A stretch of 64,000 nucleotides of DNA from a virus. Position numbers and translations under genes: made by a program. The DNA is taken from IMG/VR virus record IMGVR_UViG_3300037148_000025, positions 1 to 64,000 of that record. One strand, given 5' to 3'. Position 1 is the stretch's first letter; every line of letters starts with the position of its first letter. This document shows positions 1 through 64,000 of this stretch, piece by piece. Under the pieces are notes generated by a model. The model worked only from the letters and a program-made list of their open reading frames with translations. It was not told where the DNA came from and made no database searches.

Positions 1-219
1 ACAGGCTAACGTCGTGCCTTGCCCATGATGGTTTACCACCATCCACGGTCCCGGACGCGCTACAGGCTAACGTCGTGCCTTGCCCATGATGGTTTACCAC
101 CATCCACGGTCCCGGACGCGCTACAGGCTAACGTCGTGCCTTGCCCATGATGGTTTACCACCATCCACGGTCCCGGACGCGCTACAGGTCAATGTCGTGC
201 CTTGTCCATGATGGTTTAG
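1..219. repeat. 61-bp tandem repeat array, 3 full copies plus a degenerate fourth
   Basis: Three identical 61-bp units lie at 1-61, 62-122 and 123-183, and a truncated, diverged copy runs to about 219. The array probably continues left of the window. Each unit holds an inverted repeat, GATGGT-TTACC-ACCATC. A 13-bp piece of the unit (GACGCGCTACAGG) recurs near 5245 in the large control region, which suggests a shared DNA-binding or replication role. There are no unique spacers, so this is not a CRISPR array. Confidence 0.9.
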
Positions 220-224
220 GGACA

Positions 225-257
225 AAAAAGCCCGGACCCTGTAAAAGCAGTCCGGGC
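225..257 (-). terminator. Rho-independent terminator of the left minus-strand operon
   Basis: A perfect 8-bp stem, GCCCGGAC / GTCCGGGC (230-237 with 250-257), is followed on the minus strand by a T run. It lies about 40 bp past the stop of the DUF3150-type gene. Confidence 0.85.
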
Positions 258-296
258 AAGTATTCTAATGATCTCTAATAATTATTCACCTGTATT

Positions 297-1235
297 TTAA
301 TCTACTCCTCTGAATTTTCTTCCCGGAGTGATCTCGACTAGTTTGGAAAGCTTTCCGGATATATCCTCCATTTTCTCATGGATAGAGGTCTTGAAGCTTT
401 CATCTTTTTTGATCACATCCACCGATAAGTTTGGATGAATGATTTTTTGTACTTCATTCACAAGCGCATCGAGATCTGCATCATTCGTAACATTTCGCGC
501 CTTAAATGTGTCCAAAAAATCTTGTAGATTCGTGACCGTGCTGGCGAATAGACGCTTGGGCTTTCCGTCTGCATTGGGTTCGAGAGCCGTCTGCAAGTGG
601 TTTACCAGTTCAAAAAAATTCTCGCGCAGTGCTAAGACAATTCCTTCTACTGCCTGTTCGATTTTTGCCTGTGCCTTGCTCACTTCTTTTTGATATGTCT
701 CTTCATTCATGCCAGCGGGCACACTGAAAGAAAAATACTGGTATTCAAACGAGAAAAAGCTTTTCAAGCTTTGCACAGATGGGTAATCCGCCGCACTGTA
801 TAGCAGTTCCACGGAAAGTCCCAACTCGTGTGCAAGCTTTTCTAGTTCATTCTTCGCATTGTCGCACAGTGCAGGATAAGCTTCGATAAACGCATTAACC
901 AATTCGTTACGCTCGTCTATGAAAGCTTCGCATCGGTCCGTTACAGAATCTACCAGTTCACGAGACAAGAGTAGGATACCCATGTCTCCATACGGCAAAC
1001 ACACGTTGTAAAGGTATGCGCGCATCTGTCCATCGGCAGAACGTATCGCATCCAATTCTTTAGACTCTAGCAGAGTCTTCTGGATTTTCACAAGACGAGT
1101 ATTCGCAGAATTGTTAGATGCTAGCACACTGTTGGAAACCTTTTTTGTGTTACCTAGCACGTGGAAAGCAGTGCGGAGAAAAACTGTCTTGTCAATTATT
1201 TTCGTTGCGTCTGTGATTTTAGCAGTCATTTTCAT
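297..1235 (-). CDS. DUF3150-like protein
   Basis: A 312-residue soluble, mostly helical protein with no signal peptide. Its central part (reactions to look for: LPYGDMGILLLSRELV, then a run ending in VNAFIEAYPALCDNA) and a YQYFSFSVP segment resemble the DUF3150 family, which in phages and bacteria is found beside AAA+ ATPases. The family's function is unknown. It is the last gene of the operon that begins with the AAA+ ATPase at 3988 and is followed by a terminator. An AAGGA Shine-Dalgarno sits just upstream; the second ATG two codons in would have better spacing. The family call is from memory of the signature, not a search. Confidence 0.7.
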   Translation of the reverse strand: MKMTAKITDATKIIDKTVFLRTAFHVLGNTKKVSNSVLASNNSANTRLVKIQKTLLESKELDAIRSADGQMRAYLYNVCLPYGDMGILLLSRELVDSVTDRCEAFIDERNELVNAFIEAYPALCDNAKNELEKLAHELGLSVELLYSAADYPSVQSLKSFFSFEYQYFSFSVPAGMNEETYQKEVSKAQAKIEQAVEGIVLALRENFFELVNHLQTALEPNADGKPKRLFASTVTNLQDFLDTFKARNVTNDADLDALVNEVQKIIHPNLSVDVIKKDESFKTSIHEKMEDISGKLSKLVEITPGRKFRGVD

Positions 1236-1270
1236 TCATCCTTTTCTGTGCGCGTAACGCACGGGTTAGC

Positions 1271-1597
1271 TTACAAAAAATTCTCGTTTAGCCATGATAC
1301 CTCAAATTCCATAGCCAGTGACCGTGACCGAAAATCTATCGGAATGATGGGACCGTGGACAGGTGTTAGATTGATTCTCCATAGACAATGCCACGTACGC
1401 GTATACTCTGACACTCTACCGGCATCGCCAAACAATGCGCGTAACGCGTAAAAGATAACGCGCAGTGTATGGCATACCGGTTCAATGTGACTTGCGCGTT
1501 TAACAAGAGAATCGCTAGTCAAAAATCCTCTTGTCATATCGTTAACTAGAAAACGAGTCACAGCATTTTCATCAATGGTGAAAAGGTAAGTTTGCAT
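1271..1597 (-). CDS. Hypothetical protein in the AAA+/DUF1257 operon
   Basis: A 108-residue protein that I cannot assign. Its start codon overlaps the stop of the DUF2997-type gene (TAATG) and an AGGA-type site precedes it, so translational coupling is likely. The C-terminal half has a Trp/aromatic-rich stretch (TRTWHCLWRINL) and ends in an acidic helix (AMEFEVSWLNE). Its place between the DUF2997 and DUF3150 genes suggests it is part of the same complex or pathway. Confidence 0.6.
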   Translation of the reverse strand: MQTYLFTIDENAVTRFLVNDMTRGFLTSDSLVKRASHIEPVCHTLRVIFYALRALFGDAGRVSEYTRTWHCLWRINLTPVHGPIIPIDFRSRSLAMEFEVSWLNENFL

Positions 1598-1785
1598 TAC
1601 CGTCCTACTTTCACACTTGTCAGATTCGTTTCACGGTACTCGGGTTTACTGATTACTTTCGTAGTTTCCCCAATCTCCGCAAAAAGTTTAACAACGTCGT
1701 CACAGCCTTGACCGTGGAATCCTGTCAAGTCTACACTAAAAGATGCGTCTGATTCGTCGATCACAATTTTAATCATTTTCGCCAT
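1597..1785 (-). CDS. DUF2997-like small protein
   Basis: A 62-residue protein. IKIVIDESDASFSVDL followed by GFHGQGCDDVVKLFAEIG matches the DUF2997 pattern (short beta strands, then G-x-G-C and a helix). In bacteria and phages this family is typically encoded next to DUF1257 and an AAA+ ATPase, exactly as here; its molecular role is unknown. I chose the ATG at 1785, with GGAG nine bases upstream, over an upstream TTG. Confidence 0.75.
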   Translation of the reverse strand: MAKMIKIVIDESDASFSVDLTGFHGQGCDDVVKLFAEIGETTKVISKPEYRETNLTSVKVGR

Positions 1786-1789
1786 GTTC

Positions 1790-2233
1790 CTACACTCCAA
1801 GATACTGCAAGGTTATCTTGCCGTTTTTTTGAGTAGTTGAAGCTAAGCGCATACCCTTACTAGCAGCTTGCCGCATAATGCCATGCTTTGCATACGATAC
1901 TGCTAGACGCGTTAACCATGCCTTATTTGCATAATGAGAATCATACTCTGAGATTATCGCACCGTACAATCCAGTTTTTGTATCCTTGCGGAATCCAAGG
2001 TCATTCGAAGAACTGCCACTTAGGACAGAGTCAACATGCTTTCGGCGAATGATAATCTCCGCCTTATCGCCGGATGCATCAAGATACGTAGTTACGCGCC
2101 CGCAAAAATCGTACATAAGTTGAGGGTTAGTGTTACGCTCAATCTGCGCGATAGTAAAGCCCATGTCTTGCAGTGCAAGACATAACAATTCAGCATCATG
2201 AAACTGCGTTTTGTTTTCGGAATACTTACTCAC
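1790..2233 (-). CDS. DUF1257 (Ycf35-like) protein
   Basis: About 147 residues from a GTG start at 2233 with a GAGGTG site five bases upstream; the four-base overlap with the previous stop supports this start. The order N-terminal 'SKYSENKTQFHDAELLCLAL', then 'QDMGF', then a central beta segment and a C-terminal helix with YAKHGIMRQA is that of DUF1257, whose plastid and cyanobacterial members are called Ycf35. Function is unknown. It sits between a small conserved phage protein and DUF2997. Confidence 0.75.
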   Translation of the reverse strand: MSKYSENKTQFHDAELLCLALQDMGFTIAQIERNTNPQLMYDFCGRVTTYLDASGDKAEIIIRRKHVDSVLSGSSSNDLGFRKDTKTGLYGAIISEYDSHYANKAWLTRLAVSYAKHGIMRQAASKGMRLASTTQKNGKITLQYLGV

Positions 2234-2412
2234 TGTGACACCTCGTTTAGGAAAACTAAGCCCGCATCGATTAATGCTCCTGCCATGCGCCCATAGCATC
2301 CTTGTAACTGCCACACTAGACCAGAATTGACAAGATCTTGGAAAAGAGCAACTGTTTCATCCTTGTCTAATTCACCGTTTTCCCATCCTATCATAGCATC
2401 AAGTTGATTCAT
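2230..2412 (-). CDS. Small conserved phage protein (ENGEL-type)
   Basis: A 60-residue acidic protein with the pattern IGWENGELDKDETVALFQDL, then GLVWQLQGCYGRMAGALIDAG. This looks like a short protein often seen in phage genomes, possibly a small helical regulator or adaptor; no function is known to me. The start at 2412 has GGAG upstream. The stop overlaps the GTG of the DUF1257 gene by four bases. Confidence 0.7.
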   Translation of the reverse strand: MNQLDAMIGWENGELDKDETVALFQDLVNSGLVWQLQGCYGRMAGALIDAGLVFLNEVSQ

Positions 2413-2455
2413 TTTTTTTTCTCCATTCTGAGTGTACGCTGTACACTCCGCTGTC

Positions 2456-3988
2456 TTACCTGATTTTTCTTCCGCTTGTCTCTGACACTGTAGAGACACT
2501 AGACACTTGCTCAGCATACTGGTATATGCCGGGATAACTTGCCGACAAATACTTCCCGGCACAGTCACGGCGTAATCCATCGATTAGCGTACCACTCGAC
2601 TGTGACACCGGTATGACATACGTAGCAGCGTCACAAAGTGATAGCTTAAGACGGTATGCCTTAGAGCAACACTCTTCAATTTCGCGGCCTGTCCATCCGT
2701 TGTCAGATGGGAGTGTATCTGATACCGGGATACTAAAACGCTCACGATGAATTGTCCATATTGATGCACGCTCTATGTCTGTTGGCAGGTCAAAGAAGAA
2801 AATGCCGTCACGGAATCTAGAGCGCAATTCAGGAGGCAAGGCGTCAATACTATTGCACGTGCCAATGCAGAGTACCCGCTTGTCTGATACCGCGTCTACA
2901 GTAGCAATTGCAGCGCGGAGGTTGGCCCCGGACGAACCGACAAGACTTGACTGCATACCGGCAAGGTCAAACTTAATAAACGGTATGCCATACGATGCAG
3001 CGATAGCTTTCGCTATTTGCGATTTTCCTGCACCCGGTACTCCGATAAACAATGCACCCCGCATTTTTGTATCTTCCATCCAAGTCAACATATTCTGTGT
3101 TAGTTCTTGTTTCACTCCGCTTGTGTCTGTGCTACTCCCTGCATAAGCTTTTTCAATCTCGTCGATGAAGATAATGCAATGCGGTTGCTCCCTGCCTGTG
3201 AGCAAAGCTTGCATATAAGCTTTAATGGTCTGGAGTCCACCGATAGCGTCTAATGACTCTTTACCATTGGACACTGATAAACCGTTAGTCTGGTTTATCG
3301 TTTGACGTTTACGACTCCATAACTCCTCGACATTAAGACTCTTGTGTTCAATGTCAATACTCATGGCGACACTTTGTTCGGCGGGAAAGTAAGGCAGTCC
3401 AATCAAGGCGTCCACTGCCTTGAGTAATTCATCGGCGTTAGGTTCCGGTAGTTTGGCGCATTTGAACGTATCGCATACCACGTTTTCGAGTGTCTCTCTT
3501 GTCGGCAACGGTTCATCTAGCACTAACACATCATGGGATAACTCGGATGGAAGTGTAGCTCCCTGTCCACAAAGCATAACTAGCATGTTACCGTGTGCCT
3601 TGAAGTCGTTGCGAAGATTCCAGATAGCTTGAATCACGTTTGAGTCAGACCAGTGAAGATGAGTATTTGACAAGAAAATGATGCAGTCGTCTCCAATTAC
3701 AGGGACTTCTTGCACATTTTTCTTACTCACTAAGCGTAGCGCTTCGATCAAGCTTTCAGACGCTACGGGTGTAGACTCCAGCACAGAGAAAAGCGTATTC
3801 AATACGTTTTTGCTCTTGGGAGTAATGGCTTGAAAGCCATTGATACAATCCCATAAAATCAATGGTGGAATATCATCGGTGAAAAGCGAGCGAATAGCGT
3901 CTACCGTGGACTTAGAGTCAAACGTTCGCACTGCGACAAGTGGAGTTGATACTTGTCGCGCGGCTGTGAAGCTTTTCAAAAATTCCAT
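2456..3988 (-). CDS. AAA+ ATPase with rearranged motif order
   Basis: 510 residues. The N-terminal 220 or so form a degenerate ATPase-like domain (LILWDCINGF, CIIFLSNTHLHW, VLVLDEPLPTRE). In the second half, the Walker B-like FIDEIEKA segment (about residues 271-280) comes before the Walker A GVPGAGKS (about 315-322), and is followed by a sensor-1/arginine-finger stretch (TCNSIDALPPELRSRF). In ordinary AAA+ proteins Walker A comes first, so the Walker B block appears to have been moved upstream. I recall similar phage proteins, so this is likely a subfamily and not an assembly error. It heads the operon with DUF1257, DUF2997 and DUF3150 proteins. The GGAG site is 11 bases from ATG, with a palindromic site just upstream. 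Confidence 0.85.
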   Translation of the reverse strand: MEFLKSFTAARQVSTPLVAVRTFDSKSTVDAIRSLFTDDIPPLILWDCINGFQAITPKSKNVLNTLFSVLESTPVASESLIEALRLVSKKNVQEVPVIGDDCIIFLSNTHLHWSDSNVIQAIWNLRNDFKAHGNMLVMLCGQGATLPSELSHDVLVLDEPLPTRETLENVVCDTFKCAKLPEPNADELLKAVDALIGLPYFPAEQSVAMSIDIEHKSLNVEELWSRKRQTINQTNGLSVSNGKESLDAIGGLQTIKAYMQALLTGREQPHCIIFIDEIEKAYAGSSTDTSGVKQELTQNMLTWMEDTKMRGALFIGVPGAGKSQIAKAIAASYGIPFIKFDLAGMQSSLVGSSGANLRAAIATVDAVSDKRVLCIGTCNSIDALPPELRSRFRDGIFFFDLPTDIERASIWTIHRERFSIPVSDTLPSDNGWTGREIEECCSKAYRLKLSLCDAATYVIPVSQSSGTLIDGLRRDCAGKYLSASYPGIYQYAEQVSSVSTVSETSGRKIR

Positions 3989-4009
3989 TGTTCTACTCCA
4001 TTCTTCTGA

Positions 4010-4024
4010 GCGTATACGATACGC
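4010..4024. promoter_or_regulatory. 15-bp palindrome, putative operator or phage promoter element
   Basis: GCGTATACGATACGC, a perfect 6-bp inverted repeat around ACG, lies 22 bp upstream of the AAA+ ATPase start. Read on the minus strand it is followed by the gene. Related copies lie at 4222, 4338, 4863 and 5279, and looser ones near tRNAs and in the right arm. It may bind a dimeric regulator or mark a phage-specific promoter. Confidence 0.7.
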
Positions 4025-4033
4025 GGTTGATTA

Positions 4034-4195
4034 CTACAGTGAAGGAATCAACTCAAGGTGCTGGCGAAGCCATACTGCATATGTGCCATGCTTAGCGCGT
4101 AACTCGTTAGCAAGTTTAACGGCATCGGTATACCGTACGCGCTTGTTAGTTTCCTTGCCATTGACTACTACAGCGTAAAAGATTCGATTAGTCAT
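4034..4195 (-). CDS. Small hypothetical protein, 53 residues
   Basis: The reading frame starts ATG at 4195 and begins MTNRIFYAVVVNGKETNK; GAGAATGAAA provides a weak ribosome-binding site. It is basic, with a short beta-rich N-terminus and a helix (DAVKLANELRAKHG). The fold hints at a small phage regulator, but I do not recognise the family. Palindromic sites flank it on both sides. Confidence 0.55.
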   Translation of the reverse strand: MTNRIFYAVVVNGKETNKRVRYTDAVKLANELRAKHGTYAVWLRQHLELIPSL

Positions 4196-4221
4196 TTTCA
4201 TTCTCCATGATACAGGTTAGA

Positions 4222-4236
4222 GCGTATACGATACGC
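4222..4236. promoter_or_regulatory. 15-bp palindrome, second copy
   Basis: An identical copy of GCGTATACGATACGC, 27 bp upstream of the 53-residue gene. Confidence 0.7.
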
Positions 4237-4237
4237 G

Positions 4238-4324
4238 TTAGCGTTTTTGGCATCCATTCATTAGGTCTGCAATTGCAAGGATGATAAAATACAAAGTACA
4301 TCCGAAAAGAATGGGAACGATCAT
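4238..4324 (-). CDS. 28-residue membrane peptide
   Basis: MIVPILFGCTLYFIILAIAD is one hydrophobic helix, followed by a short polar tail. AAGGAG lies six bases before the ATG. The palindrome at 4338 is directly upstream. Function is unknown; the size and topology fit a small regulatory membrane peptide. Confidence 0.55.
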   Translation of the reverse strand: MIVPILFGCTLYFIILAIADLMNGCQKR

Positions 4325-4337
4325 TTTTCTCCTTCAA

Positions 4338-4352
4338 GCGTATATGATACGC
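4338..4352. promoter_or_regulatory. 15-bp palindrome, third copy (one variant base)
   Basis: GCGTATATGATACGC lies 14 bp upstream of the 28-residue peptide. Confidence 0.65.
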
Positions 4353-4361
4353 GGTTGACTG

Positions 4362-4577
4362 TTAACGGATAATGGTAATTAGTGCATCGCCCCGAAAATG
4401 GTGACAATTACCATCCACGAAAATCACGCCTAAAACGTTATCAGCGGATGGGCCGATGATGCGCTGGATTACTTCGCTATCATCTAACAGATAGTCGCCT
4501 ATCCTAAGATGATCGGCACATACGGTGCGCAATGCACTGCGACTGTGCGGAGTGTTCAGGAAACTTGCAACTGTCAC
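4362..4577 (-). CDS. Hypothetical protein, about 71 residues
   Basis: I prefer the GTG at 4577 (AGAGGA seven bases upstream) because the likely promoter (-10 at 4611-4616) would start RNA at or downstream of the alternative ATG at 4604. HLRIGDYLLDDSEVIQRI and VLGVIFVDGNCHHFRG suggest a small beta-barrel-like fold. The family is not recognised. Confidence 0.55.
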   Translation of the reverse strand: MTVASFLNTPHSRSALRTVCADHLRIGDYLLDDSEVIQRIIGPSADNVLGVIFVDGNCHHFRGDALITIIR

Positions 4578-4610
4578 TTGTGTTCCTCTCTCTCTGTCTT
4601 GCATTACCAG

Positions 4611-4639
4611 AATAGCATGTCCTCAGAATATGTTGTCAA
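4611..4639 (-). promoter_or_regulatory. Sigma70-like promoter (minus strand)
   Basis: TTGACA (4634-4639) and GCTATT (4611-4616) are separated by 17 bp on the minus strand, just upstream of the gene ending at 4362. Confidence 0.5.
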
Positions 4640-4862
4640 GAACTATTTTCATATAATAGGATACAAGGTGTTCATAGTGTTCATACCATCAAATATCTTT
4701 TAATAAAGTGTATCTGCCACGGACCATTTATATTCGCTTTTCGTTCGTTTATTCTTCGCCATTACTTCGCCTATTCTGATAGAATCGTATGTATCCTCTT
4801 TGTATTCAATAGTTTACATTCACTTTTTGATTTTTAAAATCCTCCGTGTGCTCCTGCAAGGC

Positions 4863-4877
4863 ACGTATACGATACGC
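4863..4877. promoter_or_regulatory. 15-bp palindrome, fourth copy (first base changed)
   Basis: ACGTATACGATACGC followed by GGTGAC, within the control region and not next to a gene start. Confidence 0.6.
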
Positions 4878-5063
4878 GGTGACCAAAAACGAGACAAAGG
4901 GCACAGACAAGCCATACAGAGCGATAGAGCGATATTTATACAAGAGTAAACATAGCAAGATATAAGTCTAATGTAATCATACTAATGCAAACATTTATTA
5001 CACTTCATCGAATGTTATACATTAGTAAACAGTTTTATTGATAATAAACAAGTTATGAAGTCC

Positions 5064-5108
5064 ATACCCTGGTAGGGTATCAGTTGATAGTATACCCTGG
5101 TAGGGTAT
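5064..5108. repeat. Two copies of a 17-bp palindrome
   Basis: ATACCC-TGGTA-GGGTAT occurs at 5064-5080 and 5092-5108, 28 bp apart centre to centre. Each has perfect 6-bp arms. The spacing, close to three helical turns, fits cooperative binding of a repressor or initiator. Confidence 0.75.
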
Positions 5109-5278
5109 ATATCAGGTCGTAGTCAAAAACTGCTATGCAAAAATTACATAGTCCAATGCGGCACAAAGGGACACATAGAACACACTGGTACGCTATACGC
5201 GGTCACTAATTATCGGCATAGATAAGGTGTCAGAGAGTAGATAGACGCGCTACAGGTCAAGTGCTGATCACGGTCAAT

Positions 5279-5293
5279 CGGTATACGATACGC
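5279..5293. promoter_or_regulatory. 15-bp palindrome, fifth copy (diverged left edge)
   Basis: GTATACGATACGC followed by GGTCACT. A more diverged relative, with CGCTATACGCGGTCACT, lies about 80 bp to the left. Confidence 0.55.
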
Positions 5294-5474
5294 GGTCACT
5301 AGTTGTCGCTCTATTTGTATGAGTGTATATAATCCTGTATGCGACTATCCTGTTGTCCTGCTACCCGGCATAGATGCAGTAGACCATAATGCAATAGACC
5401 AGTATGCTCCCTGTCCAATGGTTACGCTTATAGCTACGCTTATATGTATGCCGTACATAGGTTGTTAGTTGAGT

Positions 5475-5550
5475 GTTGATGGGATGAAAGTAAAGTTGAT
5501 AGGATGAATATGTTGATAGCATGAAAGTAAAGTTGATACGCTGAAAATTA
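5475..5550. repeat. Four GTTGAT iterons
   Basis: Direct repeats built on GTTGATNGGATGAAAGTAAA begin at 5475, 5495, 5512 and 5532, spaced 20, 17 and 20 bp. They look like initiator or regulator binding iterons. Confidence 0.65.
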
Positions 5551-5574
5551 GTATATACGAATATTCGCATATAC
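5551..5574. repeat. 24-bp near-perfect palindrome
   Basis: GTATAT-ACGAATATTCGC-ATATAC is symmetrical except for one pair. It directly follows the iterons, so it may be part of the same binding complex. Confidence 0.6.
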
Positions 5575-5719
5575 TTTTTCCTTTTTAAAATGTCAACATT
5601 ACCCTGTATTGTTTACATCGTGCTGTAAGCCCGGTATTTTCTACGACTTACGAGGAAGAGGAGAATTAAGAGCAAAAAGTAGGATGCACCAAAACGATAA
5701 GACCGGAATGGGCAACTAA

Positions 5720-6019
5720 TTGATTAGTAATCTGTAAGTCACTGAAAGTGCAGGTCTTAGGTCGTAACCAACCCTGCTAAACACGGATGCCGTACGGGTC
5801 TCCGCCGTACCCGCACGACTCACGGAAACGGACCCGGCATAAGCATGAACAGATATTGTTTTCAATAGTTTATATATAAGGTACTATACTACAAAAATAG
5901 GGTACCAATCTTTTTAAGAAAGGTACCCTATTCTTTTAGAGTTTATACTAATTTTAAAGGTGGTATGATAGTATAATACAGTCAGTGACTTACAAATGGC
6001 TACGCCTATTACTAATCAA
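5720..6019. other. 300-bp element bounded by a bipartite inverted repeat
   Basis: Left arm: TTGATTAGTAAT (5720-5731) plus GTAAGTCACTGA (5734-5745). Right arm: exact complements TCAGTGACTTAC (5982-5993) and ATTACTAATCAA (6008-6019). Inside are a GC-rich folded stretch (a GTACGG/CCGTAC hairpin near 5790, enclosed by GTCGT/ACGAC) and a bidirectional terminator. It could be a structured RNA closed by long-range pairing or a small non-autonomous element. No known RNA family was recognised. Confidence 0.5.
5896..5932. terminator. Bidirectional terminator
   Basis: An 11-bp perfect stem, AATAGGGTACC / GGTACCCTATT, has a T-rich tail on both strands. It separates the control region from the minus-strand genes to its right. 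Confidence 0.8.
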
Positions 6020-6644
6020 CAAGACACCGGGATAGTGGCGTATATGTTTTCATCCTTAGGCTAGCAATCTCTTCCTCCTTCTGATCGAGTTCGTGTTGCT
6101 GCTGATCTATTACGGAGACAAGACGCATAACCAACCCTGTAGACCACGGAGTAGAGTGATTCTCATGGCTGCGCCTATCTCCCGGTCTTGGTAAACTATG
6201 GGCGTAGCCATTAGGGACAGCGTCGGGGACAGCGTCGGGGGCATGGGGATGTACCTCATGATTGTCCCCAAAGAATCCTTCTTCCATTCCGGGTAACACA
6301 CCGGTACCACTTCGCACATAGACTTTCAGACCCTTGGGAGACTTAATCTCTCCGAAGTTCCTAGTGTCTTGGAGTGGGTGACAGCATGAATAGGCGGAGC
6401 CACATGTATGCTTGAGAGCGTGCAGCAATCTTGTACTCTTGCTTGTGCTCTTTTCCGAAGTTCCTGCGGAAATATTACCAGCATCCTGTCCTGACTCCGT
6501 CTGTGCTGCCCCTGTCAGTCCTGCCGCCTTCTGTCCTGACTCTGCGTGGTTCTTAAACCCTCCTGCATAACCAACCTGCACACCTGCATAAGCTGGCATA
6601 CCCGGTTGCCATGATCTCTCATAATCATTCCTACTAATTATCAT
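6012..6644 (-). CDS. Hypothetical low-complexity protein
   Basis: 210 residues with a strong AGGAGGAG site before ATG at 6644. The N-terminal half is rich in Gly, Ala, Ser and Thr; a Cys-containing middle, a His/Pro stretch and a C-terminal coiled coil (DQQQHELDQKEEEIASLRM) follow. No family is recognised. Short DNA repeats (GACAGCGTCGGG) inside it suggest recent expansion. It follows the RlpA-like gene. Confidence 0.45.
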   Translation of the reverse strand: MIISRNDYERSWQPGMPAYAGVQVGYAGGFKNHAESGQKAAGLTGAAQTESGQDAGNISAGTSEKSTSKSTRLLHALKHTCGSAYSCCHPLQDTRNFGEIKSPKGLKVYVRSGTGVLPGMEEGFFGDNHEVHPHAPDAVPDAVPNGYAHSLPRPGDRRSHENHSTPWSTGLVMRLVSVIDQQQHELDQKEEEIASLRMKTYTPLSRCLVD

Positions 6645-6654
6645 ACTTCTCCTC

Positions 6655-6688
6655 CTTCTTAGTTCTTAGTTCTTAGTTCTTAGTTCTC
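6655..6688. repeat. 7-bp microsatellite (AGTTCTT)n
   Basis: About four to five copies of AGTTCTT span the stop codon of the RlpA-like gene and the gap to the next gene. This tract could vary in length by slippage. Confidence 0.8.
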
Positions 6689-7060
6689 CCTAACTCTTTG
6701 CACAGAAACCAACCCTATCCCCTGCTCCTTCCGAAGTCCCAGAGCATTATAGGCTACTTCAGACAGATCGATGCTCCAGTTTGACTTCTTCCTATCGGTA
6801 ATCCGTACATGAATAGCCGCATGATTTTTTAGGTTCGTAATCTTAACCAGAGTCCCAAGCTTCCATCCGTTGAATGATGCTGAGTACTCGTTCCTATCAT
6901 ATGGCCTCCCATTCGCCATGATTTTTCCTTCCCTCTTTCTATTGTAGAAGGTAGCGTAGGTTGTCCCTGATGGTTTATGGACAGCATGGGGAGTAGCTTT
7001 CACTACCGATGTAGTCGGAGAAACTATTGCCAAAGCAACGTAAAGAATGTGTTCGAGCAT
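6680..7060 (-). CDS. RlpA-like double-psi beta-barrel protein
   Basis: 126 residues with a hydrophobic N-terminus that could be a signal peptide (about 1-21). The rest matches the RlpA fold: TTYATFYNRKREGK, then ANGRPYDRN, LGTLVKITNL, HVRITDRKKS and IDLSEVAYNALGL. RlpA proteins are septal lytic transglycosylases in some bacteria; phage copies are unusual. Conserved Asp residues sit at about 56 and 89. It may act in the periplasm on peptidoglycan or only bind it. A GGTAGGAAAT site precedes ATG. It forms a run with the two small genes to its right. Confidence 0.8.
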   Translation of the reverse strand: MLEHILYVALAIVSPTTSVVKATPHAVHKPSGTTYATFYNRKREGKIMANGRPYDRNEYSASFNGWKLGTLVKITNLKNHAAIHVRITDRKKSNWSIDLSEVAYNALGLRKEQGIGLVSVQRVREN

Positions 7061-7062
7061 CT

Positions 7063-7245
7063 TTATTTCCTACCTCCTTCTAGCCTTGTAATGTCCGCAA
7101 GCAGAGATTTTGAGAACTCACACAACTGGTTGAACGACGCCTCTTCTGTGTTGCCCGTCCTTTTGATCCACTCTTGCTTAAGAATCTTGGCAAACTCCTC
7201 TGAAGTTACAGATTCATAGGCAGATACAACTTGTTGTTCACTCAT
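7063..7245 (-). CDS. Small acidic helical protein
   Basis: 60 residues (begins MSEQQVVSAYESVTSEEFAK). AAGGAG lies six bases before ATG, which overlaps the previous stop as ATGA. No family is recognised. It lies two bases upstream of the RlpA-like gene, so co-translation is likely. Confidence 0.6.
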   Translation of the reverse strand: MSEQQVVSAYESVTSEEFAKILKQEWIKRTGNTEEASFNQLCEFSKSLLADITRLEGGRK

Positions 7246-7448
7246 TTTTCTCCTTCGGCATGTACTTCGCTAGGTACTTCACTAGGTACTTCGCTTGATT
7301 CGGTAGCTCCGACGTGCTTCTCGCACACCGGTTGACGTGAAGAAAGGTTCTTACCAAACCTTCCTGTAATGAAGCGCCAAAAGGACGCTGGCTGTAAGCA
7401 CTCTACACATCTCCGTGGTGTGCAGTAACTACTCATATGTTCGTACAT
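7242..7448 (-). CDS. Cys-rich small protein, possible zinc binder
   Basis: 68 residues. CTPRRCVECLQ plus a later C-E-K-H could hold one zinc ion. The C-terminus has a short repeat (SEVPSEVPSEV). AAGGAGG is well placed before ATG. It is the first gene of the 7448-6012 run, downstream of three palindromic sites. Confidence 0.55.
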   Translation of the reverse strand: MYEHMSSYCTPRRCVECLQPASFWRFITGRFGKNLSSRQPVCEKHVGATESSEVPSEVPSEVHAEGEK

Positions 7449-7500
7449 ATTCCTCCTTGTTTAAAATCTGAACTTCCTACTAGTCTATAGTTATCTACAC

Positions 7501-7598
7501 GATCCACCTTGGTTGATCTTGTAACTATTTGACATTCTCATGATCTACTTAAGTTGATCTTGGATCAAATGCACTGGCTCATTCAACTTAGGTTGATT
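7501..7598. promoter_or_regulatory. Three operator-like palindromes
   Basis: 18-bp imperfect palindromes of the type GATCNACYTNRGTTGATC lie at 7501-7518, 7542-7559 and 7581-7598, about 40 bp apart. They fill the gap between the phosphoesterase gene and the Cys-rich gene, in the right place to control the 7448-6012 run. Confidence 0.65.
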
Positions 7599-7629
7599 AT
7601 CATCTTTATATTATATGTACGCCATACCC

Positions 7630-8307
7630 CTATGTTATGCGAACTGGATTTAACTTAAAATCAATTAGATGTGGCTTATTAACTGGTTTATACTGCTCAT
7701 TGCATATCGACACATTATAGAAAACAGTTCCTGCTAACTCATTGTCACCAACTAAGACTCCACCTTGGTCTGCCCCTGCGTGGATGTGCCCGAAGATATG
7801 AAGTTTAGGTCTAACAACCTTAACCGTAGTTAACAACTCTTCGCAGCCTACATGTGCTACTCCCCATAGCTCTCCTACTTCATCCATAATACCAAAAGGC
7901 GGTCCGTGTGTTATAAGAATATCCATATCACGAGGTATTTTATCCCAATGCTTTTCAATCTCTGGTCCTCTTTGAACATTGAATGCCCAATTGTTGAACT
8001 TAGGCTGATAAGGACTTCCCCAAAAATTTACTCCATTAATAGTTACTCCAGAATCCTTAAGGTAGATGGTTTCTCTAAAAAGACTAAGACATTCTATCTC
8101 CTCATCTTCAAATAACCTGTCGTGATTCCCGGCGATTAGTATCTTGTACACATGAGGAAGTTTATTCCAAAAAGCTGCGAAATCCGCAGCTTCTTGTATA
8201 CGATACCCCGCATTCATCAGATCTCCAGCAAAGATGACCACATCTGCGTCTGGAACTTTTACATTCTTGTGTAATCCGTGGGTATCGCTAAATGCTGCTA
8301 TTTTCAT
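7630..8307 (-). CDS. Calcineurin-like metallophosphoesterase
   Basis: 225 residues. It has the full metal-binding set in order: SDTHG (8-12), FAGDLMN, AGNHDR, ILITHGPPFG and FGHIHAG. These residues bind two metals for phosphoester hydrolysis; the substrate (nucleic acid, cyclic nucleotide or phosphoprotein) is unknown. TAGGAG precedes the ATG, which overlaps the stop of another phosphoesterase by four bases, so the pair is coupled. Confidence 0.85.
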   Translation of the reverse strand: MKIAAFSDTHGLHKNVKVPDADVVIFAGDLMNAGYRIQEAADFAAFWNKLPHVYKILIAGNHDRLFEDEEIECLSLFRETIYLKDSGVTINGVNFWGSPYQPKFNNWAFNVQRGPEIEKHWDKIPRDMDILITHGPPFGIMDEVGELWGVAHVGCEELLTTVKVVRPKLHIFGHIHAGADQGGVLVGDNELAGTVFYNVSICNEQYKPVNKPHLIDFKLNPVRIT

Positions 8308-8912
8308 TCTTCGCTCCTAGTCATTCCCTGTGGGAACGTATTCGGTACGTCTTTCATAACATCTTGAATCTCTTTCATCTTGAGGGCTATCTCATCTAAA
8401 GATACTGGGAACATATTCCAAGCATCTACACCAACATCTAGAGACAATGCAGACTCTTCTCGTGTAACCCCTTGAACACTTCTTGATAAACCATTGTGAC
8501 TATGGCCGTAAAGCTGCCACGATCCTCTGTTTGACCCATTCCACGTTCTCAATGCATAATGACAAAGCACAATCTTGGGGAACCCGGCAGGGTGTATCTC
8601 TGCGATGTCTTTGTTCCAAATAAATAAGTCTCTCAAGTTCTTGTTATGGTCGATTAGTTCTTCATGATTACCTCTCACATAATAATGCTGCCCATTAAGT
8701 CTTTTAACAATACTAACTGCTTCTAATAGTGGAATAGTTCTCCAGAAAATGTCTCCAAGATGATAGACAAGATCGCCTTTCTTCACAACAGAGTTGTGGT
8801 TTTCAATCAACCCCTCTTTCATTTCCTCAATATCTTTGTATGGACGATTGCAAAACTTTATTACGTTGTTGTGTCCATAGTGCTCATCGGAAGTTAGCCA
8901 ACAGTTGTTCAT
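8304..8912 (-). CDS. Phage-type metallophosphoesterase
   Basis: 202 residues. Motifs in order: TSDEHYGH (D/H for metal 1), HLGDIFW, VRGNHEE, VLCHYALR and YGHSHNG. The variant SDEHYGHNNVI with a nearby RPY is common in phage-encoded phosphoesterases. The substrate is not known; the neighbouring gene encodes a second, distinct phosphoesterase. A GGAAGGAAAT site precedes ATG. Confidence 0.85.
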   Translation of the reverse strand: MNNCWLTSDEHYGHNNVIKFCNRPYKDIEEMKEGLIENHNSVVKKGDLVYHLGDIFWRTIPLLEAVSIVKRLNGQHYYVRGNHEELIDHNKNLRDLFIWNKDIAEIHPAGFPKIVLCHYALRTWNGSNRGSWQLYGHSHNGLSRSVQGVTREESALSLDVGVDAWNMFPVSLDEIALKMKEIQDVMKDVPNTFPQGMTRSEE

Positions 8913-8921
8913 ATTTCCTTC

Positions 8922-9128
8922 CTATTCAAAACCTTCATCAATCTCCCAATCTTCTGCGAGCAATTCGTCTGCACCCATCATGGCGTCCTGTGTAGCACCC
9001 TTGGGGGAGTGGAGTTGAACTACAGGAAATCTCTTCGGTATCAGCCACCAATATAGTGGAGGCCATTTAGGACGCCTTACCCGCTTCCCTTCTTGCATCC
9101 ATTTCGCGGCTTGCTTAATATCTGCCAT
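8922..9128 (-). CDS. DUF2829 / Tad2-like small protein (candidate anti-Thoeris)
   Basis: 68 residues. IKQAAKWMQEGKRVRRPKWP followed by GADELLAEDWEI matches the DUF2829 pattern (helix, G-K-R-V-x-R-x-x-W, and a C-terminal L-L-A-x-D-W-E). Characterised Tad2 proteins of this family bind a cyclic ADP-ribose signal and block Thoeris defence. This copy is short; the middle strand region (YWWLIPKRFPVVQLH) is diverged, so ligand binding is only inferred. GGAAAGGAC precedes ATG. It lies ten bases upstream of the phosphoesterase pair. Confidence 0.65.
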   Translation of the reverse strand: MADIKQAAKWMQEGKRVRRPKWPPLYWWLIPKRFPVVQLHSPKGATQDAMMGADELLAEDWEIDEGFE

Positions 9129-9146
9129 TATTTTGTCCTTTCCTTT

Positions 9147-9365
9147 CTATTCAAAACCTTTCCCACCACATTGACAGTTTTCATAACCATCTTCGTGATG
9201 GTCACTGCTACAATTCAAACAAAAACTTACTAGCTTTCCACATGTCTTTCCCGCTGAATATCCACAAAAACACTCATGCACATTCTCCCAAATAGCATAA
9301 CCATTTCCTTCTATCTGGGGTTTGTAGTTATCACACGGCTGTTTCCCTACTGTAAACGTTCCCAT
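9147..9365 (-). CDS. Cys-rich putative zinc-binding protein
   Basis: 72 residues with nine Cys, in the arrangement C-F-C-G, C-G, C-L-N-C, then C-Q-C-G-G and two His. This suggests two zinc sites. No family is recognised. AGAAAGGAG precedes ATG. It is the gene nearest the tRNA cluster. Confidence 0.55.
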   Translation of the reverse strand: MGTFTVGKQPCDNYKPQIEGNGYAIWENVHECFCGYSAGKTCGKLVSFCLNCSSDHHEDGYENCQCGGKGFE

Positions 9366-9378
9366 ATTGCTCCTTTCT

Positions 9379-9468
9379 TGGCGGGGAAGGTAGGATTCGA
9401 ACCCACGATACCCTTTCGGGTATGCCGGTTTTCAAGACCGGAGCCATCAACCACTCGGCCACTTCCCC
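9379..9468 (-). tRNA. tRNA-Ser(UGA)
   Basis: A class II tRNA with acceptor GGGGAAG/CTTCCCC, a long variable arm (CATACCC-GAAA-GGGTATC), anticodon loop CTTGAAA and encoded CCA. A promoter lies directly upstream at 9495-9523. Confidence 0.95.
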
Positions 9469-9494
9469 GCTCGGCCAACCCTCCATTAATAACC

Positions 9495-9523
9495 ATTGTA
9501 TCACATACCACATAAAAAAGCAA
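9495..9523 (-). promoter_or_regulatory. Sigma70-like promoter for tRNA-Ser
   Basis: On the minus strand TTGCTT and TACAAT are separated by exactly 17 bp, about 27 bp upstream of the tRNA. Confidence 0.65.
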
Positions 9524-9575
9524 TACCCTTTCGGGGATTATTTTAGATAGACTTCTCGCTAACATATTGTGGACA

Positions 9576-9652
9576 TGGTGCCCAAGGAGAGAGTCGAACT
9601 CACACTGTGCGGCTTTTAAGGCCGTTGCCTCTTCCAGTTGGGCTACTTGGGC
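9576..9652 (-). tRNA. tRNA with UAA anticodon but class I shape
   Basis: The acceptor GCCCAAG/CTTGGGC, T arm GTGAG-TTCGACT-CTCTC, anticodon loop CTTAAAA and encoded CCA are clear. The anticodon UAA reads the Leu codon UUA, but the variable loop is only five bases (ACAGT), whereas Leu tRNAs normally have a long variable arm. A27-C43 is mismatched. Charging identity is therefore uncertain. Confidence 0.8.
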
Positions 9653-9745
9653 AATTTTATTGTCCGTGTTTCGGCTGGCCCCCGAAAATCTCTCGTCTAT
9701 CCATCCCTTTACAGGTTCATAGCGCCGGACAATCTTGGTTGTTGT

Positions 9746-9940
9746 CTAGTAATTGCAAGTGATGATGGGTGGGCCTATATCGGGCCTAGGATCATAAAGA
9801 GGCATCGTTTGTGGAGTGTAAACGGGATAGAACGGCATCGGATATGTTGGCGGCGCTAGAACCTGCTCGTCTTCTGTAACTGTTACCCGCTTGATTACCT
9901 TGCCTTCTTTATTGAGTATCTCTGTCGTTGTTGTTTTCAT
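9746..9940 (-). CDS. Small Pro/Tyr-rich protein between tRNAs
   Basis: 64 residues from ATG at 9940 (AGGAGG six bases upstream). It has a polar beta-like N-terminus (TTTEILNKEGKVIKRVTV) and a C-terminus rich in Pro, Tyr and Met (APPTYPMPFYPVYTPQ). No family is recognised. Confidence 0.6.
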   Translation of the reverse strand: MKTTTTEILNKEGKVIKRVTVTEDEQVLAPPTYPMPFYPVYTPQTMPLYDPRPDIGPPIITCNY

Positions 9941-9961
9941 TGCATCCTCCTGAATGTGTTT

Positions 9962-10044
9962 TGGTGCGAGCAGAGGGACTTGAACCCCCATGATTGCTCA
10001 ATGGGTTCTAAACCCATCGCGTCTGCCAATTCCGCCATACTCGC
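9962..10044 (-). tRNA. tRNA-Leu(UAG)
   Basis: A class II tRNA with acceptor GCGAGTA/TGCTCGC, anticodon arm ATGGG-TTTAGAA-CCCAT, a long variable arm and encoded CCA. Confidence 0.93.
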
Positions 10045-10054
10045 ATAGTTACTT

Positions 10055-10129
10055 TGGTGGGCAATGCTGGACTTGAACCAGCAACTTCCACCTTGTAAAA
10101 GTGGCACTCTACCATTGAGTTAATTGCCC
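10055..10129 (-). tRNA. tRNA-Val(UAC)
   Basis: Acceptor GGGCAAT/ATTGCCC, anticodon loop TTTACAA, T arm GCTGG-TTCAAGT-CCAGC and encoded CCA. Confidence 0.93.
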
Positions 10130-10130
10130 G

Positions 10131-10169
10131 GTATTATATACCGTTTCATGTAAGATTTGTATCATATAC
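10131..10169. repeat. GTATNATATAC pair in the tRNA spacer
   Basis: GTATTATATAC (10131-10141) and GTATCATATAC (10159-10169) fill the gap between tRNA-Val and tRNA-Met. The same two sequences flank the spacer before tRNA-Gln at 60346-60384. They may act in processing or regulation. Confidence 0.6.
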
Positions 10170-10173
10170 ATAG

Positions 10174-10250
10174 TGGTGGGGGAGGGTGGATTTGAACCAC
10201 CGATTTCAGCCTTATGAGGGCGGCGAGATAGGCCACTTCTCTACTCCCCT
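10174..10250 (-). tRNA. tRNA with CAU anticodon (Met or Ile2)
   Basis: D stem GAGA/TCTC, anticodon loop CTCATAA, T arm GGTGG-TTCAAAT-CCACC and encoded CCA. The first acceptor pair is an A1-C72 mismatch; unpaired 1-72 is a mark of bacterial initiator tRNA, but the three G:C pairs of the initiator anticodon stem are absent. It could be elongator Met or lysidine-modified Ile. Confidence 0.88.
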
Positions 10251-10255
10251 AAACT

Positions 10256-10329
10256 TGGTCGGGGTACGTCGAATCGGACGACGACCACAGGTTTCCAGAA
10301 CCCGGATGCTGCCATAACACCTTACCCCG
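10256..10329 (-). tRNA. tRNA-Pro(UGG) with C33 and C55
   Basis: Acceptor CGGGGTA/TACCCCG with C1-G72 and A73, both Pro features. The anticodon loop is TCTGGAA, so position 33 is C instead of the near-universal U. The T arm is CGTCG-TCCGATT-CGACG, so position 55 is also C. CCA is encoded. It may be divergent or partly decayed. Confidence 0.8.
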
Positions 10330-10335
10330 AAACTG

Positions 10336-10602
10336 TTACTTACAACCTCCGGAACAATCAATTGGATGCCCTGCTCTGCACATTGTCTTTTTGTCCCGCT
10401 TCTGCACAAAGGCATACATTGTGTCTCCACCTTCCATTGGACACACAGGACATTGTACACGAAACTTGCAGGGCTTTCCAGCATTGCTTCCCGCTGTAGA
10501 GCTAGACTTCTTTTGTCGTGCAAGTTTGTTGATACCTGCTTGACGTGCTCCTACATCCATACGGGGTGCTCGACCCTCATCTTCCAAAAACCATGTAGTC
10601 AT
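10336..10602 (-). CDS. Small zinc-ribbon-like protein
   Basis: 88 residues. The C-terminal half has C-P-V-C-P-M, then C-R-A-G-H and C-S-G-G-C, which could form a zinc ribbon; the N-terminus has a basic helix (INKLARQKKS). A GAAAGGAAG site precedes ATG. It lies between tRNA-Pro and tRNA-His. No family is recognised. Confidence 0.6.
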   Translation of the reverse strand: MTTWFLEDEGRAPRMDVGARQAGINKLARQKKSSSTAGSNAGKPCKFRVQCPVCPMEGGDTMYAFVQKRDKKTMCRAGHPIDCSGGCK

Positions 10603-10613
10603 ATCTTCCTTTC

Positions 10614-10692
10614 TGGGGTGAAGTGCCGGATTCGAACCGTGCGAAAACTGGATTCACAGTCCAGCGCATTAAACCTCTCTGCCAACCTCACC
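10614..10692 (-). tRNA. tRNA-His(GUG)
   Basis: Acceptor GTGAGGT/ACTTCAC with an additional G-1:C73 pair, which is diagnostic of His. The anticodon arm is CTGGA-CTGTGAA-TCCAG, and CCA is encoded. Confidence 0.93.
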
Positions 10693-10833
10693 ATAAATTT
10701 AGCAGATTTCCTCTTTCGGCCCTCTGCAAACTGTCAAACATGTTTTTCTGCACTATACCCCGGATGGAGTATTTTTCATCTCCTATCCTCATGCTGGTGG
10801 TCATGTTAGCACCGCTGGCTCATTAAATCTTAA

Positions 10834-11214
10834 TGGCCCGTTCTGTTTCCAAGTGGGCCAATCTCAGGTTAACTTACATTAACCAATTCTGGCAACATTT
10901 CGTTGCTAGTCTCATTGTCATTACTGACAGTGATTCCTGCAAGAAGTGCTTCCATTAACGTTGAATTTTCATTCGCAGTTATTGTTTTCCGCTGTTAAGG
11001 TAGTCGGCTACCTGCATGTCCACAACACTTAACCAATACTGTCGAAACCTTGACGTGCCCATAAATTTTATTGGTGGACACGACGGGAGTCGAACCCGTG
11101 TCCAATATTACTAATTATTGCTTCATACATGCTTACTCGCAACGGGGTGCTAGCCGCCACACTAAACATTAGACTATACTAATAGCCTTCTCCTGCACTT
11201 GGATGAACCCCGAA
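10834..11214 (-). ncRNA. ssrA: tmRNA, circularly permuted (two-piece) form
   Basis: On the minus strand the 3' tRNA-like part comes first: TAAGCATGTA, T arm ACGGG-TTCGACT-CCCGT, acceptor CGTGTCC, A and CCA (ending at 11072). After only 11 bases (11061-11071) comes the 5' part, starting at 11060 with acceptor GGGCACG, which pairs with CGTGTCC, then GGTTTCGACAG. A long H2 helix pairs CAGTATTG near 11040 with TAATATTG near 11105. PK1 (AGGTAG/CTACCT) and AATAACT precede a resume codon, GCG, at 10976. The tag frame runs to TAA at 10869: 35 residues, starting ANENSTLMEALL and ending ELVNVS. A hairpin at 10834-10860 follows. The 5' edge is approximate. Its job would be to rescue stalled ribosomes. 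Confidence 0.88.
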
Positions 11215-11221
11215 GATTAAA

Positions 11222-11332
11222 CTACTTTGACTCTTTCTTCAGCTTCTTAATTAGCTTCTTATCATCCTTCTTGTCCTCACGTTCAAACTTTCCGACAAGA
11301 CCCTTCTTTGCTGCTTTCTTCTTAGCTGCCAT
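11222..11332 (-). CDS. 36-residue Lys-rich peptide
   Basis: Starts ATG at 11332 with TAGGAGAAT upstream; 16 of its 36 residues are Lys (MAAKKKAAKKGLVGKFERED to the end). It probably binds nucleic acid or an acidic partner. It lies just before the tmRNA on the same strand. Confidence 0.6.
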   Translation of the reverse strand: MAAKKKAAKKGLVGKFEREDKKDDKKLIKKLKKESK

Positions 11333-11353
11333 TATTCTCCTATTTATTTTTGG

Positions 11354-11470
11354 TGGAGCGACCAACCCCTTATAATCCCGCCCCGCGCCCCTGCCCTACG
11401 TCCACCAGAGGATTCCCACTCCGGGCATTGCGCCCGGTAATCTAGCCTTCATACCGAAAGGCATGGGCTA
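11354..11470. other. GC-rich folded stretch with CCA-like edges
   Basis: It holds a CCGGGC/GCCCGG hairpin near 11421, a CTAGCC/GGCTAG helix enclosing a GAAA loop near 11440-11470, and a GC-rich 57-bp part bounded by TGGTGGA and TCCACCA. No tRNA can be folded from it (there is no TTCGA loop). It may be a structured RNA or decayed tRNA remnants. Confidence 0.35.
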
Positions 11471-11493
11471 GAAACTTGTTGACATTAAAGTGC

Positions 11494-11676
11494 TTACAAC
11501 TTCTTGATGTCAGCCACGACTGCTGAAACATCCGCTTTGACTGTTGAAACAAAACTGGGAACCTTTGCTTGCAACGCTGTGAAGTCTGCCGTTACCTTCG
11601 CCTTAAAGCTGGCGTTCGAGAAGTATTCATATACTCCGATTGCAAGGGCTACTACTGCCACAATTTCAAATACCAT
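11494..11676 (-). CDS. Small membrane-anchored protein
   Basis: 60 residues. One N-terminal transmembrane helix (VFEIVAVVALAIGVYEYF) is followed by an Ala/Val/Lys helix. AAGGAG precedes ATG. Function is unknown; a sigma70 promoter lies at 11768-11796. Confidence 0.6.
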   Translation of the reverse strand: MVFEIVAVVALAIGVYEYFSNASFKAKVTADFTALQAKVPSFVSTVKADVSAVVADIKKL

Positions 11677-11767
11677 ATTTTCTCCTTAATGTTACTACAA
11701 CGGGGGATTCACGCCCTCCACCAGCTAGTTATCATGGTCTAGCAACCCCTTTCCTGACTATAAGTAC

Positions 11768-11796
11768 ATTATACCACGTCTTTTCTAGTTTGTCAA
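11768..11796 (-). promoter_or_regulatory. Strong sigma70 promoter for the tmRNA/tRNA cluster
   Basis: TTGACA (11791-11796), a 17-bp spacer and TATAAT (11768-11773) match the consensus exactly on the minus strand. It overlaps the last codons of the HExxH gene and can drive everything to its left. Confidence 0.85.
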
Positions 11797-12206
11797 GCCC
11801 TTTTTTGCCTCTTCTCCAACATTTTTTTCTGATCTGACACGATTTCCTGCACTAAATACCCAAGGTGATAGGCAAAAACTTCTTCTTCATGCTCGGCCTC
11901 TATCCATCTAAATATATTAGAAACAGTATGGTACGCTTCATGCACAATTTGATTTGATAGGGCATCGGTATGCAGAAACAGGTAACTTCTGGCTCTATTT
12001 GTAGAATACAAGTGAAAACCTCCAGAGTCGGAAATTTCCTCTAATCTATGGGCGGTTAGGTTTAAGCCATCTCGTTTAATTATGGCTTTCACTGCTTCTC
12101 CCAGATTGTTTACGAAGAACAGATACACTCTGTAGTCAAATGGAGGAAAAGGAATCATTGTCTCTGCCTCAATTGCCGGTATTTTTTTTATAATAGATTT
12201 CTTCAT
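11793..12206 (-). CDS. HExxH metalloprotease-like protein
   Basis: About 137 residues from ATG at 12206 (GGGAGAAATAAT upstream), one base after the polymerase stop. VHEAYHTVSNIFRWIEA followed by EEEVFAYHLGYLVQEI has an HExxH zinc motif and a downstream Glu, as in small phage zinc-peptidase-like proteins. Catalysis is not proven. Its start is coupled to the polymerase gene. Confidence 0.65.
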   Translation of the reverse strand: MKKSIIKKIPAIEAETMIPFPPFDYRVYLFFVNNLGEAVKAIIKRDGLNLTAHRLEEISDSGGFHLYSTNRARSYLFLHTDALSNQIVHEAYHTVSNIFRWIEAEHEEEVFAYHLGYLVQEIVSDQKKMLEKRQKRA

Positions 12207-12207
12207 A

Positions 12208-14916
12208 TTATTTCTCCCAACAGTTGCCAATATGGAACTCAGACTTCATTTCCACCTTGTGCATCTTAACCGCTGCCGCACGTTTGAACGCATCGCTGAT
12301 TAGCTCGGCCACGATCTTACCAAATCTTTTTGGACATTGAACCACTAACTCATCATGAACAAATTTCAGAAGTTTAGCCTTGTATAGAGGCAGTGTATTC
12401 CACAGGTACGGTATACCATTGGCATCAACAGCGGAAGACATCGCCAGCTTTGCAATTGTGGCATTCGTTCCCTGAATAGCATGGTTCTTCCCTTGGCGCT
12501 TGGAACCGTTTGACATTTGGTAATAGCTTCTTCCAATCTCGTTTGCGTTCGGCTGGCGATGAGATAGCTCATACATCTCTCCAGCATTCGGCTTTCTCTT
12601 CTTGATTATTAGGAAGGTTTCAACATTCTTCTCACAGTCCGCAATTGGCAAACGAAGCTTGTCTTCATTATACTCTTTACAGTTTTCTAGTGCGCGTGCT
12701 CTAGTTGGGACAGGAAGAATTCTGCGTCTCCCATAGAGATCAAACGCTTTCTGCTTTTGCATCGCGTCGGTTCCAGACTTCTCAAGATAGGCCCAGATAT
12801 TGGGGTTCTTCTGCTCGTGTAGGGCCATTAGAACCTTAGCCTGTGCCAGAGTCTTCTTAATTTCTGTAGCAAGTTTGCCCGGACCTCCACCATATGCTAG
12901 CAAGAAGTTTGTGCTCTTATTGTCTCCTCTGCGTGCCCTGTGTAAAGGACAATTACATTTCTTCCTTTGCGGTGTTCCTGTAGCATTCAGCTTGAAGTAC
13001 TCGCAATCCGGAAGTGCTTCTTTTGGCCACTCAACTTCATAAAGAAGTTCTGCTCCCATAGAGTGTACATCTTCATCTCTGGAGAACGCCTCAATCCAAC
13101 GGGCGTCATCTGCTGCCTCTGCAATAATTCGCAGTTCTGCTCCAGACATATCGTCAGTGATAATTACATATTCTTCAGCGTGAGTTGTACATGTTTGCCC
13201 ACATTTATTACACCAGTATGCAGAACCATTCCACTCTGTTTCGCTTTCACAGCAATCGCTGATTCGTATCGACTCATCAGGAGGATCGGCTATAAAACAA
13301 CTGCGAACCTCTGTGTCCTGCGGTAAGTTCTGCCCATTAGGTTTAGAAGAACTGCTACGACCCGTCTCAGCGTCATATTGGTTAAATTCAGAGTGCAGCC
13401 TTCCATCGCCGGGGTGCAGCCATCCCTCTTCCTTGCTCGGCTTTGTCTTCCATTCTTGCGCCCACGCATCGCCATAGGTTCCAATCTCTTTAGCAAGGCC
13501 GTGATATTCCTGTATCTTACCTAAAATTGGAACAATTAGCTTCCATTTCTCCATAACCTCATCATCAAGGCTATCGATTGCTGGCCTGGTTTTGCCAGTA
13601 AATTTCTTATCTTGTCCTTTTTCCTTAATAACCAAACGCGGCTCATTCTCAACAAGGACTTTCAAAAGCTGAGCGCCAGAGTTGTAATTAATAAGTGCAT
13701 CTCCTTCACACTGGTCAATCAGCTTAAGAATTTGTGTACGCTTTTTTCTTAACTCCCCATGCTTCTTTTTCAGGTTTTCTTTGTTTTCTTTACGCTTCTC
13801 CTCAAGCGTAACAAGTTTCTCCTCTAAAGAAGCACAGTTTAAATCGACTATTCCGGTTTTTTTCTGTTCACGTAGCGTGGCCTTAATTATAAGGTTTATT
13901 TCAATCTCTTTTTGACTAGGAGCAGTTAGTGCTTTCCATGCAGCCTCAAGAGTATCAACCTCTTCTTGACTGATGCTCTCGGTTTTTGAGCCGACCAACG
14001 GCAAAAAATACTCATCAAGTTCATGAAGAACTTCTGTGAATCGAATCTTGCGTTTAGCTACCCTTTCAAGCCATTTTTCTCGATCTATTCTTTCGCCATG
14101 AACGTGCATATCCACAAATGATCCAATTGCATCGTTCTCAATCTGGCAAATCTCCCTAAGATTGTCTCCCAAAAGAAGTTGATCCAACTCAGTAAGCAGT
14201 TTTGCTTTCTCAGGATAACCTGCGTCACGCAGTGCTCCCGGAAGCCAACCCGCTGTGATTAGATTTTGCACCGCTTTTATCGCCAATGGGATGCGAGTAT
14301 CCAATGCAGCATACTCATACTGAGCGTCAGATAGTTCATCATCCAGATTAAAAGATGTCTGTAATGTTTTGTCAATACTCTTATAAAAATATCTTCCTAA
14401 CATCTCTTCCATAGAGTAAAACCCGTAGTTCTTTAAAGATGCTTGTCCACCTAACCCAGAATATATACATTTTTCTACCATCATGCAATCATAGAATCCA
14501 TTAGTACGAATTCCAAAGTTCCAATAGAAGCATTGATATTCAAATGCCAAGTTCACGCCGACCTTAGTGATCTCATGTGAGCATACAAACGGAACCAGTT
14601 TGTTTAGTAGGTCTTGCAGCCGGGGGGCTTTGCCAAGATTCTTGCCATAATCACCTTGACAATCATAAAGAATATCTGAGCTACCATCACAAAACTCCTT
14701 TAAATCAATAACATACTGTTCCTTATTATTGCCAAACTGTATGGTCCTTACTCGCCGCCAATAGAAGTCGTTAACTACTGTTGTTTCAGTATCCCACCCA
14801 TATTCCTTATGTGTTGAAAGGAAGCTGAGTAGACTTGCTACTGATTCATCGTCAACAACTCTCGTTATGTTGGGCGGGGGATTGAGAATCAATGGTATGC
14901 GTTCTTCATTAAGCAT
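12208..14916 (-). CDS. polA: Family A DNA polymerase with 3'-5' exonuclease domain
   Basis: 902 residues. Exonuclease motif WDTETT (D42, E44) is near the N-terminus. The polymerase motifs are A (DDMSGAELR, about 584), B (R-x3-K-x3-F-x3-YG, in KSTNFLLAYGGG, about 664) and C (VHDELV, about 854). Phe at the motif B selectivity position is typical of phage enzymes. Two unusual insertions are visible: a long charged coiled coil in the thumb (about 342-394) and a Cys-rich zinc-ribbon-like stretch (DCCES to WCNKCGQTC, about 552-577) just before motif A, with a second Cys cluster (CNCPLH) before motif B. It is the replicative polymerase. Its own promoter lies at 14923-14951. Confidence 0.95.
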   Translation of the reverse strand: MLNEERIPLILNPPPNITRVVDDESVASLLSFLSTHKEYGWDTETTVVNDFYWRRVRTIQFGNNKEQYVIDLKEFCDGSSDILYDCQGDYGKNLGKAPRLQDLLNKLVPFVCSHEITKVGVNLAFEYQCFYWNFGIRTNGFYDCMMVEKCIYSGLGGQASLKNYGFYSMEEMLGRYFYKSIDKTLQTSFNLDDELSDAQYEYAALDTRIPLAIKAVQNLITAGWLPGALRDAGYPEKAKLLTELDQLLLGDNLREICQIENDAIGSFVDMHVHGERIDREKWLERVAKRKIRFTEVLHELDEYFLPLVGSKTESISQEEVDTLEAAWKALTAPSQKEIEINLIIKATLREQKKTGIVDLNCASLEEKLVTLEEKRKENKENLKKKHGELRKKRTQILKLIDQCEGDALINYNSGAQLLKVLVENEPRLVIKEKGQDKKFTGKTRPAIDSLDDEVMEKWKLIVPILGKIQEYHGLAKEIGTYGDAWAQEWKTKPSKEEGWLHPGDGRLHSEFNQYDAETGRSSSSKPNGQNLPQDTEVRSCFIADPPDESIRISDCCESETEWNGSAYWCNKCGQTCTTHAEEYVIITDDMSGAELRIIAEAADDARWIEAFSRDEDVHSMGAELLYEVEWPKEALPDCEYFKLNATGTPQRKKCNCPLHRARRGDNKSTNFLLAYGGGPGKLATEIKKTLAQAKVLMALHEQKNPNIWAYLEKSGTDAMQKQKAFDLYGRRRILPVPTRARALENCKEYNEDKLRLPIADCEKNVETFLIIKKRKPNAGEMYELSHRQPNANEIGRSYYQMSNGSKRQGKNHAIQGTNATIAKLAMSSAVDANGIPYLWNTLPLYKAKLLKFVHDELVVQCPKRFGKIVAELISDAFKRAAAVKMHKVEMKSEFHIGNCWEK

Positions 14917-14922
14917 AGAGCC

Positions 14923-14951
14923 ATTCTATCATGGAATGGCTTTAAAGTCAA
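14923..14951 (-). promoter_or_regulatory. Sigma70-like promoter of the polymerase gene
   Basis: TTGACT and TAGAAT are separated by 17 bp on the minus strand, just upstream of the polymerase start; the leader would be very short. Confidence 0.7.
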
Positions 14952-15192
14952 GATTTAAAAATTTAAATCTTCTAAGTCCTTTAGATTTACGGTTACTGTG
15001 GGAGTCAGTGTAAACTGTATGGCACTTGAGGGGCACTAACTGATAATATATTAAAAACCATATATTAATATTTTCTGTGTTTTCGCTTTTTGTTCGCTTT
15101 CTCTATTTACAAAAAATTTTATTTTTAAATTAATAAGTCTTTTATAATCAAAGACATATCTGGGTTATGGGAGACATATTTAAAAAATGGAC

Positions 15193-15221
15193 TTGACAAA
15201 TTTCAATTACCGTGTTACAAT
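15193..15221 (+). promoter_or_regulatory. Rightward sigma70 promoter 1
   Basis: TTGACA, 17 bp, TACAAT. Confidence 0.85.
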
Positions 15222-15363
15222 AATATTGTTCGTGACCGAAACCCCAACTATGTAATAACAGGGGTGTGTACGTTTTGGCGAAGCCTGATCAGTTGTGGGG
15301 AGTTTGGTTAGATTATCCGGATTATCTAAAAAAGATACTTTCTATGTTTTTTTGCAATAAAAC

Positions 15364-15392
15364 TTGACAAATAGGCAGTTCTGTGGTACAAT
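15364..15392 (+). promoter_or_regulatory. Rightward sigma70 promoter 2
   Basis: TTGACA, 17 bp, TACAAT; its RNA would begin about 45 bp before the gene at 15445. Confidence 0.85.
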
Positions 15393-15444
15393 ATAGAAAT
15401 ATTGAGTCCATTGTGTAGTATGGAGCATCTAACAAGGAAGAACT

Positions 15445-15624
15445 ATGAAGCTAATGACGGGTTGGGTTGGGAAAGATTTTAGGAAAGCTCGTTTTGGAAA
15501 CCAGAATGCCCGATCAAAGATGATTGAATTACTAAAGCCTGACCCAATCGTTGAGCACTACCCAAAAGAGAAGAATTTATGGAAAAAAGTCTTCAAAATT
15601 CCTGAAAATAAGGGAATTTCTTAA
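15445..15624 (+). CDS. Small basic protein, first gene of the right arm
   Basis: 59 residues beginning MKLMTGWVGKDFRKARFG and ending in PENKGIS. AAGGAAG lies seven bases before ATG and two strong promoters are upstream. Being first to be transcribed suggests an early role; no family is recognised. Confidence 0.6.
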   Translation: MKLMTGWVGKDFRKARFGNQNARSKMIELLKPDPIVEHYPKEKNLWKKVFKIPENKGIS

Positions 15625-15686
15625 GATAAAAATAAAACACAGATATTTTTGTTGGGTTGAATCAAAAGGAGTTACCTGCCAAAAAC

Positions 15687-15715
15687 TTGACAAGGAATTT
15701 TTAGTGTGTTATAAT
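15687..15715 (+). promoter_or_regulatory. Rightward sigma70 promoter 3
   Basis: TTGACA, 17 bp, TATAAT: a full consensus promoter, placed directly before a folded leader. Confidence 0.88.
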
Positions 15716-15748
15716 TGAATTATAGAGAGAAAATAATTATAGAGAAAA

Positions 15749-15859
15749 GGCAGCAGGCTCCTCCTAGTTGTGAATATAGGCGCGAAAACGTCACCACAAC
15801 TACCTGCTGTCTGAATTATTATCATATGGGAGGCGGGGGAAGAGTGCAATGCTCTTCCC
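15749..15859 (+). ncRNA. Folded leader or small RNA downstream of promoter 3
   Basis: RNA starting near 15722 would fold GGCAGCAGG (15749-15757) with CCTGCTGTC (15803-15811) and TAGTTGTG (15765-15772) with CACAACTA (15795-15802), then GGGAAGAG with CTCTTCCC (15837-15859). The internal loop contains CTCCTCC, which could pair with a Shine-Dalgarno. It may be a regulatory leader or a free RNA. Confidence 0.6.
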
Positions 15860-15901
15860 TCAAGAATTGAGCAGAGGGACGAATAGGTGGAAATCTGTTA
15901 A

Positions 15902-16114
15902 ATTTATGATGAGACGGAGTTTATCGAAGTTGCTTCCAAGAATTCCACCAGGACTTGCAGCGAATGTGGGAGCCTATCTGGACCTACAGGGTTTGCAGGA
16001 CTGTCGGTAAGGCAATGGGTGTGTTCGTGTGGAGCGAAGCACGACCGCGATATAAATGCGGCTCGTAACACTCTATTAGCTGCGGCAGGATATGCCGTCG
16101 AGAGTTACGCATAA
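15902..16114 (+). pseudogene. TnpB C-terminal remnant (IS200/IS605)
   Basis: A 70-residue fragment with no start codon, reading from within the last RuvC-like part to the stop: EFIEVASKNSTRTCSECG, then WVCSCGAKHDRDINAARNTL. These are the zinc finger (C-x2-C ... C-x-C) and the final DRDINAA motif of TnpB. The rest of the protein and any tnpA are missing. An in-frame TAA bounds it on the left. Confidence 0.85.
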
Positions 16115-16160
16115 GCGTAACGTCTGAAATCCCCACCTTTAGGTGTACGGAGTATCAGTA
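16105..16160 (+). mobile_element. IS200/IS605-type right end, possible omega-RNA scaffold
   Basis: TTACGC-ATAA-GCGTAA spans the TnpB stop, then CACCT-TT-AGGTG (16134-16145) and GGAGTATCA follow. This is the familiar hairpin arrangement of IS605 right ends, which also form the 3' scaffold of the TnpB guide RNA. The guide would begin near 16160, at the start region of the next gene. Confidence 0.65.
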
Positions 16161-16162
16161 GT

Positions 16163-16315
16163 ATGGAAAACAATATGAAGAAGTTTTTGCTAGGACTTGT
16201 TCTAGTTTTCTGTTTTGCAGTTCCAGTTGCATCACAGGCGCAGGTAGTGGTTGTTGTACATCCCCACCACCATCATCATTACAATCACCATCATCACTAT
16301 CCCCGTGTTAATTAA
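16163..16315 (+). CDS. Secreted His-rich peptide
   Basis: 50 residues. A signal peptide (KKFLLGLVLVFCFAVPVASQ, with cleavage likely after A-Q-A) is followed by VVVVV and a tail in which nine of 15 residues are His. It probably binds Ni, Zn or Cu in the periplasm. GGAG lies ten bases before ATG, inside the IS right end. A second in-frame ATG is at 16175. Confidence 0.65.
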   Translation: MENNMKKFLLGLVLVFCFAVPVASQAQVVVVVHPHHHHHYNHHHHYPRVN

Positions 16316-16316
16316 T

Positions 16317-16412
16317 ATGAATCCCACCAACGATTGCCCCCACGTCTCACAGGAGTGGGTTAAGCGGCAATGGGAAGTATACCATACAGTTAGGAAGAGG
16401 ACGCGTATATGA
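16317..16412 (+). CDS. 31-residue peptide
   Basis: MNPTNDCPHVSQEWVKRQ then a basic end (VRKRTRI). It starts one base after the His-rich gene and ends in ATGA overlap with the next gene, so it is probably translationally coupled. No family is recognised. Confidence 0.45.
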   Translation: MNPTNDCPHVSQEWVKRQWEVYHTVRKRTRI

Positions 16413-16415
16413 TAC
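16403..16415. promoter_or_regulatory. GCGTATATGATAC motif at a start codon
   Basis: A partial copy of the dispersed palindrome overlaps the ATG of the gene at 16409. Confidence 0.4.
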
Positions 16416-16591
16416 ATGCCACAGTTTGTAATCACAACTTAAATGGCACAGACCGAGACGTAGCTGCTGCCGAAATGAGGCAGGCTATCAAGGATCAGGC
16501 GAAAGCCCAAGAGAACTCTTTCCCTTCCGACCACGTTGCAGATACAATTGTCCCTAATAGTTTTGTAACAAGTCAGACAAGTAAAGAGTAA
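16409..16591 (+). CDS. Small hypothetical protein
   Basis: 60 residues, acidic in the middle (DRDVAAAEMRQAIKDQAKAQ). It starts by ATGA overlap with the preceding 31-residue frame, where AGGAAGAGG is the site. No family is recognised. Confidence 0.5.
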   Translation: MIHATVCNHNLNGTDRDVAAAEMRQAIKDQAKAQENSFPSDHVADTIVPNSFVTSQTSKE

Positions 16592-16607
16592 TAATAGGAG
16601 AAACAAA

Positions 16608-16847
16608 ATGACAAATGTTGCTATTCCAGTAGTCGCACCAGTAGTTCCAATAGTCAGTGCACCCGCGACCAAAGAGCTAATCGCTAAAGAGAAGGCAAAG
16701 AATAATTTTCCTTCACAGTCGCCATATGCTGTAAAATCTTCACAAAAAGTAGCAGAGTATAAGGAAACACCAGTAGTTTCTGCTAAAGTGGAAAGCCAGT
16801 ATCCAAAAGTTGCGCATGTTCCATCTAATGCCCCAGTGGTTATGTAA
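16608..16847 (+). CDS. Small Val/Pro-rich protein
   Basis: 79 residues with a hydrophobic Val/Pro/Ala N-terminus (VAIPVVAPVVPIVSAPATK) and a polar C-terminus. TAGGAG lies eight bases before ATG. Similar N-terminal low-complexity occurs in the protein at 59087. No family is recognised. Confidence 0.55.
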   Translation: MTNVAIPVVAPVVPIVSAPATKELIAKEKAKNNFPSQSPYAVKSSQKVAEYKETPVVSAKVESQYPKVAHVPSNAPVVM

Positions 16848-16858
16848 TAGGAGAATAA

Positions 16859-17050
16859 ATGTTTTCAATCATTATTTGTCTTGTGGGTCTGTTGGTGTAT
16901 TTGCTAACTCCAGTGCCAACCCCTATTAATCCAAGGGTAGCAAGGGTTACAGATGTTGGAAGGATTATGTTTTTTCTTGGTTTAGCTGCCTTGTTGCTGC
17001 TAACTGTTTTGGGACATCCATTTTTGCTTCCTCATTTGTTTTTTAACTAG
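16859..17050 (+). CDS. Small two-helix membrane protein
   Basis: 63 residues with two transmembrane helices (MFSIIICLV to LLTPVPTP; IMFFLGLAALLLLTVLG) joined by a short basic loop. The pattern PRVARVTDVGRIMFF resembles a common phage membrane protein of unknown role. AGGAG precedes ATG. Confidence 0.6.
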   Translation: MFSIIICLVGLLVYLLTPVPTPINPRVARVTDVGRIMFFLGLAALLLLTVLGHPFLLPHLFFN

Positions 17051-17095
17051 TTTAAACAGGACCGCTGCATCTTAACATGCTTAAAAATTGCGGCC

Positions 17096-17147
17096 ACGGG
17101 AGGAAAACTCCCGATTTTTGTGGGGGAAGGATAAATGTTCTTCCCCC
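17096..17147 (+). terminator. Terminator and second hairpin
   Basis: CGGGAG-GAAAA-CTCCCG is followed by ATTTTTG, then a strong GGGGGAAG / CTTCCCCC hairpin (17122-17147) without a T run. It resembles the hairpin at 15837. Confidence 0.6.
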
Positions 17148-17181
17148 TTAACACGGTATAACATGGACGCAAAAGGGCCAG

Positions 17182-17604
17182 ATGTTTTCTAGAGTGAAGA
17201 TAAAGCGGGGAGCATTGGATCACTTTAGGAAAAAAGCGAGAGCGGCCTTTCCTCTAGAAATCCAAGCGTACATGATTGGAAAGATTGTGTCTGTAAATGA
17301 AATCGACGTTACCAAAATTGTTTATACCACAGAGTATGGTGTACAGACTCGTGGGAGTGTCAGTTGGTACTTGGCAGATTTAAATGCAGCAAAAATTAAA
17401 GCCAGCAAGATGGGTCAGACCATCGTTGGAGACATACACAGCCACCCGTCATGGGATGCAGTGATGTCGAAGGATGATTATGCCGTCTGCATAAGAGAGG
17501 CGTATTCTATACAAGGGATTGTATCTGTCAGTAACAAAAAGCGAACACGTATTCATTTTTGGACACCAAATTCAGCACTAGAGTGTCAAATAGTCTACAT
17601 TTAA
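17182..17604 (+). CDS. JAMM/JAB (MPN) metalloprotease domain protein
   Basis: 140 residues, a single domain. Glu26 and the exact motif H86-x-H88-x7-S96-x2-D99 (in HSHPSWDAVMSKDD) form the JAMM zinc site. Family members cleave ubiquitin-like tags or act in tail-assembly proteins. Here it stands alone, outside the tail genes, so a role in removing host protein conjugates is possible but inferred. Confidence 0.85.
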   Translation: MFSRVKIKRGALDHFRKKARAAFPLEIQAYMIGKIVSVNEIDVTKIVYTTEYGVQTRGSVSWYLADLNAAKIKASKMGQTIVGDIHSHPSWDAVMSKDDYAVCIREAYSIQGIVSVSNKKRTRIHFWTPNSALECQIVYI

Positions 17605-17631
17605 GAAATCACTTAACTCTGGAGGGAGTAA

Positions 17632-18249
17632 ATGATAGAACCAAATCCAGTGTTATTAAAGAACACACAAGAAGAGATTGACAATATTATAGAGGAATCT
17701 GAAGAGGATGTATCTTCTGACCCCAGTATTCCAGAGTATCCCGAAGATCAAAAGTTTTGGGACCAGATGCGTGTTGAGAATACAGAGTTAAAGAACATCT
17801 TAAAGACAAAGATTCTGGATAACCCAAGAGTTTCAAATCTTGAACTTCTTGAAGCGTGTCGAATAATTGCCTCGATCAACTATGTGTATGTACAGGAAGG
17901 TTTGTTACATCGTGTAAAACGTACAACACCAACAATTCTAGAAAGCCAGAAGAAATATTATGAAGCTTACGAAGAGTTGTTTAAAAACAGGGACAAGGAA
18001 AGATTAAGAGTAAGGCGCGGGTATTTAAGAAAGCGAATCGAGCAGGCTAAAAAGAAGGTGATTTTAGTTCACCCAGATATTGTAAAATCATGGGTAGCCG
18101 AATTAAAAAGGATTGAAACTCACCTTAAAAAGAGAATAAAAGTTAAGGTTCCCGCAGATGAAGCTATTCTTATTGCCTCTGAAGAAACCAATCAACGTGT
18201 GCAGCAGATATTAGCAGATATTGCATCGGGCCTTGTGGGAGGGGAATAG
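17632..18249 (+). CDS. Hypothetical coiled-coil protein
   Basis: 205 residues, charged and helical: an acidic N-terminus (EEIDNIIEESEEDVS) and basic C-terminal helices. GGAGGG precedes ATG. The stop overlaps the next GTG by one base. It could be a small terminase-like or scaffold-like protein, but nothing specific supports this. Confidence 0.6.
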   Translation: MIEPNPVLLKNTQEEIDNIIEESEEDVSSDPSIPEYPEDQKFWDQMRVENTELKNILKTKILDNPRVSNLELLEACRIIASINYVYVQEGLLHRVKRTTPTILESQKKYYEAYEELFKNRDKERLRVRRGYLRKRIEQAKKKVILVHPDIVKSWVAELKRIETHLKKRIKVKVPADEAILIASEETNQRVQQILADIASGLVGGE

Positions 18250-18698
18250 TGCGAATTTTTAGAACAATAGATCGCATAGAAAGTTTGTTAGAAGCAAACA
18301 ACATATTACTCCAGCAAGTTAGCCATAAAATTAGTTGGCTATTAGCGCATCACAGTTTTACAGTTAGTATTTATCAGGAGACTCAAATGGCACTTGGAAA
18401 TATTTCAGCCGGTACTTCCGGCACTTTTGTAGCAGTTCTTAACGATAACGGATCGCCTATTGCTCTGCCTACTACATCAACTTTCGCATGGTCATCGTCT
18501 GATGCGACCGTAACCTTTACTGAAAGCACGGATACAACTACTGTAGTAGCATTGGTTCCAGCCGGTGATCTTGGGACTAGCGTGACTATTACAGCCTCAA
18601 CTGTAGGTCCAGACGGTATAACTTATAGCGGTTCTGTTACCGTGGCTCTTACTCCTGTTGCTCAAGCATACACAGTAACAGTTACCCAGTCGGCATAA
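18249..18698 (+). CDS. Ig-like protein with possible internal start
   Basis: 149 residues from GTG (GGGAGGGG seven bases upstream). A second, well-supported ATG at 18387 (AGGAGA upstream) would give only the 103-residue bacterial Ig-like domain (LGNISAGTSGTFVAVL to VTVTQSA). The first 46 residues are helical and would tether it. Such domains decorate phage particles. Confidence 0.7.
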   Translation: MRIFRTIDRIESLLEANNILLQQVSHKISWLLAHHSFTVSIYQETQMALGNISAGTSGTFVAVLNDNGSPIALPTTSTFAWSSSDATVTFTESTDTTTVVALVPAGDLGTSVTITASTVGPDGITYSGSVTVALTPVAQAYTVTVTQSA

Positions 18699-18725
18699 GA
18701 TGTTCCTGATTAATTCGGAGGAAAT

Positions 18726-18929
18726 ATGGGAGCATCTTTTGAAGTAGACATAGTTGAAGCGCAGAAATTTCAAAGCGTGTGGGACTTCCGGGGGGTAGCT
18801 ATTCCGCTGCCTCCCGAAGCCGCATATTTTGCAAGAGATTTTGCTAATGTAGTTATACGAAACTTCATTGAACTTTGTCAGCAACAAGCAAAGGAAAAGA
18901 AAGAGTTAAAGAAGGTTACTCTTTTGTAG
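18726..18929 (+). CDS. Small hypothetical protein
   Basis: 67 residues; CGGAGG precedes ATG. A short N-terminal beta part and one long helix ending in a basic, Lys-rich stretch. No family is recognised. Confidence 0.55.
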   Translation: MGASFEVDIVEAQKFQSVWDFRGVAIPLPPEAAYFARDFANVVIRNFIELCQQQAKEKKELKKVTLL

Positions 18930-18954
18930 TTTAAAAAAAAACACAGGGGAAACT

Positions 18955-19266
18955 ATGGTAGAGCAACTTAAAAATAAATGGCAGCAGAGTATTCCAGAGT
19001 GGGTCAAAGTTGTTACTCCTCTTCTTTTTGGGTTACTTAGTATGACTTGGTGGTTAAGCGCGCAGAACACAGCGATTGATAAACGCTTGGCAGATATTGA
19101 AGCCAAGCAACAAGAAATGTCTCAAACCTATGCTAAAGAAAATAATGAGCTATTTCTTTTTGGGCAGAGGATTGGAATTATTGAGACTTACTTACATTAC
19201 CAAGAAGATCGCCACGGGCATTCGGGAGAATTTCCATTACCGGTGATAGAACTTCCGGCTAACTAG
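18955..19266 (+). CDS. Membrane protein with coiled coil
   Basis: 103 residues: one transmembrane helix (VVTPLLFGLLSMTWWLSAQ), then a heptad region (IDKRLADIEAKQQEMSQTYA) and a His/Pro tail. The topology fits an inner-membrane spanin or similar lysis helper, though distant from the lysis genes. AGGGGAAAC precedes ATG. Confidence 0.55.
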   Translation: MVEQLKNKWQQSIPEWVKVVTPLLFGLLSMTWWLSAQNTAIDKRLADIEAKQQEMSQTYAKENNELFLFGQRIGIIETYLHYQEDRHGHSGEFPLPVIELPAN

Positions 19267-19308
19267 GATGTTTCTCCGGCCCAATGGCAGAGCATGTGGG
19301 AGGAGCCA

Positions 19309-19830
19309 ATGGAAGAAATCTATAAAGACAAAAATCCCGGCTCTGTTTGGGTAGGCGATGATAACGATTATCTAAAAATTCAAGGCAGAGATGGTTGGGC
19401 AGCAGCAAGAATGTGTAAGTATGGTCCCGGAGGTCACCAACAAACATTGGGATATACTACACTGGGAGCACCCAAAGGAAAAAATTATCTCTCCGTTCAA
19501 AAAGGAAATCATCTTGCAGTAAATCTTATTGACACAACTGATCCGAACTTCGTTCCCTTCGAATGTATAAAGATCGCACTAGACTTCATCAAGGCGAAAC
19601 TACAGGAAGGGAAAAAGGTTTTGGTTGCTTGTAATGCAGGACATTCGCGCGGCCCCTCAACGGGGCTTGCCTTTTTGCGTTCGGTAGGAGATATGCCTTA
19701 TAGTTTTGGTAGAAGCGAGACTATTTATCATACAATATATCCTAAGTATAGTCCAAACATGGGAATAAGACAGATTATTAGAGAACATTGGTCAGAATTG
19801 GACGGTTTGGAGATTTCAGATGGCAAATGA
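19309..19830 (+). CDS. Dual-specificity (CX5R) phosphatase-like protein
   Basis: 173 residues; the ATG at 19309 has GGAGGAG upstream, better than an earlier ATG at 19294. VACNAGHSRGPSTGLAFL holds the phosphatase loop C-N-A-G-H-S-R (Cys about 108), with Ala in place of the usual His before Cys. It may remove phosphate from host protein, RNA or lipid. The next gene overlaps its end by 11 bases. Confidence 0.75.
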   Translation: MEEIYKDKNPGSVWVGDDNDYLKIQGRDGWAAARMCKYGPGGHQQTLGYTTLGAPKGKNYLSVQKGNHLAVNLIDTTDPNFVPFECIKIALDFIKAKLQEGKKVLVACNAGHSRGPSTGLAFLRSVGDMPYSFGRSETIYHTIYPKYSPNMGIRQIIREHWSELDGLEISDGK

Positions 19831-20542
19831 TAGTGCATTAGACAGCATAAAGGATCAAGTTTCAAATGTAGAGAGAAATCTTTCAGATACATTTCATGTG
19901 CCTGATATTTCCAAAGCGTTAGATACAGTTTCCGATACAGCCGAGAAAGCAGTTAATACAGGGAAAAATCTTGTTGACAAAGCAAAAGCTTATGTAAATA
20001 AAACTGCCCCTCCCCCCGCTCACACACCAAGTTACAAAGACGGGACAGATTACGTTCCTAAAACTGGACCAGCTAAATTACACAAAGGTGAAGCTGTTTT
20101 AAATAAAGAGGATGCTAAAGAACATCGTAAGGAAAAAGGAAATGACATGTCAAAAGAAAGTGTAATGAAGGAAGCTACCTCTTCCATGGCAGGAAAGAAA
20201 GAAGAGAAGCCCAAGAAAGAAGTTGAATCCATTCATACTCGCCACGCAAAGAACGGTGGGTATATTCACACTCACCACCACACACATCCAGAGCATCATC
20301 CAGACGAGGAACACATCTCAAAGGACCAAGATGCAATGGCAGACCATATGTTGCAGAACATGGGACAGCCTAACCCCGGAGAAGCAGAGGCAGATGCGGG
20401 GCAAAGCGGTATTCCCGGAGACGCGGGCGCAGCAGGGGCCGGTGCAGCAGGGGCAGGTGCAGGAGCGCCACAAGCAGCATCAGCAACTCCTCCACCAGCA
20501 GCAGGAGCACCGCCAGCAGGTGCATCTCCTATGGGAATGTAA
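19820..20542 (+). CDS. Protein with KGEAV motif and Gly/Ala-rich tail
   Basis: 240 residues. SYKDGTDYVPKTGPAKLHKG-EAV is a motif often found near the end of tail tape-measure proteins; it recurs in the gene at 20761. A His-rich stretch (YIHTHHHTHPEHHPDEEH) and a collagen-like Gly/Ala/Pro C-terminus follow. Structural or particle-associated role is likely. Confidence 0.6.
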   Translation: MANDSALDSIKDQVSNVERNLSDTFHVPDISKALDTVSDTAEKAVNTGKNLVDKAKAYVNKTAPPPAHTPSYKDGTDYVPKTGPAKLHKGEAVLNKEDAKEHRKEKGNDMSKESVMKEATSSMAGKKEEKPKKEVESIHTRHAKNGGYIHTHHHTHPEHHPDEEHISKDQDAMADHMLQNMGQPNPGEAEADAGQSGIPGDAGAAGAGAAGAGAGAPQAASATPPPAAGAPPAGASPMGM

Positions 20543-20551
20543 GGAGATATT

Positions 20552-20752
20552 ATGGCAGGAAAAGAAAAAGTTGAACTATCCAATCATAGGGTAGTGATGC
20601 ATTTACACAAGGGCGGATTGCATCGAGCACTGGGGATTTCTGAAGATAAGGATATTCCCGAAGAAAGGTTAGATACTGCTTTAAATAGCAAGAATGAGCA
20701 TGTCAGAAAAATGGCTTCCCTTGCAAAGACAATGAAGAGTTGGAAGAAGTAA
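20552..20752 (+). CDS. GLHRALG-domain small protein
   Basis: 66 residues. VVMHLHKGGLHRALGIS then a helical SKNEHVRKMASLAK. The same domain is fused to a KGEAV segment in the next gene. GGAGATATT precedes ATG. No family is recognised. Confidence 0.6.
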   Translation: MAGKEKVELSNHRVVMHLHKGGLHRALGISEDKDIPEERLDTALNSKNEHVRKMASLAKTMKSWKK

Positions 20753-20760
20753 GGAGTTAT

Positions 20761-21288
20761 ATGAGTCTGTTACCACCCAGTGATAAAAATTTAGACAACG
20801 GAAATCAAGTGACGACACAGGCAGCAAGTAAACCGGCACCGGCATCTCCAAAACCTGCTTCAACAGGAAAAACGGTAGCAAAGGATTCTCTTGGTATAAT
20901 TGGGGCGGCATTAAGCGGGGCCAGTAAAGGTGCTTCATCCGATAGCTCTGGAAGTCAAAGTCAAATGGCTCATCATTTTGAGCCAGCAAGCTACAAAACA
21001 GGCACGGCATACGTTCCCAAAACTGGACCAGCGATCTTACATAAAGGTGAAGCAGTTATTCCGGCCAGCGAAAATAAGTCTGAAGGAACGGTTTCTACCC
21101 ATAGAGCACTTATGCACCTTAACCATGGTGGATTGCACAGGGCGCTAGGTCTTAAAGAGAGTGACGGAATTCCCAGAGAGAGTGTGGAAACGGCGCTTGG
21201 AAGCAAGAATGACCACGTAAAGACCATGGCCGGACTCGCCGGTGTGGTGATGGGACCGAAGGAACAGAAGGAACCGAAGAAAAAGTAA
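20761..21288 (+). CDS. Fusion of KGEAV segment and GLHRALG domain
   Basis: About 175 residues from ATG at 20761 (AAGGAG upstream), eight bases past the previous stop; an earlier ATG lies inside the previous gene. The middle has YKTGTAYVPKTGPAILHKG-EAV as in 19820, and the end has MHLNHGGLHRALGLK with SKNDHVKTMAGLAG as in 20552. It looks like a fusion of its two left neighbours, or they are split copies of it. Confidence 0.65.
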   Translation: MSLLPPSDKNLDNGNQVTTQAASKPAPASPKPASTGKTVAKDSLGIIGAALSGASKGASSDSSGSQSQMAHHFEPASYKTGTAYVPKTGPAILHKGEAVIPASENKSEGTVSTHRALMHLNHGGLHRALGLKESDGIPRESVETALGSKNDHVKTMAGLAGVVMGPKEQKEPKKK

Positions 21289-21306
21289 TGCATATCTGGG
21301 AGGGTC

Positions 21307-23334
21307 ATGCAGATCAGTAAATTAGAACAACTTTATGAAGAGTGCAGACATCTCCCTCATTATCAATACAGAGATATGGACGATGAAGAGTTTTCCAAAC
21401 GAGCAGTAACTAGTTTTGGGCGATTGAACGAGAAAAATAGAAACATAGTCCTTAACTCTTGGAGCAAGAAACTCGGAAAGTCCAGTGGTGAGTTGGATGC
21501 ATCAGATATTCGTAAACTTGTTGTTTACAGATTTGCGGCCCAGACTAACCTTTATTTTTTATGTCATTTACTTGAGAAGTATGACCAGACAACACTGCAA
21601 ACACACGAAGAGATTTGTAATGACTTCTTCGTGCATAAAGACCCAACATTTTCAACATTTGAAGCATTTGCTAATCAGTACTCAGACCTAAAGGAAAGGC
21701 TTTTGTTAGTGCCACGTGGAGGATATAAAAGTTCGATTGACATTGCTGATTGCGTACAATGGACCATTTGTTTTCCAGCAATTACAATTCTTATTCTTAC
21801 GGGAGTTTATAAACTATCAGGAGATTTTCTTGGGGAAGCGAAGCAACATTTTACACATGATGAGAGTGGACAGAAAGACGATAAGGGCGATGTAATTTTA
21901 CAGCCTCGTCAAATAATGGATAAGAAAACTGGTGAATGGTCCGATAGCATGTTTCAGGTTCTTTTCTCTGAGCACTGCATTCCACCTAATACTGGAACAC
22001 AGTTTGAGTTTCAGACACCGGCTGGTGGAGATGACAAAGAGCCAACAATTAGAGCGGCGTCTATTGAACAAGCCTTATCTGGAATGCACTTTGGTGTGTT
22101 GAAGTTGGATGATGTGGTAACAAACGAGAACAGCCAAAATCAAGATCGAATTAGGACCATTAATAATCAAATTAGTATTAACAAAGCTATGTTGAATCCT
22201 TATGGATTCTTCGATTTAATTGGGACTTGGTATGACGAGTTCGACCAGTATGGAATTACGGTAAGACAGGAAGAGAAGTTTGCTGAAGAAGAGGGATTAA
22301 CGAATAATATCCACGGTTCAGTTGATAGTGGAATTTTTAATAGCAGTGTATTTGTCAAGGTTTATTTGCGGTCTGCATGGTGGCCTACGGATGAGGCTAA
22401 GAAATCTGGAAAGGTAGACGATGAGATGACCAAGAGCGATTATGTTCTTTGGTTTCCCGAACGCCTGAACTATGAATTCTTAGAGCGCGAGTGGAAGAGA
22501 GATGAGGGCACTGGCAACTTTGCTATTAAGTATTTAAATAATCCTCGTAAAATCAATAATGTTAAGTTCCCTCGGGAGCTACTAGTACGGCGTACCATTC
22601 CTCATTATCAGTTTCCGCAGCAGGGAATAGTGGTCACAGCGGTTGATACCGCGTACAGCGTCAAGTCTTGGGCAGATTATACAGTTGCAATGACTGCGTT
22701 GATTTTTGGTGGACGCTTCTACGTTATTAACATGGTTAGGGGAAAGTATAACGAGTATGACTTACCGAAGGTAATTGCTAATGTTGGTTATAAATGGAAG
22801 CCCAAGAGAATTGCCATTGAGGACTCCGTTGGGGTCAAATGGATGGGTCGAGAACTCAGACGAGAAATGGATGCACTCAAAATTTCTATTCCTGTCGAAT
22901 TCTGCTCGTTGGGCTATGGTACAAAACTTCGTTCGAAGCAGCTTAAAGCCAAACCCGTTCTCAGATTACTAGGGGATGAACGTTTGTATTTTCTGAATTC
23001 CTGTGAAGGACTGGCAGAAATTTACACAGAGATGGAGCAGTTCACAGGGACTAGTGATGATAAGCACGACGACATTGTGTCGGCCATTTCTCTTCTAGTC
23101 GAGCAGTTTGGCGGCTATGCAGACATGGACAGAAAAATTAGTATAGCTTCTTCCGATTTTGCAGCCGATGCGAAGTCGAAGGCTCGGCACGATATGATTT
23201 ATTGCGCCGGGGAGTATGCGAGTCTCAATCAGAACGGAAGCGAAGACCCGAAAACGGCCTATGCATTACTGAACAGCCCGGCACAGCAGGTGCAGGAAAA
23301 ATATGCTGACCCTTTTAGCGATTTGATGGGATGA
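21307..23334 (+). CDS. terL: Terminase large subunit
   Basis: 675 residues. The ATPase half has a variant Walker A (LLLVPRGGYKSS, about 138) and Walker B (VLKLDDVV). The RNase H-like nuclease half has the acidic residues VDTAYS (about 446), IAIEDSVG (about 504) and KHDDIVSAI (near 585). It packages DNA through the portal. GGGAGGG precedes ATG. Confidence 0.93.
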   Translation: MQISKLEQLYEECRHLPHYQYRDMDDEEFSKRAVTSFGRLNEKNRNIVLNSWSKKLGKSSGELDASDIRKLVVYRFAAQTNLYFLCHLLEKYDQTTLQTHEEICNDFFVHKDPTFSTFEAFANQYSDLKERLLLVPRGGYKSSIDIADCVQWTICFPAITILILTGVYKLSGDFLGEAKQHFTHDESGQKDDKGDVILQPRQIMDKKTGEWSDSMFQVLFSEHCIPPNTGTQFEFQTPAGGDDKEPTIRAASIEQALSGMHFGVLKLDDVVTNENSQNQDRIRTINNQISINKAMLNPYGFFDLIGTWYDEFDQYGITVRQEEKFAEEEGLTNNIHGSVDSGIFNSSVFVKVYLRSAWWPTDEAKKSGKVDDEMTKSDYVLWFPERLNYEFLEREWKRDEGTGNFAIKYLNNPRKINNVKFPRELLVRRTIPHYQFPQQGIVVTAVDTAYSVKSWADYTVAMTALIFGGRFYVINMVRGKYNEYDLPKVIANVGYKWKPKRIAIEDSVGVKWMGRELRREMDALKISIPVEFCSLGYGTKLRSKQLKAKPVLRLLGDERLYFLNSCEGLAEIYTEMEQFTGTSDDKHDDIVSAISLLVEQFGGYADMDRKISIASSDFAADAKSKARHDMIYCAGEYASLNQNGSEDPKTAYALLNSPAQQVQEKYADPFSDLMG

Positions 23335-23345
23335 CCGGAGGCTGT

Positions 23346-23513
23346 GTGACCCCTACTCTGAATGAACTAAAAAAGAAAGTTGTGGAAGACTATCAAAGAC
23401 AGCTTCCCGGAGAGCGTTTATATGGAAAAATCTTTTCTGTCTACGTTCTTGACAAATACGCAAAATTATTGCTACGGATTTACAGAAAGGTAGAAACGCG
23501 AAAGGAACACTAA
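23346..23513 (+). CDS. Small hypothetical protein after terminase
   Basis: 55 residues from GTG (GGAGG four bases upstream); an ATG at 23331 that overlaps the terminase stop would add five residues but has no site. A basic helical protein (LNELKKKVVEDYQRQLPGER). The last base overlaps the next ATG. Confidence 0.5.
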   Translation: MTPTLNELKKKVVEDYQRQLPGERLYGKIFSVYVLDKYAKLLLRIYRKVETRKEH

Positions 23514-24109
23514 TGATGGATAATGGTTTTTATACATATCTCTGGTTAAGAGAGGACGGCACGCCGTACTACGTGGGAAAGGGGCGTGGCAAACGTGCAT
23601 TCCGTTGCGGAGCGCCCCCTGCGGAACGAGTGATAATACAATATCACCCGAGTGAGCGGGATGCACTTGTTGCGGAAGTATTTTTTATTGCATACTACGG
23701 TCGTAAAGATTTAGGAACTGGGTGTTTAAGAAATTACACGGACGGTGGAGGGGGAGTAAGCGGTTGGATTTGTTCTGCTGAAGCAAGAGCAAAAATGTCT
23801 GCTTCGAAAATGAATCATGCAACATCAGATGAAACAAGAGCAAAGCTGTCTGCTTCTAGGAGAGGAAAGGTAGCATCCGATGAAACAAGAGCAAAAATGT
23901 CTGCTTCTAGGAGAGGAAAGGTAGCATCCGATGAAACAAGGGAAAAAATGTCTGCTTCGAAAATGAATCATGCAGAATCAGATGAAACAAGAGCAAAAAT
24001 ATCTGCAAATCATGTAGGAATGAAAGGAAAAGTTCATTCAGACGAGACTAAAGCAAAAATTCGACTTTCTAGATTAGCCTGTATAGAAAAACGTAAGCGA
24101 GAGGAGTAA
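23513..24109 (+). CDS. GIY-YIG homing endonuclease with NUMOD3 repeats
   Basis: 198 residues. The GIY-YIG core reads FYTYLWLRED then PYYVGKGRGK (Arg after the second block), with Glu in LVAEVFFI. The C-terminus has about five tandem 15- to 16-residue repeats (SDETRAKMSASRRGK type), the NUMOD3 DNA-binding module; the underlying DNA is a 51-bp tandem repeat around 23850-23950. It is free-standing between terminase and portal. Confidence 0.9.
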   Translation: MMDNGFYTYLWLREDGTPYYVGKGRGKRAFRCGAPPAERVIIQYHPSERDALVAEVFFIAYYGRKDLGTGCLRNYTDGGGGVSGWICSAEARAKMSASKMNHATSDETRAKLSASRRGKVASDETRAKMSASRRGKVASDETREKMSASKMNHAESDETRAKISANHVGMKGKVHSDETKAKIRLSRLACIEKRKREE

Positions 24110-24111
24110 AA

Positions 24112-26223
24112 ATGGCGGAAATACAGCCTGACGGTGGAAATCAAACACGCGAACTCACTCCTATGGACTATGGGGTAGGGGGTGATCTTAGGACATCTGA
24201 TGCCGAGGTTGCTCTTGTTGTCGGCGCTGCCAGTAAAGCCGAAAGTTTTATTAGTGACAAGCAGTATTCTCTTTTATGGCGTGATGCTGATTTGCTTTAC
24301 CAGTCTCCTCGTCCCATGTCAGTCTACGAAAACACGTATGTTTTAGAACCCAACGTGCAGCGGTTTACAGTCGCAAAGGTTATGAATTCTATTGTCCCCC
24401 AATTGTACAAAGGACTTTTCTATCAAGACCCACCGATGGTACTACGTCCCCACCCAGGTACGTCTCAGAACGTTGTTGATGCAAAAACGGCTCTATTTTC
24501 CGCATTGCTCGATGATTGTGGATTTAAGATGGAGGTAAAATATGGGCTGGAGCAAATGGCGCACTTAGGGACAGGTATTTGGAAGTGGGGTATAGAATAC
24601 AAAGAAATTATTACTAAAACCAGAATTTCCACTGTGAGCAAGCTTCCGTCCGGCCCTTCACCGGTAGAGCTTCAGAGCATTGTTCCCACGAAAGATGCCC
24701 CAAAAATTACAACCACGAGCAGATGGGTTCCTCGTCCGTTTTTTGAGAGCAGAGAGATTAGCAAAGTATTAGTGGACCCCCATTGTTCTGTGGGTGACAT
24801 TCGTAGAGCAAAGTTTGCTGTAGATGTCCGGTACATGAACTATTATGAGTTGCTCGATCTTGTAAAGGGCATCGAAGCACTTCCAGATGAGCATCCTGAT
24901 AAGGAGGGGTGGTCACTTCCCAGTGAGGCAGAGTTGCGGTCATGGTTTATGCCGCCAACGAATGCCGGAATATCAGAAGCCTCTGCTACAGATCGAGCCA
25001 CATATGTAGAGGGAATTGTTCACCATGCAGAGGAAATGAATATTCAAACTTCTCCAGATTTGCTGATGAAGTCGATGGAGACGCTAGAGTATTGGGACAA
25101 GAAGAGAAAGATACTTGTTATTGATCGTAAGCACAAGCTGTGTTCTCAAAAAAATACATTTAGTTGCCTTCCTTTCTTTTCGGCAAATTGGTGGAATCGT
25201 CCGAAAGCATTTTATGGTATGGGTCTGGGCCTGATTGTTGGACAAAATCAACGTGTGGATCAGGGCACCATTAATGCTATTCTGAAGATTCTGTCATTTG
25301 GTGTAAACCCAATTTATTTGCGCAAAAGGGATTCAAACTCGCCTACGCAGATGATACGTACTGGGTTGGGTAAAATCCTGACAGTTGACGGGGAGACTAA
25401 AGACGCTTACCATCTGTTAGAAGCGCCCAAGGTTCCTTCAGATGTGTGGTCGGCACTGTCTGAATCCGAGAAGGCCACAGAAAGTAGCTCCGGTGCTGAC
25501 TCGCAACTTGTGCAAGGTTCCACAGCAGGTCCAAGATCATCGATGGGGCGCACAGCTACTGGGGCAACTCAGCAAGCAGGTGCAAGTGCAACTCGATTAG
25601 ATGGTCCTCTGGACAATTTTATCGAGCAGGTCTTTAAGCCGTGGTTGTACAGACTTGATCAATTAGTGTTCGAATTTTTCTCTGACGATGAAATCTTCCA
25701 GATTTTAGGTGTAGAGAAAGGTAAGGACTTCGAATTTGATATGCAGGAATTCCACGATGCAGTAATCGAGTATGAGGTTCTTGCGGGCGCATCGCTGGCA
25801 GCGAAGAGAACTATGAGTCAGTCGATGACCTTGATTACTCAGATTTTTGAGAACCCAACCATTCAGCAGAATCTTGCGGAGATCAATGAAGAGTATATTG
25901 ACTTTAGAGAAATTCTTAAGATGTGGATGGAAGCGAGTGAGTGGAAGAATTTCAATGATATTGTGAAACCATTGACGCAGGCAATGAAAGCAAAGCAGGC
26001 ACAAAAATCACAAGCAGCACAACAGCAGGGTAAGCAAGCTACACAATCTGCTATTAGTGCTCAGAATGCTAGTCAGAAAGCGCAGCTTCAAGAGCAATCA
26101 ATTCAGGGCAGAATACAAGAGCGATTGATTGTGGGCGCTGTTTTGAATAGTGCAAAAGGAGAGGCCAACGAGGGTACTCCCGATACGGGGGGTCTTGGTG
26201 GTGAAGAACCAACGGTAGAGTAA
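24112..26223 (+). CDS. Portal (head-tail connector) protein
   Basis: 703 residues, in place directly before the scaffold and capsid. The podovirus-portal pattern is visible: AKVMNSIVPQLYKGLFYQ in the N-terminal part, ADLLYQSPRP, a central GMGLGLIVGQNQRVDQGT helix and a Gln/Ala-rich C-terminus. It forms the dodecameric ring for DNA entry. GGAG precedes ATG. Confidence 0.85.
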   Translation: MAEIQPDGGNQTRELTPMDYGVGGDLRTSDAEVALVVGAASKAESFISDKQYSLLWRDADLLYQSPRPMSVYENTYVLEPNVQRFTVAKVMNSIVPQLYKGLFYQDPPMVLRPHPGTSQNVVDAKTALFSALLDDCGFKMEVKYGLEQMAHLGTGIWKWGIEYKEIITKTRISTVSKLPSGPSPVELQSIVPTKDAPKITTTSRWVPRPFFESREISKVLVDPHCSVGDIRRAKFAVDVRYMNYYELLDLVKGIEALPDEHPDKEGWSLPSEAELRSWFMPPTNAGISEASATDRATYVEGIVHHAEEMNIQTSPDLLMKSMETLEYWDKKRKILVIDRKHKLCSQKNTFSCLPFFSANWWNRPKAFYGMGLGLIVGQNQRVDQGTINAILKILSFGVNPIYLRKRDSNSPTQMIRTGLGKILTVDGETKDAYHLLEAPKVPSDVWSALSESEKATESSSGADSQLVQGSTAGPRSSMGRTATGATQQAGASATRLDGPLDNFIEQVFKPWLYRLDQLVFEFFSDDEIFQILGVEKGKDFEFDMQEFHDAVIEYEVLAGASLAAKRTMSQSMTLITQIFENPTIQQNLAEINEEYIDFREILKMWMEASEWKNFNDIVKPLTQAMKAKQAQKSQAAQQQGKQATQSAISAQNASQKAQLQEQSIQGRIQERLIVGAVLNSAKGEANEGTPDTGGLGGEEPTVE

Positions 26224-26227
26224 GTAA

Positions 26228-26330
26228 ACCGAACGGTTACTGTTTAGTTTGTAACCGTTCGGTCCTGAATTAAAATTGCCGTCTCTAAAATAACCGATAA
26301 ATTGCGATGTTATTCGGCGCAAAGACGGCA
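26228..26330 (+). promoter_or_regulatory. Two strong hairpins between portal and scaffold genes
   Basis: A perfect 13-bp stem, ACCGAACGGTTAC / GTAACCGTTCGGT (26228-26263), then TGCCGTCT / AGACGGCA (26277-26330) with an inner stem. There is no T run, so they probably control RNA stability or attenuation instead of ending transcription. Confidence 0.65.
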
Positions 26331-26349
26331 GCATTCTTAGGAGAAGAGG

Positions 26350-26715
26350 ATGATAACAACCGAGAATAATTTGAAGACATATGAGCCGGAGATCAGTCTT
26401 TCGGCTCAAGAAATAGGCGATTTGTCAGGGATTGTTTATCATCCCGGTTTTGCAGTTTTTCAGAAGATTGGAAAATCGACTGTAGACAGGTTTATCTTGG
26501 CGTGGCTCAATCAGAAGACCGATGCAGATATAATCGAAGCGCACAGATCGGCTAAGGTTGCCGCACAGTTGTACACGATGCTCATTAATCGGATTAATCA
26601 GGAAGTGACTGATTATCGAGACACGGTAAAGGAAAATAGCAAACCAGTTGATTCTGGTGAATCTTTGGACATGGGAGAAATTGCAGCAGAAGACGTTGGG
26701 GAGGCGTTTATCTAA
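26350..26715 (+). CDS. Hypothetical protein upstream of scaffold
   Basis: 121 residues, helical and acidic at the end (SLDMGEIAAEDVGEAF). Its stop and the next ATG overlap by one base. Position suggests a head-assembly factor. No family is recognised. Confidence 0.6.
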   Translation: MITTENNLKTYEPEISLSAQEIGDLSGIVYHPGFAVFQKIGKSTVDRFILAWLNQKTDADIIEAHRSAKVAAQLYTMLINRINQEVTDYRDTVKENSKPVDSGESLDMGEIAAEDVGEAFI

Positions 26716-27692
26716 TGGCAGATGAAATTGTAGTAGAGCAGCCTGTAGTAGAGCAGCCTGTAGTAGAGGTTGTAGAGGAGCCTTTGGTAGAGCAGAGGTA
26801 CACTTATCAGCCCAAGGATGAAACTGGACGGTCCATAGGTGGGCTTCAAGTAATCAAGTACCATACACAAGAAGAATTAGTAGAGAAGTTCCAAGAGCAG
26901 AACACCCTCCTTATTCGTAAATTACGTAAAGAGACGCGCAACAATCGTCTTGGCATTCTGGAGGATGAACCTATTTCCGATGATGCCCAACGTTTTACGG
27001 GTGCGGTTGAGTTTAAGCCCCGTGAACTGAGCAATGAGGAGCGTTATGAGATTGCTCATAAACTTTTGGACCCTACCACGGCGTATGAAGCAACAGAGAC
27101 TTTGATTGAAGCTGGAGTAGGAGCGCCTCTTAAAGTTATTGGTGAAACTTTACAGGGAGTACAGCAAGATAACATTAAACTTCGTGCAAGAATAGAAGTT
27201 GATTCTTTCATTGCAGAAAACCATGATTATTATAAATGCTCTGAAAATCAGGAAGCAATCATAGCATGGATGCTTCGGTATGATCTTGCCCCAGTTAAAG
27301 AGAATTTTCAGAAGGCATATGACACCCTGAGAGCACAGGGCGTGCTTATTGAGAGCGGTGCCGTTGAGGAGATTCCTGTGGCAGTAGAACCAGTGGTCGT
27401 TCCGGTAGTGGAACCTGTTGTAGAAGTTGTCCATGAATTGTTACCAGTAGCCGAGATTCCTATCAGGGTTTCAAGTGGGTTGACAAGGGCTAACTCATCA
27501 GATGTTGGTGTGGTTCGTGCTCCCGGAAGCGGGATCGCCTATGAATTTATTCAGGACGGTCAAAAGAAGGTTTTTACCGGACTTGCAGCCGTGCAAGCTA
27601 TGCCAAGTGACGAGTATAAGCGTAGACTTCTTACTGACAAGACTTTTGGTGTAGAAGTAGACAAGTTGGAAGCAGCAGCGAGAAAGAGGTAG
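26715..27692 (+). CDS. Putative scaffolding protein
   Basis: 325 residues, acidic, with low-complexity Val/Glu/Pro stretches (VVEQPVVEQPVVEVV; VVVPVVEPVVEVV) and a central helical part. Between portal and capsid, this composition is typical of a podovirus scaffold (T7 gp9 type). The call is by position and composition. Confidence 0.65.
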   Translation: MADEIVVEQPVVEQPVVEVVEEPLVEQRYTYQPKDETGRSIGGLQVIKYHTQEELVEKFQEQNTLLIRKLRKETRNNRLGILEDEPISDDAQRFTGAVEFKPRELSNEERYEIAHKLLDPTTAYEATETLIEAGVGAPLKVIGETLQGVQQDNIKLRARIEVDSFIAENHDYYKCSENQEAIIAWMLRYDLAPVKENFQKAYDTLRAQGVLIESGAVEEIPVAVEPVVVPVVEPVVEVVHELLPVAEIPIRVSSGLTRANSSDVGVVRAPGSGIAYEFIQDGQKKVFTGLAAVQAMPSDEYKRRLLTDKTFGVEVDKLEAAARKR

Positions 27693-27695
27693 GAT

Positions 27696-28133
27696 ATGAC
27701 AATTCGTGAGTATCAGGAGAAGGATGCTTGCGCGGTCTGCGCTATAAATCGTGCTTGTTTCAAAGATGCAGAACCAGATTCAGAACTTTTAGAGGATTTG
27801 AAGAAGTATAAAACGTGGGTTGCTGTGGCAGAAAATGGATATATTCAAGGATTTATCTCTGGACATGTTAAACACGGTATACCATACATCGACAATGTTT
27901 CTGTTCTTGAACTATATAGAGGAATGGGTATAGCAACAGAACTTATAGAGACGTTTGAAAAGAGTTTTAGTTGGCGGGATAGTCTGGGTAATGGTACGGC
28001 GTACTGGCTTCAAGTAGCATCGGACAATCCGGCGCAAAGGTTGTATTTTGATCTTGGATACAGGGTTGAATCTGTAGACGAGAATTTTTATGGCAGGGGA
28101 AAACATGCACTATGCATGCACAAAACTGCTTAG
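27696..28133 (+). CDS. GNAT acetyltransferase
   Basis: 145 residues. YIDNVSVLELYRGMGIATEL holds the acetyl-CoA loop (R-G-M-G-I-A) and NPAQRLYFDLGYRVE is the RimI-like C-terminal motif. The substrate is unknown. It lies between the scaffold and capsid genes, an unusual site. Confidence 0.85.
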   Translation: MTIREYQEKDACAVCAINRACFKDAEPDSELLEDLKKYKTWVAVAENGYIQGFISGHVKHGIPYIDNVSVLELYRGMGIATELIETFEKSFSWRDSLGNGTAYWLQVASDNPAQRLYFDLGYRVESVDENFYGRGKHALCMHKTA

Positions 28134-28143
28134 CAATAAATTG

Positions 28144-28181
28144 GTATACGATACGCTTTTTCTATATCGCGTATCATATAC
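28144..28181. promoter_or_regulatory. Inverted pair of dispersed palindrome halves
   Basis: GTATACGATACGC (28144-28156) faces GCGTATCATATAC (28169-28181), forming a hairpin or a double site upstream of the capsid gene. Confidence 0.55.
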
Positions 28182-28368
28182 ATTGGTATCGCAGTGGATT
28201 ACTGTAGAGCCACCAAATTAGCGTGAGGGAACTAAAGCCGAAGTCTAGGCTAAAGGCAGTGAAAGCACAGTCGGATTACTGGAGCAATTAACTGACGCAA
28301 GGGACTTAAATTCTTAGTAACTCTTGGAGGAGAAGTTTTAGGAGTTTTTTGTACTAAGGGAAATTACA

Positions 28369-28464
28369 ATGGCTAGTTATTCACCATCAAGTAATGGACA
28401 GTCAAATCTGCCTCAGTCAACGGTCAAGTATTATGATAAAAAGTTCCGCGAGAATCTGAAGGCT
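28369..28464 (+). CDS. Major capsid protein, exon 1
   Basis: 32 codons (MASYSPSSNGQSNLPQS to FRENLKA), the typical N-terminus of this capsid family. AAGGGA precedes ATG. An in-frame stop follows at once (GCT TAA). The 5' splice site after GCT is set by P1 pairing (see intron 1). Confidence 0.8.
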
Positions 28465-28712
28465 TAAAATTTGGGTCTTCTAAAACTTGACTATATCGGT
28501 GGAACCGTGCTATAATGGACACATTATGGCAGACAATACCGAGGAAAGACAGAATGCTGCAATTAAACAACTTTTCACAACCGCATTCTGAATCCCTAGA
28601 GACTAATACGTCAGGAATTGTAGGAAATTTTACTACGATTAAGATAGAGTCCGATCTGCGTGGTGACATGCAGAGTGAGCCAACAGTGATGTTGGATTCC
28701 TAAACACAAATA
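28465..28712 (+). ncRNA. Group I intron 1 (no ORF) in the capsid gene
   Basis: 248 nt. P1: exon GAAGGCU pairs with GGTCTTC. P10: TTTG pairs with exon 2 CAAA. P6: AGAATGC/GCATTCT. P7 elements: AGAGACTAATACG and AAGATAGAGTCC. P8: GTAG/CTAC. P9: a TCTGC/GCAGA hairpin and a CCAACA-GTGA-TGTTGG hairpin with a GNRA-type loop. The last base by frame and P10 is A, not the usual G. The core resembles intron 2. Confidence 0.8.
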
Positions 28713-28934
28713 CAAACACCATTCGTAGCATGTTCCGAACGTTTGGACTTGCCTACAAAGAGTGGTAATCAATATGAACTCTTTATGTATGTACCTATGG
28801 CTGCTAACACAACTCAGACTCTTGAGGGAACTGTTGGGGCAGGTATTTCAGTAAACGTTTTGACTACAACGGCCACCATTGGCGAATATGCAGATTACGC
28901 TAACTTTAGCTCGCTTTCGTTAGCTACGGCGATT
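28713..28934 (+). CDS. Major capsid protein, exon 2
   Basis: 74 codons (QTPFVACSERLDLPTKSG to LSLATAI). It keeps the frame with exon 1, giving ...ENLKA-QTPFVAC..., and continues into exon 3 as ...LATAI-DNTVENVA.... The motif MAANTTQTLEGTVGAGI is typical of the family. Confidence 0.8.
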
Positions 28935-29918
28935 AATTAATCGGTTGCCGTTAAATGGTTCTATATCGGTGAACCTCTGCTTAGCAGACAATACCGAGGA
29001 AACTTGAATGAAAGAAAAAACTAAGGCGTATTTAGCAGGATTGTTCGACTCAGAAGGAGATGTGTCTATTAGTAGACATATTTCTAAAGAGAGAACGTAC
29101 GTTGTTAAAGGTAAAGAATATACTTACGAAAATTACACTTCATATGGAGTAAGTTTGGCAGTATATAATACATATTTACCTTTAATGAAATATTTAGTTA
29201 AGCATTTTGGTGGAACATACCGAATGCTACGAAAGGAAACTGAAGTTAGACAAAATGTGTATGCGTGGAAACCGGATGGTTCTAAACATGCACTAAAAGT
29301 TCTAAAATTAGTTTATCCTTATGTTGCAATTAAGAAGAATCAAGTAAATTTATGTATACAATTTTTAGAACTTGAAGGAGAGACAGTTCCAGAAATTAGA
29401 AAAAATTTGTATAATGAATGTTTAATTGCAAATTCAAGTTCCGTAACGACTGACACGAACCATATTGTTAAATGGAAAATTAATCTACAAAATGCTTATT
29501 TCTCCGCGATTTTTGATGGAGAGGGAACAGCAGCGGTATACCACGGTCCTACTATTTGGATTGCTAATTCAAATAAAAGCCTTCTGGAAACAGCAAAGAT
29601 TTTATTTAATGCCAATAATGTAACTGGCGGATATAGAAAAAATGCAAAATCAGATAGGTTACCTGAGTATAGAGTTTGCGTTCCTGTAGAGCAAATGGAA
29701 AAGTTTATTTTAAGAATACTCCCGTATTCTACAATAAAGCATGAACAACTTCTTTTGGTACTTGAAGCTTTAAGGGGGGTTTCAAAGGAACGGAAGAAGA
29801 AAATTCAAGATAAACTTTTTATGATTAAACATCCATTGTCAATAAAGATACAGTCTGGACTCACAAGTGATTGTGAGAATTCTCTAACAGAGATGTTAGA
29901 AGATAATAACAATATCAC
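28935..29918 (+). ncRNA. Group I intron 2 with homing endonuclease
   Basis: 984 nt. P1: exon ACGGCGAUU pairs with GGTTGCCGT. It shares with intron 1 the core CTATATCGGTG plus GCAGACAATACCGAGGAA. P6: CTTGAAT (just at the ORF start) pairs with ATTCAAG (near 29808), so the ORF is inside P6. S element AAGATACAGTC, P9 CTCAC/GTGAG and TCTAACA-GAGA-TGTTAGA follow. The P7 5' strand is not clear. The end by frame is C, not G. Confidence 0.75.
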
Positions 29919-29931
29919 GACAATACTGTAG
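29008..29931 (+). CDS. LAGLIDADG homing endonuclease in intron 2
   Basis: 307 residues with two motifs, YLAGLFDSEGDV (near 8) and YFSAIFDGEGTA (near 168), so a single-chain enzyme. It would cut intronless capsid alleles; a maturase role is also possible. The reading frame runs through the 3' intron core and stops 13 bases into exon 3. Confidence 0.93.
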   Translation: MKEKTKAYLAGLFDSEGDVSISRHISKERTYVVKGKEYTYENYTSYGVSLAVYNTYLPLMKYLVKHFGGTYRMLRKETEVRQNVYAWKPDGSKHALKVLKLVYPYVAIKKNQVNLCIQFLELEGETVPEIRKNLYNECLIANSSSVTTDTNHIVKWKINLQNAYFSAIFDGEGTAAVYHGPTIWIANSNKSLLETAKILFNANNVTGGYRKNAKSDRLPEYRVCVPVEQMEKFILRILPYSTIKHEQLLLVLEALRGVSKERKKKIQDKLFMIKHPLSIKIQSGLTSDCENSLTEMLEDNNNITTIL

Positions 29932-30650
29932 AAAACGTAGCACGTGAACTTGCATATCGTCTTGGCGAATCGCTGAGCGGCCTTGTTCGCGCAACGGCTG
30001 ACGGTGCGGCAGCGGTTGATACAAGCGTTCTTACAAAGCTTGCAGCAGGCGCATCACCATCAACCGTATTTACAGCACTGAGTCTTGATCAGATTCGTAA
30101 TGCTGTGCAGAGTCTTGCAGGTCGTTCAGTTCGTCCGTTTGACGAAGCAAGCAAGACATTTGTAGGTGTAATTCACCCATTTGCTCTGGGCGATGTTCTA
30201 GCTGACGCTACTAATAACTCACCTATCGACATCTTGAAGCACACTCCAGTTGGTCTAGCACGTATGGAAGACCTTATTTCTGTTGATTTGACAGAAATGA
30301 TTGAACTTCCTTCAACTGGTGTTCGTTTCTTCCAGACTAACCAAGTTACAACCACACCTAGCTACAATTCTGGCGCTGGTGCATCAATCTTTACTGCTCT
30401 TCGTACCTACATCTTCGGACGTGACGGTATCTTTAGCATTAAGCTTGGAGCACAGGGCGACACAGGCTTTGGCGACGGTGAGTGGAGCAATATTAAGTGT
30501 AACGTAGTACAAAATGCTGCACCTAGCGTTGCTGATCCTGAAGGGTTGATCCCCGGATGGACTAGCTATCGTGTACATTTCACGACTTCACTTGGTCCTG
30601 ATACAACAATCAGAATCCGTGAGATTGACGCTGCAAGCGCAATTAGCTAA
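29919..30650 (+). CDS. Major capsid protein, exon 3
   Basis: 244 codons including the stop, beginning DNTVENVARELAYRLG. With exons 1 and 2 the spliced protein is 349 residues, the normal size of a podovirus or related HK97-fold capsid. The C-terminal part (RSVRPFDEASKTFVGVIHP, then PVGLARMEDLISVDL) fits. I use frame and P1/P10 pairing to set the junctions; they are not confirmed by RNA. Confidence 0.8.
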   Translation, partial: DNTVENVARELAYRLGESLSGLVRATADGAAAVDTSVLTKLAAGASPSTVFTALSLDQIRNAVQSLAGRSVRPFDEASKTFVGVIHPFALGDVLADATNNSPIDILKHTPVGLARMEDLISVDLTEMIELPSTGVRFFQTNQVTTTPSYNSGAGASIFTALRTYIFGRDGIFSIKLGAQGDTGFGDGEWSNIKCNVVQNAAPSVADPEGLIPGWTSYRVHFTTSLGPDTTIRIREIDAASAIS

Positions 30651-30669
30651 GGCTAAGTCTAACTAATTA

Positions 30670-30695
30670 TGTGGGAGAGAGAAATTTCTCCCACA
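30670..30695 (+). terminator. Intercistronic hairpin after the capsid gene
   Basis: TGTGGGAGA / TCTCCCACA forms a 9-bp stem. With no T run it may be an attenuator that lets less RNA pass on. Confidence 0.5.
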
Positions 30696-30714
30696 TTATG
30701 AAATAGGAGAAAAA

Positions 30715-31701
30715 ATGGGAAACGTACAAGAGTCATATCCGGCTCAAACTACAGGTTTAGGTGTAGCGGCTAAAATCTCTGTTGTAGGTAACTTGGCAGG
30801 TGGAAGTTCAGTTCCGGGATATAACAATGTTGTTCTATCTAAGACTGGTGCTACATATGCTGGAGTAACCTATCCAGAAACATTCCAGCTTAGTCCTAAC
30901 ATTGAAGATGCCGGTGGAAATGAACTTACGCCGGGCACAGCATATGCTTTGACATCTGTTGCAAGTTCTAGTGGTTCTACTGCGGTGTATACAGGAACAA
31001 TTGTAGCAGGAGCTAACGCCCTAGTCGGGAAGACATTCGTTGTTGCAGGTTATGTTGCCGCAGCAAACAATGGAACATTCATCTGTACAGCGAATAATGG
31101 TTCTACCACAATCACGTTGGAGAATGCAAGTGCTACGTCTGCTACAGCGCAGACAGCAACTGCAACTTCTCAGGAAGTTATTGCAGGTAATGTATACGCT
31201 TTAACATCGGCTGCAAATGCTGTTGGTGCTAATACAGTTTACACAGGAACAGTTGTTGCCGCTGCTCACAGTTTGATTGGTGAAACCTTCGTGGTTGCAT
31301 CTTTCGGGACTGCGGCAGATAATGGCACATTTGTTTGTGTGGATAACAACGGAACTACAACTTTAACCCTTGCAAACGCGAATGGCGCAGCGGAGTCGGC
31401 TCAAACAGCGACTGCTACGCAGCAAGTAGCTGTAGGCGAGTATTCACTTACATATGTTGTATATGATTTTAAGACAACTAGCACAGGGACAGACAGCCCC
31501 TCAAGCACACCTGAAGCAATTGTATCAGTTAGTGCAAACGGTCTTTTGACTGCTCTTTATCCGGGCGGGAGTGTGGTAGAAGTATCATACCCAACTTTTG
31601 ATAATGAGTCTGGTGTAACCGGGGCAGCATCAGGAAATCCAATGTATAACTTGCCGAAAGACAAGATTTACGCAGAGGTTTCGGTAACCGTATTACCGTA
31701 A
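30715..31701 (+). CDS. Putative decoration protein with repeat and Ig-like domains
   Basis: 328 residues. Two tandem ~75-residue modules have the pattern VYTG-x-I-V ... NNGTFICTANNGSTTITL; the same module occurs in 38221 and 43327. The C-terminal part (IVSVSANGLLTALYPGGSVV) is a bacterial Ig-like (Big2) fold. Directly after the capsid, it is likely a head decoration or fibre. Confidence 0.65.
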   Translation: MGNVQESYPAQTTGLGVAAKISVVGNLAGGSSVPGYNNVVLSKTGATYAGVTYPETFQLSPNIEDAGGNELTPGTAYALTSVASSSGSTAVYTGTIVAGANALVGKTFVVAGYVAAANNGTFICTANNGSTTITLENASATSATAQTATATSQEVIAGNVYALTSAANAVGANTVYTGTVVAAAHSLIGETFVVASFGTAADNGTFVCVDNNGTTTLTLANANGAAESAQTATATQQVAVGEYSLTYVVYDFKTTSTGTDSPSSTPEAIVSVSANGLLTALYPGGSVVEVSYPTFDNESGVTGAASGNPMYNLPKDKIYAEVSVTVLP

Positions 31702-31724
31702 TCGTTCTAATACTGGAGGGTATT

Positions 31725-32000
31725 ATGATGACACAAAATGATGACGTAGACAATATGGAAGTTCTACGTCATCACAATCGAGCACTGCGCAATGTTAACA
31801 AAAGCTTGCGCAGTGGTCAGAAAAGTTCTCAGGAACATTCAGATGAGTTGTTTTTGGAACTGTGCAAGTCGGAAACAGACAGTCAGATTGCGATGGAAAA
31901 AATCAGAGCGTTTGGCGGGATAGAATGCGGCTCTGGTGATTATAGTTTTATAGTCGATAAGTGCCTACAAGCCTTAAGCGCCATAGACCAAAGCAAATAA
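31725..32000 (+). CDS. Hypothetical helical protein
   Basis: 91 residues, charged helices (HHNRALRNVNKSLRSGQK); CTGGAGGG precedes the ATG. No family is recognised. Confidence 0.55.
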   Translation: MMTQNDDVDNMEVLRHHNRALRNVNKSLRSGQKSSQEHSDELFLELCKSETDSQIAMEKIRAFGGIECGSGDYSFIVDKCLQALSAIDQSK

Positions 32001-32026
32001 TCACAGGAAGTTCTTTAGGAGATAGC

Positions 32027-32212
32027 ATGGCCGGTGAAGGAACTAACTACTTTAATAAAAAGGTTGCACAGTATGAGCCGGTTGTATCTGCGGCTCAGCA
32101 AGCAACCGCAAAACTTGCAGCGGCAAAACAGGGACTTTCTTTGTTAGGTAAACCTAACATTACTCAGGCAGAAGCAGAAAGTTTAGTTGCTTTGTACGTT
32201 CAGGCAGAGTAA
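32027..32212 (+). CDS. Small Ala-rich protein
   Basis: 61 residues from ATG at 32027 (AGGAGATAGC upstream). An amphipathic Ala/Gln/Lys helix (VSAAQQATAKLAAAKQG). No family is recognised. Confidence 0.55.
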   Translation: MAGEGTNYFNKKVAQYEPVVSAAQQATAKLAAAKQGLSLLGKPNITQAEAESLVALYVQAE

Positions 32213-32216
32213 AAGA

Positions 32217-32236
32217 CGCGGGGCTTCGGCTCCGCG
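32217..32236 (+). terminator. UUCG-capped hairpin
   Basis: CGCGGGGC-TTCG-GCTCCGCG, an 8-bp stem with a UUCG loop, is followed by AAAGTTTTC. It may be a terminator or RNA-stabilising element. The next 170 bp hold no convincing gene. Confidence 0.6.
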
Positions 32237-32406
32237 CAAAGTTTTCATATATATGAAAAACCATATGATGTGGATTACTGAGTATGGATTAACATATATA
32301 TGCTTGCGGTCACTTAGCCCGCGCAGGCGGTTGACTGCACTGCTTTATTCCAAGGGTCGCGGCCTTTATTTTAGAGCAGACACGTTTTTGCAAGCTGGAG
32401 GGCTTG

Positions 32407-33057
32407 ATGACAATTACACCAGAAGAAGTCCAGAAGCTACAGGGGACACGCCTCGACGCTACGGCACCATGGGACAGCTACAGTGCAGAGTTAGATACTA
32501 AGATGACCCCGGAGTTAGCCGCTCAAGTGGCAGAGTACTCCACAAAGTATTACCAAGATGCTCCATCGAGTAATCAGTCTCAGGAGGTATTGGCAGAGTT
32601 AAAAGAAGGAAATGACGAGAATGCAAAGCAGTATCAGTGGCTGAAACCGGAAGAGTATGCAGATGTCGAAGCCAGAATCGGTAAGGTAATGACTCATGAG
32701 GAGTTCATATATAAACTTAGACGAGCCGGTTTAACATGCTTCTATAAGCAGCATCCACAACCGGACAAAGCTGTTTTGTTTGTGTCGCGCACTGGATTTT
32801 CTGAAGCTGAAGTAGCTTGTTGGGCACAAATCGGGCAGATGCCTGAATTATCGATTATGAACTTCGATCGGTATGGTATACCACTTGCAGAGAGGAGACG
32901 TGGTTGGCGTACTTGCCTTCTACAGCTAATGTTGAAAGAAATGATTACAGAGGAGATGGCAAATCGTATATTTGGTAAACCTCGTAGCGATGCGGCGTTT
33001 GATAGGTATAATGCAACGGTACAGGAGATTAGGAAGATTCACACCGGTGTACAGTAA
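32407..33057 (+). CDS. Hypothetical protein
   Basis: 216 residues from ATG at 32407 (GGAGGG five bases upstream). A helical, charged protein with a C-terminal part (PLAERRRGWRTCLLQLMLK then MANRIFGKP) seen in phage morphogenesis-region proteins. Function is unknown to me. Confidence 0.6.
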   Translation: MTITPEEVQKLQGTRLDATAPWDSYSAELDTKMTPELAAQVAEYSTKYYQDAPSSNQSQEVLAELKEGNDENAKQYQWLKPEEYADVEARIGKVMTHEEFIYKLRRAGLTCFYKQHPQPDKAVLFVSRTGFSEAEVACWAQIGQMPELSIMNFDRYGIPLAERRRGWRTCLLQLMLKEMITEEMANRIFGKPRSDAAFDRYNATVQEIRKIHTGVQ

Positions 33058-33083
33058 TAGATAGAAAAATAGGAGAGGAGACT

Positions 33084-33674
33084 ATGACAAATTTGAATGA
33101 TATTGCGGGAGATGTTTCTACACATTCGGCAGAGACACCAAAGCCTAGCAAGAAAATTGATGCTTTGGATGCGGAACTTAAACAACTTGCATTGGAAAAT
33201 GCAAAGCTTGAACTTCAGGAGAAAACACTTAATTTACAAGACCTTCAAGAGCGCCTTGCTGAGCGTGGGATGAAGCGTGAAAACAGGCTTCAGCGAAGTG
33301 TTATCAATGGTCAAACATTGAAGCAGCTTTCCGCAATCGACAAAGCAACACAGAACCGCTGTAACCACAAGAAAGGCGGAAATGGTGCTCAGGGTGTTGT
33401 AGGCGGAAAGGGGGATGACTCTCAGTACGCCGTACTAAAGCATACGTTTGCTAATGGGGATATGTGGGTTCGCTGTTTACGTTGCGGCAAGACTTGGAAG
33501 CCTCCTGTCAGACGCGCTTATAAGACTGACGAAGCCTATAAGGGAGCATGGGCAGTATATGAGGAAGCTAAGGAATTTCAGACAAGAAATACACCTTCAA
33601 GTGCATATTTGTTCCGCTACTCGGATAATGGAGAGTTTTATAGGGAAGCCACAGAAGCTACAACATTGAAATAA
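33084..33674 (+). CDS. Coiled-coil plus zinc-ribbon protein
   Basis: 196 residues. A Leu/Glu/Gln coiled coil (about 25-62) is followed by C-x-H (CNHKK) and C-L-R-C-G (WVRCLRCGKTW), a zinc ribbon. AGGAGAGGAG precedes ATG. It could bind DNA or protein during assembly. Confidence 0.6.
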   Translation: MTNLNDIAGDVSTHSAETPKPSKKIDALDAELKQLALENAKLELQEKTLNLQDLQERLAERGMKRENRLQRSVINGQTLKQLSAIDKATQNRCNHKKGGNGAQGVVGGKGDDSQYAVLKHTFANGDMWVRCLRCGKTWKPPVRRAYKTDEAYKGAWAVYEEAKEFQTRNTPSSAYLFRYSDNGEFYREATEATTLK

Positions 33675-33686
33675 TAAGGATCAAAC

Positions 33687-35036
33687 ATGGCATCAATAGT
33701 TCAAATACCTTTTGTAACTAGCGCAGGCGGGAACTTCACCTTACCACACACTTTAGGTGTAGTTCCCGGTTCCGTTGTTTTTGAGTTAACCAGTGTAGGA
33801 AGTGTTTGGTTTCAGCCCACACGTTTTGACGCAAACAATCTTTATTTGATAGCATCAGGTGCAGGAGTAACAGGTTATGCTATTGTTTATGCCAGCGGAA
33901 GTCCATTTCTTTCTTCATCTGTTTTTGGAAATTCAACAATCCAGCTTCAAGAAGTTGTAGATGATGCATCTACTTTAGGAGATGTAGCCCCCGCCCTTGC
34001 GACGGGTGGATTTTCTATGTCACCAGCATTATCTATTGCCAATGATGTTATGCAGGCAATTATCAATGGTGGAAATGCAGGTCAAGCATATAACTGGAAG
34101 TGGAATCGTTATAATCTTCCTACATTCCCAGTAAACAGTGTGCAGCAAGACTACTTTATCCCGAATTTGTTTAATATTGGTTGGCTTGAGAGTGCATGGA
34201 TGGTAGATATTAACCAGACATCGGTTCCTAAGCAGAGATTTCCAATTGAGATCGACAGGGACTTGTTGGTAACTAATAACCAAGGTGGATATACGGCCAA
34301 GGTTTCGTGGTTGCCGAACAGTATGTTGATGACAGGAACATGGGGAGCAGCGCCACAAGGACCAACAGCAGGAAATCCAAGCGGTCAGATTACTGTATCC
34401 GGTCCCAGTATGAGCGGGCAGCAGAATCCGGGTCCGGGTGTAATATATACTAATCCTCTTGGAACTTTGCTTACTCCATATAATGCTACGACTGCAATAC
34501 AAGACCCCAATGGAAACTTATGGTGTCTTACAACATATGGAATTTGTGGGAGTGTGGAACCAACGTGGCCTGCCAGTCCTACATATCCTACTTTGCGTAA
34601 TCCAAATTTGCTTTCAACAACGGTAACCGATGGAGGTTGTGTTTGGACAGCAATTAATCCGGTTGGTCAAGGTATCAGGGTTAGTCCTACCCCTCCTCAG
34701 TCTGGGGTAGTATGGGTAATACAAGTTGTTGGGCAAATGGTTGCCCCCAGATTCACCAATCTTACACAATATTTGAACCCTCTGCCCGATAATTTTGAGT
34801 GGGCTTTCAAAAGTGGGTTTTTCGCACAATGTTATAGACGAAATCCCGATCCCAAAGTTAGAGCCAGATTTGCTCAAGAGCAGCAACTATGGCTGGAGTC
34901 CTTAGATAAGGCTGTTAGACAGGCAGATAGGGAACCGGATGATTTCGGATTTTATCCGGGAAATGTAGGGGTTATGGACACAGGTTTTGGAATCAATCAG
35001 ATTACACCCTCACTTCCGTTTGGACCATGGAGTTAG
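33687..35036 (+). CDS. Tail adaptor/tube A-like protein, copy 1
   Basis: 449 residues. The part ANDVMQAIINGG, then NWKWNRYNLPTFPVNSVQQDYFIP and IGWLESAW is paralogous to the next gene and fits T7 gp11-like adaptors in position. An inserted module (DPNGNLWCLTTYGICGSV ... WPAS) is one of several copies in the tail genes. ATAAGGATC precedes ATG. Confidence 0.6.
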   Translation: MASIVQIPFVTSAGGNFTLPHTLGVVPGSVVFELTSVGSVWFQPTRFDANNLYLIASGAGVTGYAIVYASGSPFLSSSVFGNSTIQLQEVVDDASTLGDVAPALATGGFSMSPALSIANDVMQAIINGGNAGQAYNWKWNRYNLPTFPVNSVQQDYFIPNLFNIGWLESAWMVDINQTSVPKQRFPIEIDRDLLVTNNQGGYTAKVSWLPNSMLMTGTWGAAPQGPTAGNPSGQITVSGPSMSGQQNPGPGVIYTNPLGTLLTPYNATTAIQDPNGNLWCLTTYGICGSVEPTWPASPTYPTLRNPNLLSTTVTDGGCVWTAINPVGQGIRVSPTPPQSGVVWVIQVVGQMVAPRFTNLTQYLNPLPDNFEWAFKSGFFAQCYRRNPDPKVRARFAQEQQLWLESLDKAVRQADREPDDFGFYPGNVGVMDTGFGINQITPSLPFGPWS

Positions 35037-35056
35037 TAATTTAGTATAAAAACTAC

Positions 35057-35100
35057 GGGAGACGTCTTGGCATTTCGCCCGTCTCCCATTTTTATTTTTA
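35057..35100 (+). terminator. Rho-independent terminator
   Basis: GGGAGACG / CGTCTCCC (8-bp stem) followed by ATTTTTATTTTTA. Confidence 0.85.
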
Positions 35101-35116
35101 GTTGCACGGAGAGGTT

Positions 35117-36043
35117 ATGGCACTGAGTTCTATAAAATTGATACAGACGCTTGAATGGGCAAAACGCTTTATCTCACAGCGTCCTACAGCATTAGGAAAT
35201 TTCAATGAGCCTGCTGTTAGCAGTGCTAATACAGTTCTTCAGACCATTGTTAGTCCTCCATTCTCGTGGCCGTGGAACCGTGCAGTAACCGGGTTTGTTT
35301 GTGTTCCGGGACAGCAGGATTATACCCTGTTTAACTGGCAAGTTGCTACTAATGTATCAGCAGGAACTGTTACAGTGGACAGCAACGGTAATTCACAGAT
35401 TGTGACCACTGGTGGAGTTACGGGAAGCACTGCTCCAACGTGGAACCCAACCACAGGACAAGTTACGAACGATGGATCAACCGTGGTTTGGATGAATTCT
35501 GGTCCAATCGGTTTGTCCGGGGGGTCTACAACTTATAATTTTGGTTGGATCGAGACGGCATCCATAAAAGCGACTAATCCGAATACTTCAGCCCAAGAGT
35601 GGAAGGAGATCGAAGTTAAGTTGTGTCTTTCCGCTGAATCTGCGAAATCCAGACCACACGATATTTCGGCACAACTATTTGACTCATTGGGGAACGTAAC
35701 TTTCAGACTTATGCCTTGCCCAGATCAGGCATACCCAGTGTCCATCACTATTCAGCAGAAGCCAACATTAATCACAAGTCTTAATGGAACATGGGCACCA
35801 ATTCCAGACTCGTATTCCCATATATATAATTGGGGAATGCTGAGTCTTTTATTTTTGTTCACAGACGATCCCCGCGCTCAGATGGCAGAGCAGAAATTTT
35901 TAGCACATATTTTGAGTTCTAGCCAAGGTTTAACTCAGACACAGTTTAATATTTTCCTGTCTCAATGGCAGACGGTCACAGGGTTGCAGCAGACGCTTCC
36001 GGCGTCTAACCAGCAAGGAATTCAAGGGCGAGGGAGTGTATAA
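35117..36043 (+). CDS. Tail adaptor/tube A-like protein, copy 2
   Basis: 308 residues from ATG at 35117 (GGAGAGGTT upstream). The paralogous core reads ANTVLQTIVSPPFSWPWNR, then VPGQQDYTLF and FGWIETASI. It has an inserted module (VDSNGNSQIVTTGGVTGS) and a C-terminal part, PDSYSHIYNWGMLSLLFLFT, that fits a tail tube protein. The order before the large tail gene agrees with gp11/gp12 of T7. Confidence 0.65.
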   Translation: MALSSIKLIQTLEWAKRFISQRPTALGNFNEPAVSSANTVLQTIVSPPFSWPWNRAVTGFVCVPGQQDYTLFNWQVATNVSAGTVTVDSNGNSQIVTTGGVTGSTAPTWNPTTGQVTNDGSTVVWMNSGPIGLSGGSTTYNFGWIETASIKATNPNTSAQEWKEIEVKLCLSAESAKSRPHDISAQLFDSLGNVTFRLMPCPDQAYPVSITIQQKPTLITSLNGTWAPIPDSYSHIYNWGMLSLLFLFTDDPRAQMAEQKFLAHILSSSQGLTQTQFNIFLSQWQTVTGLQQTLPASNQQGIQGRGSV

Positions 36044-36324
36044 TGTCGCAGGCATCTTTAACTGTCAATACGTTCATAACACCTGATGGAAGTCCTGTTT
36101 CTAATGGGTTTATTCTTATTAGGCTGAGCCAAGATGGGTCTGCATCTGGAGAGCAGATTACAACCCAATTTGTTAGTATTCCTTTGGATGTGAATGGAAC
36201 TATTATTGGAAGCCCTGTGTTTTGGGTGAATGCATACATTAGTCCTTCGGGAACGTATTATATACAGTCGGTTTATTCTGCCACGGGACAGTGTGTCTCT
36301 GGTCCTAATAGAATTACGGTTTAA
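36043..36324 (+). CDS. NGF-L-LSQDG module protein
   Basis: 93 residues: one beta module (DGSPVSNGFILIRLSQDG ... SPSGTYYIQSV ... SGPN), also found at the C-terminus of the propeller protein at 36705. A likely fibre or spike part. Confidence 0.6.
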   Translation: MSQASLTVNTFITPDGSPVSNGFILIRLSQDGSASGEQITTQFVSIPLDVNGTIIGSPVFWVNAYISPSGTYYIQSVYSATGQCVSGPNRITV

Positions 36325-36340
36325 GATTATTGGAGAGATA

Positions 36341-36688
36341 ATGAACTGGAAAAAATGGTTAGTATCAGTTTGGAGCGAAGCGGACGGGACAGGGAGTAGC
36401 TCCCGACTTATAATTTCTTTGCTTGTTTTATTTATTATAACTGTAGGTGTTGGTTTTACCATAGCAGTTCACAAGCACTCCCTAGCAATGAATGATTTTA
36501 ACAGTTTTCTTGTCACTTCTGGGGCTTTTATTGTGACTACTTGTACTCCCTTGTATGCAGTAAATAAGGGAGCAGCAGTCATGAAGGGAAAAACGGATGC
36601 AGCGGCCAGCGTAGCAGCCAATACTTCTAGTGTTCCGGAAGTAAGTGTAATTGCCTCTGGTAATTCCCCTAGTGTGGATGTCAAGTAG
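36341..36688 (+). CDS. Two-helix membrane protein, holin candidate
   Basis: 115 residues from ATG at 36341 (TTGGAGAGAT upstream). Two transmembrane helices (LIISLLVLFIITVGVGFTI; FLVTSGAFIVTTCTPLYAV) and a charged tail fit a class II holin, though it lies among tail genes and not with a lysin. Confidence 0.55.
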   Translation: MNWKKWLVSVWSEADGTGSSSRLIISLLVLFIITVGVGFTIAVHKHSLAMNDFNSFLVTSGAFIVTTCTPLYAVNKGAAVMKGKTDAAASVAANTSSVPEVSVIASGNSPSVDVK

Positions 36689-36704
36689 TTAAAAGGATGT
36701 AATT

Positions 36705-38210
36705 ATGTCATTTGGAATTGTCAAGACGATATTGGTTACCGATCCATCAAATAATGGACCCACTCCTGTTGTATTCGATTTGTCTGGGAATGCGTGGACT
36801 AGCGTAGATACAGTTGATCCATCGGGGGTTGTGCAGGAGTATTCAAATATAGGAAACTTATTGAATACCTACACAATTGACACCGTACCATGGGCAGTTG
36901 ATTTGAACGGATATTTATGGGGAACCGGGCCCGGAGATGCAGTAACAAAATTTACTACAGCGGGTTCCGTTATTGGCACATATTCTGTGGGATCAAATCC
37001 ATCTCAGTTAGCCATTGATTCTTCTAATAATGTGTGGGTGTCGTGTCCGGGAAATCATTTAATCACCGGGGTGGTTACAAAACTATCGAATAGCGGCGTG
37101 CTGCTTGGAACCTATAATACTGGAAATTGGCCGGGAGGAATCGCCATTGATTCATACCAGAATGTATGGGTTGCCGATTGGACAGATGCACGTCTTCTAA
37201 AATTCTCTAATTCAGGAGTATTGATTGGAACGTATGGTGCTGATTGGGGCGGGGCAGCCTCTAGATTTATTACCATTGCACCAGATGACACTATTTGGTG
37301 TACGCAGGATGAAAATTATTATGTTAAACATGTTGCAAACGATGGCAGTTTAATTGGCGCTTATTCTATAAATACTGGGGATGGAGTTAAGTTAGATTCT
37401 TCCGGAAATGTTTGGTTTGCATCAAATGGTAGTGGTACGACTAATGTATTTGAGTTATCCAGTTCTGGTGTAGTTATTAATGCATATATTGCGAATTTTA
37501 TCTCGTCCGGACTTTCAATTGATTCATCTGGGAATATATGGGTGACTAGTCATTCCGAGGGAGGTTCTACTGTAAATGCAATAACTATTTTAGGGAACAA
37601 TGGAAACCCTGTACTAACTAGCGTAAGTCCTTCTTTTGTGGAAGAAGGAAGCGGAAACACGGTTATTACATTAAGTGGCTCAGGTTTTGTTTCTAACTCT
37701 ACTGCTTATTTTAATTCTACAGCACTGGTTACTACTTTTGTTAGTTCTATCGAACTTACTGCCACGATTCCATCTAGTCTTCTGGTATCCGTGTCCAGCA
37801 GTTTGATTTCTGTATCTCAGTTGTCGGGAACGAGTAATACAGAACCCTTTACAGTTATTTCAGATCAAGCCAATCAGGTAGTTGGTGGAAATTTTGTAGA
37901 CTCAGAAGGTAACCCTTTAGAAAATGGTTTTTTGTTATTTGAATTATCCCAAGATGGAATTGTAAACACATCAACAAGAGTATGTTCTAACTATACTGTA
38001 CAGATTTCTCTTAATTCTTCGGGAAGCATTTCGTCTATCCCGTCATATTTCTTATTTCCTAATGATACTATTACACCATCTGGAACGTTTTATATAGTAT
38101 CTGCATTTACAGCAGAAGGGCAAAAAGTCTGGGGTCCGAATGTCCAGAATATATTATCCACACCCTCACCATTCAACGTATCTGCATGGGTTCCTGGACA
38201 ACTTAATTAG
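36705..38210 (+). CDS. NHL-like beta-propeller + IPT/TIG + fibre module
   Basis: 501 residues. About six blades carry the pattern IDSSGNVWVTS (residues ~20-300), as in NHL/SMP-30-like propellers. An IPT/TIG domain (VSPSFVEEGSGNTVITLSG) and the same module as 36043 follow. Beta-propellers bind sugars or proteins, so a receptor-binding role is plausible. AAAAGGATG precedes ATG. Confidence 0.75.
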   Translation: MSFGIVKTILVTDPSNNGPTPVVFDLSGNAWTSVDTVDPSGVVQEYSNIGNLLNTYTIDTVPWAVDLNGYLWGTGPGDAVTKFTTAGSVIGTYSVGSNPSQLAIDSSNNVWVSCPGNHLITGVVTKLSNSGVLLGTYNTGNWPGGIAIDSYQNVWVADWTDARLLKFSNSGVLIGTYGADWGGAASRFITIAPDDTIWCTQDENYYVKHVANDGSLIGAYSINTGDGVKLDSSGNVWFASNGSGTTNVFELSSSGVVINAYIANFISSGLSIDSSGNIWVTSHSEGGSTVNAITILGNNGNPVLTSVSPSFVEEGSGNTVITLSGSGFVSNSTAYFNSTALVTTFVSSIELTATIPSSLLVSVSSSLISVSQLSGTSNTEPFTVISDQANQVVGGNFVDSEGNPLENGFLLFELSQDGIVNTSTRVCSNYTVQISLNSSGSISSIPSYFLFPNDTITPSGTFYIVSAFTAEGQKVWGPNVQNILSTPSPFNVSAWVPGQLN

Positions 38211-38220
38211 GAGAATTTAA

Positions 38221-41200
38221 ATGGGTAACAATCTTCAACTAGCTGGAGCGCAAAGTCAGACACAGGTTAAATATAGTCCCCTGTTCGTTTCTCGTTTTTT
38301 TAGTGGTATCTGGACCAATCGTTCTCCTTTACGTGATGCCACTACTACGCGTTTGATCGAGCATTTTTATGGTCAAGCAGGAGATGCGCTTATTTCTGGT
38401 CTTAACGTTGAGATTACAAATAAGCTAACCCTAGCCCGTAGACCCGGAACATCTCCGTTGGACAGCAATAGCTATGATTCTCCAGACCGTTTCTATGAGT
38501 TTCGTCTTTTTGATACTTCTACAGAGCAAATTAATCTAATGATTGATCAAGCCAATGCTCTGTATTCTTTATACAAAGGAGGAGGGAGTTCTTCATATCC
38601 TACATACAATGGGGTAAAGAGGCTTGTGTTTACCAAGAGTGCAGGGGCAGGACAATCCTATATGCAGTCGGTTGGAAATAGCCTGTATTGGGGAGATGGA
38701 GTTGACAACCAGAAGTGGCTTGAGAGTCTTGTGGTTTGGTCAGATGGTGCCCAATGGAACAGTAGTTCATACCCATATTATACTACTTTTCTGATCGATC
38801 CTAATGGAAATGTTCAACAGTTAGTTCCGATTGCAATTCCGGTTACAGACGTTGCCATTTCCGCAAACGTTCTGACAATCACATCTTCAGCAACACTAAC
38901 TAGTTTTCTGTCTACAGGGATGTATGTATCGTTTCCTGAGAATATGAATGCTACATTTTTAAATAACCAGACCGTTTTGCTTACTGGAGTTACTACCAAT
39001 ACATTTACAGCAAGTTTCACCAATGTTGATTATGTTGGGACAGAGACTGATATTGATGCCATGCAAGCCTATGGTGGAGTTAATCCGGCATCGGGGTCTA
39101 CAGTTCCAACGTGGAGCACTGTTGTTCCATCTAGTTCTAACAATTTTGCCGGTGGAGTAACTTTAGATGGACAGGTTAAGTGGGTTAATCGTGGAAGTGC
39201 TGTAAAGAATTGGGGAATTGCTCCTCCTACTTCTCAGCCTCTTTTTGATCTTGGTGCATCATCTGTTTCGTGGGGAGCGGGCGTTTTCTACTCATTAGTT
39301 AGTGTGGTGGTGGATTCAAACGGAAATTTGCAGCAGGTTACTACGCCGGGTCTAAGCGGTAGCTCTCAGCCAACTTGGGCAACTACTATTGGTCTTACGA
39401 CGTCAGATGGTCAAGTTACGTGGACCATGATTCAAACTGTTGCTTTAGGTGTTCCTAAATCTCTTACTTGGGAACCAAATACAGAGTATACCCAGAGTAC
39501 TACATTGAATTTGACTTCTATTGCGGTTGCAGTAGGTGGAAGTACAGTATACTCCGGTGCGATTACGGGCGGAGCGGATAATGCATTTGTTACCACTCCT
39601 CCGACGATGTTTGTTATTACAGGGGCTATTGATGTTGTAAATAATGGGGTATTTCCTTGTACAGCATCTACTACCACATCTATTACATTAACAAATCCAA
39701 ATGGAGTGTCTGAAACCAGTTCGTCGATTGTGGCAACCATCCAAGGCTCTTTCGTTATTGGCAGTACCTATGGAACAACCGGTAACATCAATTGTCTGTT
39801 TATGTTGGGTCAAAATACTCAACCAAGTCTTATTGGCAGTGTGAAAGCATATTTATATGCAGGTGTTCATTCTGGAAGTGGCGTTGGACGGTTTACGCTT
39901 ACACATCCAACAAGTACATCTAGTGCTCTTGCCAGCACTCTAACTCAAAATAGTTTAGATTTTGCCGGTGCTCCTGAAAGTGGCAGTATGTTTAGTTGGG
40001 ATAACTTATTTGATGATTTCAGTACTTCAGGTGGTGGGGCCAATTTAACATGGGATACTGTTAATGCAGCCGGTGAGGTAGTTAGCTTCAACACCCCATT
40101 CTCTAATTTTATTAACACCTATGAGTTGATTATTCTTGCAACATTGAATGTTCCAGTAGCCGGTACTTATACTTTTTCCATCAGTCACTACGATGGTATG
40201 ATATGGGGAATTGGAAATGGGGCTACATCGACCGGGGGTTCAGGTTATCCTAATAATCAAGGACAGGTTGTTACAGCAGCAGAAGGATACCCTAATTTTG
40301 GGGGAACCAACGGAGGTACTCCGGGTGGAGGAACTTATGACCCGGTTACAAACACATTCTCAGGTTCTGTTGGAGTTACCGATACGTTTCAAGTAACGTT
40401 TCCTGCTCCCGGAAATTATCCAGTAGAAGTTGATTATAGCTATTGGTATCATGACGGAATGCAGTTAAACGTTATGTGTAATGGCGACATTTTAGCCAAT
40501 ACAAGTGGAGGTTCTGGAAATCCTACAAGCGGAACAAGCGAACCAATTTGGCCTTCTTGGACAGTATCAAATGCTCCTTTGTATCCCACGGTTACAGAGT
40601 CTAGCGGACAGTTAACTTGGTATAATCTCGGCCCTGTGACGGATTTTTCATGGGCAGCAAATACAACATTTACATTACCAGATACTACAATTGTAGACCC
40701 TAATGGCTATGAGGAAGCACCATATAGAACTGGTGTTACTGGGGCAATTGCTCCCACATTCTCTACCGGCGCAAACTCGCTTACCTATGATAATCCAAAT
40801 CTAATTTGGATAAATGAGGGTATTGCTGCAACGGTTAAAACTGGAACGTTGAGTACATTTAATGGCGGTTGGACATATTGGGTAGCATTGGTCGATACAT
40901 TAGATGATACTGTGTCTAACTGTAGTCCAGCATCTCAGGTAACAGGTAACTTTATCGGTATTAATGGGGTATTTTTGGAACCGGGAAGCGGTTTGCCGGA
41001 TAAAGCTGTTATAGACCCGCAGTCAGATTATGTAGCCATTTTTAGAAGCACAGACGGTCAGTCTGTTCCTCTTTTGATACCGGGCCAGCTTTCTGATTGG
41101 ACTGTACCATTAAGTGTATATCTTACTGATGGGTATACCGATAAAACGCTGGATGTAGGCTTGAATAACGAGATATTGGGTGCGATTGATGGAGAGAATA

Positions 41201-42285
41201 CTCCTCCGGGCGCTGGAGCAATCAATTTAACTTATCATCTTGATAGAATTTGGTACAGCATTGGAAATGTGGTTTATTGGACGACCGGTCCTGCCACTCC
41301 ATGCGGAAATGGTATAAATGGAACAGCACCATTAAACTTTTCATCTATGCCGTCTCTAGTAAAACGAATTGTTCCTACAGCATCTGGGGCATTTATTTTT
41401 ACCGTTTCAGACATCTATATTATTCAAGGGAACGGAACAGCGCAAAGTCCGATTCAGGGAGCACTTCCTATGGCTCCGGGGGTGGGATTGCTTAGTTATA
41501 ATGCTTTAGATTTACGCGGAACATTAATAGGGTTTTTTACAACAGACAATCAATTTGTTATTTTGAATCCCGAGAATGGTATAAGTTCTGCAAGTTTGCC
41601 GATTGGAGATCAGTTTCGGTTAACGAATGGAAATCCCGGACAGAACTGGAATCCTGCTAATGTATATGTAGCATGGCACGTTGAAGGGGAAGATCAGGCG
41701 TGGTATGTGGGAGATGGTGCAACAGGTTGGTATAAATTGATGGATACACCGGCTCCTGAAAGCGGAAACACATGGTCGCCTTATTCTATTATCACAGGAG
41801 GAGCGGGAGCTATCCAAAGCGTTGAAGTGACTCCGGGAGTTCATCGTCTTTTAGTTGGACCTACCGGTACAGGAAGTATCACACAGAGAGATTTAACGGT
41901 ATATTCCGATAGTGGCACATCATACCCTGCATATGCTACTATTGGTTCAGTGGTATTGGCCCAACCGGGTCAGATTGCTGAAGTAGCTTTTATTACAACA
42001 GAGTCTATAAAGGTTGGTTCTCCTCTTGTGATTGGACTTCTTGTAGACGAGTGTTTACCTTATTATACAGGACCAATTGATATTCTGAAGGTATGGGTAA
42101 ACGATCCTCCAAACTTAAAACCAAGTAGTTCTTTGTACAGTCAGCGTTTCTATTTGTCCGAGTTAAAAGATGAGACGGCGGCGATGCGCCATTGCCAGTT
42201 GCAAATCATATTTTCTCCGTATGATACAGTGGCCAATGAGTTGCTTTCAACAACCATTTTTGGCACTTTTTCGCAAGAATTATAA
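38221..42285 (+). CDS. Large tail tube B/nozzle-like protein with PA14-like insertion
   Basis: 1354 residues. The N-terminus (VKYSPLFVSRFFSGIWTNRS) and the C-terminal part fit a podovirus nozzle (gp12-like). Inserted in the middle are several GSTxPTW...DGxVxW modules (about 285-400, 800-890), one NNG-F-x-C-T module (about 450) and a PA14-like part (GTYTFSISHYDGMIWGIG, about 655; YPVEVDYSYWYHDGMQL, about 735). The added modules probably bind host surface glycans. AGGAG precedes ATG. Confidence 0.7.
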   Translation: MGNNLQLAGAQSQTQVKYSPLFVSRFFSGIWTNRSPLRDATTTRLIEHFYGQAGDALISGLNVEITNKLTLARRPGTSPLDSNSYDSPDRFYEFRLFDTSTEQINLMIDQANALYSLYKGGGSSSYPTYNGVKRLVFTKSAGAGQSYMQSVGNSLYWGDGVDNQKWLESLVVWSDGAQWNSSSYPYYTTFLIDPNGNVQQLVPIAIPVTDVAISANVLTITSSATLTSFLSTGMYVSFPENMNATFLNNQTVLLTGVTTNTFTASFTNVDYVGTETDIDAMQAYGGVNPASGSTVPTWSTVVPSSSNNFAGGVTLDGQVKWVNRGSAVKNWGIAPPTSQPLFDLGASSVSWGAGVFYSLVSVVVDSNGNLQQVTTPGLSGSSQPTWATTIGLTTSDGQVTWTMIQTVALGVPKSLTWEPNTEYTQSTTLNLTSIAVAVGGSTVYSGAITGGADNAFVTTPPTMFVITGAIDVVNNGVFPCTASTTTSITLTNPNGVSETSSSIVATIQGSFVIGSTYGTTGNINCLFMLGQNTQPSLIGSVKAYLYAGVHSGSGVGRFTLTHPTSTSSALASTLTQNSLDFAGAPESGSMFSWDNLFDDFSTSGGGANLTWDTVNAAGEVVSFNTPFSNFINTYELIILATLNVPVAGTYTFSISHYDGMIWGIGNGATSTGGSGYPNNQGQVVTAAEGYPNFGGTNGGTPGGGTYDPVTNTFSGSVGVTDTFQVTFPAPGNYPVEVDYSYWYHDGMQLNVMCNGDILANTSGGSGNPTSGTSEPIWPSWTVSNAPLYPTVTESSGQLTWYNLGPVTDFSWAANTTFTLPDTTIVDPNGYEEAPYRTGVTGAIAPTFSTGANSLTYDNPNLIWINEGIAATVKTGTLSTFNGGWTYWVALVDTLDDTVSNCSPASQVTGNFIGINGVFLEPGSGLPDKAVIDPQSDYVAIFRSTDGQSVPLLIPGQLSDWTVPLSVYLTDGYTDKTLDVGLNNEILGAIDGENTPPGAGAINLTYHLDRIWYSIGNVVYWTTGPATPCGNGINGTAPLNFSSMPSLVKRIVPTASGAFIFTVSDIYIIQGNGTAQSPIQGALPMAPGVGLLSYNALDLRGTLIGFFTTDNQFVILNPENGISSASLPIGDQFRLTNGNPGQNWNPANVYVAWHVEGEDQAWYVGDGATGWYKLMDTPAPESGNTWSPYSIITGGAGAIQSVEVTPGVHRLLVGPTGTGSITQRDLTVYSDSGTSYPAYATIGSVVLAQPGQIAEVAFITTESIKVGSPLVIGLLVDECLPYYTGPIDILKVWVNDPPNLKPSSSLYSQRFYLSELKDETAAMRHCQLQIIFSPYDTVANELLSTTIFGTFSQEL

Positions 42286-42298
42286 TAGGGGTATATAA

Positions 42299-43036
42299 AT
42301 GCCAACATTACAGGAATCTAGCACTAAAAATTTAGATATGAGTAATTATACCCCAGTTACCAATGAGGCTTCTCCTTCTATGGGTATACCGGCTCCATCT
42401 GTAAGCGTGGAGCCGGGAATAAACCCTTTTATGAGATGCCCGTTGCCTTCTCTTGGTCAAACTGACCCTGATTCTCAGAGGCAGTTTTATAAAGGAAGTT
42501 CTACTTCACAGACTAGATTTTTTACTCCTCCTGCACCAGTAAGTGGAAGTGGTACATATGTTACTAACAACTATTCGAATATTTCGAATAGTTCGAGTGG
42601 TTCAGGTGGGGGAAGTTCTAGTGGGGGAAGCGGAGGCAGCATAACGGGAATTACTGTAACACAGGCATCCCTTGTTGCAGCTAGTCTTGGACCCGGAGGT
42701 AAGTTTTCTGGGTCTATTACACTCAGTAAGTCATTCCAGCTTTTAGGATTGACCGCAAGTGCTCCTTGTCGTATTCAAATATATGGTTCACGGGTCGCTC
42801 AGCTTGGGGATTTATATAGAGGTCTAGATGTTACTCCACCAGCAGGCTCTACTCAGAACATTATCACTGATGTGGTATTAGATACCTCTCCTTATACTTG
42901 GACATTTCAGGATCGTATGGGCTCTAATGGGGAGTCTCCTGTGACTGCAAGGGTATATGTTACTATCACAAATTTAGATATAACTACCGACAATATTACA
43001 GTGGGTATTTCATACGTTCCATTGGCAACTAGTTAA
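42299..43036 (+). CDS. Tail-associated protein
   Basis: 245 residues. A Ser/Gly linker separates an N-terminal anchor from a beta C-terminal domain (FQLLGLTASAPCRIQIYG ... SPYTWTFQDRMGSNG). ATAGGGG precedes ATG. Similar domains occur in tail fibres. Confidence 0.6.
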   Translation: MPTLQESSTKNLDMSNYTPVTNEASPSMGIPAPSVSVEPGINPFMRCPLPSLGQTDPDSQRQFYKGSSTSQTRFFTPPAPVSGSGTYVTNNYSNISNSSSGSGGGSSSGGSGGSITGITVTQASLVAASLGPGGKFSGSITLSKSFQLLGLTASAPCRIQIYGSRVAQLGDLYRGLDVTPPAGSTQNIITDVVLDTSPYTWTFQDRMGSNGESPVTARVYVTITNLDITTDNITVGISYVPLATS

Positions 43037-43045
43037 GGAGAATTT

Positions 43046-43324
43046 ATGAACCGCGAATGTATAAGTCCGGGTGGAGGAGTATACCCAATCACAGGTGATG
43101 CGACTTCAACGGCAGGTTCTCCTATAGTGAGAGTTGTTGGATTACAGGGAACTCCTGTTGCGAATGCGGGGTTATACTCAGGGCAAGTATTACAATATAG
43201 TGCGGACGAAAATTCATGGGTTCCTGTTTTGGAGGCGCAGATTTTATGCAATGGTGTTGCAATCTCGGATGACCCTAATATTAGTGTGAATGTAGTGAAG
43301 CCTGTTCTAGTAAATGGAGTTTAA
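43046..43324 (+). CDS. Small tail protein
   Basis: 92 residues; AAGGAG precedes ATG. LYSGQVLQYSADENSWVP resembles short repeats in tail fibres. No specific function. Confidence 0.55.
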   Translation: MNRECISPGGGVYPITGDATSTAGSPIVRVVGLQGTPVANAGLYSGQVLQYSADENSWVPVLEAQILCNGVAISDDPNISVNVVKPVLVNGV

Positions 43325-43326
43325 GT

Positions 43327-43968
43327 ATGTCTATAAATTTGAATAATAATCTTCCTGCTCCCCCAACTGGAGGAACAAATGTAAATTTTCAGGAAGATGG
43401 CAGTGGAAATGTCAGTGCATATGTTGGTCTTGCTTCAAACAAGATTATAACTGCTCCGGTTGTGAAGTCATATGTGCTGTCGGCTGCTGCGACTGCGGCA
43501 GGAGGCTCTACGGTTTATACAGGGACAATTGTTGTTCCTGTAAACAGTTTAGTAGGATTGCTTTTCACAGTTTCCGGTTTCGTAGCCACTCCTGCAAATA
43601 ACGGTACGTTTCTTTGCACCGCGAATAATGGGACCACCACAATTACCCTTGCAAATACGGCGGGGGTTTTTGAGGTTCAGGCAGCGGCGGCGATTTCCGG
43701 CTCTCTTATCCTTGATTGTAGCCTTGGCAACAGCTTCTTTGTTAACGTGACTGCACCTATAACAAGCATGAGTATAACCAACCCGACAGATGGGCAGGAG
43801 ATTACGATACTCTGGCAGCAAGATGTTACCGGACACGCTGTAGCAGTTGCTGGTAACCTATTAGGGACATTTAGTGTCACACTCACGGCAAACAAACATA
43901 GTTGTTATAAGTGGACGTACAATTTAGCGGATACTAATTGGTATTTAATTAATTCTAATAATATGTAA
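43327..43968 (+). CDS. Tail protein with NNG-F-x-C-T module
   Basis: 213 residues. The module VYTGTIVVPVNSLVG ... NNGTFLCTANNGTTTITL matches those in 30715 and 38221; a C-terminal beta part (NPTDGQEITILWQQD) follows. GTTTAAGT start context is weak, but the ORF is well packed. Confidence 0.6.
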   Translation: MSINLNNNLPAPPTGGTNVNFQEDGSGNVSAYVGLASNKIITAPVVKSYVLSAAATAAGGSTVYTGTIVVPVNSLVGLLFTVSGFVATPANNGTFLCTANNGTTTITLANTAGVFEVQAAAAISGSLILDCSLGNSFFVNVTAPITSMSITNPTDGQEITILWQQDVTGHAVAVAGNLLGTFSVTLTANKHSCYKWTYNLADTNWYLINSNNM

Positions 43969-43979
43969 GGAGAAAAAAA

Positions 43980-44729
43980 ATGTCATTTGATAAGATTTTT
44001 TATGGACCGCCTAATAGTGGTGCTCATGGTATTGGAGCATTAGGAGTAGATATTTCTAGCAAATCGTTGTATGTCTCAACAAGAAACGGTTGGGAACTGG
44101 CTGCTTCTGCAAATCCACCAATAGCGACTGATTCCGCATTAGGTGTGGTAGAGCCTGATGGGACAACAATTACAGTTACAAGCGGTGGAGTGATTTCAGC
44201 CGTTGGCGGCGGGGGTAGCGGAGCATTGACACAGATCGGGAAGGTTGTGGTTGGTTCTCCTGTCCCAAGTATTGCTTTCAATGCTATACCGGGAAGCTAT
44301 ACTAACCTGCAACTTATTATCAACGGACAGAGCAGTTCTAACGTCGGTTCACAGGATGATGTTCATGCAACTTTCAATTCCGATAGCAGTGCTGATTATG
44401 ATATGACATTTCTTGTGGGCAATGGTAGTTCTGCGGTAAGTTCACAGCTAACTGCTCAAGATTATTTTATTGTTGCTACACTTAATAATGTGGCAACAAC
44501 AGGAAAAGCGGGGTGTGTAAACTGCTTAATTTTGTCGTATACAGGGACAGCATTCTACAAAGAGATAATGTGCAATCAGCATTTTTGGAATGCGGGCTCA
44601 TTTTTGCAACCAATGCTAGTTTCTGCGGATTGGAACAGCACGGATGCAATCACCAGTATTTCACTTGTGCTAAATAGCGGTAGCAATTTTGTGGCAGGAA
44701 CGACAGCGACTCTTTATGGGATGCAGTAA
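43980..44729 (+). CDS. Tail fibre-like protein
   Basis: 249 residues. ALGVVEPDGTTITVTSGG is a fibre repeat that recurs in the next gene. The C-terminal part (YTNLQLIINGQSSSN ... TATLYGM) resembles fibre receptor domains. AAGGAG precedes ATG. Confidence 0.6.
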   Translation: MSFDKIFYGPPNSGAHGIGALGVDISSKSLYVSTRNGWELAASANPPIATDSALGVVEPDGTTITVTSGGVISAVGGGGSGALTQIGKVVVGSPVPSIAFNAIPGSYTNLQLIINGQSSSNVGSQDDVHATFNSDSSADYDMTFLVGNGSSAVSSQLTAQDYFIVATLNNVATTGKAGCVNCLILSYTGTAFYKEIMCNQHFWNAGSFLQPMLVSADWNSTDAITSISLVLNSGSNFVAGTTATLYGMQ

Positions 44730-44769
44730 TAATTTTTCAGGATTTCACAGGTAGACCGGGGATTGTAAA

Positions 44770-45333
44770 ATGACAAAATGTAACGTGAACGGAATAAATG
44801 AAATCGATTTTACTTTCCCCGGAGCCAGTGCTGTAACAGTTAATGCCGGAGTTGCATCTCTTACAGTGTCTGAGCCTTCTGGTACTGCAAATGAAGTTAT
44901 GGCTACACCGAATGGAAGTTCGGGTGTAGCCTCTTTACGCGCAATAGCTCCTACTGATTTACCAATTGCAACCACTTTAGCATTAGGCGTAGTTGAGCCG
45001 GACGGAACGACAATTACTATCACAGGCGCAGGAGTTATTTCATCCGTTGGAGGGGGCGGAAGCAGTGTTTCTGTAGTTACCAAGACAGCTAATTATACGG
45101 CTGTGAACGGGAATCTTGTACTTTGTAACACGACATCTGCAAGCTTCACTGTGACACTTCCTGCTCCTACACTGGATTCTACGGTATCAGTCAAGAAGAT
45201 TTCAAGTGATGTAAATACAGTGACTATAAGCCCGTCTTCTGGTTTGATTGAGGGTGTGGCTACGATGACGATCACAACTCTAGGTGATTGCATGGACCTT
45301 GCCGCAGATGGAACAAATTTTTGGATTATCTAG
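44770..45333 (+). CDS. Tail fibre-like protein
   Basis: 187 residues. Contains ALGVVEPDGTTITITGAG and a C-terminal part (FTVTLPAPTLDSTVSVKKI, WII end) common in phage fibres. The start site is weakly supported. Confidence 0.6.
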   Translation: MTKCNVNGINEIDFTFPGASAVTVNAGVASLTVSEPSGTANEVMATPNGSSGVASLRAIAPTDLPIATTLALGVVEPDGTTITITGAGVISSVGGGGSSVSVVTKTANYTAVNGNLVLCNTTSASFTVTLPAPTLDSTVSVKKISSDVNTVTISPSSGLIEGVATMTITTLGDCMDLAADGTNFWII

Positions 45334-45347
45334 TCAGGAGCAATTGA

Positions 45348-47714
45348 ATGAGCAACTTTGGCGGAATAAAAATTGAAGATGGAGCAGGGAACCCGATAGT
45401 ATCGACGAGTGGTGCGCTTAATGTGAATGTCACAAATTCTTCGACGATTGGTGTACTAACGGCGGAAGCGTCGGGGGGTGCTGCTCCGGGAGCGACTTTC
45501 AATGGTTCTACAAATATAGCGATTGACTACCACACTGTAGGGGCTGATGTGGCGGGTGCGGCGGCGGCAGTGACGCTGAGCGGTTTAGGGGGAGTTCCAA
45601 CTAGTACTACGGTCAATGGTCATGCACTTAGCAGCAATGTCACAGTTTCAGCATCAGATATTACAACGGGTACTTTACCTCATGCACAGTTACCAACACT
45701 TTTGTCTGGAGATATTCCTGCTAATGCGGCAAACACTTCGGGCACAGCATCCAATCTTAGTGGAACGCCAACTTTACCCTCTGGTACGAAGGCAGCTACA
45801 CAGACTACAGGTGATAATACAGCAGACCTTGCAACCGATGCTTTTGTAAATGCATCCATAACTGCATTGTCTCTTGGAACTGCTTCTACAAAGGCAACAT
45901 CCTATTTCCAGACAGCACTTACTAACCCAGTTACAGGACCGGGCAGCGGTGCAACCGTTGGTCATCTAGCAGTTATGGGAAACACTTCAGGGACAAGTAT
46001 CACCGACGGAGGGGCAGTTCCTGTAGGAACAGTTACTCTTAGCGGTTCTCCAGTTAGTCCTAATATTGCAGCATTCTCCTCATCTAGTGCAATAACGGCA
46101 GCTACTTCAGCCAACATCCAGACAGCCATTGGTGCGAGTGTATATGATACCAGTGGAGCAGCAGCTACAGCACAAAGTAATGCAGAAACTTTCGCAGCTA
46201 ACGCCAGCAATATATCGTCTGGCACAGTTGGTATAGCATACCTGCCTACCGGAACTAGTTCAAGCACTGTAGTAAAAGGCGGAACAATTACAGCGGCTGG
46301 ACCCATTGGAAGCACAACAGCAATTCCCATATTAACATATAATGCAGCCGGACAGTTGACGGCGGTAACCACCGCTACCCCCGCCGTGAGTGCAGTTGCT
46401 GGTAAATCATTAACAGGAAGTGGTGCGTCTATTCCTACGGGTCCAACATCTTCCACAAATGGAGATTTAGTTAGCTTTACTGGTGCAGCGGGTCAGATTG
46501 CCGATAGCGGTATTGTAGCCAGCAATGTTCCCTTGCTTAATGCAGCGAATTCGTTTACCAACGCCGGTACTACTACATTTCAGCAGGGTTCGTCTGGTAT
46601 CGCCCTTGATGCCACGACCCAGACCGTCGGCACGACGTATGGGACTGGGGGGTATTTAATCATCAACGCAGAAGGTCCGACATCGACAACTGGCGCATCA
46701 ATATTTTTGGGTGGAAGCGCTCGTAGTGACGCAAATAAAAACGCGATCACGTTCAACGAAAACAACACAGAGTACGCACGGATTGATGGGAATTATACTG
46801 GGCATACGGCGGGCAACGTCGGCATCGGGACGACGGCACCAGGTCAAAAGCTGGATGTTTCAGGCAACATCAATGTAAACACCAACGGCACTCCTGCTCT
46901 CATTTCTACTTTCAAACCAACTTCTACTTCAGGAAACAACATCTTCATCGGTGGAGGTGGACAGAGTTCAGTGTATGACGGCACAAATGTATATACGGGT
47001 TCATATAATACGGCGGTAGGTATGAATGCTCTCCAGTCCAACACGACAGGCTACTACAACTCTGCGCAGGGGGTCGGAGCCCTTTACTCCAACACGACAG
47101 GCTACTACAACTCTGCGCAGGGGGTCAGTGCCCTTTACTCCAACACGACAGGCTACTACAACTCTGCGCAGGGGGCCATCGCCCTTCAATCCAACACGAC
47201 AGGCTACTACAACTCTGCGCAGGGGGCCATCGCCCTTCAATTCAACACGACAGGCAGCAGCAACTCCGCGCAGGGGGCCGGAGCCCTTTACTCCAACACG
47301 ACAGGCAGCAGCAACTCCGCGCAGGGGGTCAGTGCCCTTTACTCCAACACGACAGGCAGCAGAAACTCCGCGCAGGGGTACCAGGCTGGCTACAATTCTG
47401 ATGTCGCACTACAAACAATGACCAACAGCACCTTCCTTGGTTATGGTGCTAACTCATCGGTAGACGGAATAACCAACTCAATGGCTCTTGGTAACGGTGC
47501 TCAGGTAACGGCAAGCAATCAGGTAGTTTTGGGAAATAGTGCGGTAACGAAGACGTTATTAAACGGCAACGTCGGCATCGGGACAACAACGCCGAACAGT
47601 CCTTTAGCTGTAGTTGGTCTTCCGTTATATTCAACTAATGCTCTTGCCATAGCAGGTGGACTTGCAGTAGGAGATTTTTACAGAGTCGCTGGTGTAGTAT
47701 CAGTGGTCTATTAA
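45348..47714 (+). CDS. Tail fibre with YadA-like head repeats
   Basis: 788 residues. The N-terminal two thirds have repeated fibre segments (NVTVSASDITTGTLPHAQLP). Residues ~560-680 hold seven 16-residue repeats of the type ALYSNTTGYYNSAQGV, close to YadA/trimeric adhesin head repeats. The C-terminus (NVGIGTTTPNSPL) is typical before a chaperone or trimer foot; no peptidase domain follows. AGGAGC precedes ATG. Confidence 0.75.
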   Translation: MSNFGGIKIEDGAGNPIVSTSGALNVNVTNSSTIGVLTAEASGGAAPGATFNGSTNIAIDYHTVGADVAGAAAAVTLSGLGGVPTSTTVNGHALSSNVTVSASDITTGTLPHAQLPTLLSGDIPANAANTSGTASNLSGTPTLPSGTKAATQTTGDNTADLATDAFVNASITALSLGTASTKATSYFQTALTNPVTGPGSGATVGHLAVMGNTSGTSITDGGAVPVGTVTLSGSPVSPNIAAFSSSSAITAATSANIQTAIGASVYDTSGAAATAQSNAETFAANASNISSGTVGIAYLPTGTSSSTVVKGGTITAAGPIGSTTAIPILTYNAAGQLTAVTTATPAVSAVAGKSLTGSGASIPTGPTSSTNGDLVSFTGAAGQIADSGIVASNVPLLNAANSFTNAGTTTFQQGSSGIALDATTQTVGTTYGTGGYLIINAEGPTSTTGASIFLGGSARSDANKNAITFNENNTEYARIDGNYTGHTAGNVGIGTTAPGQKLDVSGNINVNTNGTPALISTFKPTSTSGNNIFIGGGGQSSVYDGTNVYTGSYNTAVGMNALQSNTTGYYNSAQGVGALYSNTTGYYNSAQGVSALYSNTTGYYNSAQGAIALQSNTTGYYNSAQGAIALQFNTTGSSNSAQGAGALYSNTTGSSNSAQGVSALYSNTTGSRNSAQGYQAGYNSDVALQTMTNSTFLGYGANSSVDGITNSMALGNGAQVTASNQVVLGNSAVTKTLLNGNVGIGTTTPNSPLAVVGLPLYSTNALAIAGGLAVGDFYRVAGVVSVVY
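47026..47385. repeat. 48-bp coding tandem repeats in the fibre gene
   Basis: Seven copies of a 48-bp unit with TCCAACACGACAGGC. They differ mainly in a TACTAC/AGCAGC swap. The repeat is more GC-rich (GCGCAGGGGG) than its neighbours, hinting at acquisition. Copy number could change by recombination. Confidence 0.85.
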
Positions 47715-47739
47715 GTTTTTTCAAGAAGTTAAGGAATTT

Positions 47740-48204
47740 ATGATTACGAGTCGGTTTATTAATCCTGATGATTATCCTCTTTTGAAAGAAAGCTTGGCGG
47801 CAGACGAATATCATAGGAATACTCCGTTGGATTTTTTTATTGAAGCCAACACAGTGTGTTCTGTATTCTCAGATGAAGCTGGTCCTGTTCTATTTGTGAG
47901 GGGCCATCCATTGTTTAACACTGAAGACACTAGTTGGTACATGGTGCGCCTTGACATCCAGTTCTTGAATAACCGAGATGCTAAACGAAACATGAGGGTA
48001 ATGCTTGAAGGGTTTCCTATTCTAGAGGCACGAGCTAAAGAGAACGGCTTCAGGGGTTTTCTTTTTGAGAGCATAGTCCCACTTCTCAGAAAATTCTGTA
48101 TTAAGCGGCTCGGCTTCGAAGTTTTTGATGAGCAGTTCTTGGTAAAGTATTTACAGGAAGATGCAGTTCGAGAAGTTGACAAAGTGTCAGAGGGTGTGCT
48201 ATAA
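47740..48204 (+). CDS. GNAT-like protein of the ejection region
   Basis: 154 residues. The fold order (N-terminal FINPDDYPLLKESL, central VRGHPLF, C-terminal LLRKFCIKRLGFEVFDE) fits a divergent acetyltransferase as found near podovirus internal proteins. The acetyl-CoA loop is degenerate. AAGGAATTT precedes ATG. Confidence 0.6.
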   Translation: MITSRFINPDDYPLLKESLAADEYHRNTPLDFFIEANTVCSVFSDEAGPVLFVRGHPLFNTEDTSWYMVRLDIQFLNNRDAKRNMRVMLEGFPILEARAKENGFRGFLFESIVPLLRKFCIKRLGFEVFDEQFLVKYLQEDAVREVDKVSEGVL

Positions 48205-48205
48205 T
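48176..48205 (+). promoter_or_regulatory. Internal sigma70-like promoter
   Basis: TTGACA, 18 bp, TATAAT at the end of the GNAT-like gene. The -10 overlaps the ATG of the next gene, so any RNA would serve later genes. Confidence 0.5.
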
Positions 48206-48902
48206 GAAAATATACAGAAAGTTGGAATACTCGCTAGTCGGTACAGAATACGTTCTTATGAATAGCGAGTGGTTTGATTATTTTGGTCCGGTAGAGAAGA
48301 TGTGTGGGGCGACGGCAGCACAGACTGGCATACAAAATTCACAGATTGGTTTTATGAGCCAGTTGCAGTCGCAGGCAAGCACCGTGTTTGGTAATTCTTC
48401 TACTGTTTTTAGTAGTCTAATGAAGACATTTGCCCCAATTGTTCAAGCTGGTCCAGATCAGCAAGGATTTTCTCCGACCTTGAATGCCAATTTGAATTCT
48501 CAGGCTATCACACAAACGGCGCAGGGCTATAAAAATGCTAAAGCAGCTGTAGGCAATGAGGAAGCAGCTATTGGGGGAGGAAACACATCGTTGCCAAATG
48601 GGGCGACTATTGGAGCCGATGTTAACCTTGCATCTAGTGCAGCTAACCAGACATCCTCGGAACTAAGTCAGATCACCCAAGCGAACTATGCACAAGGTAA
48701 TAAGAACTATACGTCAGCTGTTGGTGGGGAAGAGGCACTTCCGGGAGTATTTACACCGGCGAGTGGGGCGGCAGGAGAAGCAACCGGGGCGGGTGAAGCG
48801 GCAGGTAGCATGGCTAATCAAATTTCTTCGGAGAATAGCAGTTGGGTAGGAGCAGTAACAGGTGCTCTCGGTTCAGCAGCCGGTGCAGCCGCAAAGATGT
48901 AA
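48204..48902 (+). CDS. Internal virion protein (gp14-like)
   Basis: 232 residues, Ala/Gly/Ser/Gln-rich and helical (MSQLQSQASTVFGNSSTVFS). In podoviruses, a protein of this composition and place is an ejected inner-core protein. ATG overlaps the previous stop. Confidence 0.65.
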   Translation: MKIYRKLEYSLVGTEYVLMNSEWFDYFGPVEKMCGATAAQTGIQNSQIGFMSQLQSQASTVFGNSSTVFSSLMKTFAPIVQAGPDQQGFSPTLNANLNSQAITQTAQGYKNAKAAVGNEEAAIGGGNTSLPNGATIGADVNLASSAANQTSSELSQITQANYAQGNKNYTSAVGGEEALPGVFTPASGAAGEATGAGEAAGSMANQISSENSSWVGAVTGALGSAAGAAAKM

Positions 48903-48951
48903 AAAGATGTAAGTTGTTAGTAATATATTAGGGACATTAAGGAAAATAAAT

Positions 48952-51807
48952 ATGCCAACTCCAAGTTCAGCAGTAGTAGATACTCAAGATTCAGCGTCTA
49001 GCCCATATCAGGGAGTGTCAACTCCTCCTCCCGATGGCACGGCGGGAGATGTTGGTAACACATCTGTAGCAACTGCTCCAGCGCAACCGGTGCAAGCTGC
49101 ACAGCCAACTCAAGCAGCGCAAGCGACACAGCCAGCGCAGCCAACGCAGGCGACGCAGCCGGGGCAACAGGCACAGCCAGCACAAGACGGCAAACCCTCT
49201 CCTGCGTCTAAAAACGCTACATCTGTGACTCCTAATGCTCCGGTAAATCCCGCTACTCCTGATCCTTCTCTAGAAGCGTCCAAAAAGACGGCGTCAAGGG
49301 TTACAAAAATAGCACAAATTTTTACTGGTGGTCCCCGCTATTCCTATACGGTTGATGACTCTGGAAAGACGATAAAAACTGAGGTTCCCGTTAGTGGGAA
49401 GCATTTAGGTCTTGCTATTGCTATGGAAATGTTATCAGGAGCATTTGCAGGATTGGGAGCAAAGCCGGGTCCGAATTTCTTAGGTAACGCTGGAGCAGCC
49501 GGTCTTCAAAAAGGTGAGGAAATTGCAGGTCAGAGACAGCAACAGGATCAAGCAGCACAAAAACAGGCACAGGAAGATTTTGCAAATAAAGCACAAGTGA
49601 CTGAGACAAACCTTAGAATGTACTCTATGGCTCGTACTGTGGGGAATATGGAGGAAGAATCAACCGATAAGTATATTGGTCAGTATACTCCAACCTTGAA
49701 CTTGCTTAAAGAGAAGGCTCCTAACTTCATCGAAGGTCCGGTTAAGTATAGTGATTTTGCAAAGTACAATGTAACGGCGGATAATGCAATTCCATTTATG
49801 CGTGTTGCACGTTTGGGGTCAGACGGTAAACAGGTGAAGAATGCCCAAGGTGTACCACAATGGGATGTTGATTACTACATTGTGAAACCCGGACTAAAAC
49901 TTACTAATTTGTTCACAAAAGACGACATGGCTACAGCAAAAGAAATGGGATTGTCATGGGCAGGAAACGACTCAGTGATGACATCTCCAATCGAGTTAGC
50001 TAATTTCTTAAATATTAAGTCAAAGCTTGCTAGCTGGAATGTTGGTAATGCTAAAGTTGCTAGTATGTTTAAAGAGGGAGATGCAGCGGGACAGAATCCT
50101 CAAGGAAGTTCGGTAACTCCTACGAAGTCTCCTGAAATTAAAGACCCAAAAATTTCCTCATTAGCTGAAACAGCGGCTACGACTAATGGAGTTCGTCCCG
50201 AATATGTAAAGGCTTTGATTACACAAGAGAGCCACGGTAATCCGAATGCTGTAAGTCCTACAGGAGCCAAAGGTCTGATGCAGCTTACCCCATCTATGGG
50301 AAACTTGTATCCTAAAAATCCATTTGATCCAGAGCAGAATGTGAATGCTGGTACGGCATACCTTTCTCAATTATTGAAGACCTATAAGGATGATCCTAAA
50401 AAAGCTTTTGCAGCTTATTATAGTGGTCCTTCTGCGATTGGCCCCAATGGAGAAATACAAGATACCGCCCAACACTCTGCGGAAAATACACAGAATTATG
50501 TTAATAGTGTGTCGAGTATGGTTGGTTTGGGAGAGAAACCATCACCTAACCCAAATGCTGTTCCTAATGCGGCCCCGGCTAATAGATTGTCGTTAGAACA
50601 ATGGAATGCCAAGAACCCTACTACAGGTTCAGATATGGAAGCTTTTATGGGAGCTATGAACGGGCTTACATCCGACAAAGCTGATATGATTGGTGACGCA
50701 CTTGCTCATCTTCATTCTACAGGAAATGACTCAGCGGCTAATAATATTGCCGCATTTATGAATCAAGGAAATCCTGATTTTATTCGTGATCACGACGATG
50801 CGCTTACTGCGCAGCGTTTGCAGGAAAAATCTGATGTAGGAGTGAAAGCAGCAGAAGAGAAAGCTAACTTTAAAGCAGCGAGTGATGCAAAAATATCATC
50901 TGCTCAGCAGGCATTTTTAGTTCCTCCTGATAATTTCAAATTTGATCCTAAAGTTTTTGATATGAATTCCGTTGATGCCAAAGCTGCACTGATTAAGCAG
51001 GGAGTCAAGATTCCGTTTAACTTTGATGCCCTGTGGTTAGTAGGACACCTTAAAGCACCAATAAGCACCATTCTTCCAGTGAGAACAGCGCAGAAATTTT
51101 CTCCCAATGAAATGGATGCTCAAACGGGTGCGTCATACATCAATGAGTTTATTAATCCTGGATATGACCAAAAGAATTATATACCGGCTCAGAAAGTACT
51201 TGCTGAGAATGCATCTGGAAACTCTAAGAATGGCATGGCTATTCAGAATGCTGGAGTGGCTGCGCAGCATTTAACTAATTTAGAGCAGGCAGCTAGAGCA
51301 ATGAATGGCGATTTAACTACAATGCCCTATCTAAACTCCCTAATAAATACTTATCATTTCCAGACCGGCGCATCTCCGGTTGTAATTTATAATGCAATTC
51401 TTCCAATTGCAATTCAAGAGGCCAGCAAGGTAAGTGCAGGCGGGGCGGTTCCATATGAAGATCAGGTAAAGAAGAATGAAGATAACTTTAAGGGTGCTCT
51501 TACTTTAGCACAGAAAGAAGGGGCTATCGAGGCTGTAACTAAACTGATGTATGGAAGAATTAGCGCAATTGATGAAAATACTTATGATATTACTCAGACG
51601 CATTTAATCAATGTTCCCAGTGGAGCAACTAAAATTTTTAAAAACTATGGGTTAGACACGCCGTGGGAGAAAAGCGGGGCCGGGCAACAACAACAATTTA
51701 AACCCAATGATACTTCTCAATATGCACAGATAAGCAAGTCCGGTAAAATTGGCATGGATGGTTCGGGTCATAAGTATATTATCGCAACGGGTCAACCGAC
51801 GCAGTAA
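48952..51807 (+). CDS. Internal virion protein with lytic transglycosylase domain
   Basis: 951 residues. Residues ~400-500 form an SLT domain: VKALITQESHGNPNAVS (catalytic Glu near 426), then AKGLMQLTPSMG and AGTAYLSQLL ... FAAYYSGP. A Pro/Ala/Gln-rich N-terminus precedes it. It would be ejected and open the peptidoglycan, as T7 gp16 does. AAGGAAAA precedes ATG. Confidence 0.88.
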   Translation: MPTPSSAVVDTQDSASSPYQGVSTPPPDGTAGDVGNTSVATAPAQPVQAAQPTQAAQATQPAQPTQATQPGQQAQPAQDGKPSPASKNATSVTPNAPVNPATPDPSLEASKKTASRVTKIAQIFTGGPRYSYTVDDSGKTIKTEVPVSGKHLGLAIAMEMLSGAFAGLGAKPGPNFLGNAGAAGLQKGEEIAGQRQQQDQAAQKQAQEDFANKAQVTETNLRMYSMARTVGNMEEESTDKYIGQYTPTLNLLKEKAPNFIEGPVKYSDFAKYNVTADNAIPFMRVARLGSDGKQVKNAQGVPQWDVDYYIVKPGLKLTNLFTKDDMATAKEMGLSWAGNDSVMTSPIELANFLNIKSKLASWNVGNAKVASMFKEGDAAGQNPQGSSVTPTKSPEIKDPKISSLAETAATTNGVRPEYVKALITQESHGNPNAVSPTGAKGLMQLTPSMGNLYPKNPFDPEQNVNAGTAYLSQLLKTYKDDPKKAFAAYYSGPSAIGPNGEIQDTAQHSAENTQNYVNSVSSMVGLGEKPSPNPNAVPNAAPANRLSLEQWNAKNPTTGSDMEAFMGAMNGLTSDKADMIGDALAHLHSTGNDSAANNIAAFMNQGNPDFIRDHDDALTAQRLQEKSDVGVKAAEEKANFKAASDAKISSAQQAFLVPPDNFKFDPKVFDMNSVDAKAALIKQGVKIPFNFDALWLVGHLKAPISTILPVRTAQKFSPNEMDAQTGASYINEFINPGYDQKNYIPAQKVLAENASGNSKNGMAIQNAGVAAQHLTNLEQAARAMNGDLTTMPYLNSLINTYHFQTGASPVVIYNAILPIAIQEASKVSAGGAVPYEDQVKKNEDNFKGALTLAQKEGAIEAVTKLMYGRISAIDENTYDITQTHLINVPSGATKIFKNYGLDTPWEKSGAGQQQQFKPNDTSQYAQISKSGKIGMDGSGHKYIIATGQPTQ

Positions 51808-51816
51808 GGAGATTAA

Positions 51817-54800
51817 ATGGCTGGTCAACAAGTGGTCGAAAAAGGTCCGGGATATACCGTAACAGGAAATCCCGGTGGAATAGATACGGTACATACTGGT
51901 TCTGTTATGCCGGGGGGAGAAGCACAAACTCCCTCCTCTTCTTTGGAAGGTGTTTCTAACCCTCCAAATGAAGGCAATGTATCTGATGTGACTACCCCTG
52001 CCAATGAGATGCAGACTGGTCCCTCGGTAGATGACAATACATTTGCAGCTAATCCTAGCTATAAACCAAATCCAGAGGACAGTGAGTTTGTATCTAATCC
52101 AGCTTACAAACAGGCAGAGAAACCCAAACCAGCCAGTGAACTTTCCCAAGAGCGCAACGCTGCTTTTGCCAAAGGTGGTGTGTCTGGGAATGCCGAGGGA
52201 ATTGGGCTAGGTGCTGCTGAGACTGTTTCAGGAATGGGTGAGACTCCTTTAAAATCAATTGCCACGCTTGATGATATATCATACAACTTGGGTGAGAAGG
52301 CCGCTGATACTTTAGGTATTAAAGACCCTGTGAAACGTGCGGAGTTACACGCAGCATTGCAACCTGTTCTCCCAACATTGCCTGATTTTGCACGTGCATG
52401 GTTGCATGAGGTTGCTGGAGATAATGAACAAGCATCTGGTCCAGAATTGTTAGGTCAAGGTATTTCCAATATCGGTGAGTTCATTCTTGGTGATGAAGCT
52501 CTTCAAGCTTTGCCTTATGCGGTACGTCTTGAGCGTGCTGCAAAAGCCATGAAGACTATTCAAGGCTCTCCACGTCTTGCAAACGCACTGCGAGTTGGTG
52601 CGAGGATTACCAGTCTTGCCGCACTGCATGGAACTGAAGCAGGAGCAGTGCAGGGTGTACAATCTGAATTGCACAACCCCGGAGATCAAGCGGCTGCTTG
52701 GAGTTCTGCAAAGAACATGGCAATAACGGGTGGATTGCTCGATGCTCCGATGTCAGCTATTAGTTCTGTTATTGGAAAAGGTGGACAGGCAGCTAATACT
52801 ATAGATGATTTGTTATCCAAGGTCGGTGAAGGGACTGGAGCGGGAGAGGCAGGAACTGATATGCGTCCAGTTGAACACTGGAGCTATAAGAAGGGTATGA
52901 AGGTTACTGATCCTAACGCTACGCAAATTGGTAATGGCGCAGAAACAAAACGTCCTGTAGTTCCGGGAACACAGTTCTATGAACCCGGAGTAAAGGAACC
53001 TCAGATACAAGCAAGACCATATAAGTATTCCGGCCAGATCGACTACAATAAGATGTATGATCGAGATGCCGATCCTCTCAACATTCAAACACAGGCGCAG
53101 GAACTTACTCAGAAAAACGGAAAGCCTTTTGGACAAAATGTTGAAGAGTTGATTAAACAAAATGGTTTTGACGGCTATCGTAGTCAAGGGGTTGTAAAGT
53201 CTTTTGCCCCTGTTAATGTCAGTCCTGCGTATAGGGACGAGAAAACGGCATACTCTTTTGTCAGCCCAAATGTTTACGAAAATTTAGGAGGAATAGGAGA
53301 CGCTCAAAAACAGCTTTCTTCCAAAGAGCAAGGTCTTACAAAAAACTTGTCTCAACGCTTGTCTGGGATGTTGGGGTTGGATGCTGAAACGAAAGACTCT
53401 CTGGGAAATTGGAAAGATGGAGCGGAAAATTCTACGACAAGTAGGTTTGATCCGAGTACTGACCCCGATGCAGTAGATTATCATACCGCTTTGATGGGGA
53501 GAGTAACTAGACAGAAAGCTGTTATGTCCTTCCATCCCGGAGAAGGAGACGATTCTCTGTTTAGATTTCATGTTCCTTCTTCCGAAGCTGGACCTGCCTC
53601 TATTGCCGAAGTGTTGGACAAGAACGGGATTGAAAATAGAACCTTAATTCCTACTCCGAGCGGATATGATGTTGTAGTATCTAGTACTGGGGGGCAACTT
53701 CGTGACGCAGTGAAACAGGCTGCTGAGGAAACCGGTGCAGGAAAAGTTTTAGAGCAAACCGGAACCGAGAAAATGTATGGTAGCTGGAATGACCGGGCTG
53801 CTGGTCAGGAAAACATTTCGGCAAGAATTGCTGAATTAGAAGCCAAACACCCGGAGTGGGTGAAAATTCGTCACGCCTTTGAAACAGACCCCGACAGTCT
53901 TGAATTAACTAAGAATCTCCAATTCGCAGAGGGAAAGACCTCTCCCCCTAGAAGTAAGTCTCCTGTTGTTCCTACTCGTGCTAACGTTAACTCTGAATTA
54001 GCCTCTAAGGTAAATGACGCGTTTGCCCCTCAACGAGAGGCAGCGCAAGAGGCGTTAAATCAGGGAAACGATACTATTTCACAAGCAGGAGAGATTGGGA
54101 ATGACCTTGCACGAAATGCACCGACCGCATCCGAGATAACTCAATCAGCGCAGAAGTATGCTAAAGATGCACATGATGCTTTAGGGACAAATTATCAAGC
54201 ACAGGCCGGTGCTATTAAAAAGGCAGCAAGCGGGACTACTGTTGATTTTGCAGGAAGCCCTTTGCAGAAAGCGGCTCAGACGATTGCGCAAGGTGGTCAA
54301 GATTCCGCTGCTCCTCTGGATCAGGCTTTTTCAGTTACTCGTCCCGGCTCAGCAAAGGCCAATGCGTTAGTCGATGCACTTTCAGATACCGAAGGAACAC
54401 TGGGTATAAATGATAAGGGAGAACCGACACAGCTAACTGCCGATCATCTTCTTTTTTATGAGAAAAAAATAAATAAGTTGATTCGTAATACCGGGTGGAT
54501 GACAGATGAGCAAAACGCAGATCGTGACATCTATTTCGAATTGAAGGATGGTATACATGACACTCTTCAACAATTAGCTGAGAAATCTGGTAAACCAGAC
54601 TTGGTTAATCAAGTCACCAAGATGAATACGGATTACAGAAACGGTATTCAACCTTATCAGAACGCAGATGTTAAGGCTGCTTTACAAGGTAATAGCAATA
54701 ATATTGCCAAGCGTTTTATGGGCGGGGAAACAAGCATCAAGGACATCCAGGCATTTAGAAAAGCAATTGGCGAAGAATCTTTTGGAAAATTTTCTGATGA

Positions 54801-55701
54801 TTCATTACAGAGAACTGTAGCAGATTCTGTTGACCCAAAGACAGGGGAACTTAGTTTCCAGAAGTTATTTTCAAACTGGAATAGAATTCCTTCTGAGGTT
54901 CGCAAGGAGATGTTTGGTAAATCTATAAGGGCAGGGGTGCTTCAGGATGCAATTTCTCAGGTGCAGAATGTTAATGCTCTTGGGACAATTCCAAATGCTA
55001 CAGCAGCATTGAAGGACATTGATAAATCTATTTCTCAGATACTGGGCAACGGGGATATTACCTCATTACTAAAAGACCCAGAGCGTGTGAAGAATCTTGC
55101 CCAAGTTGTTGGTCCAGAAAATATGGCTGATCTTGGGAAAATGATTATGGCTAATCAGTTGAGAGAAGCCGCAACTACTGCGACTGGAGAAATTGGCGAT
55201 AAGGTAGATACAACAAAGCTATTAGATTTTGCTAAGTCTTTGAAAGATTCCCCAGAAGTAAAGGATGCATTTTTTAGACCTACACCGGAAGCAGTCGCAA
55301 ATTACAATAAGTTAATGGCCGGTCTTCAAAATGTGGATTCCGTTAAGAATGCAGTTAAGTATGGTATACTGGCTCCGTCTCTTGCAGTAGCTGGTGGTAT
55401 GGCAGGTCATGCGGTTGGTTCCTATTGGCTTGGTCACACTTTGGCGTATACATTTGCTGGAGTGATGGCAACCATGGCGGGCGAGAGAGCACCAGTTGTC
55501 AAGAAAATCTTGGAAGATGTTGCTAACAGTCCTAAGATGTGGGGGGCGCTCAAGGCTCTTAATAACCCAACCCTGAAAAGCACGTTGGCTCCGGCTGTTG
55601 TTGGCACTATTGGAAAAACTTTTGGTGGTGGTGGGTTTACTAACACTACACCAAACAAGAGTGTCTATGCAGATGCTGCTAACTCATTAGGAGGAAAATA
55701 A
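51817..55701 (+). CDS. Large ejected protein with ADP-ribosyltransferase-like part
   Basis: 1294 residues. About 350-460 resembles polyvalent-protein ADP-ribosyltransferases: EHWSYKKGMKVTDPNATQIG, GTQFYEPG, then DYNKMYDRDADPLNI and GFDGYRSQGVVKSFAPVNV. A second domain (QKAVMSFHPGEGDDSLF, about 565-645) is of a type seen in phage polyvalent proteins. Helical parts follow, with a hydrophobic segment near 1190-1225. AAGGAG precedes ATG. Confidence 0.7.
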   Translation: MAGQQVVEKGPGYTVTGNPGGIDTVHTGSVMPGGEAQTPSSSLEGVSNPPNEGNVSDVTTPANEMQTGPSVDDNTFAANPSYKPNPEDSEFVSNPAYKQAEKPKPASELSQERNAAFAKGGVSGNAEGIGLGAAETVSGMGETPLKSIATLDDISYNLGEKAADTLGIKDPVKRAELHAALQPVLPTLPDFARAWLHEVAGDNEQASGPELLGQGISNIGEFILGDEALQALPYAVRLERAAKAMKTIQGSPRLANALRVGARITSLAALHGTEAGAVQGVQSELHNPGDQAAAWSSAKNMAITGGLLDAPMSAISSVIGKGGQAANTIDDLLSKVGEGTGAGEAGTDMRPVEHWSYKKGMKVTDPNATQIGNGAETKRPVVPGTQFYEPGVKEPQIQARPYKYSGQIDYNKMYDRDADPLNIQTQAQELTQKNGKPFGQNVEELIKQNGFDGYRSQGVVKSFAPVNVSPAYRDEKTAYSFVSPNVYENLGGIGDAQKQLSSKEQGLTKNLSQRLSGMLGLDAETKDSLGNWKDGAENSTTSRFDPSTDPDAVDYHTALMGRVTRQKAVMSFHPGEGDDSLFRFHVPSSEAGPASIAEVLDKNGIENRTLIPTPSGYDVVVSSTGGQLRDAVKQAAEETGAGKVLEQTGTEKMYGSWNDRAAGQENISARIAELEAKHPEWVKIRHAFETDPDSLELTKNLQFAEGKTSPPRSKSPVVPTRANVNSELASKVNDAFAPQREAAQEALNQGNDTISQAGEIGNDLARNAPTASEITQSAQKYAKDAHDALGTNYQAQAGAIKKAASGTTVDFAGSPLQKAAQTIAQGGQDSAAPLDQAFSVTRPGSAKANALVDALSDTEGTLGINDKGEPTQLTADHLLFYEKKINKLIRNTGWMTDEQNADRDIYFELKDGIHDTLQQLAEKSGKPDLVNQVTKMNTDYRNGIQPYQNADVKAALQGNSNNIAKRFMGGETSIKDIQAFRKAIGEESFGKFSDDSLQRTVADSVDPKTGELSFQKLFSNWNRIPSEVRKEMFGKSIRAGVLQDAISQVQNVNALGTIPNATAALKDIDKSISQILGNGDITSLLKDPERVKNLAQVVGPENMADLGKMIMANQLREAATTATGEIGDKVDTTKLLDFAKSLKDSPEVKDAFFRPTPEAVANYNKLMAGLQNVDSVKNAVKYGILAPSLAVAGGMAGHAVGSYWLGHTLAYTFAGVMATMAGERAPVVKKILEDVANSPKMWGALKALNNPTLKSTLAPAVVGTIGKTFGGGGFTNTTPNKSVYADAANSLGGK

Positions 55702-56111
55702 TGTTAAGACAAGACGACTTTTTGAAAGGGCAACTCGTCATGTATGGCTGGAGAGCAGGGCACAAGTATGGTGGACACCTTGCTTCTACAGCCATAATGA
55801 ACGTTATCGCAAACAGAGTAAAACTTGGTTGGGGGAGTTGGTTAGAAGTTATTCATGACATGCCACTAAAGTCTGCTATCGTGGAAAAATCAGATGAGAT
55901 GCCTTTGCTTTGGGATCCCGTATTCATCAAACTTTTGCACGCAGTGGAAGGGGTGTTTGATTCCTCTTCTCCAGATCTTTCCAATGGGGCAGTTTATTTC
56001 GTAGACCTTGCGGAGCCAGTGACAAACCCGTGGTTTCAGGAGAAAATTTTAGATCATTTAGAAATTCACCGACGAGTAGCTGATCTTAATTCTTTAACAT
56101 TTTTCGTGTAG
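55701..56111 (+). CDS. Cell wall hydrolase-like protein
   Basis: 136 residues. ASTAIMNVIANRVKLGWGSW and HRRVADLNSLTFF match SleB-type/hydrolase-2 phage proteins that cut peptidoglycan. ATG overlaps the previous stop; GGAGG precedes. Confidence 0.7.
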   Translation: MLRQDDFLKGQLVMYGWRAGHKYGGHLASTAIMNVIANRVKLGWGSWLEVIHDMPLKSAIVEKSDEMPLLWDPVFIKLLHAVEGVFDSSSPDLSNGAVYFVDLAEPVTNPWFQEKILDHLEIHRRVADLNSLTFFV

Positions 56112-56134
56112 TAGTATTTTAATAGGAGATAAAA

Positions 56135-56605
56135 ATGGCAGAGCCTATCACATTAGCGGGTCTTGTACTCGTATATGAGATTGCGAAATATTGGGTGCCT
56201 GTGATTGCTCTGATTTGGGGAGCATTTAAAGTAGTCACGTGGTCGAAAGAAACTTTAGTATATTTAAAAGAGAGAGTACATTCACTTAATGAAAGCACTA
56301 ATGGCCTACGAAAAGATGTAGAAAACCAAACAAATCTTCTTGGTCAGAATTTATCAAAACAGACAGAAATTTTCAGTGATGGTATGGCAAAACAGACGGA
56401 CATCTTTAGTAAAGGTACTGCGCAACAAACTGTTGCATTCGTTGCGGAAGTCAAGGAGTTGCGCAGTGATTTGAGGTCGTTTTTACTGCCCACACTTTTC
56501 CAGTCTATGCCCCAAGCGTCTGTGAGGGCGAAGAGTAAACCTACGGTGCAGAAGAGGTCCGCAGCAAAAAAGTCCAAGAAAGGGCTTGACAAGAAGTCTG
56601 TTTAG
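56135..56605 (+). CDS. Membrane-anchored coiled-coil protein
   Basis: 156 residues. One transmembrane helix (WVPVIALIWGAFKVV), a coiled coil with TEIF-S-x-G repeats (QTEIFSDGMAKQTDIF) and a Lys-rich end. Could be a holin or tail-chaperone-like factor. TAGGAG precedes ATG. Confidence 0.55.
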   Translation: MAEPITLAGLVLVYEIAKYWVPVIALIWGAFKVVTWSKETLVYLKERVHSLNESTNGLRKDVENQTNLLGQNLSKQTEIFSDGMAKQTDIFSKGTAQQTVAFVAEVKELRSDLRSFLLPTLFQSMPQASVRAKSKPTVQKRSAAKKSKKGLDKKSV

Positions 56606-56614
56606 TGCTACAAT
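56586..56614 (+). promoter_or_regulatory. Sigma70 promoter for the third phosphoesterase
   Basis: TTGACA, 17 bp, TACAAT; RNA would start near 56621, about 30 bp before the gene. Confidence 0.85.
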
Positions 56615-56651
56615 AAGAACATGATTGAAGTTCGGACCAAATCGGAGGAGA

Positions 56652-57860
56652 ATGAGTAAAGTACAGGATACGCAGATTTTGCAGCAGGACGCACTGGTTG
56701 AAGATATGCAAAAGCTTCTTCACAAGCATAAAACCGTAACCAGAGATTTTTACAGGCACCATGGTTCATTCCCGGAGAAGGTATGGAGTGAATCCTTTCC
56801 AACATTTAAGGCGTTTGTAGCAGCGGCTATTCCATCTCAGGAGGAAGAAGTTGTTGATAATAGTTTAGGAGCAAGTGATGAGGCTGTAAAGTCTTTTCAG
56901 TATGAAGATGTTCGACGTTTACTTCGTGATGGTCCAAGGTCTACAGAGGCTCTCGCGGAAGCTTTGAACTGTTCTCCAGAGCGGGTAGTAGAAGCTATTG
57001 AAGAAATGAAAGATCGCGGTGCAATGTTGTTCACCACAGTTGGCGGACTTCACAACTTGAATGAAAGTTTTCTGTTAGAACCGGGGAAGAGCGCAGTTCA
57101 TGGAACCAAGGATGAGTGGACGCATATTTTTGGATTCACTACAGATAATCATTTGTGCAGCAAACATTCCCGTTTAGATGTTTTAAATGCAGCATATGAC
57201 CATTTTGAGAATGAGGGTATTACTACTGTTTTCAATGCTGGAAACTGGATTGATGGGGAGGCTAGGTTTAATAAGACAGAGTTGATAACTGCTCCCGGAA
57301 TGGATCATCAACTTGATTATCTTATTGATAATTGGCCTGTACGAGACGGAATTGAAACTCATTATATTGCCGGTGACGATCATGAAGGATGGTATCAGCA
57401 ACGTGAGGGTGTAGAAATAGGGCGTTATCTTCAGATGAGGGCGGAAGAAGCTGGCCGTTATGATCTTAAGTACTTAGGGTATGGGGAGGCCGATGTTGAA
57501 TTGCAGTTTGGCTCTGGTTCTTCTGTTATGCGCATTGTTCATCCCGGAGGAGGGTCGGCTTATGCAATCTCATATACTGACCAGAAGCGTGTAGAGTCTT
57601 ATCAAGGAGGGGAAAAGCCTCAAGTTGAACTTGTTGGGCACTATCATAAATTCAATTATGGCTATCCGAGGGAAGTTCATACTTTACAAGGTGGATGTAC
57701 TACTGATCAGTCCATGTTTATGCGTAAGAAGAGGTTGCAGGCACATGTTGGATACTCGGTTGTTAAAATTAAGCAGGATGAGCACGGGGCAATTTCTGGT
57801 TTTGCCGTTGAATGGCACCCGTTTTTTGACAGGAAATATTACGAAAAAAGGTTTGTGTGA
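56652..57860 (+). CDS. Phosphoesterase with N-terminal winged-helix domain
   Basis: 402 residues from ATG at 56652 (GGAGGAG upstream). Residues ~80-140 form a winged helix (DVRRLLRDGPRSTEALAEAL). The catalytic half has TTDNHLCSKH, FNAGNWIDGE, IAGDDHEG, VHPGGG and VGHYHKFNY. Joined DNA-binding and phosphoesterase parts suggest a nuclease acting on DNA. It has its own promoter. Confidence 0.75.
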   Translation: MSKVQDTQILQQDALVEDMQKLLHKHKTVTRDFYRHHGSFPEKVWSESFPTFKAFVAAAIPSQEEEVVDNSLGASDEAVKSFQYEDVRRLLRDGPRSTEALAEALNCSPERVVEAIEEMKDRGAMLFTTVGGLHNLNESFLLEPGKSAVHGTKDEWTHIFGFTTDNHLCSKHSRLDVLNAAYDHFENEGITTVFNAGNWIDGEARFNKTELITAPGMDHQLDYLIDNWPVRDGIETHYIAGDDHEGWYQQREGVEIGRYLQMRAEEAGRYDLKYLGYGEADVELQFGSGSSVMRIVHPGGGSAYAISYTDQKRVESYQGGEKPQVELVGHYHKFNYGYPREVHTLQGGCTTDQSMFMRKKRLQAHVGYSVVKIKQDEHGAISGFAVEWHPFFDRKYYEKRFV

Positions 57861-57879
57861 TGCTGTAGAAAGGGGTACC

Positions 57880-58056
57880 GTGGGAAACGTAATGAGTATG
57901 CAAGCTATTCCACTATCACTGGCTGTGCTATGTGTAAACTGTAAAATGGTTTCAGATGCGGTGTGGGCTTGTCCTTCATGTGCTGGAACCGTTCTTATAA
58001 ATTTGGGCGGTATTTTGGATCGTGAGGAGAAATCCAAAGAGAGGAGCGATAAATGA
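57880..58056 (+). CDS. Small zinc-ribbon protein
   Basis: 58 residues from GTG (AAAGGGG upstream); ATG at 57892 is an alternative. C-V-N-C-K and C-P-S-C-A hold a zinc ribbon. The stop overlaps the next ATG by four bases. Confidence 0.6.
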   Translation: MGNVMSMQAIPLSLAVLCVNCKMVSDAVWACPSCAGTVLINLGGILDREEKSKERSDK

Positions 58057-58235
58057 TGAAAACAGTAGACTTTGATCCCCTAGCAAGCGTTGGAGACATT
58101 ATTAAAGTTGATGGTCATAACTATCGAATTACTAAGAAAGTAAAAACAGCCATTGCTGTTGAGCGTTATTATTGGTTCGACAGGCTGTATGACTGGGTTA
58201 AAGAAATTGGGGAGAAAATAGTTGAATATCGTTGA
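58053..58235 (+). CDS. Small protein of a tandem paralogous pair, copy 1
   Basis: 60 residues. VDGHNYRITKKVKTAIAVE then RYYWFDRLYDWVKEIGEK. AGAGGAG precedes ATG. The next gene has the same plan. Possibly a small beta-barrel with a C-terminal amphipathic helix. Confidence 0.6.
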   Translation: MMKTVDFDPLASVGDIIKVDGHNYRITKKVKTAIAVERYYWFDRLYDWVKEIGEKIVEYR

Positions 58236-58428
58236 TTTTCGTCCTAGTTCTCTTTTCTGTAACATTGATGTTCATGAACTATTCATACACGATGATGGTC
58301 ATAAGTATATGCTTATGGCAAGAGATGCTGTAAAAGTATATGCAGTACGTTGGTACTGGTGGAATAATATTTTGGAGAAGATTGCGAGGAGATTTTCAAG
58401 ATATGCCAAAGAAGAATGTCAGGATTAG
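58222..58428 (+). CDS. Small protein of a tandem paralogous pair, copy 2
   Basis: 68 residues from TTG (GGGGAG upstream). HDDGHKYMLMARDAVKVYAV then RWYWWNNILEKIARR parallels copy 1, so a duplication is likely. It overlaps genes on both sides. Confidence 0.6.
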   Translation: MNIVDFRPSSLFCNIDVHELFIHDDGHKYMLMARDAVKVYAVRWYWWNNILEKIARRFSRYAKEECQD

Positions 58429-58918
58429 TCCAAAGTCGAAAGCAGACGGACCTAATCCTAAGGATGTTATAGGTAGTAAAAAAGTTTCATTGACAAAGCT
58501 TCCTGCAATTGCTACAGCGTGGGGAGCAATGGCAATGATGGACGGTGCCGGAAAATACGGGCCGTATAATTTCAGGGATAAGTCAGTCCAAGCTAGTATT
58601 TATGTTGATGCGGCGAGGCGTCATCTAGATTGTTGGTTTGAAGGTGAAGAGTGCGCCAGAGATAGCAAGGTTCACCATCTCGGCCATGCGCTTGCTTGTA
58701 TTGCTATACTTCTAGACACACAAGCAACCGGGAACTTGATTGACGATAGGCCGTTACTGTATGATGAGGATGGTAATGTAATAGACCCATCATGGTATGC
58801 GGATTTTTTAGATAAGTTAAGTGGAATTATCAAGGAGAATAATGCCAGCAAAATCGAAGGCACAAATAGGGTACATAATGACCCACCAAAAAGAGTTTGG
58901 AGGAAAGGAAAAAGTTAA
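58403..58918 (+). CDS. DUF5664 (dATP/dGTP diphosphohydrolase-like) protein
   Basis: 171 residues from ATG at 58403 (GAGGAG upstream). NPKDVIGSKKVSL, AMMDGAGKYGPYNFRDKSVQ and HHLGHALACIAILLDTQATG match DUF5664, which I recall as linked to dATP/dGTP diphosphohydrolases. It may shape the nucleotide pool. Confidence 0.75.
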   Translation: MPKKNVRISPKSKADGPNPKDVIGSKKVSLTKLPAIATAWGAMAMMDGAGKYGPYNFRDKSVQASIYVDAARRHLDCWFEGEECARDSKVHHLGHALACIAILLDTQATGNLIDDRPLLYDEDGNVIDPSWYADFLDKLSGIIKENNASKIEGTNRVHNDPPKRVWRKGKS

Positions 58919-58991
58919 GAAAGAGTGGCTTGATCCAACAAAGGGCAAAAAGTTACCTAAGAGGGTGAAAAATGGAAAAGCAGTCAAGTAA
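58842..58991 (+). CDS. Small basic protein (MPAKSKAQ-type)
   Basis: 49 residues in a different frame from the DUF5664 gene, starting with AAGGAG and MPAKSKAQIGYIMTHQ, a pattern common in phages, and ending in KRVKNGKAVK. It overlaps both neighbours. Confidence 0.6.
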   Translation: MPAKSKAQIGYIMTHQKEFGGKEKVKKEWLDPTKGKKLPKRVKNGKAVK

Positions 58992-59175
58992 AGAATATTA
59001 TGGACCATGGAGCCAGATTGAAGAGTGGGCTGGTAAGTTATGGGCAGGTAATTTTTTCTTAATGAAGAAACTAGAAGGAGATCGGTATGGTAACACCAGC
59101 GGTAACACCAGTAGTCGTTACGGCGACAAAGGCGGCAGTAGTCACACCAGCAGCACCAGTAGCAGCAGTGGCTAG
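58972..59175 (+). CDS. Small protein with Ser/Gly-rich end, overlaps next gene
   Basis: 67 residues. EYYGPWSQIEEWAGKLWAG then FFLMKKLEG; the last 30 are Ser/Gly/Thr-rich and overlap the next gene by 89 bases in another frame. GAGGGTG precedes ATG. The C-terminal part may not be functional. Confidence 0.5.
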   Translation: MEKQSSKEYYGPWSQIEEWAGKLWAGNFFLMKKLEGDRYGNTSGNTSSRYGDKGGSSHTSSTSSSSG

Positions 59176-59878
59176 TCAGACATGGCTTCAAAAACACACT
59201 ACACTAATTATTGTTTTTCTAGCTTTAGTCCTAGCAGTGTTTCTTGCTCAGAAATACTTTTCTTATGTTGACGGTGTGGATTCTAAAAAGCAGCAGGTTG
59301 CTCTTGCAACCCTTGCTACACAGAAGACTGCGACTGACCAAGCTTTGTCTCAGGCCGCTACAACCCTAAAGGACTATCAAACGGCATTAAATGCTGAGGT
59401 AGTGCAGAATGCACAGCTTTCGGCAGCTATTTCTAGCAGGAATAAGGTATTGGTCCAGCAGCAGGCTACAAATGCCACGCTTGCTCCGACGGCTCTTGCA
59501 ACACATTGGGCAGCGGACATTAATAAGCCTTCTACAGAAGTTGTCTCGAATATATCAGGGACAACTGTAACAGATGATGCGGCGATAGCAACTGTAAACC
59601 AACTTGATTCTGTTCCGGTTCTACAAGCAAACCTTCAATCGACACAGGCACAGGTGGACGATTTAAATGTGCAATCAGGAAAAGCATCGGCGTTAATTTT
59701 GCAAGGACAAACTGCGGTTACTGATTTAAAGACAGAGTTAGTAGATCAGACAAAATCATGCACGGCACAGGTAAATTCTCTTAAGGCTGCGGCCCGTAAG
59801 AGTCGTTTGAAAACATTTGCTTGGGGCTTTGGAACAGGGTTTGTTTCTGGATTGTTTATCGGTCTAAAAGGTCTATAG
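59087..59878 (+). CDS. Membrane protein with long coiled coil
   Basis: 263 residues. A Val/Thr/Pro-Ala start, one transmembrane helix (LIIVFLALVLAVFLAQ), a long coiled coil (about 70-240) and a C-terminal glycine-zipper helix (FGTGFVSGLFIGLKG). This could be a spanin- or Rz-like lysis protein. AAGGAG precedes ATG. Confidence 0.6.
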   Translation: MVTPAVTPVVVTATKAAVVTPAAPVAAVASQTWLQKHTTLIIVFLALVLAVFLAQKYFSYVDGVDSKKQQVALATLATQKTATDQALSQAATTLKDYQTALNAEVVQNAQLSAAISSRNKVLVQQQATNATLAPTALATHWAADINKPSTEVVSNISGTTVTDDAAIATVNQLDSVPVLQANLQSTQAQVDDLNVQSGKASALILQGQTAVTDLKTELVDQTKSCTAQVNSLKAAARKSRLKTFAWGFGTGFVSGLFIGLKGL

Positions 59879-59879
59879 C

Positions 59880-59908
59880 TTGACAGATAAGTAGGTCCGT
59901 GGTATAAT
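59880..59908 (+). promoter_or_regulatory. Sigma70 promoter for the second tRNA cluster
   Basis: TTGACA, 17 bp, TATAAT, 15 bp upstream of tRNA-Ala. Confidence 0.9.
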
Positions 59909-59923
59909 GTTCTTAGTGGGAGT

Positions 59924-59999
59924 GGGAGTGTAGCTCAGTTGGGAGAGCGCAAGTTTTGCATACTTGAGGTCGCAGGTTCGATCCCTGTCACTTCCACCA
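59924..59999 (+). tRNA. tRNA-Ala(UGC)
   Basis: Acceptor GGGAGTG/CACTTCC, anticodon loop TTTGCAT, T arm GCAGG-TTCGATC-CCTGT and encoded CCA. G3-T70 wobble, the Ala identity pair, is present. Confidence 0.95.
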
Positions 60000-60017
60000 A
60001 AACTATCAGGGAGAAGT

Positions 60018-60230
60018 ATGCATAAGCATGTTTTTGACACAAAAGTAGGTTACGAAATGCCGGGACCGCCCTATTACAAAATTCTTATATTTTGTAAGTG
60101 TGGTGTGTTTGAAACATATGATGTCGTTAGTGGAGAAAGAGGAGCATGGGAAAACCAGAAGAGAATAAGTCGGTACGCTGTACGAGGGTTAGAGACAGGG
60201 AAATTCTCGGAGACTACTACCGAGATTTAG
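60018..60230 (+). CDS. Small hypothetical protein
   Basis: 70 residues from ATG at 60018 (AGGGAG upstream). A beta-type protein with C-K-C (ILIFCKCGVFETYD). No family is recognised. Confidence 0.55.
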   Translation: MHKHVFDTKVGYEMPGPPYYKILIFCKCGVFETYDVVSGERGAWENQKRISRYAVRGLETGKFSETTTEI

Positions 60231-60340
60231 CTAACAATTATGGTCACTATGTTCCCCATACTAAGAAGGATGGAACAGTAACTGCTCCTGCATTGCAATG
60301 GCCTTTCCATCCAGACATTTCTGAGTATGAGAATTTGTAG
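60146..60340 (+). CDS. Small protein overlapping the previous gene
   Basis: 64 residues in another frame, with GGAGAAAGAGG before ATG. It overlaps the previous gene by 85 bases. RDLANNYGHYVPHTKKDG is ordinary protein-like sequence. Confidence 0.5.
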   Translation: MGKPEENKSVRCTRVRDREILGDYYRDLANNYGHYVPHTKKDGTVTAPALQWPFHPDISEYENL

Positions 60341-60345
60341 AATTG

Positions 60346-60384
60346 GTATATGATACGCGTCTTTTACCAACTGGTATTATATAC
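60346..60384. repeat. GTATATGATAC ... GTATTATATAC spacer pair
   Basis: The inverted pair ends exactly at the first base of tRNA-Gln; the same words occur between tRNA-Val and tRNA-Met. Confidence 0.6.
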
Positions 60385-60459
60385 TTCGGGTTCGTTCAAT
60401 GGTTAGGACACCGGGCCTTGAACCCGTGAATCGGAGTTCGAGTCTCTGACCCGGAGCCA
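60385..60459 (+). tRNA. tRNA-Gln(UUG) with C33
   Basis: Acceptor TTCGGGT/ACCCGGA with T1-A72 and G73 (both Gln features), anticodon arm CCGGG-CCTTGAA-CCCGT, T arm CGGAG-TTCGAGT-CTCTG, encoded CCA. The anticodon loop has C at position 33. Confidence 0.88.
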
Positions 60460-60481
60460 GAAAGGACAGCACGGAAGTTAA

Positions 60482-60557
60482 TCCGGGATAGCTCAATTGC
60501 TAGAGCATTCGCCCTGTAAGCGAAAGTGTGAAGGTTGAAGTCCTTTTCCCGGAGCCA
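60482..60557 (+). tRNA. tRNA-Thr(UGU) with C33
   Basis: Acceptor TCCGGGA/TCCCGGA, G73, anticodon arm TTCGC-CCTGTAA-GCGAA with C33, T arm GAAGG-TTGAAGT-CCTTT with G at position 56, encoded CCA. T1-A72 and G73 are not typical of Thr, so charging is uncertain. Confidence 0.82.
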
Positions 60558-60560
60558 AAC

Positions 60561-60635
60561 ATACTCATGGTCTAACGGCATGATGCACGTCTCCAACACG
60601 TTGAGGTTAGGGTTCGAATCCTTATGAGTATGCCA
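60561..60635 (+). tRNA. tRNA-Trp(CCA)
   Basis: Acceptor ATACTCA/TGAGTAT with A1-T72 and G73 (Trp features), anticodon loop CTCCAAC, T loop TTCGAAT, encoded CCA. Confidence 0.9.
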
Positions 60636-60688
60636 AATGAACGAACGGTTAGTAGATGATTCAAGATGCCAAATTTTAAGGAGAAATA

Positions 60689-61057
60689 ATGTTTACATAC
60701 AAACAAAGTACAGGTGAGTTGACCTTAAATAGTCAGCCATTTGGCAAAGGTTACAGTGGTATGCAGGGTGTTGGATATGATAATCCAGCAGAGCAATTCG
60801 TGAAGGATGTAGGTCCAATTCCAGAAGGTTTTTACACCATTGAAGGACCGCCTTTTAATACCACAGAACATGGTCCATTTGTCATGCGGCTAACACCAGA
60901 TGCAGCAAACGATATGGAGGGACGCAGCGGATTCCTTTGTCATGGAGATAGTGTTGTTCACCCCGGTGCGGCCAGTGAAGGTTGTGTCATTATGCCCCGC
61001 TTAGTTCGGGAGGCTATGTGGAGTTCCGGAGATCGCAGGTTACAGGTTATCGCCTAA
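60689..61057 (+). CDS. DUF2778/Tlde1-like peptidoglycan enzyme, endolysin candidate
   Basis: 122 residues. GPIPEGFYTIEGPP, MEGRSGFLCHGDS and ASEGCVIMPRLVRE give the H-x-D and S-x-G-C catalytic pattern of L,D-transpeptidase-fold peptidases (DUF2778). No signal peptide, so it would need a holin. AAGGAG precedes ATG and a terminator follows. Confidence 0.8.
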   Translation: MFTYKQSTGELTLNSQPFGKGYSGMQGVGYDNPAEQFVKDVGPIPEGFYTIEGPPFNTTEHGPFVMRLTPDAANDMEGRSGFLCHGDSVVHPGAASEGCVIMPRLVREAMWSSGDRRLQVIA

Positions 61058-61086
61058 CAAGTTGTCAGTAATAGTTTTGTAGAAAA

Positions 61087-61118
61087 AGCCCACTTCTAAC
61101 GGAGTGGGCTGTGTTTTA
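61087..61118. terminator. Terminator after the DUF2778 gene
   Basis: AGCCCACT / AGTGGGCT, an 8-bp stem, with GTGTTTTAG to the right and an A run to the left. Confidence 0.8.
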
Positions 61119-61140
61119 GTCTAAAAGGGGGTATCAAAAT

Positions 61141-63006
61141 ATGAAAGAGTGGTCAAATCTTTCTAGAATAGTCTATCGCCGGACCTACAGCCGAAGGGAT
61201 TCTGGAAGTTATGAGAATTGGGAACAAACAGTTGAAAGAGCGGTTGCAGGAAATGTAAAGGGACACAATGTTCCTGAAGAAGAGATTAAAGAACTAATCA
61301 AGTATGCGAATGAGCGCAAGGCTGGACCGGCAGGAAGAGGCTATTGGTTTTCAGGAGCGCCCGCGCAGGACAGGATTGGTGGGGCAGCTTTAGTGAACTG
61401 CTGGTTCTTCACAGCAGATGATTGGAACAACTTTGTAATAGCGCAGGATTTGCTCATGTTAGGTGGTGGAGTAGGAATGAGTGTTGAGAGCCAGTTTACA
61501 AGCAAGCTTCCAAAAGTAAAGAAAGATGTTCACGTAACTCACAAGGCAACTAAGGATGCGGACTTTATTATTCCTGATTCTAGAGAAGGCTGGTGTGAAC
61601 TTACGCGCAGGGTGTTGGAGAGCTATTTTGTTACTGGAAAACCATTCACCTATTCTACGGTCTGTGTACGAGGATATGGGGAACCTATTGTGGGCTTTGG
61701 TGGTGTGGCGTCAGGTCCATTGCCTCTCGTTCGATTCGTTGAGACTTTGAGTGCCATTCTTGTTGCGCGTGGAGGAAAGCACGTTAGGCCGATAGATGCG
61801 GCAGATCTTCTTACTGCTACTGGTGAGATGGTCGTGGCAGGAAACGTTCGGCGCAGTGCAATCATTATTCTTGGGGATTGTTGGGACAAGGAGTATCTAA
61901 AGGCTAAGCGTTGGGACTTAGGATCGATACCTACTCACCGTAGCTGTGCCAACTATTCTGTGATCTGTGAAGACATTGAAGATTTGCATCCCCTGTTTTG
62001 GAAGACCTACGAGCAGGGAGAAGCTTTTGGGATCGTCAATCGGACAGCAATTCAGAAGTATGGTAGAATGGGGGAACTGAAGCCAGATTCAGCCACAGGC
62101 ACAAACCCCTGCGGGGAGGCTACCCTTGAAAATGGTGAGCCATGCAACCTCGCAGAAATTCCAATTTGTAATTTGGAATCTCAAGAGGAGTTTATCAAGG
62201 TTTCAAGGCTCATGTTGAGGTATACTAAGCGTGTGACCATGGAGAAATATCACCATGCTGTGACTCAGGCTGTCATTGAGCGTAACAGGAGGGTAGGAAT
62301 TGGAATCACCGGATGCTTGGCATCCAACCTATTCGTCCCAGAAGTTCTTGACAAAGCATATGCAGCAATTCAGGAAGAAGACCAAAAATACTCTAAAGAA
62401 TTAGGAATTCCTACTAGTAAAAGAACTACTTTATGTAAGCCATCTGGAACTATGTCAAAAGTTATGGATTGTAATGGTTATGAGGGTATACATGCTGCAT
62501 TTAGTCGATACATAGTTCAACGTATACGTGTGGCATCCAATGACCCACTGATTCCCCGCCTGAGAGCAGCCGGACATAAGATGGAGCCGGTTCTTCTGTT
62601 TGATGGAACGCTTGACCAGCAGACTCAAGTAGTAGACTTCTATGTGCAGGCTCCTAATGGCTACCCTGTAGCAGATGAAGACTGGAATACTTGGAAGCAG
62701 CTTGATACACTAAAGTTTGCTCAGAAGCATTGGGCAGACCAAGCAGTTTCTGTAACAGTCTATTATGAACGCACAGATATTCCTAAGATCAAAGAATGGC
62801 TAGCACAAAATCTCAGTTCTGTCAAGTCGATTAGTTTTCTATGCCACAGTGACCACGGATTTAAGCAGGCACCTAAAGAGGCAATCACGGCTGAGCAGTA
62901 TCAAAAGATGTCAGCTAAGATTAAGCCGATTAAATTGGATGATGTTGGGGAGGGAAGTATGATCGAAGGTCTGGAGTGTAGTGGGGGAACGTGCCCTGTT
63001 CGCTAA
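61141..63006 (+). CDS. nrdJ: Adenosylcobalamin-dependent (class II) ribonucleotide reductase
   Basis: 621 residues, a monomeric RTPR-like form. ALVNCWFF (first cysteine), TNPCGEATL (radical loop; Cys and Glu), CNLAEIP, KPSGTMSKV (loop 2) and a C-terminal C-x4-C (CSGGTCP) redox pair are present. It makes deoxynucleotides without an oxygen-dependent partner. AAAAGGGGG precedes ATG. It stands alone between two terminators. Confidence 0.93.
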   Translation: MKEWSNLSRIVYRRTYSRRDSGSYENWEQTVERAVAGNVKGHNVPEEEIKELIKYANERKAGPAGRGYWFSGAPAQDRIGGAALVNCWFFTADDWNNFVIAQDLLMLGGGVGMSVESQFTSKLPKVKKDVHVTHKATKDADFIIPDSREGWCELTRRVLESYFVTGKPFTYSTVCVRGYGEPIVGFGGVASGPLPLVRFVETLSAILVARGGKHVRPIDAADLLTATGEMVVAGNVRRSAIIILGDCWDKEYLKAKRWDLGSIPTHRSCANYSVICEDIEDLHPLFWKTYEQGEAFGIVNRTAIQKYGRMGELKPDSATGTNPCGEATLENGEPCNLAEIPICNLESQEEFIKVSRLMLRYTKRVTMEKYHHAVTQAVIERNRRVGIGITGCLASNLFVPEVLDKAYAAIQEEDQKYSKELGIPTSKRTTLCKPSGTMSKVMDCNGYEGIHAAFSRYIVQRIRVASNDPLIPRLRAAGHKMEPVLLFDGTLDQQTQVVDFYVQAPNGYPVADEDWNTWKQLDTLKFAQKHWADQAVSVTVYYERTDIPKIKEWLAQNLSSVKSISFLCHSDHGFKQAPKEAITAEQYQKMSAKIKPIKLDDVGEGSMIEGLECSGGTCPVR

Positions 63007-63015
63007 ACAAAAAAT

Positions 63016-63069
63016 AAAATACCCCATGTTAGAAGAATGTAACAAACTTCTGACATGGGGTATTTTTTG
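63016..63069. terminator. Bidirectional terminator
   Basis: A long stem, ATACCCCATGTTAGAAG with CTTCTGACATGGGGTAT (one mismatch), has T runs on both sides, between convergent genes. Confidence 0.9.
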
Positions 63070-63076
63070 TGTTTAA

Positions 63077-63442
63077 TTAGTGGTTGATTATCTCTACTAC
63101 AGTTAACGAGTCTTTAAGTTGTCCGTAAACATTTGGGGAGACATTTACACACCCCATGGTCACGTTTCTTCGTTGGTCAGGGTCGCCGGAATTTAACCGT
63201 TCTTTACGATGCTGTGCTGGATTACGTAACCACAGTCTGTGAATGGCATATACCCTATCCGGTAATTCGTTGAATACCAGAATGTCTCCACCATATCCGG
63301 GAGCCTTAGTCAATTTGTGTACCACAGAGAAAACCCCAATTGGCGTTGATCTGCCTACCAGAGCCGGGTAGCAGACTTGTTGCGACTGCTGCGGGGTTTG
63401 AAAGCAAATCAGCGCCGAATAGAGTAGAATCGTGGCAAACAT
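63077..63442 (-). CDS. L,D-transpeptidase (YkuD-like) protein
   Basis: 121 residues with an N-terminal hydrophobic signal-like segment (MFATILLYSALICF). YPALVGRSTPIGVFSV, YAIHRLWL and VTMGCVNVSP give the catalytic His and Cys of YkuD. It would act in the periplasm on host wall or on lipoproteins. Its ATG overlaps the previous stop. Confidence 0.75.
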   Translation of the reverse strand: MFATILLYSALICFQTPQQSQQVCYPALVGRSTPIGVFSVVHKLTKAPGYGGDILVFNELPDRVYAIHRLWLRNPAQHRKERLNSGDPDQRRNVTMGCVNVSPNVYGQLKDSLTVVEIINH

Positions 63443-63999
63443 TACTGACTAATTTTCTTGTTCTCAGTCATTGGAGCTATTGGAGTTACCGGCACTTCTG
63501 TACCCTTTTCGGGTACAGTTGACGCCGGAATGGGTACAGGAGATACAGGAGACATAGGAACTACGGGAGCCACTGTCGGAACCTGCCCAATAACTTCTGG
63601 AACCGGTACAGCAAGAGCTAAGCAATCTTCTGTAGTAAGTTTCGCTCGCTTTGCTGCGTTGGTTGAACAGAGTATCTTTGCTGCTGCTGTAAAGTTGTGC
63701 ATGAGAGCAAAGCTACGCGCTGTCTCACGAGAATCGCATCCCTTATCAATCTTTCCCCCACCAAGTGCTGCACCGAAGAAAGGTGAAGACGCACCGGCAG
63801 AAAAACTCTTGAAGCATGGAGCCGTGGGAAACGAGTCTGGAGCATAAGCTATTGGAGTTTGACGCACTTGATTGTACTCCGAAGATATTGTAGTGGAGTT
63901 ACCCGATCCAGTGCTGTTGTTTGCAGCGGAAGCTGTACCGCCATTAGCGGTTCCCCCGGTTCCCCCGGTTCCCCCTGAACCGCCCTTAGACACAGACAC
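63442..63999 (-). CDS. Gly/Thr-rich protein, probably cut by the window edge
   Basis: At least 185 residues; the frame is open at the right edge, so the true start may lie outside. A Gly/Ser/Thr-rich N-terminus precedes a Cys-containing core (GKIDKGCDSRETARSFALM ... ILC) found in some phage and prophage secreted proteins, then a Pro/Val-rich end. Function is unknown. Confidence 0.55.
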   Translation of the reverse strand: MSVSKGGSGGTGGTGGTANGGTASAANNSTGSGNSTTISSEYNQVRQTPIAYAPDSFPTAPCFKSFSAGASSPFFGAALGGGKIDKGCDSRETARSFALMHNFTAAAKILCSTNAAKRAKLTTEDCLALAVPVPEVIGQVPTVAPVVPMSPVSPVPIPASTVPEKGTEVPVTPIAPMTENKKISQ

Positions 64000-64000
64000 A

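Follow-up and report, generated by a model that had tools for sequence, protein, structure and literature searches.

The DNA considered here (the window) comprises 64,000 nucleotides of the virus record IMGVR_UViG_3300037148_000025, a contig of 89,414 bases. A circularly permuted (two-piece) tmRNA gene is located at positions 10834–11138 on its minus strand (Table 1). Along this strand GCATGTATGAAG...GGACACGGGTTCGACTCCCGTCGTGTCCACCA is followed by 11 bases, GGGCACGTCAAGGTTTCGACAGTATT... and a frame of 35 codons; the acceptor half is thus upstream of the coding half on a single strand, and the pairing between them spans the spacer. All elements named in the original prediction, which was made from the letters alone, are present, namely the acceptor strands, H2, the element GGTTTCGACAG and the resume codon GCG (10974–10976), which is preceded by AATAACT and followed, after 35 codons, by TAA at 10869–10871. 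The covariance-model search proposed there as a check also agrees with a permuted gene: cmscan matches the full model (1–213) of tmRNA_permuted RF04321 with 110.2 bits and an E-value of 1e-20, the gathering cut-off being 47 bits. The closest subtype model is beta_tmRNA RF01850, which scores 74.9 bits, below its cut-off of 84 bits. ARAGORN also calls a permuted tmRNA in the window, with a wrong coding part placed too far downstream (DEKYSIRG...). The twin contig IMGVR_UViG_3300048503_000010, belonging to a nearly identical phage, carries the same tmRNA base for base.

Table 1. Positions of the tmRNA elements and neighbouring features in the window.
Feature	Position	Strand	Remark
Predicted sigma-70-type promoter	11768..11796	-	TTGACA, 17, TATAAT, TG before; 12/12 match
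36-aa lysine-rich ORF (MAAKKKAAKKGLVGKFEREDKKDDKKLIKKLKKESK)	11222..11332	-	directly upstream of tmRNA
Acceptor piece (3' half of tmRNA)	11072..11138	-	encoded CCA at its end; 5' end of mature piece placed by conservation
H2 distal, 3' strand GCATGT	11127..11132	-	pairs with 11014–11019; covarying
H2 proximal, 3' strand	11103..11109	-	pairs with 11035–11041; covarying
T-arm ACGGG TTCGACT CCCGT	11083..11099	-	covariation in all five pairs
CCA end of acceptor piece	11072–11074	-	read from sequence
Intervening sequence, 11 bases	11061..11071	-	predicted to be cut out
Coding piece (5' half of tmRNA)	10834..11060	-	putative 3' limit, set at end of conserved post-tag hairpin
Acceptor stem 5' strand GGGCACG	11054..11060	-	with G3-U70; partner strand CGTGTCC
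PK1 pseudoknot AGGTAG/CTACCT + CCG/CGG	10989..11013	-	9 pairs
Tag reading frame ANENSTLMEALLAGITVSNDNETSNEMLPELVNVS	10869..10976	-	resume GCG, stop TAA; homologous to sister-phage tags
Stop-codon hairpin GGTTAA/TTAACC	10867..10885	-	resembles H5 of tmRNA
Post-tag hairpin TTGGCCCACTTGGAAACAGAACGGGCCA	10834..10861	-	conserved; PK2-like as in beta-type permuted tmRNA
tRNA-His	10614..10691	-	first of seven downstream tRNA genes, same strand

The extent of the gene proposed initially, up to 11214, should be shortened. The conserved AAGYAYGCAYGTATGAAG makes a start of the acceptor piece near 11138 most likely. In several relatives either the stop codon of an upstream gene or a promoter directly precedes the start of the acceptor piece, and in the relative L060 an 11-of-12 promoter ends ~10 bases before it, which fits a beginning near position 11138 in the window. 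The length of the intervening sequence varies from 11 to 154 bases among the relatives. The tag frame lies downstream of PK1 with its stop codon inside a hairpin, and similar hairpins are found at the tag stop in many relatives. Since most members, the window included (z of -1.3), show no exceptional folding energy in the post-tag region, the assignment of the stop hairpin relies on its position and recurrence. A conserved CCTGAG...GGCCCACTTGGAAACAGAACGGGCC element is situated at this stop as well. The post-tag hairpin is identical in the relative L056 and similar in many others.

The acceptor stem, the T-arm and both parts of H2 were scored in an alignment of 14 family members. Their cells are paired in 95.1% of cases versus 36–44% with the partners slid by 1–3 columns; changes on both sides are seen in 15 of the 25 pairs, and 0 of 500 shuffles are as good as the observed pairing. 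The acceptor stem keeps all its 7 pairs in 14/14 sequences, three of them with changes on both sides, and the alanine identity pair G3-U70 is GU in every sequence. In PK1, compared among the five members with a PK1 of the window type, the nine pairs are 100% kept and 3 covary. Two related phages (L256 and L257) have the T-loop TAGCATA instead of TTCGANT, with the T-stem kept.

It could be argued that the apparent permuted gene is an ordinary tRNA gene with a standard tmRNA behind it. Such artefacts do occur: RF04321 exceeds its cut-off in 9 of 297 Acidobacteriota genomes with no real permuted gene among the nine, eight of the matches (54–72 bits) being a tRNA gene before a standard tmRNA and the ninth being two standard tmRNA genes in tandem. 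Matches to this model therefore need a check for pairing across the spacer. In the window the T-arm/CCA strand, lying upstream, is paired with G1–G7 further downstream, and both change together in the relatives; the score reaches 110 bits, no RF00023 (standard tmRNA) is found among the matches listed in the window, and the 3' tRNA-like half is not downstream of the tag. Covariation across the spacer excludes the artefact, whose probability we consider practically nil.

The predicted promoter precedes a small ORF, the 36-aa ORF, the tmRNA and the seven tRNAs. As for the partner proteins of trans-translation, SmpB is encoded in none of 25 related phage records, hence the host SmpB must serve. 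Lon was not found in the phage records, and ClpP as a partner occurs in one record only (G079), where a ClpP-family protein at 49470–49937 (L258) contains one in-frame TAG and may belong to a stop-recoding phage. In another contig (L013) ARAGORN finds a tRNA with the anticodon CTA (Pyl) at 2891–2965, near a permuted phage tmRNA, which is a possible suppressor tRNA. Several other elements of the window deserve mention. An AAA ATPase on the minus strand at 2456–3988 (match to phrog_8638) has its Walker B (IFIDEIEK) preceding Walker A (GVPGAGKSQIA), so the domain is apparently circularly permuted. A group I intron (RF00028, 50.3 bits at a cut-off of 50) is located on the plus strand at 28369–28673, with an HNH endonuclease ORF (29008–29931, phrog_5046) downstream of it. 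The contig starts with a tandem repeat of ~61 bases (1–218), present in about twelve copies in the twin contig G001.

A DNA polymerase is encoded 1 kb upstream of the tmRNA, and its nearest isolate matches are those of the Tunturiibacter phages Tunturi 3 and Tunturi 4, isolated from Finnish soil (PMC11924767). The paper describing these phages never mentions tmRNA (PMC11924767). Each of them carries an unannotated permuted tmRNA over the RF04321 cut-off: in Tunturi 3 it immediately follows the DNA polymerase, which is also the arrangement in the window; the Tunturi 4 copy fills a stretch left unannotated just after a gene with an RF-1 domain (ArfB-like, GGQ). Small ArfB-like RF-1-domain proteins (GGQHRN) are encoded in 3 of 25 related phages, namely Tunturi 4 (L235), Tunturi 3 (L236) and G021 (L237); the stop codon of the Tunturi 4 gene (43946–44293 of its record) abuts the tmRNA, which makes the two a possible ribosome-rescue pair. 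The IMG/VR search with polymerase alignments returned 45 records, and in 24 of these 45, many of the remainder being fragments, a permuted tmRNA exceeds the cut-off. The phage origin originally assigned to the gene is supported. One further permuted tmRNA (L229) was found by DNA pattern. In total, at least 19 distinct related phages besides the window phage possess the same tmRNA gene. A DNA polymerase search of genome contigs revealed no prophage relatives.

By inference from Tunturi 3 and 4, whose polymerases show 49% and 39% identity, the window phage, which comes from soil, probably infects Acidobacteriota. A standard tmRNA over the cut-off is present in 30 of 33 named Acidobacteriota genomes, and all 28 of those standard tmRNAs read by ARAGORN have tags of 9 residues ending in AA, for instance AEPQFALAA and ANNNLALAA. 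As the sampled Acidobacteriota have the standard form only, the phages and their likely hosts have different gene forms. A recent acquisition from an Acidobacteriota host was considered and found to be unsupported, the sampled hosts being of the standard type. A Granulicella MAG (G065, contig 13) has tandem standard tmRNAs at 201907–202260 and 202339–202671, 78 bases apart (L187, L225); their junction scores 61.6 bits as a permuted tmRNA, and this arrangement is what an intermediate towards a permuted gene would look like.

The tag frames of the family were read after PK1 and then compared with ARAGORN, which agrees on the tags in Tunturi 4, L051, L052, L055, L056, L062, L229, L252 and L255. 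Translation would resume at a Val codon in Tunturi 3, L060 and L253, and the frames given for these three are putative. Among 20 distinct complete phage tags 17 have 26–37 residues and three have 11–14, i.e. the phage tags are mostly three to four times longer than those of the hosts. The 35-residue tag of the window was correctly recognized at the outset as lacking LAA: it ends in LVNVS, without the (A)LAA or similar AA end typical of a ClpXP-directed ssrA tag. The terminal AA is missing in eight members around the window (ends VMA, VLA, NVS and VKV). Outside this branch L054 ends in ATA, L229 in AGR and L255 in AGA, and the remaining nine end in AA. The short tags of L229 and L255 (AKTNTLAMGAAAGR and ANTNVLAMSAAAGA) end in AAAGR and AAAGA, that is, with residues added beyond the usual AA.

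In the polymerase tree seven non-AA records, one of them the window, group as a clade with support 100/99, the eighth member, L251 (end VKV), adjoins this clade, and 0 of 500 shuffles are as clustered as the observed non-AA tags. The sister tags, such as ANSTYDKMVAGLLAETSDVQSTELVMA, share YDKM or YDEM and the C-terminus LV(M/L)A. A selection test covering five sister phages, with the window's own tag outside it, gives an excess of changes at third codon positions (permutation p 0.012) and a pN/pS of 0.60. The window tag aligns with the sister tags along its full length, LVNVS replacing LVMA; the NVS end is found only in the window phage and its near-identical twin and could reflect drift, if selection for degradation no longer acts on the tag. 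The tags of the window branch are acidic (net -2 to -6, with conserved YDKM...LVMA), and those elsewhere are mostly basic (net +2 to +6, with conserved AKVIPF..RKVR...TAMLLAA). The window tag is not a one-off: its length is characteristic of the phage family, and the missing final AA of the window branch. A copying of the window tag from a phage protein was rejected, as nothing similar above chance is found among the phage's own proteins.

The long frame might be thought to result from decay of a bacterial permuted tmRNA, in which the tag stop was lost and the frame runs on. Indeed, the stop of the Rfam model aligns with GGA in the window. However, ALLAG around this GGA aligns with MVAG, MIAG and MING of sister tags that run on longer, and homology to the sister tags along all 35 residues means that the length does not stem from a recent loss of a stop. 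Moreover, the helices are intact and covarying, and the hairpin and the conserved CCTGAG...GGCCC element are found at the actual stop. Decay is thus a very improbable explanation.

The anatomy of the window tmRNA supports ordinary trans-translation with the SmpB and AlaRS of the host, and its predicted role in ribosome rescue is well supported. One precursor would be transcribed together with the neighbouring small genes and tRNAs, and host tRNA-processing enzymes would remove the 11-base spacer, after which the acceptor and coding pieces would stay joined through pairing in the acceptor stem and H2. The host AlaRS would charge the molecule through G3-U70, the host SmpB would bring it to stalled ribosomes, and translation would resume at GCG with the addition of 35 residues ending in LVNVS, as compared to host 9-aa tags such as AEPQFALAA. 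A tag which is long, acidic and devoid of a terminal AA should let the chains escape the usual ClpXP route; by analogy to Mycoplasma, where Lon acts, chains not sent to ClpXP could be taken by another protease. Degradation of the tagged chains would then be slower or pass to a different host protease, for which Lon is a precedent. At the same time, since the residues at its C-terminus are small and carry no charge, the tag may still be recognized by ClpXP or Tsp. On the whole, it is likely that the window encodes a working two-piece phage tmRNA whose non-AA tag diverts the chains from the usual ClpXP route. That the phage thereby overwrites the quality-control mark of its host, the long tag being unread by ClpXP and the chains spared or re-routed, is a plausible suggestion to which we give somewhat less than an even chance.

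Alternatively, the tmRNA may be active with a tag which does not serve proteolysis at all: truncated proteins of the phage, or those of the host, would be stable, and the RNA would compete with host tmRNA for ribosomes and SmpB. The eight window-branch members without a terminal AA are in line with this, as is the existence of the tRNA-like-domain RNA of phage DS6A; a similar molecule inhibits tmRNA (PMC4131195). Nevertheless, the C-terminus of the sister tags, (D/E)LV(M/L)A or GLVMA, is conserved and not random, suggesting that something reads the tag end, and most of the remaining family ends in AA; we regard a tag unrelated to proteolysis as rather unlikely. Less probable still is that the attached peptide itself is functional, e.g. 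binds a host protein, and owes its length to this. Acidic and basic tag types each have conserved stretches, as a functional peptide would imply, but most basic tags retain AA, as a degron would, and the lack of a similar peptide in the phage's own proteins also speaks against it. Diversion of the tagged chains from the usual ClpXP route remains the preferred explanation.

The trans-translation tag is nearly uniform across bacteria. Phage tags of 26–37 residues, with one branch lacking AA, would add a viral case of tag re-targeting to the bacterial one. For testing such long tags, both Tunturi isolates (3 and 4) exist together with their hosts. The family is also an additional phage lineage with a tmRNA gene of another form than in the likely hosts, and it illustrates that current annotation overlooks or misreads permuted phage tmRNA genes. 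The original prediction regarded a permuted phage tmRNA as at least rare, which does not hold in the sense of new: a 2022 survey of 133 unique phage tmRNAs lists 53 with the two-piece form, of which 50 come from marine or aquatic phages (PMC9004378), and an Rfam model for permuted tmRNA exists (PMC11915505). What is new is a family of these genes in relatives of Tunturi 3 and Tunturi 4; our literature search found no account of permuted tmRNA in Acidobacteriota phages.

Compared with bacterial permuted tmRNA (RF04321/RF01850), the window gene has the same gene order, tRNA-like domain, H2 and PK1, and it shares with the bacterial beta-type the post-tag hairpin with the CUUGGAAACAGAA motif; in contrast to them, the tags of its family are long and the likely hosts possess the standard form. 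The marine two-piece tmRNAs of Melnitz and the pelagimyophages (PMC9004378) are likewise phage-encoded and permuted, whereas their phages are different and mostly aquatic. Other IMG/VR contigs with a permuted tmRNA (L007–L013) have tags of 10–13 aa, unlike the 35 residues of the window. The standard tmRNA of Acidobacteriota (RF00023), which is the rescue RNA of the likely hosts, differs in being one piece with 9-aa tags. The DS6A RNA, little more than a tRNA-like domain (PMC4131195), resembles the window tmRNA in being phage-borne and possibly altering host trans-translation, but it has no tag frame, in contrast to the long one of the window gene.

According to a review, bacteria retain the ALAA end, the exception being Mycoplasma, which has an AFA end and no ClpXP (PMC3985003). 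The Mesoplasma florum tag is read by Lon (PMC8138137), and the review likewise attributes the reading of the extended Mycoplasma and Mesoplasma florum tags to Lon (Gur and Sauer 2008; Ge and Karzai 2009, as cited in PMC3985003). These tags resemble the window tag, with its 35 residues and NVS end, in being extended and having no ALAA end, and they differ from it in their standard, bacterial tmRNA gene and their AFA end. In Mycoplasma the change of protease accompanies the absence of ClpXP, whereas the hosts of the phages are not known to lack it. The window branch departs from ALAA in the same manner as Mycoplasma, in this case in phages.
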